From positions 1 to 47,387 of the forward strand of contig JAGAMY010000025.1 in the NCBI GenBank assembly GCA_017624495.1: a stretch of DNA of 47,387 nt, given 5' to 3'. A model generated the notes under the pieces. It was given only the letters and a program-made list of their open reading frames with translations, searched no databases and had not been told where the DNA came from. The position numbers and the translations under genes were made by a program. How positions within the stretch are numbered: position 1 is the stretch's first letter; every line of letters begins with the position of its first letter. The DNA is from Lachnospiraceae bacterium (GTDB lineage Bacteria; Bacillota; Clostridia; Lachnospirales; Lachnospiraceae). Shown piece after piece: positions 1-47,387 of this stretch.

Positions 1-13
1 AACGTCCGTTACC

Positions 14-72
14 GAATCTGACACGGCGTCCATGCCGTGGCAGATTCTTGCGCAAACGTCCATGTTTGCGCA
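14..72. repeat. Two adjacent hairpins with identical loop
   Basis: Two perfect or near-perfect inverted repeats lie side by side. The first (14-47) pairs GAATCTG-a-CACGGC with GCCGTG-g-CAGATTC. The second (49-72) pairs TGCGCAAAC with GTTTGCGCA. Both enclose the same hexaloop GTCCAT. Bases 1-10 (AACGTCCGTT) look like part of a third related hairpin cut by the window edge. Neither hairpin is followed by a T-run, so they are not simple terminators. The stem word TGCGCAAACGTC recurs exactly at 8876 and 11157. Confidence 0.6.
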
Positions 73-142
73 TAACTATGTCACTTAGAAAATGTAAGAA
101 ACACTACTTTTCACTACCAATTCCACCAAACTACTCCCTACA

Positions 143-335
143 TCTGTTTTACTGAATTTACATTATGATACCGGACTGGAGAGCGTAGGACGTGTCTGCC
201 TGTCTATAGGATTTCAGGATATACAGAATCGAAACCATGGGGAAGAGGAGTGGTCGTAAACGTTCCGATGCCACCTATCCATGGAGGTTTCGCTGAAGCT
301 TATCCCCAAATTCTTTCGTAACCTAGGCAGACGTA
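143..335. ncRNA. Structured repeat copy A (candidate ncRNA)
   Basis: This stretch is a diverged direct repeat of 47201-47387. Shared blocks include CTGTTTTACT, ATACCGGACT, CGTGTCTGCCTG, GGAGGTTTCG and CTTTCGTAAC. It folds into a long-range stem (GTCTGCCT 194-201 with AGGCAGAC 325-332). A second helix pairs GAAACC 231-236 with GGTTTC 286-291, continuing as ATGG 237-240 with CCAT 279-282. An inner hairpin pairs GTGG 250-253 with CCAC 271-274 and TCG 254-256 with CGA 266-268. In copy B the corresponding pairs differ in sequence but still pair, which is what a structured RNA would show. It starts about 10 nt after the ilvN stop on the minus strand. The transcribed strand is not settled. I do not recognise it as a named RNA family. 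Confidence 0.55.
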
Positions 336-342
336 CCATAAT

Positions 343-840
343 CTACCGACAAGAAGTACTTATCGACTCTACTGCTACAGCTCCGCCACGCACCACCTCA
401 ATGGTCTTAAACCTACTCTTTAACAACGCAATCAACTCATTAATTCTGCGCTCTGTCAACTTACATTCCAACAATACACTGTCTTTGCCAATATCTGCCA
501 CCTGTACATCAAAAACCTTTGCAATCCGGAATACTTCTTCTTTATCTTCCATACTGCAGCGCAGCACTTTGGCAAACATAATTTCTTTCATATGTAAAGG
601 CACATTGGTTAAATCAATAACCTTTATTACTTCTACCATACGATTCAACTGCTTTTTAATCTGCTCAAAGGTCAAATCATCACTGGTTACACAAATTGTC
701 ATACGAGACATTGTCTCATCTTCTGTTGTACCTACCGTAAGACTTTGCAGGTTGTATGATTTACCGGAAAACAGACCGGAAACCTTTGCTAATACACCTA
801 CCTGATTTTCTACATAGAGTGCAATCCATCTATTTTTCAT
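343..840 (-). CDS. ilvN: Acetolactate synthase small (regulatory) subunit
   Basis: This 165-residue protein has the usual length for IlvN/IlvH. It opens with an ACT domain (WIALYVENQVGVLAKVSGLF, residues 4-23, then YNLQSLTVG). The conserved small-subunit C-terminal region follows (MVEVIKVIDL, MFAKVL, KSRFKTIEVVRGGA). The family binds the catalytic subunit, stimulates it and gives valine feedback inhibition in the cytoplasm at the first common step of valine, leucine and isoleucine synthesis. It starts 12 nt after the ilvB stop, so the two are co-translated. No intrinsic terminator is visible after the stop; the structured repeat begins almost at once. Confidence 0.95.
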   Translation of the reverse strand: MKNRWIALYVENQVGVLAKVSGLFSGKSYNLQSLTVGTTEDETMSRMTICVTSDDLTFEQIKKQLNRMVEVIKVIDLTNVPLHMKEIMFAKVLRCSMEDKEEVFRIAKVFDVQVADIGKDSVLLECKLTERRINELIALLKSRFKTIEVVRGGAVAVESISTSCR

Positions 841-852
841 GTCTGTTCCCTC

Positions 853-2577
853 CTATTTTAAAATCATTTCGCTCATTGGATTTCCGCTTTTTACCATTGG
901 AAGTACAATTTCATCACTGGAAATTACAAATTCAACAATGGTTGGCGCATCGGTATATCCTCTGGCTTCTTTTAAAGCTGCTGCAATTTCTTCTTCACTG
1001 GTTACACGAATGCCATGAGCTCCGTAAGTCTTTGCAAACTGCATGAAATCCGGTACATATGGCGGACACGCTTCATTTGGTCCTTTACAGTTTGCAGGAC
1101 AAGTGGTGCGTCTTCTAAGACAGGTAGCTTCGTAACGTTTGCCATAAAAAAGCTGCTGCATCTGACGTACCATACCAAGATACTGATTGTTTAACAGGCA
1201 GATAATTACCGGTGCACCTTCCACAACAGCGGTTGCCATTTCCTGCATATTCATCTGAAAACCACCATCTCCGGTAATACAAATAACCGGTGTATCCGGA
1301 TTTCCAATTTTTGCACCTACTGCTGCCGGGAAACCAAATCCCATAGTACCTAAGCCACCGGAGGTAATAAATTTCTTCTTACCCCCAAACTCTAAATACT
1401 GGGTTGCCCACATCTGATGCTGTCCTACGTCAGTAACGAAAACAGCATCTTCCGGGAATTCCTTATTGATGCCTTCCATAATCATTTGTGGAGTCATTCC
1501 ACGGTCTCTTCGCATTTCCAATGGGTTTTCCACATCCCATGCACGAATTTCTTCCATCCAGTGCTTTGTCTTTTTCGGTTCTGCCCATTCAAGCAGTTTT
1601 TCCAATGCCAGTTTCGCATCGGATACCACAGGTACATCTACTACAACATTTCTGGAAATAGATGCTGTATCAATATCAATATGTACAATTTTTGCATTTG
1701 GTGCAAATTCGTTTAAATCTCCGGTGATACGGTCATTAAATCTTGTACCAATGGAAAAGAGTACATCACAGGCTGCTACTGCTTTATTTGCCGCATATTT
1801 GCCATGCATTCCACTATTTCCAATATAATATGGGTGATTGGTAGGAATCGCACCTTTTCCCATAATGGTAGTAACAACCGGAACTTTCATTTTTTCTACA
1901 AACTGTTGTAATTCTTCTCCAGCCTGTCCGATGTTTACACCACCACCAGCTAAAATCAATGGTTTTTGGGCAGATTTCAATAATTTATAAGCTTTTTTCA
2001 ACTGTCCCACATGGACACTTTCATTTGGCTTGTATCCACGGATATTGACTTTTTCCGGGTAATTTGCATCCCCGGACTGAATCTGGATATCCTTTGGCAA
2101 ATCGATTAAAACCGGACCCGGTTTTCCTGTTCTTGCAATGTGAAATGCCATTTTGATTGTTTTTCCCAAATCTTTTCTATCTCTTACTGTTACACCGTAT
2201 TTGGTAATACTGCTGGTCATACCAACAATATCTACTTCCTGAAATGCATCATTACCAATTAAAGGCAATGGCACCTGTCCGGTAAAACATACCAGTGGTA
2301 CATTGTCATAGTGTGCATCTGCAATACCTGTTATGGTATTCGTTGCGCCCGGTCCGCTGGTAACTAAGCAAACCCCTACTTTTCCTGTAGAACGTGCATA
2401 GCCCTCCGCTTCATGAATCAATGCCTGCTCATGTCTTGGAAGAACTAAGCGGATACCCTCTGTTTTATATAATTCGTCCATCAAATCCGTTACCATACCA
2501 CCCGGATAACCAAATATGGTATCAACGCCTTCTTCAAGCAATGCTCTTACGAACAATTTTCTACCTGTTATATCCAT
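853..2577 (-). CDS. ilvB: Acetolactate synthase large (catalytic) subunit
   Basis: This 574-residue ThDP-dependent enzyme condenses two pyruvates to acetolactate, or pyruvate plus 2-oxobutyrate to acetohydroxybutyrate. The catalytic Glu is near residue 50 (LPRHEQ). The central FAD-type domain includes KVPVVTTIMGKG. The ThDP/Mg site is GDGGFQMN near 437, ending in NNQYLGM. An unusual segment at about 486-504 carries four cysteines spaced C-X6-C-X3-C-X6-C, just after the ThDP motif. Such an insert is absent from textbook E. coli or yeast enzymes and could bind a metal or Fe-S centre; that is inference. The gene lies 9 nt after the AEC transporter and 12 nt before ilvN. Confidence 0.96.
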   Translation of the reverse strand: MDITGRKLFVRALLEEGVDTIFGYPGGMVTDLMDELYKTEGIRLVLPRHEQALIHEAEGYARSTGKVGVCLVTSGPGATNTITGIADAHYDNVPLVCFTGQVPLPLIGNDAFQEVDIVGMTSSITKYGVTVRDRKDLGKTIKMAFHIARTGKPGPVLIDLPKDIQIQSGDANYPEKVNIRGYKPNESVHVGQLKKAYKLLKSAQKPLILAGGGVNIGQAGEELQQFVEKMKVPVVTTIMGKGAIPTNHPYYIGNSGMHGKYAANKAVAACDVLFSIGTRFNDRITGDLNEFAPNAKIVHIDIDTASISRNVVVDVPVVSDAKLALEKLLEWAEPKKTKHWMEEIRAWDVENPLEMRRDRGMTPQMIMEGINKEFPEDAVFVTDVGQHQMWATQYLEFGGKKKFITSGGLGTMGFGFPAAVGAKIGNPDTPVICITGDGGFQMNMQEMATAVVEGAPVIICLLNNQYLGMVRQMQQLFYGKRYEATCLRRRTTCPANCKGPNEACPPYVPDFMQFAKTYGAHGIRVTSEEEIAAALKEARGYTDAPTIVEFVISSDEIVLPMVKSGNPMSEMILK

Positions 2578-2586
2578 TACTGCCTC

Positions 2587-3531
2587 CTAAATATATCCTA
2601 ATGTTTTTAATATAAAAATCCATCCTGTTAAAGTAAATGCCGCTAATAATGTAGTTGTCACTACTACACTGGCTGTCAAATCACCATCATTATGCATATT
2701 TTTTGCCATAATGTAACAGCTTGGTGTCGTCGGTGCTGCAAGCATCACCAGAATACCTATCATTTTTTCACCGGCAAATCCAAGCCATGCTGCTATCGGC
2801 ACAAAAACAGCAGCCTGTGCAATTAGTTTTATAAAAGCTGCTGCTAAGGTAGGCTTCATTTTTGCCAAAGCTTCCCTGCCCTTAAATCCTGCACACATGG
2901 CAATAAGTGCCAGTGGTGTCGCCATTTTTGCCACATTGTCAATGGTTTTATCCACTAAAACCGGAAAATCCAATTTTAACAATGCTGCAATAACACCTAA
3001 GAAAATGGAAATAATAATGGGATTTTTGATAATATTTACCGCTGCCTGACGGATTTTGGATGTATCCTTTTCTTCTGTCTGTGCTTCAAAGGTCAGTACC
3101 AGCACAGAATAAATATTATAAAGTGGAACAGCTCCTATAATCATCATCGGTCCCATGGCTGAACTTCCATATATATTATCAATGAATGCCAATCCCATAA
3201 CTGCCGCACTACTGCGGAAAGACGCCTGTACAAAGGCGCCTCGCATAGTTTTATCCTTTAAAAACAGTTTTGTCAAGCCCCAGATTACCCAAAAGCACAG
3301 GGTGCTTGCAATTGCGCAAAACAGTACATATTTTAAATCAAAGGTTCCATAAATATCTACTGCCGCTAAATCCCGAAACACCATAAATGGTAATGTTACG
3401 GAAAAATTGAATTTATTGGCTACAGTTACGAAATTGTCATTTAACATCCCCTTCTGCTTTAGAAACCAGCCAAGAACCATGACTAAAAAAACAGGAAAGG
3501 TGACGTTTAGACTAAAAATAAAATTTTCCAT
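2587..3531 (-). CDS. AEC-family (auxin efflux carrier type) permease
   Basis: This 314-residue membrane protein has about ten hydrophobic segments and the internal-repeat layout of the AEC/MleP family (opening MENFIFSLNVTFPVFLVMVL; glycine/proline-rich APTTPSCYIMAKNM late in the chain). The family exports or exchanges organic acids or amino-acid derivatives. It sits 9 nt upstream of ilvB and 29 nt downstream of folA on the same strand. A role in moving a branched-chain intermediate or product is plausible, but only from context. The substrate cannot be read from the sequence. Confidence 0.85.
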   Translation of the reverse strand: MENFIFSLNVTFPVFLVMVLGWFLKQKGMLNDNFVTVANKFNFSVTLPFMVFRDLAAVDIYGTFDLKYVLFCAIASTLCFWVIWGLTKLFLKDKTMRGAFVQASFRSSAAVMGLAFIDNIYGSSAMGPMMIIGAVPLYNIYSVLVLTFEAQTEEKDTSKIRQAAVNIIKNPIIISIFLGVIAALLKLDFPVLVDKTIDNVAKMATPLALIAMCAGFKGREALAKMKPTLAAAFIKLIAQAAVFVPIAAWLGFAGEKMIGILVMLAAPTTPSCYIMAKNMHNDGDLTASVVVTTTLLAAFTLTGWIFILKTLGYI

Positions 3532-3560
3532 TCGTATCTCTTTTCTATCTTGTCAGTTTA

Positions 3561-4055
3561 TCAGCTTTTGACTCTGCTGTATTTTAAGAAATAAAACTCC
3601 AAGTCAAAATATGTCTGCTCATCACTGTCTGCCACAATTTCCCATTCAGGATTCTCATCTAAATTAGGAAAATAGGCATCTGCTTCGTAACCATAATCTA
3701 TTTTGGTAATATGTGCCACATCACATGCATCTAAAAGCATACGATAAATGCTTTCTCCACCGATAACATAGATATCTTCGCTATTGTATTTTTTTAATTC
3801 TTCATCTAATTCTTCTTTAGAATGTACAATAATGGCATCTTTTACCTTGTAATCCATATTTGCGGTCAATACGATATTCGTTCTGTTTTTCAGAGGAAGA
3901 CCATTCGGAAAGCTCTCTAGCGTCTTCCTCCCCATGACGACGACTTTCCCCGTGGTGGTTTCCCGGAAAAATTTCATATCTGCCGGTATGCTTACTAACA
4001 GCTTATTGTCTTTTCCAATCGCCCAGTTCTTATCTACTGCTGCAATTAAATTCAT
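3561..4055 (-). CDS. folA: Dihydrofolate reductase
   Basis: This 164-residue protein is full length for bacterial DHFR. It shows the N-terminal MNLIAAVDKNWAIGKDNKLL with the Met-20-type loop. The proton-donor acid lies in SIPADMKFF. The NADPH-binding VVVMGRKTLESF follows, then IYVIGGESIYRMLL. It regenerates tetrahydrofolate from the dihydrofolate released by ThyA. The gene starts 12 nt after the thyA stop, a normal metabolic pairing in one transcript. Nothing points to a trimethoprim-resistant or plasmid-type enzyme. Confidence 0.95.
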   Translation of the reverse strand: MNLIAAVDKNWAIGKDNKLLVSIPADMKFFRETTTGKVVVMGRKTLESFPNGLPLKNRTNIVLTANMDYKVKDAIIVHSKEELDEELKKYNSEDIYVIGGESIYRMLLDACDVAHITKIDYGYEADAYFPNLDENPEWEIVADSDEQTYFDLEFYFLKYSRVKS

Positions 4056-4067
4056 ACAAAAACCTCC

Positions 4068-4916
4068 TTATCCCGCCACATGAATATTTTTTATTTGTGG
4101 TCCTGTAATATAATCATCCAGACGAACATCGTCGGTTGTAAACTGATAAAAATCTTTAATCTCCGGATTCAGCCAGAATTTTGGTGCCGGATGCTGTTCT
4201 CTCGTAATTAACTCTTCCACCAAAGGAATATGTCTGTCATAAATATGCGCATCTGCAATCACATGTACCAGCTCTCCCACCTGCATATCGCAAACCTGCG
4301 CCAACATATGCATAAGCACAGCATACTGGCAGACATTCCAGTTATTTGCCGTTAAAATATCCTGTGAACGCTGGTTTAGGATTGCATTTAAGGTTAGTTT
4401 TTCTTCACCCTTTTTCTGGGTTACATTAAAGGTCATGCTGTATGCACATGGATATAGATTCATTTCACTTAAATCTGCATGCACATAGATATTTGTCATA
4501 ATTCTACGGCTGAAGGGGTTGTTCTTTAAGTCATAAATGACACGGTCTACCTGATCCATCATACCTTCTTTATACGAATGTTTTACACCCATCTGGTAGC
4601 CATACGCTTTTCCGATAGAACCATTTTCGTCTGCCCATTCATCCCAGATAGTACTGTTTAAATCATGGATATTGTTGGATTTTCTCTGCCATATCCAGAG
4701 CATTTCGTCTGTACAGCTTTTAATGGCTGTTCGGCGTAACGTCATTGCCGGAAATTCTTTGGACAAATCGTAACGGTTGACTACAGCGAATTTTTTTATG
4801 GTATAGGCACTTGAACCATCTTCCCATTTGGGGCGAACCTTTTCGCCCTCAGTGCTCATGCCGTTTGCTAATATATCTTTACACATTTCTACAAATACTT
4901 TGTCTGCATAACTCAT
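4068..4916 (-). CDS. thyA: Thymidylate synthase (ThyA type)
   Basis: This 282-residue enzyme makes dTMP from dUMP using methylene-tetrahydrofolate. The nucleophile Cys sits in NLYPCAYSMTFNV. The dUMP-binding Arg/Ser region reads LNQRSQDIL. The late conserved HVIADAHIYDRHI is present. It diverges from the E. coli type (CQYAVLMHMLAQV after the QRS motif), as expected for clostridial enzymes. Start: ATG at 4916 with AGGAG 8-9 nt upstream. Its leader carries a strong hairpin (4945-4971). It heads the run thyA-folA-AEC-ilvB-ilvN. Confidence 0.93.
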   Translation of the reverse strand: MSYADKVFVEMCKDILANGMSTEGEKVRPKWEDGSSAYTIKKFAVVNRYDLSKEFPAMTLRRTAIKSCTDEMLWIWQRKSNNIHDLNSTIWDEWADENGSIGKAYGYQMGVKHSYKEGMMDQVDRVIYDLKNNPFSRRIMTNIYVHADLSEMNLYPCAYSMTFNVTQKKGEEKLTLNAILNQRSQDILTANNWNVCQYAVLMHMLAQVCDMQVGELVHVIADAHIYDRHIPLVEELITREQHPAPKFWLNPEIKDFYQFTTDDVRLDDYITGPQIKNIHVAG

Positions 4917-4944
4917 AAATGAAATCTCCTATATAACCTTCAAT

Positions 4945-4971
4945 AGGTCTGTGCAATTCATGCACAGACCT
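4945..4971 (-). promoter_or_regulatory. Leader hairpin before thyA
   Basis: A perfect 11-bp inverted repeat, AGGTCTGTGCA and TGCACAGACCT, encloses a 5-nt loop. It lies 29 nt before the thyA start and downstream of the predicted promoter, so it is inside the leader RNA. No T-run follows on the minus strand, so termination is unlikely. It may stabilise or regulate the mRNA, or be the end of an upstream transcript. Confidence 0.5.
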
Positions 4972-4994
4972 GAATATTTATCTGTCAATGACTT

Positions 4995-5023
4995 ATTGTA
5001 ACGAATTTTTGAAAGAATAGCAA
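4995..5023 (-). promoter_or_regulatory. Predicted thyA operon promoter
   Basis: On the minus strand, -35 TTGCTA (5018-5023) and -10 TACAAT (4995-5000) are separated by 17 nt. Transcription would start near 4988, giving a leader of about 70 nt that includes the hairpin at 4945-4971. Confidence 0.5.
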
Positions 5024-5046
5024 TAGGCAGAAAAAACAATCTCCCA

Positions 5047-7194
5047 TTATTCTTTTACAGAAAATGTTAAAGATTTCTCAATTTGAGAATATGCTTTTTC
5101 CTCTTCACTATACAAACTAATATAAATTGTACCTTTTTTACATCCTTTTAAATTCAAATTTTCAAAGACAAATTTTCCATCATTGTCAGTTTCTACTTCC
5201 ACTGCTAGTATCTCTTTTAACCCCGACTCATCATATAAAACCAATTTTGCATGTGCTCCTGTAATAAATAAAGAACCACTAATTTTAGTAGTATCCCTGC
5301 TAATTTCATTTTTTGACTGTTCAAGTTTTATCCTATAATCAAGGTTCTGATATGCTACAGTATCTTTGAATTTTTCCTCATCCAACACACACTCATAAGG
5401 AAGCTTTTTCTTTAATTCATTTTCGTTTAATTTATTATGCATAAATAAAGAATCCTCTCCCAATTTTGTTCTTGTCAAATCAGGAAGCTTCTTTAAATTA
5501 TTAAAGCAAACATCTAAACATCTTAATTTTTTTAGTTTTTTAATATGTTTTAGTTCCGTTATTTTATTATCCTTAGCATATAATATCTCCAAATTAGACA
5601 GTGCCTCAACCCCCTCTAAATTTTTTAACCTATTCCTACTTATATCTAAAAACATTAATTTCTTTAATCCTGATGTATGTTTTAAACTTGTTATCTTATT
5701 ATCCGTAACATATAGCTGTTTTAGATTAGATATATATTTAATACTGCTTAAATCTTTCAGTTTATTACCACTAACATCTAAAAGCCATAATTTCTTTAAT
5801 CCTTTTATATGCTTTAAATCTGTTAACTTATTATTTGCTGCATACAACTGCTCTAGACCAGATATTTCTTCAATACCCTCTAAATTTTTCAATCCTTGTC
5901 CACTGATTGATAATGTTTTTAAATTTGCCGGCCATTTCAATCCTTTTAATGTTTTAAACTTATTTCCTCCAACATTCAGGCTGGTCAATTTTTTACAATT
6001 CACACATTCATTCAAATTAGTGAGTTTATTATTCCCTGCATACAAGAATTCTAACTTTGTCTGTTTTTCAATTCCTTTTAAATTTTTCAATTCATTGCCA
6101 TTGATATATAGCCATTTTAAATTTTTAAAGCATTTCATATCTGACAAAGTATCTATTTTATTATCTGATACATTCAACAGCCTTAATTTAGGCAAATTCT
6201 TCATTTTTTTTAAACTTTTAATCTGATTTCCTGAAGCTTCTAGTTCACTCAGCTTCTTTAAATTCTGCAATCCCTTTAAATTTTTTAATTTATTATCATT
6301 CGCATATATCAATTCTATATTTTTACAATTTTCTATTCCCTGTAAACTGTCTAACTGATTTTCTTCCACATAAATGCGTTTCAAACTTTTACAATTTTCT
6401 ATTCCTGAAAGACTTTCCAGCTGATTGTTAGACAAATATAAAATTTTAAGTTTTTCCAACTTTCTTATACTTTCATCTAATGTACTTATTTGATTGTCAT
6501 AGACCATCAAACTTTTTATATTTTCCAGATTTTCTAACCCCTGTAAACTAACAAGTTGATTTTCACCAGCATCCAATTCCTCTAATGCCACCATATTCTC
6601 CAATCCTCGTAAACTACTCAGATTATTATTTTTAACATTTAAATATTCTATATCTGTTAGTGCAGATAAATTTTCCAACCCATTAATCTGATTTTCTCTT
6701 ACATCTAAACTTGTTAGATTTGTAAGTTTTTCCACTCCCAAAAGGCTGTTCAAACTACAGTTATTAATTGTCAAAGCTTTTAAACTGGCACATTCTTTTA
6801 TCGGCTCTAAATTCTTCATCTGACTATCACATATAGATATCTCATATAACGATGATAAATTTGAAAATTCATCTACACCCTCAAGATTATCCATATCCAT
6901 ATTATCTATCCATAACAAATTCAATTGACTTAAATAATGTATACCCTTTATTGATTTTACATTTGAATTTTCCAGCTCTAGTACTAAACCCGTTATGCTT
7001 TCAGCTTCTTCTTTTGTAAATTTTTCTTCTGGATTTTTTCCTAAATTCTTCAATATTTCCTGATAAAAAACTTTGTCCGGTATTCCCGTTTCATTATTTT
7101 CAATAATAGTATTTTCAACTGCCGGTATCTTCTCTGCTGAAGCCATAAAAACATATAAGAATACACTCATAATTAATATTAAATATTTTTTCAT
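5047..7194 (-). CDS. Secreted leucine-rich-repeat protein
   Basis: This 715-residue protein has a Sec signal peptide (MKKYLILIMSVFLYVFMASA). From about residue 65 to 595 it is a near-continuous array of 21-23-residue SDS22/internalin-like repeats of the type LKNLxxLxxLxVxxNxLxxL. A C-terminal beta-sandwich-like domain follows (about 620-715: ISGSLFITGAHAKLVLYDES, DNDGKFVFENL), resembling surface regulatory or Ig-like modules. No LPXTG or transmembrane anchor is seen, so it is probably released or loosely wall-bound. Such LRR proteins bind proteins or glycans; the ligand is unknown. It follows the broken subtilase gene by 47 nt, with AGGAGG just before the ATG. Confidence 0.85.
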   Translation of the reverse strand: MKKYLILIMSVFLYVFMASAEKIPAVENTIIENNETGIPDKVFYQEILKNLGKNPEEKFTKEEAESITGLVLELENSNVKSIKGIHYLSQLNLLWIDNMDMDNLEGVDEFSNLSSLYEISICDSQMKNLEPIKECASLKALTINNCSLNSLLGVEKLTNLTSLDVRENQINGLENLSALTDIEYLNVKNNNLSSLRGLENMVALEELDAGENQLVSLQGLENLENIKSLMVYDNQISTLDESIRKLEKLKILYLSNNQLESLSGIENCKSLKRIYVEENQLDSLQGIENCKNIELIYANDNKLKNLKGLQNLKKLSELEASGNQIKSLKKMKNLPKLRLLNVSDNKIDTLSDMKCFKNLKWLYINGNELKNLKGIEKQTKLEFLYAGNNKLTNLNECVNCKKLTSLNVGGNKFKTLKGLKWPANLKTLSISGQGLKNLEGIEEISGLEQLYAANNKLTDLKHIKGLKKLWLLDVSGNKLKDLSSIKYISNLKQLYVTDNKITSLKHTSGLKKLMFLDISRNRLKNLEGVEALSNLEILYAKDNKITELKHIKKLKKLRCLDVCFNNLKKLPDLTRTKLGEDSLFMHNKLNENELKKKLPYECVLDEEKFKDTVAYQNLDYRIKLEQSKNEISRDTTKISGSLFITGAHAKLVLYDESGLKEILAVEVETDNDGKFVFENLNLKGCKKGTIYISLYSEEEKAYSQIEKSLTFSVKE

Positions 7195-7241
7195 ATTCTA
7201 TTACCTCCTGATTATAAACACGACAAAAAAGTCTTTATTCC

Positions 7242-8788
7242 CTAATTTTTAATTGCTTGAAATGAATCCGGGACAGCACTTACATATCCATTCTCATTCA
7301 AATATTTTTTTATATTCGCCATCCGAAATTTTGTATTTCCATCCCAATAATTCATTATTGCCTTCTCAACTTCTTTACCATCACTATACATATTATGTTT
7401 AAGGTTCAATAATGCATAACCGGTTAATGCTGTTGCCATTTTATGACGTTTATGATAATATGTAGTATCATCTGCACCTTCATCATGCGTAAGCATAGAG
7501 CCATCACTTTCTACTATTGCATGCGCAAACGCATCTGTTATCGTATGTATGGCGCACCCATATAAAAAAAGCTTGCGATTTTTCTCATTATTCTTCAAAC
7601 TCACATTCTGCACTATAGCATATTCCTCTTCCAATTTCTTTTCAATTTTATTCTCACAATAATTAAAAACAGTTCCATAATCCAACCCATTTATTTGTTT
7701 TTTCAATTGTAAAAATGTTGTTGAATCCAATCCCATATAGTCATTATAAATCACTTCATTCGTTACTTTTCCACCATTTATTGCTGTATCTGTAATCATT
7801 TCAAATATCGCCACATAATTTATAAGCTGGTTTTTGTCATTTTTATATCTTCCATGCCAATGTGTCGCACCTGTTTTGCTTCCACCCCATGCTAATTTAT
7901 CATTATCTGGAAATACACACCCCTGTTTTATTAATTCAATATCAATTATTGAAAAATCGGACACACCACTATTACTTACAGCTAATCGATGATCTGCTGC
8001 CATCCATCTCCCTTCTACATATATATCATCATTCGTAACCTCTGTGAAATCTTCTGGTTCTTCTATATTTTTAAAAACCTCTTTCTCCTGTGTTTCATCA
8101 AAAGATTCTGTAAACGTATCATACATACTCATTGCATATTCTGCATCCAGCAAACCACATGTATTTATACCCTCTATCTCCTTTGCACTCTTGTTAATCA
8201 ATTGACGGATAAATTCATTAGACTTTTTCGGATCTTTTTCCCATAACAAAGAAGCCACACCTACCACATGCGGAACAGCAATGCTGGTTCCATGGGTAAC
8301 AACACTTCCACCTAAAAATCCTGCTACACGAATTTTCTCTCCCGGAGCAGCTATATCTAATTCTCTTTCTTTACTACTTCATTTGCTGCTTTTCTTTCTT
8401 CTAAATATTTCTTTTTTTTTCGATTAATTTTTTCTTTTTTCTTCAATGCATAATTATTTTTTAAATTCTTTTGTACTTCAGAAGCAGTAAGTAAAATATT
8501 TTCTTCTACAATAAAAATATCTTTTTTTGCTTCTAATATTTCTGCCTCTGATTCTGTTAATTCTACAACTGCAACATGATTTTCTTCTAATACCTCTGAT
8601 TCCTGTGATGCCTCTGTCATATCCTTCCCATAATCTTCTACTTTTTTATAACCTGCATCATTTTTTGCAAAAACAACATATTCCTGCGGTGCTTCTTCTG
8701 CCTTTACTGTATCTGCCGGCAATGTAATGCTGCTAATCCCCATTGCTGCGACTAATGCTAATGCCACAAATCTTGTTTTTCTTTTCAT
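7242..8788 (-). pseudogene. Broken secreted S8 subtilase with C-terminal His-rich domain
   Basis: The 5' part (8788-8357) encodes a signal peptide (MKRKTRFVALALVAAMGISS) and an I9-like propeptide (EYVVFAKNDAG, then VAVVELTESEAEILE), and ends in a stop. In another frame, overlapping that end, the sequence reads ELDIAAPGEKIRVAGF and then HGTSIAVPHVVGVASLLW, the classic segment around the catalytic Ser of subtilisin. It runs on to 7242. The Asp (DSG) and His (HGTH) blocks, roughly 200 residues, are missing, and there is a frameshift at an A-rich tract near 8357. The remaining C-terminal region (HTITDAFAHAIV, THDEGADDTTYYHKRHKMA) resembles zinc-phospholipase-C-like helical domains. A proteolytically dead remnant is the best reading. 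Confidence 0.75.
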
Positions 8789-8841
8789 TTGTTATTTTCC
8801 TCTCAAAATTTATTTTCCCCATTGCAACAAGATATGGAAAT

Positions 8842-8907
8842 CGTATAGTATTTTTTCATTTTTTTCAATTGAAAATGCGCAAACGTCGTTTTTTTTGCGC
8901 GAACGTC
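8842..8907 (-). promoter_or_regulatory. Tandem 20-bp-period repeats and -10 element before the subtilase
   Basis: TGCGCAAACGTC (8876) and TGCGCGAACGTC (8896) are repeated with a 20-bp period, each followed by a T-run. A weak third unit starts at 8916. A -10-like TATACG on the minus strand (8842-8847) lies 28 nt from the repeats. The same arrangement occurs at 11122-11188. LytTR regulators bind direct repeats about two helical turns apart, and a LytTR regulator gene is adjacent, so these are candidate binding sites activating the subtilase gene. Binding itself is inferred. Confidence 0.5.
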
Positions 8908-8916
8908 GTTTTTTTT

Positions 8917-8946
8917 GCAAAAAAACAGAGGAATTTCTCCCTCTGT
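8917..8946 (-). terminator. Terminator of the GHKL kinase/LytTR operon
   Basis: On the minus strand the stem ACAGAGG / CCTCTGT (8940-8946 with 8925-8931) is followed by seven T. It begins 9 nt after the stop of the LytTR regulator gene. This is a standard intrinsic terminator. Confidence 0.8.
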
Positions 8947-8954
8947 CTACAATT

Positions 8955-9647
8955 TTATGCATTTGCATATTCATATTTCCAATTTAAATACCTCTGCTTA
9001 AATTCAGAGCTTTTCCGAATGCTTAAAAATATATTTTCTCCATTTTTCAAATCTAAATCTATACGATTAATAGTCTTCACCATATCCAGATTAACAATGT
9101 ACGATTTATGACATCGAAAAAATGCATTTCCCAACATTTTCTCAATTTCTGCCATTCCCATTTTACTATTGAATTTTTTGTCCCATGTATGAATAATAAT
9201 ATTTCTTTTTTCGGTTTCTACATATACAATCTCTTTCAATTCAAATATTTTATCTCCCATACCGATAATTGGAACGAGGATTTTCTTATTTTTTGCAAAT
9301 AGTTTTTTTATCGCAAATACTGCCTCCTTTAATTCTTCATCCACATTTACTTTATCTAAGTAACGAAATGCATTTACTGCAAATCCACGTTTAACCATTT
9401 CTGCATGAGTAGTTAAAATCATAATTATAGCATCTGAATTATATTCTTTATACTCTGCTGCCGTTTCAAACCCATCTTTCGCTCCCATTTCCACATCCAT
9501 AAAAACAATTTCATACTTCTCTGCTCTTTCCAAAAAAGCTTCTCCAGATGAAAATACCTGAATATCTGCTTCCGGAAAATATGCTTCTACCTTTGGATAA
9601 ATGACTTTTCTCCATCTTTCTTCATCATCTACTAACGCTATTTTCAT
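8955..9647 (-). CDS. LytTR-family response regulator (AgrA-like)
   Basis: The 230-residue protein has an N-terminal receiver domain (ALVDDEE, phospho-acceptor Asp51 in VFMDVEMG, and the later LTTHAEMVKRGFAVNAFRYL). A C-terminal LytTR DNA-binding domain spans about 130-225 (ELKEIVYVETEKRNIIIHTW, then FFRCHKSYIVNLDMVKTI). It overlaps the kinase gene by 23 nt, so the pair is translationally coupled. LytTR regulators bind direct repeats and often control peptide-dependent virulence or bacteriocin genes. Candidate sites lie on both sides of this operon. No AgrB or AgrD homologue is seen nearby. Confidence 0.92.
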   Translation of the reverse strand: MKIALVDDEERWRKVIYPKVEAYFPEADIQVFSSGEAFLERAEKYEIVFMDVEMGAKDGFETAAEYKEYNSDAIIMILTTHAEMVKRGFAVNAFRYLDKVNVDEELKEAVFAIKKLFAKNKKILVPIIGMGDKIFELKEIVYVETEKRNIIIHTWDKKFNSKMGMAEIEKMLGNAFFRCHKSYIVNLDMVKTINRIDLDLKNGENIFLSIRKSSEFKQRYLNWKYEYANA

Positions 9648-10941
9648 CCCATCCTCCTGTGTGATATAATCTTACTTTAACTATAAATCTTTGATTTTCT
9701 GTTTGAATATGCATGAATCCTTTATTCTTTTCTACACACTTTTCAACATTCTCCAGCCCCATACCATGATATTCTTTATCTTTCTTTTTCGTAGATATTT
9801 TTCCATCCTTTATAAGAATTTCTCCTGCGTAGTCATTCTCAAAATGGAAAATAATTTCATCATCATTATAACGAATCCCTAAAAAAATCCGATGTTCATT
9901 TCCTTTTTGCGCTGCCTCTTGCGCATTGTTTAACAGATTAGAGAATATTGTGCACAAATCATATGCAGACAAATCACATGAAACTGGAAAATACCCCTTT
10001 ACCGTAAATTGTATGCCCTGCTTTTTACATTCAGCATCGCACTTATTTAATATGGCATCCACAATATTATTATTTACAGAAATATTTTTTTCAAATGCCG
10101 TCATTGTGCCATTCATTTCTGTTAAATGCTGTTCTATTTCTTCATATTGCTTCTTTTGCAAATAAGATTGCAGAACATACATATGACTTCTTAAATCATG
10201 CCGGAATCGCTTTGTTTCAGCTTCTCTATGTTCTAAATACCTGTAATGTTCAATTTGGTTTTCTAAATATTTTTGGGTAACCCGTTCTTTTTCTCTTGAT
10301 TCATTTCTAGACACTATTAATAATAATACCAATAAAATCTGAAAAAATATACCAAGAATGACAATAATATATGCTATTCTCAGATTCCAATCATATGTAA
10401 ATTGTTCCATAGCTATCACAGCGCCACCTAATGCAATCAATACATAAGCATCGGCTACAACTAAAACAGTAAATAAAATCATATATGAAATTCCAATGGA
10501 TTTTAATTTACCTTTGCCAACCCTTTTCAACTGCCATCCTACAATCAAAAGAAAACTCACTGTAAAAATTTGTGTCCAAAAATTAGCAACAAAATCTTCT
10601 TTTATATTTGATGTATTTATAAATGCATCAAATAATGTATATGCCATTGCATCCAATAATGAAATCAAAAACATTGACCATACACCAACAAATAGCAATC
10701 TTGTTCTTTTCTCCTCATAAATCAGCATAAATACCAGCCAAACTGCCAGTACATATATAAATAAAGAAAAACCTGTCATTGACAAATAAATTGTTACAAA
10801 AGATGAAGATATTGAAACACCAACTGCAAGAATGTATTTCTGTAATGTTCTATTTTTTGAAAAAGAAAAAAAGCATTCTCCCAATATAATAAATTTTAAC
10901 CAATGAAGCATATCTAAAAACAAATTTTCAAAAACAGACAT
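9625..10941 (-). CDS. GHKL sensor histidine kinase (AgrC-like)
   Basis: This 438-residue kinase has about six transmembrane segments in residues 1-215. The dimerisation His is near 248 in RFRHDLRSHMYVLQSYL. A GHKL-type ATPase follows (N-box FSNLLNNAQEAAQKG near 336, G-box YHGMGLENV near 400). This matches AgrC/ComD kinases that sense secreted peptides, paired with the overlapping LytTR regulator. The signal is unknown: no peptide processing or export genes are adjacent, except perhaps the Bce-type transporter upstream, which belongs to its own module. Confidence 0.9.
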   Translation of the reverse strand: MSVFENLFLDMLHWLKFIILGECFFSFSKNRTLQKYILAVGVSISSSFVTIYLSMTGFSLFIYVLAVWLVFMLIYEEKRTRLLFVGVWSMFLISLLDAMAYTLFDAFINTSNIKEDFVANFWTQIFTVSFLLIVGWQLKRVGKGKLKSIGISYMILFTVLVVADAYVLIALGGAVIAMEQFTYDWNLRIAYIIVILGIFFQILLVLLLIVSRNESREKERVTQKYLENQIEHYRYLEHREAETKRFRHDLRSHMYVLQSYLQKKQYEEIEQHLTEMNGTMTAFEKNISVNNNIVDAILNKCDAECKKQGIQFTVKGYFPVSCDLSAYDLCTIFSNLLNNAQEAAQKGNEHRIFLGIRYNDDEIIFHFENDYAGEILIKDGKISTKKKDKEYHGMGLENVEKCVEKNKGFMHIQTENQRFIVKVRLYHTGGWDENSVSR

Positions 10942-10980
10942 AATTCCTCCCTTATTCCAAGCAAATCTATCTATTATTAT

Positions 10981-11008
10981 AGTATAACAGATATTTTTTT
11001 ATCATAAA
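10981..11008 (-). promoter_or_regulatory. Predicted proximal promoter of the GHKL kinase operon
   Basis: On the minus strand, TTTATG (11003-11008) and TATACT (10981-10986) are 16 nt apart, about 40 nt before the ATG. The ribosome site GGGAGGAATT precedes the start codon. The -35 match is weak. Confidence 0.35.
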
Positions 11009-11121
11009 AGGGGAACTATCATTGTTAATTTAACCTTTACATGCCTAATAACGCTAATATTATATTGCGTAACACGCCTTGTCCTTTCCGTATATACTTT
11101 TCATATTATCCGGACAAGACC

Positions 11122-11188
11122 ATCATACATTTTTCTCAAAATTTTTAAATAGAAAATGCGCAAACGTCGTTTTTTCTGCGCAAACGTT
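11122..11188 (-). promoter_or_regulatory. Tandem 20-bp-period repeats and -10 element upstream of the kinase operon
   Basis: TGCGCAAACGTC (11157) and TGCGCAAACGTT (11177) repeat with a 20-bp period. GAAAATGCGCAAACGTCG and the following T-run are identical to the copy at 8871. A -10-like TATGAT on the minus strand (11122-11127) lies 29 nt downstream, matching the 28-nt spacing at the subtilase promoter. This suggests that the LytTR system also controls its own operon or a short leader transcript. Confidence 0.5.
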
Positions 11189-11192
11189 AAAA

Positions 11193-11236
11193 AAGAACTG
11201 CAATTCACCAAAAAAAGTAAATCACAATTCTTTTTT
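11193..11236 (-). terminator. Terminator after bceB
   Basis: An imperfect inverted repeat lies 7-50 nt past the bceB stop. It pairs AAGAA 11193-11197 with TTCTT 11228-11232, with further TG/CA and ATT/AAT pairing inside. On the minus strand it ends in a T-run. It would end the BceRSAB transcript. Confidence 0.55.
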
Positions 11237-11242
11237 CAATAC

Positions 11243-13279
11243 TTACTTACTCACAATCTCATAATATACCCTAGACGTAATTCGATATACAATCACATAA
11301 AGCACCGCAAATATCAAAATACTAACCACTGTCGTCCAAACAAACAGTGCATGATTCATCAACCCAAATAGCAAGAGCAGCTTTTCTATCACCGGAAATG
11401 CAAAGGCTAAATGCATGGCTGCTGCCACAAGCGGCAGGAAAAATACCGTTAACATCTGGGAATTTACGCTTTTTTTGATATCTTTCTTTGTCATACCAAC
11501 CTTTTGCATAATAGCAAATCTTGCTTCATCTTCAAAACCTTCGGCTGTCTGTTTGTAATAAATAATCAAAACCGTTGCCACTAAAAATACAATACTTAAA
11601 ATAATGCCAAGAAAGAATATCCCACCATCATTTGCATAAAATTCATCCCTGTTTGCTTCTAAACTTGCTACAAAATGCTCTGTAATGCCAAAATGTCCGT
11701 TATCTAAATGCTCCTGCATTTTTGCAGATATCTGCTCACACATATGGACATGGTCTTCTAATTTTCCCTGCATATTAAAGCTGTAATTCCACTGTAAACT
11801 TATCATATGGCTGCCATCATAGGCAACAAGTTCATTTAACTGTGCCAATTCTTTTTCTAAATCATCCACCACCACATACATAGCCGGTAAAATATCCATT
11901 CCCATCCCATTATCTTTCCAAAAACTATCCAGATTTTCAGCCACATGAAATGTTCCTCCATTATGAATATTTATCGTATCATAATCATATTCCATGCGAT
12001 GTGCATAGAGCAGTACTTCACCTTCTGCTAATTTTTTATCTGTTCCTAAAAGCCTGTTATAATCGTCAAGGGGCACAAAATACATTCCACATAAGCCCTC
12101 AAAGAAATTTTCACCTGAATTTTCTATCTTATTTACGTCTGTTTCAATTTCATTTCCTGTCCGATGACCGGTCACTGTCACATAGCGGTAATCTAAAAGC
12201 TTTTCTCCCATCTGGCTGTTATCTTTTAAAAGCTGCGCCATTTCTGTTCTTAAAACATCCATATTTTCGTCATTCATATCCGCTAACGAACGAAAATCCA
12301 CTTCTAAATTGATATCCCTTGGATAGCGCATGCGAAGACTGTCTTCTGTACCGATAAATAAACAGGAAGAAGCAGAAATCATCACTAACACCATTGTACC
12401 TAAAATACAAATGGAAGCTAACCCTGCACCATTCCGCTTCATACGGTATGCCATGGAAGAAACCGATACAAAATGGCTGGCTTTATAATAATATTTTTTA
12501 TTTTTCTGCAATATACGGCATATCAGCACAGAACCGCTGACAAACAACAGATATGTGGCTATAACCACCATCAGAACCGCTGTAAAAAACCATGACAATG
12601 CAGACAATGGGTCTTCAATTCCCACAGAAATTGCATATGCGATACCAAGCATAACCAGTCCCGCTAAACCTAAAAACCAGTTTGCTTTTGGCGGCTTTTC
12701 TCCGGTTTTATCGCTATTTAACAGCGTTACTACATTCGAAAAATGCATCTGACGCAATGTATTTAATAATATAACTGCAAAAATTATACAAAATACCTGT
12801 ATGGTCTTTTTGATTCCGTGAAAGGAAACAAATAAATCATAACTGATTTCCTGACGCATCATATTAATAAGTCCAAGCTCCGCAAGCTTTGAAAAAGCAA
12901 TTCCAAGTCCAATACCTGCAACGAGAGCAATGCCAAGTTCTATCAAAGTTTCCCAGAATACTATCCGGCTGATATTTTTCTTATTCATTCCAAGAATATT
13001 GTACAAAGCAAATTCTTTTTTTCTGGACCGAATTAAAAATGCATGGGTATAAAATAAAAATATTGCCGCAAAAATACCTATTATGTTACACCCCATCCCC
13101 AAAACCATGCGTAAAGTTCCTGTTCCACGAAGAAGATTTAAGCTTTCTAAATCAGCGAGTGCTGCCAATATATAGTACATCATCACCATGCCTACACAGG
13201 CGAATATATACGGCAGATACAATCGTTTATTTTTCTGCATGCCATTCCATGCTAATTTTACATACATTCCCTTTTTCAT
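11243..13279 (-). CDS. bceB: Bce-type ABC transporter permease (FtsX family)
   Basis: The 678-residue protein has the ten-helix BceB layout: one N-terminal helix, then FtsX-like helices (RSRKKEFALYNILGMNKKNISR is the typical cytosolic motif). A large extracellular domain follows at about 310-540, and the last three helices carry FAIMQKVGMTKKDIKKSVN. BceB partners BceA to sense and remove cell-wall-active peptides bound to lipid II cycle intermediates, and passes transporter activity to BceS. Its start overlaps the bceA stop by 4 nt. The exact peptide substrate cannot be told. Confidence 0.9.
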   Translation of the reverse strand: MKKGMYVKLAWNGMQKNKRLYLPYIFACVGMVMMYYILAALADLESLNLLRGTGTLRMVLGMGCNIIGIFAAIFLFYTHAFLIRSRKKEFALYNILGMNKKNISRIVFWETLIELGIALVAGIGLGIAFSKLAELGLINMMRQEISYDLFVSFHGIKKTIQVFCIIFAVILLNTLRQMHFSNVVTLLNSDKTGEKPPKANWFLGLAGLVMLGIAYAISVGIEDPLSALSWFFTAVLMVVIATYLLFVSGSVLICRILQKNKKYYYKASHFVSVSSMAYRMKRNGAGLASICILGTMVLVMISASSCLFIGTEDSLRMRYPRDINLEVDFRSLADMNDENMDVLRTEMAQLLKDNSQMGEKLLDYRYVTVTGHRTGNEIETDVNKIENSGENFFEGLCGMYFVPLDDYNRLLGTDKKLAEGEVLLYAHRMEYDYDTINIHNGGTFHVAENLDSFWKDNGMGMDILPAMYVVVDDLEKELAQLNELVAYDGSHMISLQWNYSFNMQGKLEDHVHMCEQISAKMQEHLDNGHFGITEHFVASLEANRDEFYANDGGIFFLGIILSIVFLVATVLIIYYKQTAEGFEDEARFAIMQKVGMTKKDIKKSVNSQMLTVFFLPLVAAAMHLAFAFPVIEKLLLLFGLMNHALFVWTTVVSILIFAVLYVIVYRITSRVYYEIVSK

Positions 13280-14040
13280 GCCAGTTCACCACCTGTCGCT
13301 AACAAGGTTAATGTATCGGATATCAACTGATACATCTGCTCATTGGTATTGTTTCCACGGTAAATTTGATGGAATACTTCACCGTCTTTGATAAAAAGAA
13401 CTCTGCCTGCGTTACTGGCAGCTTTTACGGAATGGGTAACCATCAAAATTGTCTGTCCGTTTTTGTTGATTTTACTAAATAAATGCAAAAGCTCATCGGA
13501 AGCTTTAGAATCTAAGGCTCCTGTTGGTTCGTCGGCTAAAATCAGTTTTGGATTGGTAATTAAAGCTCTGGCTACGGCTGCCCTCTGTTTTTGTCCACCG
13601 GAAACCTCATAGGGATATTTTTTCAACAATTCCACTATTCCCAATTCCTCTGCAATGGGCTGTAAACGCTTTGGCATTTCCTTATAATTTTTTCCAGCCA
13701 AAACTAACGGCAGATATATGTTATCTTCTATGGAAAAAGTATCTAACAAATTAAAGTCCTGAAAAACAAAGCCTAAATTATCTCTTCGGAATGCCGCTAT
13801 CTGCGATTCTTTAATTTTGGATAAATCCCTGCCATCTAAGAGCACATTGCCGGATGTTGCTTTATCTAAAGCAGCTAAAATATTTAACAATGTCGTTTTT
13901 CCTGAACCGGATTCACCCATTATAGCTACATATTCTCCCTGCTCAACACTGAAATTGACATTTTTTAATGCCTCTACTTTATTTCCACCAAAGCGGGTGG
14001 TATACACTTTCTTTAGTCCGTTTACTTCTAATATAGACAT
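13276..14040 (-). CDS. bceA: Bce-type ABC transporter ATPase
   Basis: This 254-residue ATPase shows Walker A GESGSGKTT (42-50), Q-loop GFVFQDFNLL, signature VSGGQKQRAAVARAL, Walker B LILADEPTGALD and the switch His in LMVTHS. It belongs to the LolD/MacB-like subgroup that energises FtsX-type permeases. The start is ATG at 14040 with AAAGGAGGA just before it. A BceR-type operator lies 93-106 nt upstream, so it probably has its own inducible promoter in addition to read-through from bceS. Confidence 0.94.
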   Translation of the reverse strand: MSILEVNGLKKVYTTRFGGNKVEALKNVNFSVEQGEYVAIMGESGSGKTTLLNILAALDKATSGNVLLDGRDLSKIKESQIAAFRRDNLGFVFQDFNLLDTFSIEDNIYLPLVLAGKNYKEMPKRLQPIAEELGIVELLKKYPYEVSGGQKQRAAVARALITNPKLILADEPTGALDSKASDELLHLFSKINKNGQTILMVTHSVKAASNAGRVLFIKDGEVFHQIYRGNNTNEQMYQLISDTLTLLATGGELA

Positions 14041-14132
14041 TACAAAAATCCTCCTTTTGAATTTCTGTAGTTAGTTTAACAAACAAAGGAATTGCTTACC
14101 ATTGCATTGGCTTACAATTCCCTTTTGAAATC

Positions 14133-14146
14133 TTACAGTTTTGTAA
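14133..14146. promoter_or_regulatory. BceR-type operator before bceA
   Basis: TTACA-GTTT-TGTAA at 14133-14146 matches the TnACA-N4-TGTAA dyad known for BceR-like regulators. A further half-site-like CTTACA lies at 14111-14116. It sits in the 112-nt gap between the kinase and the transporter genes, where BceR sites are found in Bacillus-type loci. A neighbouring regulator of this class (15155-15838) is the likely binder. Confidence 0.7.
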
Positions 14147-14152
14147 GAAGTG

Positions 14153-15142
14153 CTATTCTATTCCCAATTTCTTCTTTTCCAACTCAATTTTTATAATCGT
14201 TCCTTCACCAATCACCGATTCAGCGGATATCTTATGTCCTAATTTCTGACAAATCCGCTTGCACAGATATAAGCCGATTCCACTGGCTTTCTTATCATTG
14301 CGACCGTTATAACCTGTGTATCCTTTTTCAAAAACTCTTGGTAAATCCTCCGGTGCAATGCCAATTCCCGTATCTTTTATACACAAAACGTCAGAATCTT
14401 CCATAGTAATGGTAATACTTCCCTTTTTTGTGTATTTTAACGCATTTGATAATACCTGTTCAATGACAAAGGATAACCATTTTTCATCTGTCAAAACTCT
14501 GACATTTACCGATTCGTATTCTAGTCGAAGCTTTCTGGCTATGAACTCACTACGAAACTTCTTTACTGCACTTTTTAATATTTCATCCAAATCATATGCT
14601 TTAAAAACATAATCTGTGGAATCCGAACCTAATCTTAAGAAGGTCAGTACCATTTCCACATACTGTTCAACCCTAAGCAAATCCGACAGCAATTTGCGGG
14701 AAAAATCAGAATCCTCATTCTGTAAATGCAGCCGCATGGAGGCAATCGGGGTTTTAATCTGGTGTGCCCAAAGGGTGTAATACTCCACCATGTCCACATA
14801 ACGACAATCCGCCTGCGTAACAATTTCCTTCTGCCTTTGCCAAAGCCCTTTTAGCATCTGCTGGTAAGCACTTTCTTCTATACTTGCGGCTTCCGGCAAT
14901 TGCTCAATAAAATTCTCTGACATATTTTTTAACTTTTCTAACACCTCTAATTTCTGCTTTCTATGCCATATATCAAGGACTGCAAACACCATCCCAAATC
15001 CCACACAAAGAAGTGTCGGATACAACACAGCTTTAACAGGCAGATGATACAGCAAAAATGACAGCAAAAAAATTCCTACAAAGAATATCCAGATGGAAAT
15101 GATTTTTCTTTTCTCTTTTATATATTCCATAAAAAACTGCAT
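14153..15142 (-). CDS. bceS: Bce-type intramembrane-sensing histidine kinase
   Basis: This 329-residue kinase has two close transmembrane helices (about 14-32 and 38-55) and almost no extracellular loop, the hallmark of BceS-like kinases that read the transporter rather than the drug. The phospho-acceptor His is near 127 in WAHQIKTPIASMRLHL. ATPase motifs are EQVLSNALKYT (N-box), IKDTGIGIAPEDL and ASGIGLYLCKR. It starts 12 nt after the regulator gene. Confidence 0.92.
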   Translation of the reverse strand: MQFFMEYIKEKRKIISIWIFFVGIFLLSFLLYHLPVKAVLYPTLLCVGFGMVFAVLDIWHRKQKLEVLEKLKNMSENFIEQLPEAASIEESAYQQMLKGLWQRQKEIVTQADCRYVDMVEYYTLWAHQIKTPIASMRLHLQNEDSDFSRKLLSDLLRVEQYVEMVLTFLRLGSDSTDYVFKAYDLDEILKSAVKKFRSEFIARKLRLEYESVNVRVLTDEKWLSFVIEQVLSNALKYTKKGSITITMEDSDVLCIKDTGIGIAPEDLPRVFEKGYTGYNGRNDKKASGIGLYLCKRICQKLGHKISAESVIGEGTIIKIELEKKKLGIE

Positions 15143-15154
15143 TTTATTTCTCCA

Positions 15155-15838
15155 TTATCCGATAAGATATCCTACCCCAAACTTTGTGGCAATAAAATCA
15201 TGAAGTCCTGCGTTGTCTAGCTTTTTACGCAATCTTCCCACATTTACTGTGAGGGTATTTTCGTCTACAAAGCTGTCACTTTCCCAGAGTTTTTCCATAA
15301 GTTTTTCACGACTGACAACTTTTCCTTTATTTTCCATGAGAACATGAAGTATTTTATACTCATTTTTGGAAAGTTCGATTTTTTCTCCCTGAAAAGTGAG
15401 GGAATTATCCCCTGTATTTAATAATGCTCCACAGTGCTCAATAATCGGTACAGATGTCGCGAAATCATAGGTACGTCGCAGCATTGCCTGAATTTTTGCT
15501 ATCAAAACACTTTGGTCGAAGGGCTTGGCTATAAAATCATCAGCTCCCATGTTCATTGCCATAACAATGTTCATATTATCGGCTGCGGATGAAATAAAGA
15601 TAATCGGCACTTTTGATACTTTACGAATTTCGCTACACCAATGATAGCCATTGAAAAAAGGCAGTCCGATATCTAACAATAGCAAATGGGGATTAAATTC
15701 TGCAAACTCCGGCAGGATATTTCGGAAATTTTCTACGCATTTTACCTCTAATCCCCACATCATTGCCTGTTCCTTTATAGCTTCTGCAATTCCGGTGTCG
15801 TCTTCTATGATCATTAATCGAAAATCTACATCACGCAT
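15155..15838 (-). CDS. bceR: Bce-type OmpR-family response regulator
   Basis: The 227-residue regulator carries a receiver domain (IIEDD, Asp56 in LLLLDIGLP, Lys in DDFIAKPFDQ). A winged-helix DNA-binding domain follows (SKNEYKILHVLMENKGKVVS, then ENTLTVNVGRLRKKLD). It is first of the order bceR-bceS-bceA-bceB. It begins only 14 nt after the GH59 gene stop, so read-through from the glycosidase gene is likely unless an unseen promoter lies inside that gene's 3' end. Confidence 0.92.
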   Translation of the reverse strand: MRDVDFRLMIIEDDTGIAEAIKEQAMMWGLEVKCVENFRNILPEFAEFNPHLLLLDIGLPFFNGYHWCSEIRKVSKVPIIFISSAADNMNIVMAMNMGADDFIAKPFDQSVLIAKIQAMLRRTYDFATSVPIIEHCGALLNTGDNSLTFQGEKIELSKNEYKILHVLMENKGKVVSREKLMEKLWESDSFVDENTLTVNVGRLRKKLDNAGLHDFIATKFGVGYLIG

Positions 15839-15852
15839 GTTGCTACTCTTTC

Positions 15853-18800
15853 TTATTTTATTTTAATTTTAATCTTCGCCGTTTTATTCGTACCATCGGT
15901 AGATGCTGCAGTAATGGTGACTTTTTTGCCTTTTCCTGCTTTCTTTGTCTTTACAACACCATTTTTCACCGTTGCCCAGGCTTCGTTAGAAGATGTCCAC
16001 ACTAATTTCTTATTTACACTGCGACCTGTCGTCAGTATGGTCGTTTTAATTTTTAGCTGCTTTCCTGCTCTTACACTATTAGCTGCTTTTAATTTAATTT
16101 TCTTTACCGCATGTTTCATTAGCATAATCTTTACTGTTGCCTTTACACCACTTCCATCCACGGCTTTTGCCGTAATAGTAATGGTTTTTCCTGCTCCGGC
16201 TTTCTTAGTTGCTACCAATCCGTCTTCATTTACACTTGCATATGCATTTTTTGAAGATGACCACTCTAATTCAGATGTATCCGCATCCTCCGGCAAAACA
16301 ACAGGCTTTAAGGCTATTTTCTTTCCTGCTGCAATTTTCAGACTTTTTTCTGTGAACTTAATGCCTGTCACCAGTACCGCACCAGTTTCCTGTGGTTCTT
16401 CCTCCTTTGATGTTTCGGAATCATTTTTGATATTTTCATCTCCACCTGGTGTTTTATCATCATTTACTTTTTCAACGATTTTCAGATCCTTCAAGGCTGT
16501 TTCAAGTGCGACTTTTACTTCTGTAAGTTTTTCTACAGAAACATTTTCCTTTAATATAGCTTTTTCTGCTTTGGCAATTGCTGTCTGTAATACTTCCCAA
16601 GTTTCTTTTGTATATTCTTCTTCCACTAATATTTCAGCCTTTGCAATCACCTTTTTTAATTCCAGAACACATTCTTCCCTTGCTGCAATCTCTTTTGCTT
16701 CCGCTTTTGTCAATAAGCTGTCCATTGCATTCTGTAAACTTTCTGTAACCAAATGTATATCCTTCGCTGCAGCAGCTTCATTTTTCAGAATCACTTTTGC
16801 CTGAACTACAGCAGTTTCCAATATACTCCACGATTCTTCTGTATATTCTTCTGCTACTAAAGCACTTGTGTCGTTGACAACACTTTCCAGATAATTTGCA
16901 AAGATTTCTTCCTCTGAAAGAATTCCATTATAAATCATATAATTATCCAGATATCCCTTAAAGCCTTTTGACTCCTCCGGGTTTGCTTTACCAATCCGCA
17001 AAATTTCTGTATTACCAATGCTCTCACTTAAGTCATAAACAATATTTATACTCTCTGTCATTTCGCCATCTACATATAGCGTAATATTATTTTTTTCAAT
17101 TAATATATCTACATGTATCCAGTCTGTGCTGTCAGCCTGCACATAGATATTCTGACCTGTACCGCCTGTATTCTTTATACACTCTATCCAAAGTCCCGAT
17201 GCATCCTGAAAAATTCCTAAATATTCTTCATTATCCATCTGATCCTGTCCAGCGTATGCAGCATAAAAAATACAATTTCGTTCTCCGCTTTCTGCTTTTA
17301 CATCATAAGATACTGTAATTGCATTTTTTCCTGCCAGCAGACTGCTTCCATCTACGGCTGTCACTTCTAAATAGGTATCTGTCCCATTAAAATATAATGC
17401 CTTGTCTGCCAATGTTTTCGCTTTCAGCTTATAATCACCAAAAACTTCTGCTTTTGCTTTTCCGGCAGCAAATATACCATCTTTGGCATCTGTGTTAAAA
17501 TCTAAGTCAAATAACACATAAAATTCCAATGCTTCCCATGCGTATTCCAAATTTTCACACACAGCTACTATTTCACTTGATACAACGTCTGCATCCTTTA
17601 GTACATTTTCTGCATAAATCATCGCATTCTGTACTGCACTCCAGCTATCTTTTGTGTAGTCTTCTGCGGTCATTCCTTCTACTGCCTCTTTTATTTCTGC
17701 AAGCTTTGTACGCAATTTCTGTGCTGCTGCTTCTTTTTGCGCCTGTACTATGGTTTTTAACGCCTTTATTGCTGCATCGACATTTTCTTTTGCTGCGTGA
17801 ATATCTGTTGATACAGATACTTCACTTGCCATAACTGCCTCTGCTTTATCAATTGCGGCCTGCAATACTTCCCATGTTTCTTCTGTGTAATCTTCTTTGA
17901 CAAGCTTGTCCGCTTCTGCAAGTATTTCTGTCAATGCCTGCATATTTTCTGCTTTTGCTGCAATTTCTTCTGCCTCTTCTTTTGTCATTAAGCTTTCTTC
18001 TGCTTTTTCTATTTCCTCTAATACAGCATATACTCTATCAGTATCTGTGAGTTCAGGATTTTTAAGTATTTCTTCTGCCACAGTAATAACATCCTGCAAA
18101 GCCTGCCAGCTCTCTTCTGTATAATCAGCTTCATTAAGTACTTTTAGCATCTCTTTTACTTCTGTAAGTTTTGCTGTCAATTTTTTTATACTCTTATAAT
18201 CACAACCACTGCATACAGCCAACCAGCTAATAATCGGTGCATTGTTATCCATAGCCGTTAGGGTATATGTGACAAGTGTTTCCTCTTCTAACGTAATTTC
18301 AGTTGTATGTATAACGGGGTTTGCACTTGCACTTGCATTTACAATTCCTCCATCTATGGTTGTACCCTCATAAGAAACTGTCACTGCCATTGAACGCCCA
18401 ATTCTCCACCAGTCACAATGTCCGGAAATTATTTTATATGAACCTTCAGGCAATGTAAATGCATATGACAAAGTCTCTCCAACAGTGTTATTTGCTGCAT
18501 AAATCCCCGTTGCCATCTTGTCTTTTGTATTCAGATGTGATTTTGTAGCACAATCCTTATCCACCAGTCCCCATGTATTTTCAGCAGTTTTCAACTGATC
18601 GGATACTTCATTTATCAGCATATCTCCATATATGGATTTTACTGCTTCATAAGCTTCTGTTGTTGCATTTTCAGCCGGTTCGGCTTCTACCGTATCAATA
18701 AAATAATATGTAGGATTGAAAACTACAGTATCCACACCAAGCGAAACAGTTATCGGATAACCAAATAAATCCACAACGTTCTGCACAGTGCCAATAATAT

Positions 18801-21633
18801 TTGTTCTACCAAACGCATCTACATCATACGCATTTTCCGGAACAGACCATACAACATCTTTCAACACATTTTCTCCGGTTAACGATGTAACCTCCACCTG
18901 CTTTGGCAATGTATACCGTTCATTAATCTCTTCTATCGTTGAATCTACTGGAATTGCCGGGATTTCCAATAGGGAATCTTCTGATGCATCTATAACCACA
19001 TCTTCTGCTGTTTCTTTGCGTATACCAAGTGTATACAATGCATCAACCACTAATTCTCCCGATTTCACTACAACAGTTATTGTATGTTCCCCGTCCGCTA
19101 AATCTGAAAACACATAGGATTCTCCACGAATAGGTGCTGCAAGTGTTTCTGCATTTTCATCTTTCAATTCATTATCGACATATACATCTATTACTGCTGT
19201 ATTAGCATTTTCACCTACAAGCGCAAATCCTGTTCCATGTACTTTAAATGTGAATGAAGCATCCGAAGTATTTGCTATAGAAAGTGTACGATACCAGCTT
19301 TCCCCATCTCTTCCACCTGGATTTTCAATGGACCATGTACCGGCATATTCTACACTATCATCCTGACTGTCTACTAAAGCGACGGCATAAGGTATTCCTC
19401 CTAGAACAGTTTCTATTTTCAAATTATCAAAATATACTGTATCCCATGCGGAACTTAATTGCACACGCCCGGAAAGCATAGGAACACTATCCGTATATGT
19501 CACAACTTTCTCACCATTAACTGCTGCCATAATTTTATTGCCATAGCCTAACAACTTCAGGCTGTACATATGATTTTCCGTCATATCTGTTTTTCCACTG
19601 GCCACTACTGTCGCCAAACGGTATAATTTCCAGTTTCCATCATCGCTGATTTCAAAAGTATATCCACTGTCATTCCAACTCATTACTCCCTGTGAACGAA
19701 TTGACAGACGCGCCATACCATCCTCTTTAGGAATTGTTACATCCACAGATGCCACATAATCCATCCAGCGTGAATCACCAATCACAGTAGACGGTTCTCC
19801 ATCATTCCACTGTTTTACAGCGGTGGATAACTCCTGTTTTAACATTCCATTTTCCACAACCCATGCACCATGTGCATCTGACATATAACGTGGTTCATTC
19901 CCCCTTGAAACCATATAGTTTTCATCATATTCTTCATATTCAAAATCGTCTGCATACAGGATTGTATCTTCTGTCACACCATTCACAACACCAGCTTCAT
20001 CTGTATCTAAGACAGTTCTGTCATCGTTATGCATACCTTCCTCTGGTAAAGCAAGTTCCGTTTCATCTACAATAAGTGTAGTTGCTGTTGCCATACTGTA
20101 TGGCGGAAGCATCACCAACCATCCATCTGTACCTTTTTCAATTGTACCCTTGTTCTGCATATAATTATCTGTCTCTGTCAGCCAGAAATTCAATGCTGCA
20201 TCTTCTGCTATATCCAGACCATCTTCTTTGATACAAAAATATTTTGTATTCTGGGTATTATTTACAAATACAACAGAAAAATCCTTGCCATCAGGAGATG
20301 CTAAAGTCATATAACCGGCATCACCGTCAATACCTGCTGTTTCATGCTCATCCTCTGAACCGTCAAAAGAACCATCCGTTGCACCGGCAATTACACGCCA
20401 GATATCATTTTGTTCCGGATTGCTGTCTTCCCATCCTGTTTTCGCAAACTTTGCAAAATGCTCAAGCATGTATAATGCCGGATCATAATGAATATATCCA
20501 CTCCACGGATCACAGGCACTTAACAGCTCTTTGTGACCAAATGAAAGTCCTTCATAAAATGAACCAATTGCCGGTTGAAATATATAATGCGTGTGTCGTG
20601 CAGATGAAGCTCCTGTAATTATACTATCCATTAATGCTAGCGGACTCTGATAGCCACCGATACTTTTGTAGCCATATGTACTTGTCTTGTTTTCCTGTAA
20701 CTCCGTATAACCAAATGCTGCGCATCCCTCACTATACCAAACTTCCTTATCATCCACATCTGCCATGGTTACATAATCTTCTGTAGCCGATGTTCTGTAA
20801 TGAAGACCAATAACATCTGCAGCATCATATAATTCCGAATCATTTCGCATGGATGAAACAATATTTAATGTATTCTTCTCATCTGCAGCAATTATGCGGA
20901 TATTATTGTACGCATCCTTAGCATCTTCTGAAAAATATTCCGGAAAATCTATTTCTGTTGCAAGCTTATTTGCAAACCATTTGATAAAATCTTCATCCGG
21001 ATCTACTGCTTCATTTTCATCCGGATTAACAAAATCTATAACATAACCATATTTTTCATATGCATCAAAAATGGTTTCTCTGTACCATTTATACACAGCT
21101 TCATATCCTTCACCCGTTCTGTCACTGTTCCATTTTGTTTTTACCCAATCCGGCATAGCCCAGCGAAGAATACTTACTTTTACATTTGAATTAATGGCTT
21201 TTGCATCTGCTGCCATAACAAATCCCACGGAACGTGACGCATCTGCTTCTTCATCTTCATATCGCATCGTGCAGGCTTCTGCACTTGCAGCGTTATTTCC
21301 ATCATTACCCATTTCTATTTTGATATGTGTAAATAATGGATTTTCCCCACCAAACAGATAACTCATCATTTCTTCATATTTTTCAGGCGCACTTGTTTTG
21401 TAATCAAAAAGCAAATTACCTGTACTGTGATTTAACATACCGAACCCTTTGTATGTCAGACCATTCTGATTTGTTGCGGCCGCTTCTACATCAGATGCCT
21501 GAATCGTAATAACTTCAGCATCTGATGTTACCTCTGTTTCCTCTGCAAGCGCATTTACCGGTAAAAATGATAATGTCATGGCAAATATCATGACTGTAGC
21601 AAAAATCGACTTTAACCATTGTTTTGTTTTCAT
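15853..21633 (-). CDS. Secreted multidomain GH59-like beta-galactosidase
   Basis: The 1926-residue protein begins with a signal peptide (about 1-30). Residues 55-420 form a GH59 (galactocerebrosidase-like) barrel: candidate acid/base Glu in FVNPDENEA near 208, nucleophile Glu in VWYSEG near 303, and DPWSGYIHYDP as in GALC. Residues 505-745 resemble the GALC beta-sandwich and lectin-like parts (YADDFEYEEYDENY, VYFDNLKIE). Next come a CBM-like domain (745-870), a Big-type domain (900-968) and a galactose-binding-like domain (975-1145). FIVAR modules follow, with a LamG domain at 1375-1580 between the third and fourth. Two Big_2 domains end the chain, which closes in lysine-rich KIK. No LPXTG is present. 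Start: ATG with AAAGGAGAGAGG upstream. Substrate is probably galactan; the exact specificity is uncertain. Confidence 0.8.
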   Translation of the reverse strand: MKTKQWLKSIFATVMIFAMTLSFLPVNALAEETEVTSDAEVITIQASDVEAAATNQNGLTYKGFGMLNHSTGNLLFDYKTSAPEKYEEMMSYLFGGENPLFTHIKIEMGNDGNNAASAEACTMRYEDEEADASRSVGFVMAADAKAINSNVKVSILRWAMPDWVKTKWNSDRTGEGYEAVYKWYRETIFDAYEKYGYVIDFVNPDENEAVDPDEDFIKWFANKLATEIDFPEYFSEDAKDAYNNIRIIAADEKNTLNIVSSMRNDSELYDAADVIGLHYRTSATEDYVTMADVDDKEVWYSEGCAAFGYTELQENKTSTYGYKSIGGYQSPLALMDSIITGASSARHTHYIFQPAIGSFYEGLSFGHKELLSACDPWSGYIHYDPALYMLEHFAKFAKTGWEDSNPEQNDIWRVIAGATDGSFDGSEDEHETAGIDGDAGYMTLASPDGKDFSVVFVNNTQNTKYFCIKEDGLDIAEDAALNFWLTETDNYMQNKGTIEKGTDGWLVMLPPYSMATATTLIVDETELALPEEGMHNDDRTVLDTDEAGVVNGVTEDTILYADDFEYEEYDENYMVSRGNEPRYMSDAHGAWVVENGMLKQELSTAVKQWNDGEPSTVIGDSRWMDYVASVDVTIPKEDGMARLSIRSQGVMSWNDSGYTFEISDDGNWKLYRLATVVASGKTDMTENHMYSLKLLGYGNKIMAAVNGEKVVTYTDSVPMLSGRVQLSSAWDTVYFDNLKIETVLGGIPYAVALVDSQDDSVEYAGTWSIENPGGRDGESWYRTLSIANTSDASFTFKVHGTGFALVGENANTAVIDVYVDNELKDENAETLAAPIRGESYVFSDLADGEHTITVVVKSGELVVDALYTLGIRKETAEDVVIDASEDSLLEIPAIPVDSTIEEINERYTLPKQVEVTSLTGENVLKDVVWSVPENAYDVDAFGRTNIIGTVQNVVDLFGYPITVSLGVDTVVFNPTYYFIDTVEAEPAENATTEAYEAVKSIYGDMLINEVSDQLKTAENTWGLVDKDCATKSHLNTKDKMATGIYAANNTVGETLSYAFTLPEGSYKIISGHCDWWRIGRSMAVTVSYEGTTIDGGIVNASASANPVIHTTEITLEEETLVTYTLTAMDNNAPIISWLAVCSGCDYKSIKKLTAKLTEVKEMLKVLNEADYTEESWQALQDVITVAEEILKNPELTDTDRVYAVLEEIEKAEESLMTKEEAEEIAAKAENMQALTEILAEADKLVKEDYTEETWEVLQAAIDKAEAVMASEVSVSTDIHAAKENVDAAIKALKTIVQAQKEAAAQKLRTKLAEIKEAVEGMTAEDYTKDSWSAVQNAMIYAENVLKDADVVSSEIVAVCENLEYAWEALEFYVLFDLDFNTDAKDGIFAAGKAKAEVFGDYKLKAKTLADKALYFNGTDTYLEVTAVDGSSLLAGKNAITVSYDVKAESGERNCIFYAAYAGQDQMDNEEYLGIFQDASGLWIECIKNTGGTGQNIYVQADSTDWIHVDILIEKNNITLYVDGEMTESINIVYDLSESIGNTEILRIGKANPEESKGFKGYLDNYMIYNGILSEEEIFANYLESVVNDTSALVAEEYTEESWSILETAVVQAKVILKNEAAAAKDIHLVTESLQNAMDSLLTKAEAKEIAAREECVLELKKVIAKAEILVEEEYTKETWEVLQTAIAKAEKAILKENVSVEKLTEVKVALETALKDLKIVEKVNDDKTPGGDENIKNDSETSKEEEPQETGAVLVTGIKFTEKSLKIAAGKKIALKPVVLPEDADTSELEWSSSKNAYASVNEDGLVATKKAGAGKTITITAKAVDGSGVKATVKIMLMKHAVKKIKLKAANSVRAGKQLKIKTTILTTGRSVNKKLVWTSSNEAWATVKNGVVKTKKAGKGKKVTITAASTDGTNKTAKIKIKIK

Positions 21634-21667
21634 ATTTTCCCTCTCTCCTTTGTTTTTATATAATAAA

Positions 21668-21696
21668 ATTATACGTATTTTTCCTCAGACATACAA
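21668..21696 (-). promoter_or_regulatory. Predicted promoter of the GH59 gene
   Basis: On the minus strand, TTGTAT (21691-21696) and TATAAT (21668-21673) are 17 nt apart, about 35 nt before the start codon. The spacing is ideal and the -10 is a consensus match. Confidence 0.65.
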
Positions 21697-21741
21697 TATC
21701 AAATATTTTTTCTTTCACAAGCAATCATAGACAATTACTCT

Positions 21742-21765
21742 GGTAAACTATCCTTCATACAAAGC
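21742..21765. repeat. Left copy of the 24-nt cassette-flanking repeat
   Basis: GGTAAACTATCCTTCA-T-ACAAAGC differs at one position from 28179-28202, which lies in the 3' end of the intact subtilase gene. Read on the minus strand it encodes LCMKDSLPE and then a stop, against LCVKDSLPRESW in the intact gene. Weaker similarity continues on both sides. It is either an attachment-site-like duplication or the remnant of a second subtilase gene. Confidence 0.7.
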
Positions 21766-21961
21766 CTCACCCTTTAATATCAAGTTCTTGCTAAGAACTT
21801 TTTTCAACCTAAAATCTCGCTAACCGCAAAACTTCGTTGGGGTAATGTTAAATAATTGCTAAGTTCAGTAAAAATTGATGAGATGTTAGTGTCTGCTTCT
21901 TTTTATGCTACAATATGAGCTACAGATTTCTCTTTAACTCTTCATTGTATTAAGTTGCAAA

Positions 21962-24900
21962 TTATTCTTTTTTTGTGTCTAGTTTTATATTTTGTAAAAC
22001 CTGATTAAATATTTCTGATTTTCCCCATGCAACATCATCACCAACAACATATAATCGATATCTTGCACGTGTAACTGCTACATTAACAATATTTTCGTTA
22101 ACCCATTTTATCGCACCTTCCGCCGCCTTTTTTTCATCACATCCCAATAGAAAAATCACTTCATCTGCTTCTTTTCCTTGAAAAGTATGCACTGTACCAA
22201 TATGTTTTGACAGCCATTCTGAATCTACTTTTCCGTACATGGCAGATTGCTGATTTGCCTCAATGTATTTTTCTAATTCATTCTTCATCCCAAAAACTAC
22301 CGTTGTAAATGGACTAATAATATATACATCCGGAACTTCATTCTTTACAAATTCCACTTCCAATATCTGTATAACAGCTCTTGCCTGTTCCTCTACAAAA
22401 TGATTTTTATTCCCCACTTCATGTCCCTTTACCGCAAGCCACTTCGATTCAGAATATACAAAAGTTCTCTGTTTTTCTTCATTTGGCACAATGGTCTTCT
22501 GTTTCATAATTTGGCTATAAGATATCTCATTTGATATTTCGAACATAGGCGAAATACATCTTCTATGCACAATCAAAGGACATCCCACCCATTCTATAAC
22601 ACCTTTAAACTCTAACCATGTACCATACTTATTTAAACTATCTGCAAATGTTTGTACTGATATGTTTGTTGATACATACAATCTTTCTATCTCGTTTCGT
22701 TCATATGCTCTTTTTATTAATTGTAAATCATCTGTAACAACAGGCTCGATTTGTCTGGGATCTCCTACCACAATTGCTTTTCTAGCCCTATACAATGCTC
22801 CTACTGCCATCTGTGGTAATGCCTGTCCAGCTTCGTCAATCACTAATCTTCCTATCTCTCCTGCTCCTACATCCTTCAAAAAAGTTCCAACAGACGCAAA
22901 TGTGGTAGAAACAACCGGCACTAAGAGAAATAATGTTTGATATAATTTCCCAACTGCTTCTCTTGCATCTTCTGTATGGAACAATACTACCTTTTTACCA
23001 TCATCTCTTTTGCGTTCCTTCCAATATAACTCAAGATTTATAATATTATCCCTAACAGATCGAGATGCCAATGCAAAGGATTCATGTAATCTTAAAGCAA
23101 TATAAAACAAGCGCTCTCGCTGTCTATTATACTCAGCGGTAAACCATGGGTTCAAAACATGTGCTTCCGTACTCTTTGAAACTTCTTTTGATAATAAATT
23201 TTGAACAAATTCATCATTTAACCATTGAAATTTCTTACTATCTTCTCCATTAACGCTTCTGGCTACATGTTCAAGATACTCCTTATGTATTTTCTCCATA
23301 GCCGAAAAATAACTTTCTCTCTTTTTCTCTATTTCCTTAATTGCGCTTTCTATATCTTGAATCTTGTGTACACGTTCCTCCCATTTCTGCTTTAATCTTT
23401 TTTCATTATCTTGCTTTAATTCACACTCCTTTCGTTTTACGCTGTATTGTTTTTCATATTTTATTTTATCTTTATTATAGATTTCCATTTCCTGCATTAA
23501 GAAATCCATTTCCTGACTATAAAAACTATATTTTTGTGTTATTTCTCTTGCTTTTTTTGTATTAAACCACTTACTAACAATACCTATTCTCGGCAAACTA
23601 TTTCGTTCAGTTTCTGCTTGCATATATTTTTGTCTTAAATCAGTAATCTTTTTAGTCATTTCACAACTTGCTCTGTTAGCTTTATTATAATCTTCTTCTG
23701 CTAAGTGACATTCGCGTTGTACTATACATAATTTTTCCTTAAGAATATTTTCTTTCTGCTTATTCTCGTAAAGATTTTCATACAACTTATTTTTTTCAGC
23801 CTCTACATACATAAGTTTTTCTTGCAAGTCATTCCACTCTTTATGTCCCTCTAAGTCAGATAAAAACCTTAACTCCAATTGCATTTTTTCCACAACATCT
23901 AGTTGTATTTTAAACTCTTGACATATTTTTTGATATTCTTGTAACCTTCCCCGTTTCATCTTTTCACTACATAACGCATAATCGAGATTTTTCAAAACCT
24001 TTTTATAAAAATCATGAATATTACTTCTCTTTCCTAACGGAGCCGCTATCAATCCCCATGCCTTTTCTCCAAATAAGTTTCGGGCATATTTTGTAAAATA
24101 AATATTTCGGCAATCAGGCAAAGGTTCATCAAATACTTCGCCTTTCGCTTCTGCATTTTCTTTACATGTAAACCAAAAATTTTCTTCAATTTCCTTAATC
24201 CACTCAGCAACTGAATTTTCCGATACTGAAAATAATTTTTTTATCTCTTTTAGTTCACTTTTCATCTGTACAGAATCTGATTTATTTTCTCCTAAAGCCT
24301 CAGTGATTTTGTCCTCTATCGGCAACTCTTTTGTTATATTTTCAACAGCTGTATTATTACATGATGCAACAACCACGCTAAAATCATTTATCCTATCATC
24401 TTTCAATTCATGATATTCTTGTGCCCATTTTGTATAGGCATTTTTCTTACCCACATTGCCATGTTTAAATTCTAAATGATTAAATGCATCATCCGGGTCA
24501 TCATAATTTACCAGTAACTTTGCCCGCTCTACTACATTGTGAACAACTATTTCTTTTAACAGTGTGGTTTTCCCTGTTCCAGGGGGACCATTGACAGAAA
24601 AAATAGGTTCATTTCCTGATATCGCCAAATTAATTGCCACTTGTTGCATAAATGCAGGCATATATCTGGATGGCCATTTTCCCAAAGGGGCTTTATCCGG
24701 TCGCATAATATCCAAAAGAATATTTTTGTACTCCTCCATACTTCTACTATTCTCTTGCACATGTAGTAAATCAACCCTTTTTCTATCGTTTTTTCCATAT
24801 GCTTCTTCATACCTACTTACAATATAATCAGCTAATCTTCTCTGCATCCCACTGCCTTGAATTATTTCTCCAGCTTTCTCAAGTACCATTTCTATATCAG

Positions 24901-25807
24901 ATGCAAAATAATTTTTACATAAACCGTGATACTCCTCCTCTTCTTCCTGATTCCATGTCTCATCATCCTTATAAAGAACAAAATCTAACCATATCCCTGA
25001 TTCCATATCATAATTTCTTTTAAATTCATCTGTTTCAGTGAACTTTATGTTATGCTTTAAATATTTCGTATAAATACTTTTCTGTAAATCAACTATGTCT
25101 TCCTTTTTCAATGAATATGCATATTCTTGAATATATTTACCTTCATCATCCAATTTATATTGCTTTTTATCTTCCTCATCAGCATTTTCTACACGATCGT
25201 ATGCTTCTTCTGATTTTACACCTTGATTGATAGCCGTAAGTTCAAGATCATATTGCGAATCTACACTGTCATATAATGCTTTTGCCAGTTTTTCGGACAT
25301 ATTATCATTTTCTTTTATATCTTTAAGCTGATTTATCGCCCAAATTACTGGTGAAAGAGAAAAACTTCTCTCAATATATCTCAAATCGGGACCAGTCTGC
25401 AAACTCACCCATGCAATTTTTTCTATAGTTTTTTCAACACGTTTATCAGGTTCGTTTAGTAATGATGCAATTTTTTCAATACACAATTCGCGCTTTATTT
25501 TTCCTGCATAAATAGTAATATTGCCCCATCGTGTCATTCCATATTCTTGTGCACATTCTTTAATTATTTTATAAATATCTGTATTTTTAGGCTTAACCTC
25601 ATAAAATATATGTAACTTATTTGCACTATTTTTCTTTTTCACTTCCGCAGATAAGTTCTTCGCTGAATTTAGCACTTGCTTTTTAACTTCATTCGCCTTT
25701 TTCTTATCTTCTGCACTCCAGCTAGGTATTTTTTCTTGATTAAGAAATTCAATTACATACCAATAATTCAATACTGTCTTTATAATTTCTATTTTATTTT
25801 TATCCAT
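21962..25807 (-). CDS. SF1 helicase with long coiled coil (DNA2/NAM7-like)
   Basis: This 1281-residue protein starts with a roughly 390-residue N-terminal region I do not recognise. The superfamily 1 motor is complete: Walker A GPPGTGKTT (407-415), Walker B VIDEAGQALPQ (about 988-998), VVGDPRQIEPV, GTVHTFQGKEADEVIF (about 1204) and VNVAVTRARYRLYVVGD. Between motifs I and II, about 610-860, is a long Glu/Lys-rich coiled coil. No nuclease motif is visible. Related helicases recur in phage-defence operons, but the partner genes here fit no system I know. It starts 26 nt after the 75-residue gene, with AAAGGA before the ATG, and is last in its operon. Confidence 0.85.
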   Translation of the reverse strand: MDKNKIEIIKTVLNYWYVIEFLNQEKIPSWSAEDKKKANEVKKQVLNSAKNLSAEVKKKNSANKLHIFYEVKPKNTDIYKIIKECAQEYGMTRWGNITIYAGKIKRELCIEKIASLLNEPDKRVEKTIEKIAWVSLQTGPDLRYIERSFSLSPVIWAINQLKDIKENDNMSEKLAKALYDSVDSQYDLELTAINQGVKSEEAYDRVENADEEDKKQYKLDDEGKYIQEYAYSLKKEDIVDLQKSIYTKYLKHNIKFTETDEFKRNYDMESGIWLDFVLYKDDETWNQEEEEEYHGLCKNYFASDIEMVLEKAGEIIQGSGMQRRLADYIVSRYEEAYGKNDRKRVDLLHVQENSRSMEEYKNILLDIMRPDKAPLGKWPSRYMPAFMQQVAINLAISGNEPIFSVNGPPGTGKTTLLKEIVVHNVVERAKLLVNYDDPDDAFNHLEFKHGNVGKKNAYTKWAQEYHELKDDRINDFSVVVASCNNTAVENITKELPIEDKITEALGENKSDSVQMKSELKEIKKLFSVSENSVAEWIKEIEENFWFTCKENAEAKGEVFDEPLPDCRNIYFTKYARNLFGEKAWGLIAAPLGKRSNIHDFYKKVLKNLDYALCSEKMKRGRLQEYQKICQEFKIQLDVVEKMQLELRFLSDLEGHKEWNDLQEKLMYVEAEKNKLYENLYENKQKENILKEKLCIVQRECHLAEEDYNKANRASCEMTKKITDLRQKYMQAETERNSLPRIGIVSKWFNTKKAREITQKYSFYSQEMDFLMQEMEIYNKDKIKYEKQYSVKRKECELKQDNEKRLKQKWEERVHKIQDIESAIKEIEKKRESYFSAMEKIHKEYLEHVARSVNGEDSKKFQWLNDEFVQNLLSKEVSKSTEAHVLNPWFTAEYNRQRERLFYIALRLHESFALASRSVRDNIINLELYWKERKRDDGKKVVLFHTEDAREAVGKLYQTLFLLVPVVSTTFASVGTFLKDVGAGEIGRLVIDEAGQALPQMAVGALYRARKAIVVGDPRQIEPVVTDDLQLIKRAYERNEIERLYVSTNISVQTFADSLNKYGTWLEFKGVIEWVGCPLIVHRRCISPMFEISNEISYSQIMKQKTIVPNEEKQRTFVYSESKWLAVKGHEVGNKNHFVEEQARAVIQILEVEFVKNEVPDVYIISPFTTVVFGMKNELEKYIEANQQSAMYGKVDSEWLSKHIGTVHTFQGKEADEVIFLLGCDEKKAAEGAIKWVNENIVNVAVTRARYRLYVVGDDVAWGKSEIFNQVLQNIKLDTKKE

Positions 25808-25833
25808 ATAGTCCTTTCATGTAAGTATCTCTA

Positions 25834-26061
25834 CTATGCAATTCCATATTTGTTAAAAATACAATTCAAATCTTCTTTGCTAATTTTTCCTGCCAAATAA
25901 TAAGCTTTTACACTTGCTTCTACTGCTTCAAAAACTGTATCAAACATAAACCAATCACCGACATCATAATATTCCTGTAATTCATCAAAATCATGTTGCA
26001 ATCCCTCTGGCAAATTACCTCTTAAAAAAATCTTTTCATCGACATACATTATCTGCACCAT
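25834..26061 (-). CDS. Small protein of the kinase/helicase cassette
   Basis: I do not recognise this 75-residue acidic protein. It contains RGNLPEGLQHDFDELQEYYD and FDTVFEAVEASVKAYYLAGK, both probably helical, and no membrane segment. Its start overlaps the 3' end of the kinase gene by 13 nt, so translation is coupled. An in-frame second ATG five codons in is an alternative start. The tight coupling suggests a regulator, antitoxin or kinase substrate, but that is inference. Confidence 0.7.
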   Translation of the reverse strand: MVQIMYVDEKIFLRGNLPEGLQHDFDELQEYYDVGDWFMFDTVFEAVEASVKAYYLAGKISKEDLNCIFNKYGIA

Positions 26062-27002
26062 CCCTTCTTCTGTTCACAATTACCGATTTCTTTTTCCACT
26101 ATTTTCTGACATACCGGTAATAACACCTTTTCATACCTATAATCAATAATTGATATAAAAAATTGTTTCTGAACTTCTGATAATGTTGGTATTTCTTCTA
26201 TCATTGCCCGAATTCTACTCATACCACTATCTATTCTAGGTGTAAGTCTGCGGATAGCATCTGAACATTCCTGATATTCCATGCTTTCCATTATATGATA
26301 TGGATTTACTCGTCTTCCCTGCAATTCAAAAATACATCTACGCGCTTTATACGCCTCTGCCTCCATTTTAGCAGCATCATTCATTACTATCTGCATCTTT
26401 TCATCATCCCATTTATTATTTAAACAATTTCCATTATCATAAACGGGTGCCAGTTCTTTTGAGCCATCTTTTCTCAAAACAATTCCCCAATTACTATTAT
26501 TACGGTCTGCATTCCCAATTAGAGCATCAATTATAAACATATCCCAAAAACGTTCTATCACTCCGGGAATATCTTGCAGAAATGGATGTTCCTGTATCGT
26601 CATTATGATTTCATATAAGTCCACGCCAACACCATTTGTTTCATTGCCATTTGAATCCAAAAAATGTGGTTCAAATGTAACTTTTATCTTGTCAAATTCG
26701 TAAAGCCTGTCTCCATCCTCTAAAAAATCTTCACAGGCAACAACAATCTTCTCATTTCTTATCCCCAGAATCGTATTATGCACCGATACACCTATTAATT
26801 CATATATCTTTGAACCAATATATTCACAAACCGGACTATTTGAATAACTGAGATTAATATTTTTCATCTGTTGTTCTTTTAAATTACCCGGAAATTTCAA
26901 AAGATAATCTTTACCATTATAAGTAATTCCCATTTTTCTACCAGCGGTTCCGCCGTACATTCTTTGATTTTGCCCATAATCATTGAAATTGACCAGTTCC
27001 AT
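26049..27002 (-). CDS. HipA/CtkA-like serine/threonine kinase
   Basis: The 317-residue protein has the stand-alone HipA-C/CtkA kinase fold. It shows a glycine-containing N-terminal loop (YGGTAGRKMGITYNGKDYLL) with ATP-binding Lys36, the catalytic loop LIGNADRNNSNWG (Asp166, Asn171) and the metal-binding LAPVYDNG (Asp189). All key residues are present, so activity is expected. HipA kinases phosphorylate targets such as tRNA synthetases and are usually neutralised by an Xre-type HipB. No such gene is next to it here; an integrase-fold gene precedes it by 70 nt and a 75-residue gene overlaps its end. The ribosome site GGTGAGGTGAT supports the start. Confidence 0.85.
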   Translation of the reverse strand: MELVNFNDYGQNQRMYGGTAGRKMGITYNGKDYLLKFPGNLKEQQMKNINLSYSNSPVCEYIGSKIYELIGVSVHNTILGIRNEKIVVACEDFLEDGDRLYEFDKIKVTFEPHFLDSNGNETNGVGVDLYEIIMTIQEHPFLQDIPGVIERFWDMFIIDALIGNADRNNSNWGIVLRKDGSKELAPVYDNGNCLNNKWDDEKMQIVMNDAAKMEAEAYKARRCIFELQGRRVNPYHIMESMEYQECSDAIRRLTPRIDSGMSRIRAMIEEIPTLSEVQKQFFISIIDYRYEKVLLPVCQKIVEKEIGNCEQKKGWCR

Positions 27003-27072
27003 AATATCACCTCACCCATTATTTTCTCTATCTTTATTAGTTTATCTCTCCAATATTTAATTACAATTCCTG

Positions 27073-28005
27073 CTAAACTTGTAGTTTTTCATTAATTACT
27101 TTTTCTACATCCTCATCCGTTAATAAATATTTTGAAACATCCTCTATCTTTTGTGTTTCAAAACCTGTAAGTAGTTTTACTTCCTCTAGTGTTAATCCCT
27201 TTTCAATCAAATTTGAAACCCCTTGTAATGCAACTGTAGTCGGTGTAAAATTCGTAACATCTATTCTTTTCATTTTATCTTTCAAAGTTCCAAATATACT
27301 ATCAGGTGTCAACTGCGCACCATTACTTTTTGTAAACAAGTATGTCCTATCTACATATTTATGTAACTCGCAATATTTTACCAGTTCTTCCAATATATCT
27401 TTTTCTAACCTTATATGCATCCCATACTCTTCATCACCATTTATCAACAGAGTTCCTTCTTCTTTATTTAACTCGTCTTTTTTCATGTTTATAATAACCT
27501 TTTCTTTAAATCCATATGTTAAAAGAAGCCTATAAATAACACGTTGTCCAAATTGATAAAAATTATTATAATTCAAAAGTTCCAATTGTTCTTCTACAAT
27601 CTTCACTTCACGCTCCCCATCAAAAGGCAAGTATATTTTTTGTCTTAATTCATCATTCAAACTTATACATATATCATGCACTACCTGTTTCTTTCTACAT
27701 CCATTTTCCAAATGTTCCCATATAATCCCCCTTTCCCTAATATACTTATAAAATTGATCTATCGCTGTCAAAAATCTTTGAACTGCTTCAATAGATGTTG
27801 CCTTTTTACTTGTTTCAAAATAATATCTACAAGCATACCTAACTTGTATCATGGTAAGTTCTTTAGACATTCCTGATAATGAAACATTTGTAAATTCTCT
27901 GTCACAATAATCTAAAAAACTATTATAGCATGCTCTATAGTTTGGACGTATTTCTTTTATTGTCTTATAATAATCGTCTAAAACCTGTCTTAATGATTCA
28001 CTCAT
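27073..28005 (-). CDS. Tyrosine-recombinase-fold protein lacking catalytic residues
   Basis: Starting at ATG 28005 (AAGGAG 7 nt upstream) it has 310 residues; an ATG at 28059 would add 18 but lies on the predicted transcription start. The N-terminal half resembles a core-binding SAM-like domain. The C-terminal half follows the phage-integrase fold (FGQRVIYRLLLTYGFKEKVI; TPTTVALQGVSNLIEKGLTL; LLTGFE; VSKYLL). The first catalytic Arg is Lys, the HxxR motif reads TxxA, the later His/Trp is Phe, and only the Tyr near the end remains. It is probably a DNA-binding protein without recombinase activity, and is first in the cassette operon. Confidence 0.75.
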   Translation of the reverse strand: MSESLRQVLDDYYKTIKEIRPNYRACYNSFLDYCDREFTNVSLSGMSKELTMIQVRYACRYYFETSKKATSIEAVQRFLTAIDQFYKYIRERGIIWEHLENGCRKKQVVHDICISLNDELRQKIYLPFDGEREVKIVEEQLELLNYNNFYQFGQRVIYRLLLTYGFKEKVIINMKKDELNKEEGTLLINGDEEYGMHIRLEKDILEELVKYCELHKYVDRTYLFTKSNGAQLTPDSIFGTLKDKMKRIDVTNFTPTTVALQGVSNLIEKGLTLEEVKLLTGFETQKIEDVSKYLLTDEDVEKVINEKLQV

Positions 28006-28065
28006 TGGTTTTCTCCTTCTCTCACTCTCATAAAACCTTAGTTTTATTGCATTGCCCATATTTAT

Positions 28066-28094
28066 ATAATATCACCGTAAATTTAAAAAGTAAA
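28066..28094 (-). promoter_or_regulatory. Predicted promoter of the kinase/helicase cassette
   Basis: On the minus strand, TTTACT (28089-28094) and TATTAT (28066-28071) are 17 nt apart. Transcription would start near 28059, about 54 nt before the preferred start codon of the integrase-fold gene. Confidence 0.5.
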
Positions 28095-28138
28095 CCATTC
28101 TAATTTTTTTATATTTGGAAATCTTACTACAATAATAT

Positions 28139-30013
28139 TTAAGCATAAAATACGTTAATCAAAGGCCAACTCTCCCTTGGTAAACTATCCTTCACACAAA
28201 GCACCCCCCACCCAATCTGCGGATTCGGATACTCCCTCACCGCCGGTAACTGCCTTGCACCCCGTATCAGATATGCCTTCAACTTTTCCCCATATAAAAA
28301 TACATCCCGTTTCTGCGCGATACCATATTCCATCAAAAGAGCTGCACTTCCAGTCACAAAGGGCGCAGCCATGGATGTGCCACTTCTTGCCACATAGCCG
28401 CCTCCCGGTGAAGCCGATATAATATCTACACCGGGGGCTGCTAAATCCGGTTTTATCTGATTCGTCCATGCAGTGAATCCTCTGCCGGAAAAAGCTGCTA
28501 TGCTGTCTGTGTTTGCATCATAGGCTGCCACACTGATAACCTTTGCCGTGGTTGATGGAATTGTCAGTGTCCGTATTTCTGATGGATAAGAAAATCCCGT
28601 CCCTTCGTTTAATACACCACCCGACGGCAGCCACAAATCATAAATTCCATCCACGATTTTCCCCGCACTAAGCCGAATTCTCCACAACCCTGATGGAATA
28701 TAATTTTCCTTAGGAATAAAGTCCACATAAATTTCCTGATACATACTATATGGAACAGGCTCTCCATAAAAAACTAAAAGTGTCAGTTCCTCAAATTCCA
28801 CCCGCAAAGTTCCCTGTCCTATCAACTGACCTGTTGTTCTGCCATCCGGCAAAAGAATTTCCACCCGGATTTCATCCTGATAACGCTTCCATACCTGCAA
28901 ATTCAACCTGCGTTCATAGCTGCTGACGGTAAGCTCGATATCCTGTACTTCATCATTTGCAAGACGACTTTGATAATGCGCCGTACCAGCTCCTTCATTT
29001 CCTGTTCCTGCCACAATACTGCACTGGTGTTTATCTGCCATATCATTTAAGAATGTCTCTAACAGACTGGTACCGCTGTGTGAACCATAATTATTTCCAA
29101 AACTCAAATTTATCGCTATCGGCATCCCTAACTGCTCTGCCGCCCGTATACAAAAATCTACCGCCTTCATCAGCTCCGTTGTTTTTGGAAAAGAATTTTC
29201 CCCCGGTGTGCCCAGTTTTACGATGAAAAGCTCTGCTTCATAGGCAACCCCTCTGTATCTTCTCATGGAAGCCCTGCCGTTTCCTGCAGCAATTCCTGCT
29301 ACATGGGTGCCATGCCCGGATGTATCACGGCTTGGCACAATTTTCTGCCGATTTGCCATGTCATTTTCTGCAAGGGCAAGGTTTATCTGTTCACGGGAAA
29401 ACAGAACTCCATCTGCATATCCTTGCGGCGCACTGTAAGTGATATCCGCATTGATGCTTGTACGGGCTGCATTTAAAACTTCACTTTCTAACGTCTGATC
29501 CCACAATGCCACAATTCTTGTACTGCCATCCTCATTTCGAAAATCCGGATGGGCATAATCAATACCACTGTCAATAACTGCCACAAGACAGTTTGCCCCA
29601 GTAAGTCTCCTCCCCCCATCCACAGCATTTCCCGGTGCAGTGCCAGTCGCAGGTTGCACCGCAGTAATACAAGAGGCTCTTTTTGCCGTATCTATGGCAA
29701 AAAAGAGCCTCTTTGGTTTTTCCATATAAATAATTCCATCCAGATTTGCTGCCGCATCTACCAAAGCCTCAGGCAATTGTAATATGGCATAAGAATTACT
29801 TAGTATTACAATTTTTGAAATCAGCGTTTCATTTCCACTTTCTCTAAGCAAATTTTCTACCTGTCCGATACCATCCCCTACATACCGCACAATAACTTCC
29901 CAAGTGTTATTTCCCGGTAAATATCCTGTTTCTAAATTCAGAGATTTTTCCCTTTCTAAGGGACTGGCATCCAAAGAAAGATTTAATAAATTTTCTATTT
30001 TCGCATTGCTCAA
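28139..30013 (-). CDS. Csp-like cytoplasmic S8 subtilase
   Basis: The 624-residue peptidase has an intact triad: Asp in LVAVIDSGID (about 148), His in SGHGTHVAGIAAG (about 234) and Ser in SGTSMAAPFVTG (about 547). The oxyanion region is AGTGNEG. A long insert between His and Ser and the lack of a signal peptide match the clostridial Csp group, which processes spore or cell-associated proteins. I chose TTG at 30013 as start because AGGAGG lies 6 nt upstream; an in-frame extension to 30088 has no such site. Its 3' end contains the right copy of the cassette-flanking repeat. Confidence 0.85.
   Translation of the reverse strand: MSNAKIENLLNLSLDASPLEREKSLNLETGYLPGNNTWEVIVRYVGDGIGQVENLLRESGNETLISKIVILSNSYAILQLPEALVDAAANLDGIIYMEKPKRLFFAIDTAKRASCITAVQPATGTAPGNAVDGGRRLTGANCLVAVIDSGIDYAHPDFRNEDGSTRIVALWDQTLESEVLNAARTSINADITYSAPQGYADGVLFSREQINLALAENDMANRQKIVPSRDTSGHGTHVAGIAAGNGRASMRRYRGVAYEAELFIVKLGTPGENSFPKTTELMKAVDFCIRAAEQLGMPIAINLSFGNNYGSHSGTSLLETFLNDMADKHQCSIVAGTGNEGAGTAHYQSRLANDEVQDIELTVSSYERRLNLQVWKRYQDEIRVEILLPDGRTTGQLIGQGTLRVEFEELTLLVFYGEPVPYSMYQEIYVDFIPKENYIPSGLWRIRLSAGKIVDGIYDLWLPSGGVLNEGTGFSYPSEIRTLTIPSTTAKVISVAAYDANTDSIAAFSGRGFTAWTNQIKPDLAAPGVDIISASPGGGYVARSGTSMAAPFVTGSAALLMEYGIAQKRDVFLYGEKLKAYLIRGARQLPAVREYPNPQIGWGVLCVKDSLPRESWPLINVFYA
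28179..28202. repeat. Right copy of the 24-nt cassette-flanking repeat
   Basis: GGTAAACTATCCTTCA-C-ACAAAGC lies in the last codons of the intact subtilase gene, encoding LCVKDSLP on the minus strand. It is one mismatch from the copy at 21742-21765, with the cassette of four genes between them. Confidence 0.7.
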
Positions 30014-30090
30014 ATGAAACCTCCTGCATATACTTATCTGCAACCATTCAGTTACTTTATTTCCATAAATATATACAAGTTTCAGCACAT

Positions 30091-31221
30091 TTATTCTTCT
30101 ACTTTTTTCATCGGTTTTACTGCTGTTTTATTGACATCCTCTTTTAACAACCGATATGCCGTTGCAGCCAGAGGCACACCAATCAACATTCCGGCAATTC
30201 CCATCATACCACCGCCGACAGTAACCGCTGCCAATACCCAGATAGCCGGAAGTCCCATAGAAGAGCCTACCACACGAGGATAAATCACATTTCCCTCTAC
30301 CTGCTGTAGTACCACAATATAAATCAGGAAAACCAATGCCTGTATCGGAGATACTGTCATAATCATAAACGCTCCCACACCGGCACCGATATATGCTCCG
30401 GCAACCGGAATCAATGCTGTAAAGGCAATCAATGCACCAATCATCGTCGCATAAGGCAAACGAAGGATAAACATGCCCAATGCACAAAGCAGACCAAGAA
30501 TCACCGCCTCTGTACACTGTCCCACAATATAACGGTGAAAGCAGTCATTCATAACAGAAAACACATGTTTCACTTTACTATATCCGCTTTTTTTCATATA
30601 ACGTTTCATTACACGTTCGAACTGATTTGCCAGTTTTTCTTTTCCGGACAAAAGATATATGGCAAAAATGAAGCTTAACAATGCTGTCACAATACCGGAA
30701 AATACAGATGCCACCGTACTCACTACTGTTCCCATCACATTTCCCACACCGGAAACTAAAGCATTTACAATCTGCTCTAATCTAGATTCCAAATCGATTG
30801 CCTGAATGGAGGCTAAAATATCCTCCGGCACAAACTGAATATCTTCTAACCATGCCACTACCATATTCATAGCATCCGGCAGCTTGTTAAAAATCAACTG
30901 CACACAAGATACCAGCTCCGGCACAACCAGACCGATTACCAATGCAATAATTGCCAGCAATGTAATAAATGCCAGTACCATACACACCGGTCTGCGACTT
31001 TTTATCACTTTTACATTTTTACTCTTTGTAAAATAGAATTTTTCATAAAAACTCATCAATATATTTATGATGTATGCCACCACACAACCGATAAAAAGTG
31101 GTGCTGCTGCACTAAGCAATGTAGTTAAAAGTCCAAACGCCACTGACCAGTATGTGATGCACAGATACAAAACAAATATACTAAGTCCTACCCTAAAACA
31201 AGTCTTCCACTTAATTTCCAC
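30091..31221 (-). CDS. AI-2E/PerM-family permease
   Basis: The 376-residue membrane protein has seven or eight hydrophobic segments with the family layout: two N-terminal helices, a soluble stretch (about 95-190), and a C-terminal bundle with GIVTALLSFIFAIYLLSGKE and PRVVGSSMGLPAIWVL. Members are membrane exporters or sodium antiporters of varied substrates. The AI-2 name does not prove a signal role. It is upstream of the subtilase gene on the same strand, about 77 nt away, and probably co-transcribed. Confidence 0.88.
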   Translation of the reverse strand: MEIKWKTCFRVGLSIFVLYLCITYWSVAFGLLTTLLSAAAPLFIGCVVAYIINILMSFYEKFYFTKSKNVKVIKSRRPVCMVLAFITLLAIIALVIGLVVPELVSCVQLIFNKLPDAMNMVVAWLEDIQFVPEDILASIQAIDLESRLEQIVNALVSGVGNVMGTVVSTVASVFSGIVTALLSFIFAIYLLSGKEKLANQFERVMKRYMKKSGYSKVKHVFSVMNDCFHRYIVGQCTEAVILGLLCALGMFILRLPYATMIGALIAFTALIPVAGAYIGAGVGAFMIMTVSPIQALVFLIYIVVLQQVEGNVIYPRVVGSSMGLPAIWVLAAVTVGGGMMGIAGMLIGVPLAATAYRLLKEDVNKTAVKPMKKVEE

Positions 31222-31251
31222 TTACTTTTCCTCCTAATATGCCATCATATC

Positions 31252-31309
31252 GTAACTATTTTAAACAGGACAAAATGACACCGCATTTTGACCTGTTCTG
31301 AATAGTTAC
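31252..31309. repeat. 58-nt long palindrome
   Basis: GTAACTATT (31252-31260) pairs with AATAGTTAC (31301-31309). Inside, CAGG-a-CAAAATG pairs with CATTTTG-a-CCTG around a 6-nt loop. Total stem is about 20 bp with symmetric internal loops. It sits between the AI-2E permease start and the terminator of the next operon. It has no T-run and looks like a small palindromic repeat or an operator/leader structure for the permease. Confidence 0.6.
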
Positions 31310-31317
31310 ATCATAGC

Positions 31318-31368
31318 AAATAAAAAGAATCCATGCAAGCACCCCTCCCAAAGTGCATACATGAATTC
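31318..31368 (-). terminator. Terminator of the secreted-enzyme operon
   Basis: On the minus strand, GAAT-t-CATG...GCAC pairs with GTGC...CATG-g-ATTC (31363-31368 back to 31327), followed by TTTTTATTT. It begins about 20 nt past the lipoprotein stop and ends the GH30/43, beta-helix and lipoprotein transcript. Confidence 0.75.
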
Positions 31369-31386
31369 CTTTTTATATAAAATATC

Positions 31387-32382
31387 CTACTCCCCTTCGA
31401 GTATTTCTAATGCAATCTTCTCTAAGTCTACATCTTCCATAATAACCTCTGCATTTTCGGTTTCCTGCCGAATATATGCTTTGGCATTACTTGTCAGCAC
31501 ATCACTTTCTAATACCCCTTTGACTTCTTCAAATGGCTGTACTGCATTTTCCATCCGTTCAAGACAGCGCATAACCAATACCTTATCTGCAACGAAAAAT
31601 GGCTCACAAATCTCATCCTTCTGCATTTCTGACGCAACAAGGTAGCGGTTCATATAGATACCGGACTTTCCTTCCTGCATATTTAACGAAGAAAGCCTAA
31701 TATTGTAAAACACTCCCTGCGGATAGTTTTTTGTTAATACATGTATATCGGTTTCCTCTGCCATATCCTTGGAAATTTCCTTCAATAATGCAGCATCTTC
31801 ATCAACCGGGACTTCTACAACTAACATATCTACACAGACTTCACTGGTATACTCTGCAATATTTTCTTCATAAACCGCTTTTAACTCTTCCTCACTGACC
31901 GGGTGTTCTTTTTTATAACTTTCTATGTATTCTGCCTCAATTCCGGTATAAACATACGCATAATAATCGTCGATTTCAAAATTTGACAGACCATAGATAC
32001 TTTCTTCATTATGCACACCCATCTGCTCTAAAATAGAAAGATAGTCCGTATCCGTAACTGTTCCGGCATTTTTTGCAAGCTGTGCTATGACCTTTTTTTG
32101 TGTAATGTCTTTCAATGCAAGCTCCATCACTTCATCCACAGGTCTTACACTTTCTTTATGTTCCGTTGTCCAGAAATTCTCCTGATTTATTTCCTCGGTT
32201 GTATATTGTCTGGTGACATTTGACCGATACCTGTCCACAATCATCTGGTATTCCGCTTTTACTACCATTTCGTCACCTATTTTCATCACCGGGGCATCGT
32301 TTTCTACAGTTTTTGTGCCGCAGGCACTAAGCACTGCGACACAAACTACTGCTATCATCCCTAAGGAAAAACTTTTTTTCAT
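31387..32382 (-). CDS. Foldase-like lipoprotein (SurA/PrsA N-domain type)
   Basis: From the ATG at 32382 the protein has 331 residues and begins with a lipoprotein signal (MKKSFSLGMIAVVCVAVLSACG), lipobox LSAC. A helical SurA/PrsA-like chaperone region follows (VVKAEYQMIVDRYRS, ALKDITQKKVIAQLA, YKKEHPVSEEELKAVYEENI). A clear parvulin PPIase core is not seen. A longer in-frame start inside the upstream gene is rejected because it would bury the signal peptide. It lies 7 nt after the beta-helix gene, so it may fold or protect the two giant secreted enzymes at the membrane surface. Confidence 0.6.
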   Translation of the reverse strand: MKKSFSLGMIAVVCVAVLSACGTKTVENDAPVMKIGDEMVVKAEYQMIVDRYRSNVTRQYTTEEINQENFWTTEHKESVRPVDEVMELALKDITQKKVIAQLAKNAGTVTDTDYLSILEQMGVHNEESIYGLSNFEIDDYYAYVYTGIEAEYIESYKKEHPVSEEELKAVYEENIAEYTSEVCVDMLVVEVPVDEDAALLKEISKDMAEETDIHVLTKNYPQGVFYNIRLSSLNMQEGKSGIYMNRYLVASEMQKDEICEPFFVADKVLVMRCLERMENAVQPFEEVKGVLESDVLTSNAKAYIRQETENAEVIMEDVDLEKIALEILEGE

Positions 32383-32389
32383 TACTCTA

Positions 32390-35300
32390 TTATTTAATCT
32401 TTGCACTTCTCTTTGCTTTACTCCACTCACCACAAAGTTTTTCAGCAGCACCATCTACTGTGGCATTTTTATATGCACGAACCCGTACATAATATTTTTT
32501 GCCTTTTTTCAGTTTTTTGATTGTAGCAGAAGCTTTTGAAGCTTTATTCACATCTGTTGTTTTAGCGGATTTAAACTTCTTGCTTGTGCTGTACTGAATT
32601 TCATATCCACTTGCAGTCTTATCCTTTGTCCACTTAACAGTCATTTTTTTGCCTTTAGCAGCTTTTACACTCTTAAGCTCTGCCTGTCTTGGTGCAACTT
32701 TGATGGTTATATCTGCTGTAGCAGCATTGTATGTACTTGTTTCTGTTGCTGTAACAGTAATCTTGCAGGCACCTGTTCCTTTAATACTTACTTTACCTGT
32801 AGCAGAAACTGTTGCTACGCTTTCATCAGAGCTTGCAAATTTTAATGAACCATTACCGGTTGTCAGTTTTGCACTAATTTTAAAGGATTTGTCACCATAT
32901 GCTTTTTCAAAATTGTCTTTTACAGTAATTACCTGCGCTGTTTTTGCAACGGTGTTGTTACCAGTCACATTTTCAACAACAAGTGAAGCTGCTGCATTAA
33001 TCAATGATTCCAATGCATCATTCACCTGTGTCTGTGTTGCATCTACATTATCAATAACAATTTTTGCATTCTGCATTGCTGTCTGGAATACACTCCAGCT
33101 TGCAGATGTATAACCTGTCTGTGTTTCTGCAAGATATGCCTGATATACTGCAGACAACATTCCACTTTCTGCCTTTTTCGCTAAAGCCGCATATGCATTA
33201 TTTACTGTTAAAACTGTCTGATTTATTTCTTCCTGTGTTGCCATCGCATCAAATATTTTCAATTTTGCAACAGCTAGTGCTTCCTGGTATTTTTTCCATG
33301 TTCCCGGAGCATAGTAAGATTCTTCGTGTTCCGGTGAAATTTCTACTACTGCTTCTAAAGCTGTTCGGTCTAAATTTTCAATTACAACCGTTTTCGGATA
33401 AAGCACGACATCATCTAGATATGCAACGTCTAGTTTACTACTTGCGGCAATACTAATCAATTCATATCCTTTTGTTGTAAATTCCATTGTAACTTTTTTC
33501 CATGTACTGCCTTCTACATCTACCGCTTCCGCAGTCCCAAGTTCAATTTTTGAACCAGCATAATTTTCATGATGCTTTGCTTCAAAGCCAACATTACTTG
33601 CCGCTTTATCACCACAATAAAGCCATGCTTCACAAATGTAAGTCGTATTCATCTCTACCGGAACTTCACTAAGTTCAGAATATCCTATATCTTTACCTGA
33701 ATCCTTTGTGATTTTTAAACTCTGTGCACTATCTCCATGCGCCTGTTCACTTGAAATTTCTCTGGATGCCTGATAATAACTCCAGTCAAATGCACTGCTT
33801 TCAAATCCTGAATTGTCAACGTTCGCAGAACTTTTATATGTAGCCAGAATATTATCTTCAACCGTTCCCGGTCTTTCTGCACCTACTTTTTTCAGACCTT
33901 TCATAGCTTCTTCTAATTTAGGTACATTCTCATCTACCTGTGTCTGGGTTGCATTTGGACGATTGATAACTGCCTTTGCACTTTCAAATGCATCACTAAA
34001 ACTTTCCCATGTAGCAGCAGTAAAACTCTCTGCTTTATATGCAGAAGCCATATTTGTTAATGCCTGCAGATATGCTTTATCTGTCTTAATTGCCGGTGCT
34101 GTTCCCACACCCTGATACTCAAATGCACCAATATCCACATAATTTGCAGATGTATTTTCTGCTTTGTATACAATAGGATTTCCTGCATAATCAACAGTAG
34201 CAAGTTCGATATGTGACTTTACCTGTGTATCATTTTTCAAATCAGCATCAAACCATTCAAACGGTACTGCCATGTGTGCACGACCGGCATTGATACATTC
34301 TGATGCTGCATTTAACTGAAAACCATCTACTGTACCAAAAACAATCTTTCCATCTTCTGATACAGAAGCATTTGTATATCCACTTCCTTTTTCTACATTT
34401 ATAAACTGTGGATCTGCAATCACTGCATTTGGATCATCAACTGTTTCTATATAGCTGTCTTTCGTACCACCCCATACGCAGTTATTTTTATAAGTTGTAC
34501 CTTCATTATCAATAAAGGTTCCATTATTACCGTAAAAAATATTGTTATAAATATCTGTTCCACTGGTAACGGCAGGAACTTTATTATCTGTCCAGCCACC
34601 CTGCTCTACAGCAGCCACTTCATGATCATTATTCCAGTAAATGGTATTATTGTATACCTGATGTCCAATACTTCCATATTCACCTACATGAAGAATACGT
34701 CCGCCATTATATCCTGCATCATTTACACTGACATTATAACGTACAACAGAATTGACGGAATAATATGGTCCGGGACACGCCATCCAGAAACCACCTTTAT
34801 TATCATGACTGTAGTTATACTGATACATAACATTCTGATTACCATAATCACTGTCAAATGCCATACCATCCTGCGTACTTTCAGTATGAGATGCTTCATT
34901 ATACTGCATAGTTACATTATTACAGTCCCACATCCAGATAGCTGCATGTGCAGGGTTTCTAGAATAATTCCATGCTTCTTTTGCACAACCAATCAAAAGA
35001 TTCTTTTCTGCAACACCGCCATCACAGTTAATTAATACAATACCATCACCTGCAACATCATGTACATAGTTCTCTGCTACATAGACATTTTCCCAGCCTA
35101 CCCAGTCAAGTTTTCCTGCCTGCTGACTGTTCGCACCACCTACTAAAGGTCTGGCTGCCCAGCAGCTTTCCATGTAAATAGCTTCATGACATACATTTTC
35201 TACTTCATTTCCAATAATCCGCAAATCCTTATAAGAAGACTGTGTTGTATTATTATCTGTGGTTACAAGTACCATGATACCACCAGAACCCTTTTTATGT

Positions 35301-36016
35301 CCTTCTGTACCATTCTTTGACATATATCCATTGACATTATGTACATAGTTGTTCTGAATAACAACACCTTCTAACTCTTCACCATCACAGTTCTCCACAA
35401 GAATACCGGTAAGCATGGATTTACTCTGGTCATAACCCTTTCCATTTTCATCCATTGGCTTTTCGCCCATTAGGTCTTCTGTATCTGCTTCCCAGTTGGT
35501 GACTTCAAGATTTTCAATAGTAATATATGCAGAATTTTTTACATGCACTGCTGCAACATCTTCTTTTGCCAAAGTACTAACATCTATCTCATCATTCCAA
35601 GGATTACCGTTACCATGAATAACCGGATTTTTGGCATTTGCATCTTCTTTATCATCATATGCCCCCAAAACAATTGGGTTTTCTTTTGTTCCAACTGCAT
35701 TTTCTAATAATAAAGGACCATCCTCAGCTGTCAGACTCCATTCACATCCCTTTTTCAAAAGCACTTTATCACCGGGATTTAATTTTGTAGCTTCCGAATC
35801 ATCTAACGCAGCAATATTTTTAAATGTTTTCCATGCCGTATCTTCTGATTTTCCATCGTTTGCATCATCACCATTTGCTGCATCAATATAGTATATAGTT
35901 TCAGTCGTTGTGTCTGTTTCTTCTGCTTTTACCGGCTCTGTAACCGGTACACTACCAGCAAGCATAGCCGCTGTAAGCAACAAAGACACTACGGAACGAA
36001 GTTTCTTATTTTTCAT
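32390..36016 (-). CDS. Secreted right-handed beta-helix protein with CBM, FIVAR, Big and FN3-like modules
   Basis: The 1208-residue protein has a signal peptide (1-31). A right-handed parallel beta-helix (about 40-640) opens YYIDAANGDDANDGKSED and repeats NNxVHNV and NYVHDVAGDGI motifs. It is probably a glycoside hydrolase or polysaccharide lyase of the beta-helix clans; the family is not certain. Then come a FIVAR module (650-710), a CBM4/9-like domain (720-875), two FIVAR modules (880-1015), a Big-like domain (1025-1107) and a lysine-rich FN3-like end (1112-1208) nearly matching the end of the GH30/43 protein. No sortase motif. It follows that gene by 78 nt, with a hairpin between. Confidence 0.75.
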   Translation of the reverse strand: MKNKKLRSVVSLLLTAAMLAGSVPVTEPVKAEETDTTTETIYYIDAANGDDANDGKSEDTAWKTFKNIAALDDSEATKLNPGDKVLLKKGCEWSLTAEDGPLLLENAVGTKENPIVLGAYDDKEDANAKNPVIHGNGNPWNDEIDVSTLAKEDVAAVHVKNSAYITIENLEVTNWEADTEDLMGEKPMDENGKGYDQSKSMLTGILVENCDGEELEGVVIQNNYVHNVNGYMSKNGTEGHKKGSGGIMVLVTTDNNTTQSSYKDLRIIGNEVENVCHEAIYMESCWAARPLVGGANSQQAGKLDWVGWENVYVAENYVHDVAGDGIVLINCDGGVAEKNLLIGCAKEAWNYSRNPAHAAIWMWDCNNVTMQYNEASHTESTQDGMAFDSDYGNQNVMYQYNYSHDNKGGFWMACPGPYYSVNSVVRYNVSVNDAGYNGGRILHVGEYGSIGHQVYNNTIYWNNDHEVAAVEQGGWTDNKVPAVTSGTDIYNNIFYGNNGTFIDNEGTTYKNNCVWGGTKDSYIETVDDPNAVIADPQFINVEKGSGYTNASVSEDGKIVFGTVDGFQLNAASECINAGRAHMAVPFEWFDADLKNDTQVKSHIELATVDYAGNPIVYKAENTSANYVDIGAFEYQGVGTAPAIKTDKAYLQALTNMASAYKAESFTAATWESFSDAFESAKAVINRPNATQTQVDENVPKLEEAMKGLKKVGAERPGTVEDNILATYKSSANVDNSGFESSAFDWSYYQASREISSEQAHGDSAQSLKITKDSGKDIGYSELSEVPVEMNTTYICEAWLYCGDKAASNVGFEAKHHENYAGSKIELGTAEAVDVEGSTWKKVTMEFTTKGYELISIAASSKLDVAYLDDVVLYPKTVVIENLDRTALEAVVEISPEHEESYYAPGTWKKYQEALAVAKLKIFDAMATQEEINQTVLTVNNAYAALAKKAESGMLSAVYQAYLAETQTGYTSASWSVFQTAMQNAKIVIDNVDATQTQVNDALESLINAAASLVVENVTGNNTVAKTAQVITVKDNFEKAYGDKSFKISAKLTTGNGSLKFASSDESVATVSATGKVSIKGTGACKITVTATETSTYNAATADITIKVAPRQAELKSVKAAKGKKMTVKWTKDKTASGYEIQYSTSKKFKSAKTTDVNKASKASATIKKLKKGKKYYVRVRAYKNATVDGAAEKLCGEWSKAKRSAKIK

Positions 36017-36043
36017 ACGATTATTCCTTTCCGTTTATGTTTA

Positions 36044-36075
36044 CATCAGACAGTAGCCTATCCTGCCGCCTGATG
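36044..36075 (-). other. Intercistronic hairpin
   Basis: CATCAG and CTGATG pair around an inner CAG/CTG helix in the 78-nt gap between the GH30/43 and beta-helix genes. No T-run follows on the minus strand, so it probably stabilises or processes the mRNA rather than ending it. Confidence 0.4.
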
Positions 36076-36094
36076 CAACATCTTTTATTTTTGT

Positions 36095-39000
36095 CTATTT
36101 AATCTTATTGCTTGTCTTTACTTTACTCCATTCACCGTAAAGTTTTACTGATTTGCCTTCTACAGTTACATTCTTGTAAGCACGGACATGTACATAATAT
36201 TTCTTACCTTTTTTCAGCTTCTTAAATGTAGTGCTTGAAGTTTTTGCTTTCTTAATATTTACGGTTTTCTTACCGGATTTAAAAGTCTTATTTAAAGCAA
36301 TCTGCACTTCATAACCGGTTACACTATTGTCTTTTTTCCATTTTACGGTTAATTTTTTACCTTTAACTGCTTTTGCACTATTTACCTTTACAGTCTTTGG
36401 ATTTACAGTCAACGTTACCGGTACGGAAATTGCAGTATAATCAGCAGATTCTGCTAAGCTAATTGTAATTGTACAAACACCCACACCTTTAAGGGTTACT
36501 GTTCCATCTGCTGCAACAACAGCTACTTTTTCATCTGAACTGCTATAGGTTAATGTACCAGTACCTGCTGCAACCTCTGCCTCTAAATTAAATGCTTTAC
36601 TGCCAAAAGCTACTTCATATTCATCATCACAGAGAATTACAGGTTCAGACTTTGTAGTTGGAACACTTGCACTACCATCCGGTACAGACGGTGTTTCCGG
36701 TGCAGAAGGTGTTCCTGTAACTGTTGAAGATGCTGGTTTCTTTACAATTAAAGCTCGTTTTGCTGTTTTCAAAGTAGCAATAACATCAGCAATTTCTTCT
36801 TCCGTAACAATCTCTTTCACAAATAATGCTTTTGCTGCTTCTAAAGCATTTACATATACTTTCCATGTAGCTTCTGTGTAAGCACTCTGCTCTTTTTCCG
36901 CAGAATTTGCCAGTATTTCTTTTTCTAACTGCGCTTTCGTCGTTACCATTCCCTGCATAGCTACATTTAAATCATCTGCTGCTTTTGCAAGCTGTTCCTC
37001 TGTTGCGCTTAAATTTGCATGCACTTTTGCAACGTCTTCATATACTTTTCTGAATGCTTTCCAGCTTTCAGATGTATACTCATATTCATTCAATGCATCT
37101 GCTTTTGCAACTACTTTGTTAATTGCTGTAATATCGATAAGTTCACCATTTTTTTCATCCTGCATTACTGCAATCCAGCTTAGTACAGGGTCTGCACTTA
37201 CAGTTTCGCTAATAACAATCGTGACATTTGCTGCTTTATCTAAAGTAAATGATATATTCTGCTGTAATGCAGTGTCTGTCTTTGCAAGCGTAAATGTCGT
37301 AGATGCCAATTCTTTTTCATCCGCTATTGCAGCAAGCTTTGTACCTCTTTCTGTATTCCACCATTCCTGATAACCGGTAGCTACAGTATACTCTCCTGCT
37401 TCTAAAGCAAATGTATATTCAATGGTCTTATCTCCCATTGCATAATATCCGCTTGTCCATTCATCAGAAGTTACATTCTTTGCACCAATATCTGTACCTA
37501 CCACACTGCTATATCCGGCACGATTACTTGGTGTATACTGCTGATCTGGTAATGTATTGCGAAGTTTTGTACCTGCAACAGATTTTACATTTTCTAAATA
37601 CTCTGATTCTTTTGCTGCTGAATCAAAGAAATATATCGTATTTTCATCTACAAAACTTATTTTTTGTTTATAACTTGTATTATCACTGGATGTACCCGTA
37701 ACACTTACTGTACCCATTGTGCGATCTACTGTTGGATAATCCGACCAAACCATAGCCATTTCTTCTGTTTCACCACTGTCATGTCTTACCGTAATGGTTG
37801 CCGGCAATTTTGACTGTAAATCTTCTACAGAAGTTGCTAATGTAGGAATCTCTGTCACAATCTGATATGTACCTTTTCCTTCTAACTCATCTAATGTCCA
37901 ATCAGAATATCTTCTTAAAACAATCTGATCGCCAGGTGCAAATTCAATTGGAAGCCAGATATATCTGGAATCTCTCAATATACCACCAACCGGTGATTCT
38001 TCATTGTACCAACGGTCTCCCATGTAAATAAATTTACCATTCGCAGGATCTACCGGAATTACACAGGTACTCTGTGTATTATAGGTTGTTTCAGCCCCTG
38101 TATCCACACAAGGATCTCCCATCATAGTCCAAGGTCCTAAAGGCTTATCCGCAACTGCATATTTTGCAGGATTTGGTGACCAGCCTGTACAACCGGAAGT
38201 AATCATATAATACTTATTATGATATTTAAACATAGCCGGTGCTTCTCTAGACTCACCAATAAAGTTTCTTGAGAAATATGGATTCTCTTCATCATTATTG
38301 ATATTCGGCTCTTTTACACCAGTATAATCTTCATTCAACTGTGCAATATGCATAGTTTCATTTCCATCGGATGAATAAAGCACATATGCTGTTTTATCAT
38401 CATCTTTAAAGAGGTTCATATCGCGTACATGACCTCCGCCACCAAGTGGATCGGATGTATCATTGTCAAAACCATGATCTGCATTTTCGTCATAGTTCAA
38501 ACGATAACTTCCCAGTAGCTTAAACGGTCCAAATGGACTATCAGAAACAGCGACACCTGCTTTTGCTTTAGAATAGTTGCTGCCTGTACCACCCGGTGTC
38601 TGTCCATCTGCATGGAACCAGATAACATAGTTGTCATTTTTTTCATTATAAAGCATCTTTGGACGCTCAATTACACAACCTGAACCGGAATCATTCGGTG
38701 CCCAAATATCACCATAAACGGTAAATAACGCATCATAATTTTCATCTCCCGGCTTCACACCTTCTGAATCATACAGACTTGTAAAGTACTCATCTGTTGT
38801 AAACTGTTCCCAGTCAGTTGCTGTTCTTAATATATTTCCCATATCCTTCCAATTATATAAATCTTTGGAAATATATCCTTTAATACCAGGACAAGGACGA
38901 TAGTCATTTGTCTTATCTTCACCAACCCAGAACCAGAATTCATGCTCATCATCATCGATTGTACCATTCTCATTATAATCATAATCTTCTACAATTTTCT

Positions 39001-42000
39001 GAATCTGACCACCATGTGCCTGAATTCTTTCACCATCTGTATCATACATCTCTCCACCTTTTACTCCGGTAAAAGATGTATAATTTTTAACAAATAATTC
39101 TTTTAATGCATCATATGCTGCTACGATAGACTTCATTGCATTTGCTTTTGCTTCCTCTGTTGCTGTTTCGTCTGCATTTACTTCTTTTGCTGACGCAATT
39201 GCAGCCTCAAATGCTGTAGTATCTTCAAACGTACGACTTTCTACCCTTGCCTCATATAATGAAATCAATGATGCCAAATCCACATCTAAAGTATGAATTT
39301 CAATTTCTGCTATATTACAACAAACTGTATCAGATGTCTGATACTTAATGTAACGATAACAATCACTGCTGCCATCAAAGTCAACTGCATACTTTGTCAC
39401 AACAGAACCAGCAGTTGGCGCATTTTTGATGGTATAAATTGCTGTCCAATTTTTCCCATCATTTGAACCATAGAATGTACCTTTACATCTATCTGTATAG
39501 CTAGTACGAGAAGCGTATCCCAAAGCACCAATCCTAGAAATCTTTCCAAGGTCAATCTGCACATAACCAGACTCAAGCCCATCAAAGAATGTATTGGTTT
39601 TTCCGTCATAAACATTTTTTACTCCATTTGTCTGGTCATCATTCCATGGTTTACTACCCGTTACCATGTCATCCTTCAACGCAACCTTTGTCATATTGGC
39701 ATATATATCCTGTGCTGCATCATATTCTACATCTTCGATAATAAATGTAGTAATCGAATTTGCTTTTATGGTTGCAGCAAAGGCTTTCTTGCCTGTATCT
39801 ACAATAATACTCGCTTTATTTGTAACATCAGCCCAGTTTTCACCACTTTCTAAAGAACCACTGCTTCGTACAGCTTTTACAGTAGTTCCCATTTTGCTGA
39901 AGCTTCCCATGTCAAATTTCCATGTTTCATCATCGGCACTTGTATTAATGGCTACAACTACTGCCTGTTTCTTATCCGGATCAAACGTTACTAATGTATT
40001 GCTATTATTACTTCCAATAACAGCTGCACCCGGACGGATATATCTTGTGAACTGACCATAACCATAGTATTTCTTTGTCAATACCACTTCTTTTTTATTA
40101 TGATCGCCAATGGCAATTCCCCAGTAACCAGACTCTAAATCTACACCTTTGCCACCATCATCTTTGCTTTTATACAATTCTTCAAAGGTATCTGCATCAA
40201 AACCGCCATCTGTTTCAGCATTCGCATCCACATGCATATCTACTGCATTCCAAAGAATCCATGCAGAAGATTTTAAGCCATTTAAGTCTGTAATAATTCT
40301 CTCTGCAAGTCCTAATGCTGCTCCCATTTCACCTGCATTTGTTCCAATATTATAAGCACCATCCACTTCAGACATCCAGAGATTTTCTCCTGCTTCCTCT
40401 GCAGTTTTGCATAATCCGGAACGATTAGAACCACTATATGTATGTGTATCAATTCTTGTTACAATCTCTTTTGCTTCATCAGACAACTTTCCATAATTTG
40501 TAATCTGCTTGTCTATGTCAGTTTCATCAGACGCTGAGAAAATAAGTCTTCCTAAAACTTTTTTTGCATTTTCACTGGTTGTATTCTCGAGATTTTCATC
40601 GATTGCCTTTTTAAATTCAACGATGATATCAGACTGTGAATCCCCAGGTGAAAAATGACAACCTTCCTGCTTATTACTAAAAGCTCCCCAATAGCTAGTA
40701 TCCGGCTCATTCATTGGTGTAGCACTCTGAAAGTCAATTACTTCCTCTTCTGCCCAATGTGTGATTACATCTGCCATATAGGTAGCAAAAGCATGATAGG
40801 AATTTGCACGAAGATTATCTGAATCGGCATCTACTGCTCCTGAACTACATCCACTATAAGTCATGAAATATGGCGGTGAATTTGAAAATGCTTCTGCGAT
40901 GAATTCTTCTCCACTTGCTGTAGCTGCCGCTTTTAAAATATTCATCTGGTTTGCATCTGCATCCCAATCATAATTCCATGCATAGCCACATTCTTCATCC
41001 ACTCTGGCATATTCATTTTCATATTCTTCTATTGACTTTTTTGTCGTATCGATTTTTGTAACATTTGTTGCATATCCTGGTACGATAGAATCCGAACGCT
41101 GAATATGCGCAAAATGTAAAAATTCTTCCTGCGGAAGCACACCTGCATCACTGGATTTTACAACTAACATTTTAATATAATCCAATGTCCAGCCACCCTT
41201 ACCACCAACCTCAATGGTATTTTCGCCGGCATTTAATGATACATCCTCTATGGTTGCTAAAAACAGCGCAGATGCACTACCGCTTGCAGAAGTTATCTGA
41301 TTTTTCTTTAATGTTGCATTGTCTACAACATAATCTTTTTCTGCCTCTGCATTTACCCGAATCGCAACATTTCGAACTGTATCACTGTTATGTGTAAGCA
41401 ATATTTTTACAGTATATTTCCCGGTTTCTTCTACATTTACTGTATATTTAAGATTATCTCCATTTCCTACTGCACCATCTAAATCTTTTACATATCCGAT
41501 TTGCTTGATTTCTCCAACTTTACTCCCTTTTGTAATACCAAAATCAGCATCTGACATTGTATATACTGTATCTTTAAAAGCTGTATTTGTACTAACGGAC
41601 ATACTTGTACCCTTATATGTTGGTTTTTTGCCTTCTGTTTCTAAATCATATACTACAGCTTTTTCATTTGCTTCTACAACATAATCGCCGCCACCTACAT
41701 TGTAACGACCAATATTCATGTCAAGTCCTGTGTCACCAAAAAATACTTCTGCTGCCTGACTGGTCATTTTCTCGCTATAACCTAGTCGGTTCGCCCACCA
41801 GCAAAGGGACGTTCCCCAGCCTTCAAATTCCCCAAATCCATCTCCATCCGTATCATTGAACTTCGATGCAATACTTGGCTGAACAACGACTGTTTCGTCC
41901 ACTGTTAGCGAATCCATTGTTTCGTCTGCTTTAACAGTCACCGCATCTGTAACCGGTAAAGACGTCAAAACAAGGGCTGCTGCAGTAGCTGCACTAATAT

Positions 42001-42019
42001 ACTGCTTCCATTTTCTCAT
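36095..42019 (-). CDS. Secreted two-enzyme galactanase (GH30 plus GH43)
   Basis: The 1974-residue protein has a signal peptide (1-31). The GH30 barrel resembles subfamily-5 endo-beta-1,6-galactanases: FEGWGTSLCWWANRLG, acid/base Glu in ATPMNEPDTSYW near 438, nucleophile in NLWMSEVDGAY near 551. A 170-residue CBM-like domain (about 116-290) is inserted between GRYNVGGGDYV and HIQRSDSIVPGY, motifs normally almost adjacent. Then a discoidin/CBM32-like domain (770-910), FIVAR, and a GH43 propeller (about 980-1385) of exo-beta-1,3-galactanase type (AHGGQIQ, YGDIWAP, GGGGHVRDMN, SREAPAMFKY). A galactose-binding-like domain (1455-1620), two FIVAR, a Big-like domain and a lysine-rich FN3-like end follow. 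It likely attacks both linkages of type II galactan. Confidence 0.82.
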   Translation of the reverse strand: MRKWKQYISAATAAALVLTSLPVTDAVTVKADETMDSLTVDETVVVQPSIASKFNDTDGDGFGEFEGWGTSLCWWANRLGYSEKMTSQAAEVFFGDTGLDMNIGRYNVGGGDYVVEANEKAVVYDLETEGKKPTYKGTSMSVSTNTAFKDTVYTMSDADFGITKGSKVGEIKQIGYVKDLDGAVGNGDNLKYTVNVEETGKYTVKILLTHNSDTVRNVAIRVNAEAEKDYVVDNATLKKNQITSASGSASALFLATIEDVSLNAGENTIEVGGKGGWTLDYIKMLVVKSSDAGVLPQEEFLHFAHIQRSDSIVPGYATNVTKIDTTKKSIEEYENEYARVDEECGYAWNYDWDADANQMNILKAAATASGEEFIAEAFSNSPPYFMTYSGCSSGAVDADSDNLRANSYHAFATYMADVITHWAEEEVIDFQSATPMNEPDTSYWGAFSNKQEGCHFSPGDSQSDIIVEFKKAIDENLENTTSENAKKVLGRLIFSASDETDIDKQITNYGKLSDEAKEIVTRIDTHTYSGSNRSGLCKTAEEAGENLWMSEVDGAYNIGTNAGEMGAALGLAERIITDLNGLKSSAWILWNAVDMHVDANAETDGGFDADTFEELYKSKDDGGKGVDLESGYWGIAIGDHNKKEVVLTKKYYGYGQFTRYIRPGAAVIGSNNSNTLVTFDPDKKQAVVVAINTSADDETWKFDMGSFSKMGTTVKAVRSSGSLESGENWADVTNKASIIVDTGKKAFAATIKANSITTFIIEDVEYDAAQDIYANMTKVALKDDMVTGSKPWNDDQTNGVKNVYDGKTNTFFDGLESGYVQIDLGKISRIGALGYASRTSYTDRCKGTFYGSNDGKNWTAIYTIKNAPTAGSVVTKYAVDFDGSSDCYRYIKYQTSDTVCCNIAEIEIHTLDVDLASLISLYEARVESRTFEDTTAFEAAIASAKEVNADETATEEAKANAMKSIVAAYDALKELFVKNYTSFTGVKGGEMYDTDGERIQAHGGQIQKIVEDYDYNENGTIDDDEHEFWFWVGEDKTNDYRPCPGIKGYISKDLYNWKDMGNILRTATDWEQFTTDEYFTSLYDSEGVKPGDENYDALFTVYGDIWAPNDSGSGCVIERPKMLYNEKNDNYVIWFHADGQTPGGTGSNYSKAKAGVAVSDSPFGPFKLLGSYRLNYDENADHGFDNDTSDPLGGGGHVRDMNLFKDDDKTAYVLYSSDGNETMHIAQLNEDYTGVKEPNINNDEENPYFSRNFIGESREAPAMFKYHNKYYMITSGCTGWSPNPAKYAVADKPLGPWTMMGDPCVDTGAETTYNTQSTCVIPVDPANGKFIYMGDRWYNEESPVGGILRDSRYIWLPIEFAPGDQIVLRRYSDWTLDELEGKGTYQIVTEIPTLATSVEDLQSKLPATITVRHDSGETEEMAMVWSDYPTVDRTMGTVSVTGTSSDNTSYKQKISFVDENTIYFFDSAAKESEYLENVKSVAGTKLRNTLPDQQYTPSNRAGYSSVVGTDIGAKNVTSDEWTSGYYAMGDKTIEYTFALEAGEYTVATGYQEWWNTERGTKLAAIADEKELASTTFTLAKTDTALQQNISFTLDKAANVTIVISETVSADPVLSWIAVMQDEKNGELIDITAINKVVAKADALNEYEYTSESWKAFRKVYEDVAKVHANLSATEEQLAKAADDLNVAMQGMVTTKAQLEKEILANSAEKEQSAYTEATWKVYVNALEAAKALFVKEIVTEEEIADVIATLKTAKRALIVKKPASSTVTGTPSAPETPSVPDGSASVPTTKSEPVILCDDEYEVAFGSKAFNLEAEVAAGTGTLTYSSSDEKVAVVAADGTVTLKGVGVCTITISLAESADYTAISVPVTLTVNPKTVKVNSAKAVKGKKLTVKWKKDNSVTGYEVQIALNKTFKSGKKTVNIKKAKTSSTTFKKLKKGKKYYVHVRAYKNVTVEGKSVKLYGEWSKVKTSNKIK

Positions 42020-42043
42020 CTTTTCATCCTCCTTTTTTCTTCA

Positions 42044-42098
42044 GTTGAGAACACTCAACCATTATCTATATCATAAATTTTTTTATACTTTTTTTCAA
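42044..42098 (-). promoter_or_regulatory. Promoter and dyad operator of the secreted-enzyme operon
   Basis: On the minus strand, TTGAAA (42093-42098) and TATGAT (42070-42075) are 17 nt apart. Just past the expected start site (near 42063) lies a perfect dyad GTTGAG-AACA-CTCAAC (42044-42059), well placed for a repressor that blocks early transcription. The gene starts 25 nt further on, after AAGGAGGATG. No regulator gene for it is visible in the window. Confidence 0.6.
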
Positions 42099-42146
42099 CA
42101 TTTTTACTAAAAAACAATTCGCATTTTACCTTTTTTGTGAAAACCA

Positions 42147-42190
42147 CCAAAAAGAGGACGGTCAAACTGTACAGTTTGACTGTCCTCTTT
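42147..42190 (-). terminator. Terminator after the CapA-like gene
   Basis: A long near-perfect stem on the minus strand pairs AAAGAGGAC-a-GTCAAACT with AGTTTGAC-c-GTCCTCTTT, ending in a T-run. It begins directly after the stop at 42193. Confidence 0.85.
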
Positions 42191-42192
42191 CT

Positions 42193-43389
42193 TTAAAAGC
42201 TGATTTTTCCGCTATCTATCGTAATTCCGGTGGATATACTTTCCATATAATTTTCAAAGCTTTCCATATCTTCTACCGCCTGTGTTTTTGCTCCTACAGC
42301 GTGAGCAGGCAGTACAAAATATTCAATATTTTCTTCATTTTTTACCATTTTTACTAACATAGTTTTTTCGATACTCTGGTTAAAAATAAAGTTGCCCAGA
42401 CTATAGAAAATCAACTTGCCATTGTAAGCCTCAATCCCCTGCAATACATGGGGATGGGCACCGATAACCAAATCTGCTCCGGCATCAATATAGGCATGGG
42501 CTAGCTGCTTCTGGTAAGCTTCCGGCATGGTATTCCGCTCAATTCCCCAATGTACATAAACAGTTAGAAAATCACAGTTTTCTTTTGCTTTTTGTATAGC
42601 TTCAATTAAAAGTGTTTCGTCATAAGTAGTAAATACCCCCGGCTGACTGTTGCGGACATCCCATTCTACCACAGGAATGACTCTGGATGCAGATAAAAAG
42701 CCATAGGTTTCTTCTCCTGCTTCTATTGTCCGCAGTGCGCTGGCATCGGTTAAATCTGTTCCTGCCCCGACATAAAAAATATTATTTTCCTTTAATACCT
42801 GAAAAGTCTCCCCTAAAGGCTCTTTTCCGTAATCTAAAACATGATTATTGGCAAGACTGACAATATCTACGCCCATGTCTTTAAATACAGATATATAGGA
42901 TGGATTTACACGAAAGGTAAACTGCTTATCCTCTGCCGGAGTGCCTGTAGTTCCAAAGGGAAATTCCTCATTTATCATGAAAATATCTACATTCTGCATT
43001 TCTGTTAAAAGTCTTTCATCCACAACACCGGAAATTCCTTCGCTATCATAATTTCCTGTCACATAACCGCTCAAATACACATCTCCCGCAAACAGAAGTT
43101 CCACTGGTTCTGCGACATTTTCTGCTTCTACTACGCTTGTGCTTTGCGGATTATTTCCTGTTTCTGATGCATTTTCTGTTCCAGTCTCATTTTCTGCTAT
43201 AGCTTCTGTTTCTGATACATTCCCTATATCCTGTACTTTTTCCGTTTCCACTGTATTTTCAATTTTCTGTGCTCTTCTTTCATATTCTGCCGCATCCTTC
43301 TTTTCTAGATAAAGCAAACCACCTAAAAGCAGAATACCCACAATGCCTAATACCATTAACGAAATCCCCAGCATGGTTTTCTTTTTCAT
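42193..43389 (-). CDS. CapA-family metallophosphatase-like membrane protein
   Basis: From ATG 43389 the protein has 398 residues, with AGGAG 13 nt upstream. A TTG start at 43437 has no ribosome site. One N-terminal helix (MLGISLMVLGIVGILLLGGL) and a Thr/Glu-rich linker precede a PGA_cap domain (about 95-350). That domain carries ELLFAGDVYLSG, MINEEFPFG, SLANNHVLDYG, VYVHWGIE, IGAHPHVLQGIE and YSLGNFIFNQS, all expected metal-site motifs. CapA relatives act in polyglutamate or other envelope polymer export; the enzyme activity is unclear. No capB or capC is next to it. Confidence 0.85.
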   Translation of the reverse strand: MKKKTMLGISLMVLGIVGILLLGGLLYLEKKDAAEYERRAQKIENTVETEKVQDIGNVSETEAIAENETGTENASETGNNPQSTSVVEAENVAEPVELLFAGDVYLSGYVTGNYDSEGISGVVDERLLTEMQNVDIFMINEEFPFGTTGTPAEDKQFTFRVNPSYISVFKDMGVDIVSLANNHVLDYGKEPLGETFQVLKENNIFYVGAGTDLTDASALRTIEAGEETYGFLSASRVIPVVEWDVRNSQPGVFTTYDETLLIEAIQKAKENCDFLTVYVHWGIERNTMPEAYQKQLAHAYIDAGADLVIGAHPHVLQGIEAYNGKLIFYSLGNFIFNQSIEKTMLVKMVKNEENIEYFVLPAHAVGAKTQAVEDMESFENYMESISTGITIDSGKISF

Positions 43390-43586
43390 ATCTTTCGTAA
43401 TTCTCCTTTCTCTATGCAAAAAAGCCTTTTTATTCAAATATTTTTCTGCTATTATAGCATACTTTCTATTACCCGCAAACTGGCTTGCTTCATTTTTATA
43501 AAACTGGCACTTTTAAAACCGCCACTCGAAATATATGATAATTTATGCTTAAGCAAATGATAATACTATGAAAAGAGGATTTGAAA

Positions 43587-44165
43587 ATGAACAACAAAAC
43601 AAAAAAAATGGTAATTGCCGCTTTAATGACTGCCTTTACCTGTATTGCAACTATGATTATAAAAATACCAACTCCAACTTTTGGTTATATCCATTTAGGC
43701 GACGGACTTGTTCTGCTTTGCGGAATACTTCTTGGACCATTGTATGGAGCTTTTGCTGCCGGCGCAGGCTCTATGTTTTCCGATATTTTTTCCGGATATG
43801 CTTCATGGGCTGCTGCAACTTTTATTATCAAATCTCTGACTGCCGGAACTGCCGGAATACTGTTTAAACGTATATGCAAAACAGCCCACCAGACGGATAG
43901 TACCCGCAATCGGAATATCCGTGTCATTGCAGGTGGCTCCATCGGTGAGCTGATTATGGTTACCGGCTATTTCCTGTACGAAACAGGACTTGCTGCTTTT
44001 GCTTCCGGTGGTTTTACCACAGCAGCCATTGCTGCCGGGGCAACTGCTTCTGCTGCCGGAATCCCATTTAATATCGCACAGGGTGTTGTCGGTATATTGA
44101 TTTGTCTTGTGTTACTTCCGGTTCTGCAAAAAATCCCAGATGTCCGGAATATGTTATCCGATTAG
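43587..44165 (+). CDS. ECF transporter substrate-binding (S) component
   Basis: The only plus-strand gene encodes 192 residues from ATG 43587 (AGAGGA 10 nt upstream), with about six hydrophobic segments. GYIHLGDGLVLLCGILLGPL and AGSMFSDIFSGYASWAAATF match the riboflavin-type ECF S-component family. The substrate, probably a vitamin or nucleobase-like compound, cannot be set. No EcfA or EcfT gene is present, so it would use shared energising modules encoded elsewhere. Its stop overlaps the convergent mutarotase stop. Confidence 0.85.
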   Translation: MNNKTKKMVIAALMTAFTCIATMIIKIPTPTFGYIHLGDGLVLLCGILLGPLYGAFAAGAGSMFSDIFSGYASWAAATFIIKSLTAGTAGILFKRICKTAHQTDSTRNRNIRVIAGGSIGELIMVTGYFLYETGLAAFASGGFTTAAIAAGATASAAGIPFNIAQGVVGILICLVLLPVLQKIPDVRNMLSD

Positions 44166-45202
44166 TCTAAAGCTAATTTGTAGATTGTGGTGGATTTGTA
44201 TACATCACCAGCCTTTAATAACGGTGTTTCAAAATTCGGATTGTTCATAGAATCCGGGAAATACTGGGATTCTAAGCAGAATGCCTGATGTTTGTTGTAT
44301 ACTGCTCCACCCTTTCCATTTTCTCCTTCTACGAAGTTTGATGCATAAAGCTGTACACCCGGACAGTCTGTGTATCCATACAGATGAATACCTGTTTCTT
44401 CACAGATTGCTTCTGCCATAATGCGTACTTCTTTTTTATCATCTAATACAAAATTGTGGTCATATCCGCCTGTATATGCTAACTGGTCATAATCTGCATC
44501 TGCATCTTTTCCAATTTCTTTGAACTCTCTAAAATCAAATGGTGTACCTTCTACCGGACGATTCTCACCTGTTGGAATAGAGCCTGTTGGTGTAACCGGA
44601 TTGAAGCTTTCCGCATAGATTTTTAATTTCTGTCCGTAAATATCTCCGCTGTCATGTCCACCTAAGTTGAAGTAGCTGTGATTTGTGAAGTTTGCCACTG
44701 TATCTTTGTCAGAAACAGCTTCGTAATCAATACTTAAAGCATCATCATCGCTTAATGTATATGTAAGTTTTACCGTCATATTTCCCGGAAAATCCTGCTC
44801 TCCGTCTGCACTTAAGTATTTTAATGTGATGCTGTTTTCGCTGACAGCCTCTACATCCCATACTACAGCATGCATACCGTTAGAACCACTGTGAAGGTTG
44901 TTTGTGCCATCATTCTGCTCTAACTGATAATCTACGCCATTGATAACGATTTTTCCGCCTGCAATACGGTTTGAAGAACGTCCGATGGTTGCACCAAAAT
45001 AGCAGCCGCCATTTAAATATGCAGCCGCATCATCATATCCTAATACGATATCGCGTACTACACCGTTTTTGTCTTTAAAATTCCATGCTACTAAAATTGC
45101 ACCTAATGTAGCAATTTTGGCTTCTGTGCCGTTAGCATTTGTAAGGGTAATAACTTCTACTGCTTTACCCTGTTTGTCTGTTCCGAAAGCTTCTCTTAAC
45201 AT
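44162..45202 (-). CDS. galM: Aldose 1-epimerase (galactose mutarotase) 1
   Basis: The 346-residue enzyme interconverts beta- and alpha-galactose for the Leloir pathway. The catalytic His lies in FTNHSYFNLGGH and the catalytic Glu in AFCLESQYFPD; the sugar-binding ATIGRSSNRIAGG and YTDCPGVQLYASNF are also present. Start: ATG 45202 with AAGGAGA upstream; an in-frame extension to 45253 is rejected. It has its own promoter-like sequence and ends convergent with the ECF gene, sharing 4 nt. It is a close paralogue of the next gene. Confidence 0.93.
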   Translation of the reverse strand: MLREAFGTDKQGKAVEVITLTNANGTEAKIATLGAILVAWNFKDKNGVVRDIVLGYDDAAAYLNGGCYFGATIGRSSNRIAGGKIVINGVDYQLEQNDGTNNLHSGSNGMHAVVWDVEAVSENSITLKYLSADGEQDFPGNMTVKLTYTLSDDDALSIDYEAVSDKDTVANFTNHSYFNLGGHDSGDIYGQKLKIYAESFNPVTPTGSIPTGENRPVEGTPFDFREFKEIGKDADADYDQLAYTGGYDHNFVLDDKKEVRIMAEAICEETGIHLYGYTDCPGVQLYASNFVEGENGKGGAVYNKHQAFCLESQYFPDSMNNPNFETPLLKAGDVYKSTTIYKLALD

Positions 45203-45278
45203 AAGTTCCCTATCTCCTTTTTTACTGTTTTTTGTATGTACATAAAGCCACATTTACTTTTTGCACAAATCTGATTTT

Positions 45279-45308
45279 ATTATACCATAAACTTACAAAA
45301 TACGGCAA
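45279..45308 (-). promoter_or_regulatory. Predicted promoter of the first mutarotase gene
   Basis: On the minus strand, TTGCCG (45303-45308) and TATAAT (45279-45284) are 18 nt apart, in the gap between the two mutarotase genes. Confidence 0.5.
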
Positions 45309-45326
45309 TAAATGGTTGATGATTTT

Positions 45327-46382
45327 CTATAAATCCAACGTCAGTCGGTACACCGTCTCAGATGTATAAACATCTCCTGCCTTTAATATTGGCGACTCAA
45401 ATTCCAGCCGGTTCATGGCATCCGGAAAATACTGGGTTTCCAGACAAAATCCATGGTGCGGTCCATACATAACACCATCTTTTCCCTTCTGCTCTTCAAT
45501 ATATCTTCCGGCATATAACTGTACGCCCGGACAATCCGTATAAGTATATAGGTGAATTCCTGTTTCTTCACATTTAGCCTCTGCGATAAGTGCTAATTCC
45601 CCATTATTATCATTCACAAAATTATGATTATAGCCACCTGCGCAAATCAATTGTTCATCCTGTTCCTGTAAATCCCTATCCAGAGCTTTAAACTCTGTAA
45701 AATCAAATGGTGTACCTGACACCGAGCGGATTTCTCCAGTGGGAATTATGGATTCCGGGTCTACAGGAGTATAGGCTTTAGCATAGAGCTTTAACTGCTG
45801 TTTTCCTGTTTCACCACTATCATGTCCGCCTAAATTAAAATAACTGTGATTTGTCAGATTTGCCACGGTATCTTTATCTGCAACTGCCTCATAAGCAATC
45901 TTTAAGGCATCCTCTTCCGTTAATGTGTAAGTAACCTTTATGGTCATATTCCCCGGAAAGCCCTGCTCTAAATCTGCACTAAATATCTTTAATGTCACAC
46001 TGTTCTGGTCTTCATTTACTGCATCTAAATCCCAATTTTTATGGCTGACACCATGACTGCCGCTGTGAGAATTCCATGTCCCTTCCGTAATTTCCAGTGG
46101 ATATTCTATACCATTGATTGTCACTCTCGCATTAGAAATACGGTTTACACATCTGCCTACAATTGCTCCAAAATAGCAGGGATTTAAGCAATAATCCTTT
46201 GCATTGTCATAACCTAATACCACATCACGAAAAACACCATTTTTGTCTTTAAATACAAAAGATGTAACTGCTGCACCTAACGTGGTGATTTTCACCTGTG
46301 TTCCATTGGTATTCGACAATGTAAATAAATCTACATTCTTTCCATCTTTATCTATACCAAAATTTTCTTTCTGCATAAACAT
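45327..46382 (-). CDS. galM: Aldose 1-epimerase (galactose mutarotase) 2
   Basis: This 351-residue paralogue has the catalytic His in LTNHSYFNLGGH and Glu in GFCLETQYFPD. It keeps AIVGRCVNRISNARV and YTDCPGVQLYAGRY. Its ATG overlaps the stop of the HAD phosphatase gene (TAATG), so the two are translationally coupled. Having two mutarotases side by side fits a strain that handles much galactose or a related hexose released by the secreted enzymes. A somewhat different sugar preference from the first copy is possible. Confidence 0.92.
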   Translation of the reverse strand: MFMQKENFGIDKDGKNVDLFTLSNTNGTQVKITTLGAAVTSFVFKDKNGVFRDVVLGYDNAKDYCLNPCYFGAIVGRCVNRISNARVTINGIEYPLEITEGTWNSHSGSHGVSHKNWDLDAVNEDQNSVTLKIFSADLEQGFPGNMTIKVTYTLTEEDALKIAYEAVADKDTVANLTNHSYFNLGGHDSGETGKQQLKLYAKAYTPVDPESIIPTGEIRSVSGTPFDFTEFKALDRDLQEQDEQLICAGGYNHNFVNDNNGELALIAEAKCEETGIHLYTYTDCPGVQLYAGRYIEEQKGKDGVMYGPHHGFCLETQYFPDAMNRLEFESPILKAGDVYTSETVYRLTLDL

Positions 46383-47020
46383 TATTCTCCAAATACTTTA
46401 GAAACAACACCGGGCAGTTCTGCAAATTCACGAATATACGGCACTTCATGATCGATTTTTCCAAATCCATAGGATGCATGAATAAAATCCACCCCTGCAC
46501 GGACACTTGCTTCATAGTCTGCCTGAATATCACCTACATAAATGGCTTTATCCAAGTGATTTCTTTTCGCAACCAGCGCAATATTATCCCCTTTACACAT
46601 CCTTGTATTTCCAAAGCACTCAATATCCAAAAAGTATTTATCAAACTTATAATACTCCAAAAATGCCTCGATATACCCCTTTTGGCAGTTGCTGACAATA
46701 TATAAAGGGTACTTCTCTGCTAAAATCTGCAATGTTTTTTCCAAATTCGGATACAAAATACCACCATGTTTTCTTAAATATTCATTTTCTGCATCACAAC
46801 AACGTTCCATCAATGCAAGTGCCTTTTCCTGTCCCAATTCTCCGAATAAAATCTCAGAAATTTCTACCATGGTTCTGCCCATAACATTCTGCACATCCTC
46901 AGTTGTCACTCTACGAAAACCACCTGCACCCTTTTTTACTTCCTCTTCCCATGATATTGCTACGTTTTCTGCAGAATCCCACAAAGTTCCGTCCATATCA
47001 AAAATAATTCCGTTTTTCAT
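46382..47020 (-). CDS. HAD-family sugar-phosphate phosphatase
   Basis: The 212-residue protein has all four HAD motifs: DMDGTLWDS (nucleophile Asp8, acid Asp10), IVSNCQ, the Lys of MCKGDN and GDIQADYEAS. A helical cap spans about 17-85, as in phosphoglycolate phosphatase or beta-phosphoglucomutase-like members. The substrate is probably a small phosphorylated sugar; coupling to the mutarotase hints at hexose metabolism. AAGGAGAA precedes the ATG. It is first in its transcript. Confidence 0.85.
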   Translation of the reverse strand: MKNGIIFDMDGTLWDSAENVAISWEEEVKKGAGGFRRVTTEDVQNVMGRTMVEISEILFGELGQEKALALMERCCDAENEYLRKHGGILYPNLEKTLQILAEKYPLYIVSNCQKGYIEAFLEYYKFDKYFLDIECFGNTRMCKGDNIALVAKRNHLDKAIYVGDIQADYEASVRAGVDFIHASYGFGKIDHEVPYIREFAELPGVVSKVFGE

Positions 47021-47055
47021 TAGATTCTCCTTATATTTCTTATTTTAAATAAATT

Positions 47056-47163
47056 CCGGTTCGGCGATGCATGCTATCCCGAAATGCCGGGCGAAGCTTC
47101 CGGCAGACGTGCGTTGTGTGGCTAAGTTTCCGTCCGGTATTCATAATGTATGAAGTCAATAAA
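47056..47163 (-). repeat. Structured repeat copy C (inverted, diverged)
   Basis: Read on the minus strand away from the terminator, this segment matches the start of copies A and B: CTGTTTTATTGACTTCA, CATTATGAATACCGGAC, ACGTCTGCC, ATTTCGGGATAGCATGCAT. It lacks the later GGAGGTTTC part. It is in opposite orientation to copy B and shares the central hairpin with it. It ends just before the leader of the HAD phosphatase gene. Confidence 0.5.
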
Positions 47164-47210
47164 ACAGACGCAGGGGGGAGTTTGGTGGAAGTCCCCCCTG
47201 CGTCTGTTTT
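47164..47210. terminator. 16-bp bidirectional terminator hairpin
   Basis: ACAGACGCAGGGGGGA (47164-47179) pairs perfectly with TCCCCCCTGCGTCTGT (47192-47207) around a 12-nt loop. It is flanked by AAAA on the left and TTTT on the right, so it can stop transcription in both directions. It lies exactly between structured repeat copies B and C. Confidence 0.75.
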
Positions 47211-47387
47211 ACTAATTTACGTTGTGATACCGGACTAGAGAGCGTGGAACGTGTCTGCCTGTATTACGAAGAATTTCGGGATAACATACATGAAAACCTC
47301 CATAGAGTAGAGATGTAGCCGTAAGTGTTCCGGCATCATCTACCTGTGGAGGTTTCGATGAAGATTATCCCTAAATCCTTTCGTAAC
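47201..47387. ncRNA. Structured repeat copy B (candidate ncRNA, cut by window end)
   Basis: This copy aligns with copy A along its whole visible length. It keeps the fold with different bases: AACCTCCA 47295-47302 pairs with TGGAGGTT 47347-47354; GTAGA 47307-47311 with TCTAC 47339-47343; GATG with CATC; CCG 47319-47321 with CGG 47331-47333. The apical loop TAAGTGTTC corresponds to TAAACGTTC in copy A. The GTCTGCCT strand at 47232-47239 should pair with a partner beyond the window. If transcribed leftward it would end in the terminator at 47164-47210. Confidence 0.55.

What the first reader, a model, noticed from the sequence alone, without database searches (positions are those of the whole stretch)
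21962..28005. Four-gene cassette: dead integrase fold, HipA/CtkA kinase, 75-residue protein, coiled-coil SF1 helicase
Seen: four same-strand genes spaced 70 nt, -13 nt and 26 nt under one predicted promoter, between a glycosidase and a subtilase gene. Known: HipA kinases normally pair with Xre-type HipB, and SF1 DNA2/NAM7-like helicases recur in anti-phage operons. Inference: an integrase-fold DNA-binding protein replaces HipB as sensor or regulator, the kinase is the effector switch, and the helicase senses or processes foreign nucleic acid. I know of no named system with this gene set.
Basis: partly seen in the sequence, partly recalled or inferred. Interest (0 to 1): 0.78.

Follow-up and report, generated by a model that had tools for sequence, protein, structure and literature searches.

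The report
Mobile defence cassette with dead integrase
A small mobile block of four genes, slotted into the end of a germination-type gene of a gut bacterium, carries a probable kinase toxin with its likely antidote, a helicase and a broken integrase whose relatives sit at the head of many different anti-virus gene sets.

Summary
The four genes are real and in the stated order. They lie in one integrated cassette (about 21741-28209): a 32-nt direct repeat flanks them; one copy is the 3' end of the Csp-like subtilase gene, the far copy still encodes a csp-type C-terminus (CMKDSLPE*). Related csp-3'-end cassettes, some in tandem with elements carrying large serine recombinases, share the far-end sequence, as in SCC elements.

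The kinase is CtkA-like. Its conserved neighbour is the 75-residue protein (13 of 19 kinase loci), which in one genome is fused to an HTH; it is the likely antitoxin. The helicase is MkoC-like and was found beside no other kinase.

The most interesting gene is the integrase. It belongs to a clade of tyrosine recombinases that lost catalysis (27 proteins, each keeping 0-1 of 5 catalytic residues), are under purifying selection, and often lie directly upstream of very different defence genes: type I-C CRISPR-Cas, restriction-modification, SIR2, RhuM, YhcG, HipA kinases. Of 16 close downstream genes scanned, 12 matched PADLOC models strongly. The six kinase-linked members share a palindrome with a 6-nt spacer in their leader. 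I read them as operon controllers; that function is inferred, not shown.

The parts
28178..28209 (-). attachment repeat, left copy: 3' end of the csp-like subtilase gene
   Evidence: 32-nt direct repeat, 88% identical to 21741-21772; same core at csp 3' ends of L002, L006, L081, L169, L207
21741..21772 (-). attachment repeat, right copy; still encodes a csp-type C-terminus, CMKDSLPE*
21799..21893 (-). right-end sequence shared with related csp-site cassettes and serine-recombinase elements
   Evidence: 71% over 96 nt to the L208 right end, E 2.5e-6; alignment
28066..28094 (-). promoter-like site TTTACT-17-TATTAT, kept in the alignment of six relatives
28028..28049 (-). palindrome CAATAAAA-CTAAGG-TTTTATGA in the leader, candidate operator of the dead integrase
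   Evidence: (0 of 1000 column shuffles reach it)
27073..28005 (-). catalytically dead tyrosine recombinase (head gene, probable controller)
   Evidence: profile match to active recombinases 99.2%; catalytic residues 0 of 5
26049..27002 (-). CtkA/HipA-like protein kinase (probable toxin or effector)
   Evidence: CtkA 3akj E 9.9e-45; PADLOC PDC-M03A 1.8e-32; motifs intact
25834..26061 (-). 75-residue kinase partner, probable antitoxin without DNA-binding domain
   Evidence: adjacent to the kinase in 13 of 19 loci; HTH fusion in L045
21962..25807 (-). SF1 helicase, MkoC-like, cargo gene of the cassette
   Evidence: PADLOC MkoC 9.8e-54; AAA_12/AAA_11
28139..30088 (-). csp-like subtilase gene, insertion target; its C-terminus runs on into the cassette
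   Evidence: CspBA model 1.4e-109, below that model's curated cut-off; tail KDSLPRESWPLINVFYA where other csp genes end at KDSLPA or the like

Best explanation
The four genes are the cargo of a small, non-autonomous integrative cassette in the 3' end of a csp-like subtilase gene (shown by sequence). Related cassettes with the same end sequences lie in tandem with elements that carry large serine recombinases, which most likely move the cassette in trans, as in SCC elements (inferred). The kinase is a toxin or abortive-infection effector held in check by the 75-residue protein (inferred from conserved pairing, gene-order swaps and one HTH fusion). The head gene is a catalytically dead tyrosine recombinase, probably kept as a DNA-binding controller: it would bind the palindrome between promoter and start codon and repress the operon, and its release would raise expression of the genes behind it (inferred). 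Many of its relatives head other defence operons (shown). The helicase is an additional defence-type cargo gene, not part of a fixed four-protein machine.
For: Cassette: repeat 28178-28209/21741-21772; far copy reads as a csp C-terminus; csp without a cassette in the same-genus genome G143; two att copies in L002, L079, L081; shared right ends; large serine recombinases directly before a right end in L079 and, by similar ORFs, L208 and L209. Kinase partner. Dead clade: 27 proteins, 0-1 of 5 catalytic residues, one side of a branch with support 100/99 against 30 active ones; dN/dS 0.07-0.16 in 19 of 20 pairs, 0.33 in one. Defence neighbours: a same-strand ORF within 150 nt downstream in 18 of 27 (4 others end at a contig edge); of 16 of those 18 scanned, 12 match PADLOC at E<=1e-20, from 9 kinds of system, against 2 of 11 upstream genes scanned (1 of 10, plus the window's csp). 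Palindrome in all six kinase-linked members, 42 of 48 pairs, best of 1000 column shuffles 37; 2 other near-matches in 1.61 Mb of held, partly overlapping loci.
Against: The palindrome is significant as a conserved set in one subclade; taken singly, only 5 of 27 leaders have a repeat at P<=0.05, and no shared operator was seen for other subclades. Binding, repression, toxicity and defence are untested. 4 of 16 close downstream genes have no strong PADLOC match (Schlafen-type L123, L124; small ORFs L130, L132), and 5 of 27 have no close same-strand ORF although the contig goes on. In seven loci the dead integrase is the first gene inside an attachment site, the usual place of a working integrase, so a role in mobility is not excluded. 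The tree tool warned that the long branches on both sides meet at the deep join.
Confidence: 0.6

Rival explanations
1. The dead integrase is a mobility factor, not a transcription controller: it binds the cassette ends as an accessory or directionality factor and the cut is made by another recombinase (serine recombinases of tandem elements, or the host Xer pair).
For: First gene inside the attachment site in WIN, L003, L006, L079, L081, L169 and, at the prfA 3' end, L083 (41-nt repeat around integrase + restriction enzyme + methyltransferase). No active recombinase gene was seen inside the cassettes whose two ends are known (WIN, L079, L083).
Against: Sister cassettes at the same csp site have no dead integrase (L002; first cassette of L081; third of L079; second of L208). 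Of 24 members scanned for a repeat, only WIN, L079, L081 and L083 gave a clear one; the CRISPR-Cas locus L134 gave none in 9 kb, though for many others little downstream sequence was held. The conserved palindrome sits in the leader, not in the attachment repeat.
Confidence: 0.22
2. The dead integrases are decaying leftovers of the integrases of former islands, carried beside defence genes without function.
For: Defence genes commonly sit in islands with integrases (general knowledge); in L081 the kinase next to a dead integrase is itself only a remnant.
Against: Open frames under purifying selection; one clade rather than scattered losses (with its long-branch warning); different partners behind close relatives (L127 RhuM, L134 CRISPR-Cas, L135/L136 HipA + HIRAN).
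Confidence: 0.1
3. One reading: a four-component defence machine in which the integrase senses, the kinase switches and the helicase processes foreign nucleic acid.
For: All four genes are in one cassette, same strand, with short gaps.
Against: Helicase found in 0 of 19 other kinase loci (in L005 and L006 the contig ends too early to tell) and not seen near the kinase in 4 other genomes with both; L079 is a cassette bounded on both sides with only integrase, kinase and small protein.
Confidence: 0.08

Closest known systems
SCC / ECC cassette chromosomes (staphylococci, enterococci; PMC6222049, passages seen)
   Same: Insertion in the 3' end of a conserved gene, short direct repeats as attachment sites, variable cargo, large serine recombinases in related elements.
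   Different: Target is a csp-like subtilase gene, not rlmH; this cassette has no recombinase of its own; the units seen are very small (1.9-6.4 kb) and carry mainly defence-type genes.
HipBA and related kinase toxin-antitoxin operons (PMC8262856, Results section read)
   Same: HipA-type kinase core next to a partner gene; gene order varies between relatives.
   Different: Partner is a 75-residue protein without an HTH (fused to one in L045); kinase is CtkA-like and short; a dead integrase gene is upstream.
HipIN / PDC-M03 (short HipA kinase plus HipS-HIRAN protein)
   Same: Kinase matches PDC-M03A models.
   Different: No HIRAN partner in the window; L136 has the HIRAN partner (L135 a gene of the same size and place), also behind a dead integrase. 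That PDC-M03 is the same pair as HipIN is my inference.
HipAD (DS-6; PMC13092281, passages seen)
   Same: HipA kinase with a non-HipB partner, reported to protect against phage.
   Different: Partner there has DUF3037 and DUF1829; not this 75-residue family.
Mokosh type II (MkoC)
   Same: Helicase matches the MkoC profile at 9.8e-54.
   Different: The match ends at profile position 943 of 1136 and Pfam finds no PLD domain.
Domesticated Crypton tyrosine recombinases of animals (PMC3212892, passages seen)
   Same: Tyrosine recombinases that lost catalysis, many in transcription regulators.
   Different: Eukaryotic, a separate origin; no link to defence operons in the passages seen.
Autoregulated prophage integrase IntS of KplE1 (PMC2951348, passages seen)
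   Same: An integrase that lowers expression from its own promoter at the attachment site.
   Different: IntS is an active integrase regulating its own gene.

Membership tests
Tyrosine recombinase | Core-binding plus catalytic domain fold | tested here: met
   By sequence profile only: hhalign probability 99.2 over 267 columns; XerC-like, XerA and XerH chains in the PDB; no structure model available
Tyrosine recombinase | Catalytic R, H, R, H and nucleophile Y | tested here: not met
   K, T, A, F, S in the window; 0-1 of 5 in each of the 27 clade members
SCC-like cassette | Direct-repeat attachment sites at the 3' end of a conserved gene | tested here: met
SCC-like cassette | Large serine recombinase (ccr-type) in the element itself | tested here: not met
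   No such gene among the ORFs between the repeats; such recombinases are in neighbouring elements of L079 and, by similar ORFs, L208 and L209
SCC-like cassette | Insertion in rlmH | tested here: not met
   Target is the csp-like subtilase gene
HipBA toxin-antitoxin | HipA-type kinase with intact catalytic motifs | tested here: met
   CtkA match, motifs; HipA_C 29.7 bits, just under the cut-off 30.5
HipBA toxin-antitoxin | Adjacent Xre-type HipB antitoxin | tested here: not met
   75-aa protein without HTH match; HTH in the fused relative L045 and in the L099 partner, and by eye in L092 and L096
HipBA toxin-antitoxin | Toxicity of the kinase and neutralisation by the partner | not testable with these tools
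   needs expression experiments
PDC-M03 | Kinase M03A and partner M03B | tested here: not met
   M03A matched, M03B not matched by any of the four proteins
Mokosh type II | Helicase fused to a PLD nuclease domain | tested here: not met
   No PLD family in the Pfam scan; MkoC match stops at 943/1136; the PLD domain as a defining feature is recalled
Operon controller (C-protein-like) | Head gene with conserved operator in its own leader | tested here: inconclusive
   Palindrome conserved in six relatives; no binding data, other subclades without a shared motif

The most novel reading that the evidence does not exclude
A single clade of catalytically dead tyrosine recombinases has become a plug-in controller for bacterial immunity: the same kind of protein heads CRISPR-Cas, restriction-modification, SIR2, RhuM, YhcG, ATPase-type and HipA-kinase operons in Lachnospiraceae and relatives of the same order, represses them through recombinase-core-like palindromes, and perhaps releases them when it meets recombination intermediates or invading DNA.
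Probability: 0.45. Interest if true: 0.9.

Novelty: new variant of a known kind. Interest (0 to 1): 0.74.

Why it matters
If the dead integrases control the operons behind them, many unrelated immune systems share one kind of switch, and new defence genes can be found by looking behind that head gene. The csp-site cassettes also show defence genes arriving as very small, att-bounded units in gut bacteria. Both claims can be tested in laboratory strains. I saw no report of the association in the listings of searches (open-access library only, listings capped at 8-30 papers).

Tried and rejected
Rejected: helicase as a fixed partner (caveats). Integrase as the kinase antitoxin: the integrase was not found in 10 of the 13 loci with kinase and small protein (in L009 the contig ends before the upstream gene). 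The small protein as a known family: Pfam best 0.3, NCBIfam none, PADLOC PDC-S15 at 0.005, PDB profile best 0.086. The long repeats before L168 and L170 may be a terminator of the upstream gene and are not used. Inverted repeats taken singly: 5 of 27 leaders at P<=0.05.

Led nowhere: viral-contig pattern searches with the kinase, the helicase and the L136 and L125 integrases found no relatives; the kinase search missed L079 and L208, so its sensitivity is low. Plasmid searches with the L125 and L136 integrases and a phage search with the L164 integrase found none; the window integrase gave two partial plasmid matches at about 25% identity. The phage collection gave one kinase relative in an unannotated record. 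Attachment repeats were sought around 24 of the 27 dead integrases (3 had too little flank) in 0.5-9 kb of downstream sequence: clear for WIN, L079, L081 and L083, barely above its shuffles for L165 and L129, none for the rest.

Rows dropped: short fragments G208:C55, G344, G054 and G198; catalytic-looking G164 and G386 went to the active set, as did L147-L149. Matches L160-L163 (42-47 bits) were not examined. Of 30 control integrase loci, 2 (L183, L193) gave no integrase frame, and in 3 more the frame taken had no HxxR motif. The active set of the tree is 25 of these control loci plus 5 others; they were chosen by PF00589 or profile match and an HxxR motif, so two of the five catalytic columns are conserved in them by selection. 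The tree includes the catalytic columns. The 10 upstream genes are a chosen part of the 27 loci.
Full report
WHAT IS THERE. The window is a whole contig (C40) of an incomplete genome (1.93 Mb, 54.67% complete), probably Lachnospiraceae: contigs of two same-family genomes have the lengths of named Lachnospiraceae records (L005/G315, L014/G057). The four genes are on the minus strand between a GH59 glycosidase and a Csp-like subtilase, with gaps of 70, -13 and 26 nt. The kinase matches Helicobacter CtkA (PDB 3akj, E 9.9e-45) and PADLOC PDC-M03A (1.8e-32). The helicase has AAA_11/AAA_12 domains and matches MkoC (9.8e-54). The 75-residue protein has no family match of note. The integrase-like protein matches tyrosine recombinases by profile but has K, T, A, F, S at the five catalytic positions.

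THE FOUR GENES ARE ONE INTEGRATED CASSETTE. A 32-nt direct repeat (88%) flanks them: 28178-28209 is the 3' end of the csp gene, and 21741-21772 lies just beyond the helicase. The far copy reads CMKDSLPE*, the kind of ending that csp genes have elsewhere (KDSLPA in the same-genus genome G143, ENSLPG in L002, ERSLPG in L081, RDSLPL in L169), while the window's csp runs on as KDSLPRESWPLINVFYA. In G143 csp is followed directly by other genes, without a cassette. The same pair of sites encloses other units: L002 (SMEK-domain, NACHT-like protein, a 511-aa protein, kinase, small protein), L079 (dead integrase, kinase, small protein; 2.6 kb) and L081 (YhcG nuclease plus a 160-aa protein; 1.9 kb). A right-end sequence of about 165 bp is shared by L002, L079, L081, L208 and L209, more weakly by L020, and by the window at 71% over 96 nt (E 2.5e-6). 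In L079, L208 and L209 a right end directly follows large serine recombinase genes (Pfam Resolvase and Recombinase in L079; similar ORFs in L208 and L209), and further cassettes follow in tandem in L079 and L208. This is the architecture of SCC and ECC elements (PMC6222049, passages), with a different target gene. The window cassette has no recombinase of its own. That the serine recombinases move it is an inference from the shared ends.

KINASE AND PARTNER. Of 19 other kinase loci found, 13 have the small gene beside the kinase, 3 also have the integrase, and none has the helicase. Two of those three (L005, L006) end within 140 nt of the small gene, so a helicase there could not be seen; L003 and the viral-contig locus L079 hold 3.4 and 1.7 kb more and have none. 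In more distant relatives the small domain lies upstream of the kinase (for example L036-L038, L043, L053), and in L045 it is the C-terminal part of a protein with an HTH before it (HTH models). Xre-like partners are also seen in L099 and, by eye, in L092 and L096. Conserved pairing, order swaps and an HTH fusion are what one expects of an antitoxin, but neutralisation was not shown. HipA-type kinases with other partners are described as toxin-antitoxin operons (PMC8262856, Results read), and one, HipAD, protects against phage (PMC13092281, passages).

HELICASE. Of 299 family genomes, 11 have a helicase relative (E<=1e-30) and 31 a kinase relative (E<=1e-10); 5 have both, including this one. 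In the other 4 the two genes are on different contigs (G015, G208, G250; in G208 both lie near contig ends) or about 640 kb apart (G149). The helicase is cargo of this cassette, not a conserved partner as far as seen.

THE DEAD INTEGRASE CLADE. Searches with the dead integrase and its profiles gave 27 proteins that keep 0 or 1 of 5 catalytic residues. Against 30 active recombinases (25 from a PF00589 search of 20 genomes; 5 from the profile searches) they form one side of a branch with support 100/99; the tree tool warns of long branches at that join. Twenty pairwise dN/dS values are 0.07-0.16, except one of 0.33 for a very close pair. So the proteins are maintained, not decaying.

Of the 27, 18 have a same-strand ORF of at least 60 aa starting within 150 nt downstream, 4 end at a contig edge and 5 have neither. 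Sixteen of the 18 downstream proteins were scanned against PADLOC (not L006 and L080, which are kinases of the same family). Twelve match at E<=1e-20: kinases (WIN, L003, L079), type IV restriction (L082), type II restriction and methyltransferase (L083), SIR2 (L125), RhuM (L127), HEC-02 ATPase pair (L129), Cas3 of a type I-C CRISPR-Cas operon (L134), HipA kinase PDC-M03A (L135, and L136 with its HIRAN partner), YhcG (L168). That is nine kinds of system, several of them only candidates in PADLOC. Four do not match: two Schlafen-type proteins (L123, L124) and two short ORFs (L130, L132). Farther off, L164 has a KAP ATPase at 331 nt (PDC-S49, 1e-59) and L167 a PLD protein at 443 nt (3e-7).

Controls: of 10 genes upstream of dead integrases, 1 matches at that level (L082, itself inside a defence operon); the window's own upstream gene, csp, also matches a generic PADLOC subtilase model (1.1e-27), so 2 of 11. 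Of 28 active integrase loci that could be read, 6 have a close same-strand ORF downstream; the three longest of these, and one gene at 166 nt, were scanned and the best match is 0.0016. Relatives within one subclade have different partners (L127, L134, L135), which points to a movable head gene.

CANDIDATE OPERATOR. The six kinase-linked dead integrases share a promoter-like site and, between it and the start codon, the palindrome CAATAAAA-N6-TTTTATTG (42 of 48 pairs formed; 0 of 1000 column shuffles reach this, highest 37). The arms are conserved and the 6-nt spacer varies, which resembles a Xer-type core site (recalled). Within two mismatches it occurs in 1.61 Mb of held, partly overlapping loci only at these six leaders (16 overlapping copies) and at two other places. 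L002, L004 and L208, which have kinase and small protein without a dead integrase, do not show it. Other subclades gave no shared motif.

READING. The best-supported reading is a mobile defence and addiction cassette whose dead recombinase has become an operon controller. Precedents exist for the parts: an active prophage integrase that represses its own gene (PMC2951348, passages) and eukaryotic recombinases that lost catalysis and are found in transcription regulators (PMC3212892, passages). A role in mobility remains the main rival, because in seven loci the dead integrase is the first gene inside an attachment site, including a restriction-modification cassette at the 3' end of what reads as prfA (L083, 41-nt repeat). 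Against it, sister cassettes lack the gene. Two surveys looked at (PMC8987985, PMC8138268; passages) do not mention such proteins in the passages seen.

LIMITS. The functions are inferred. Genomes were sampled mostly from one family and order. PADLOC models include candidate systems.

Noticed in passing
L083:6776-10149: A restriction enzyme, a methyltransferase and a dead integrase sit between two copies of the 3' end of the upstream gene (prfA by eye; 41-nt repeat): a second, independent att-bounded defence cassette headed by a dead integrase.
   Followed up: partly
L134:8132-16936: Dead integrase 21 nt upstream of cas3 of a type I-C CRISPR-Cas operon (cas3 by PADLOC, later cas genes by eye); an HD-domain-like gene (by eye) lies further upstream.
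   Followed up: partly
L169:366-3355: A dead integrase of a different subclade is also inserted at the csp 3' end; the contig ends before its partner gene.
   Followed up: partly
L208:6182-12052: Viral-contig record with a serine-recombinase element followed in tandem by a cassette of methyltransferase, a GHKL-like ATPase (by eye), kinase and small protein.
   Followed up: partly
L018, L019, L097, L098: Distant kinase relatives have a ~300-aa gene directly downstream where the window type has the small protein; L018 and L019 share one family: another partner type.
   Followed up: no
L064:4867-9420, L065, L066: The closest helicase relatives have a C-terminal extension of about 240 aa with an R-x4-H motif like HEPN RNases (by eye); the window helicase lacks it.
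   Followed up: no
L133, L136 (and L127 before spmB): Dead integrases lie just downstream of spmA-like sporulation genes (by eye), perhaps another insertion site; no repeat was found for L136 or L127, L133 was too short to test.
   Followed up: partly
L079:9883-9954: A third right-end copy marks a further small cassette of two genes in tandem.
   Followed up: no
window 15853-21633: A 1926-aa GH59 protein with FIVAR, laminin-G and Ig-like domains next to the cassette.
   Followed up: no
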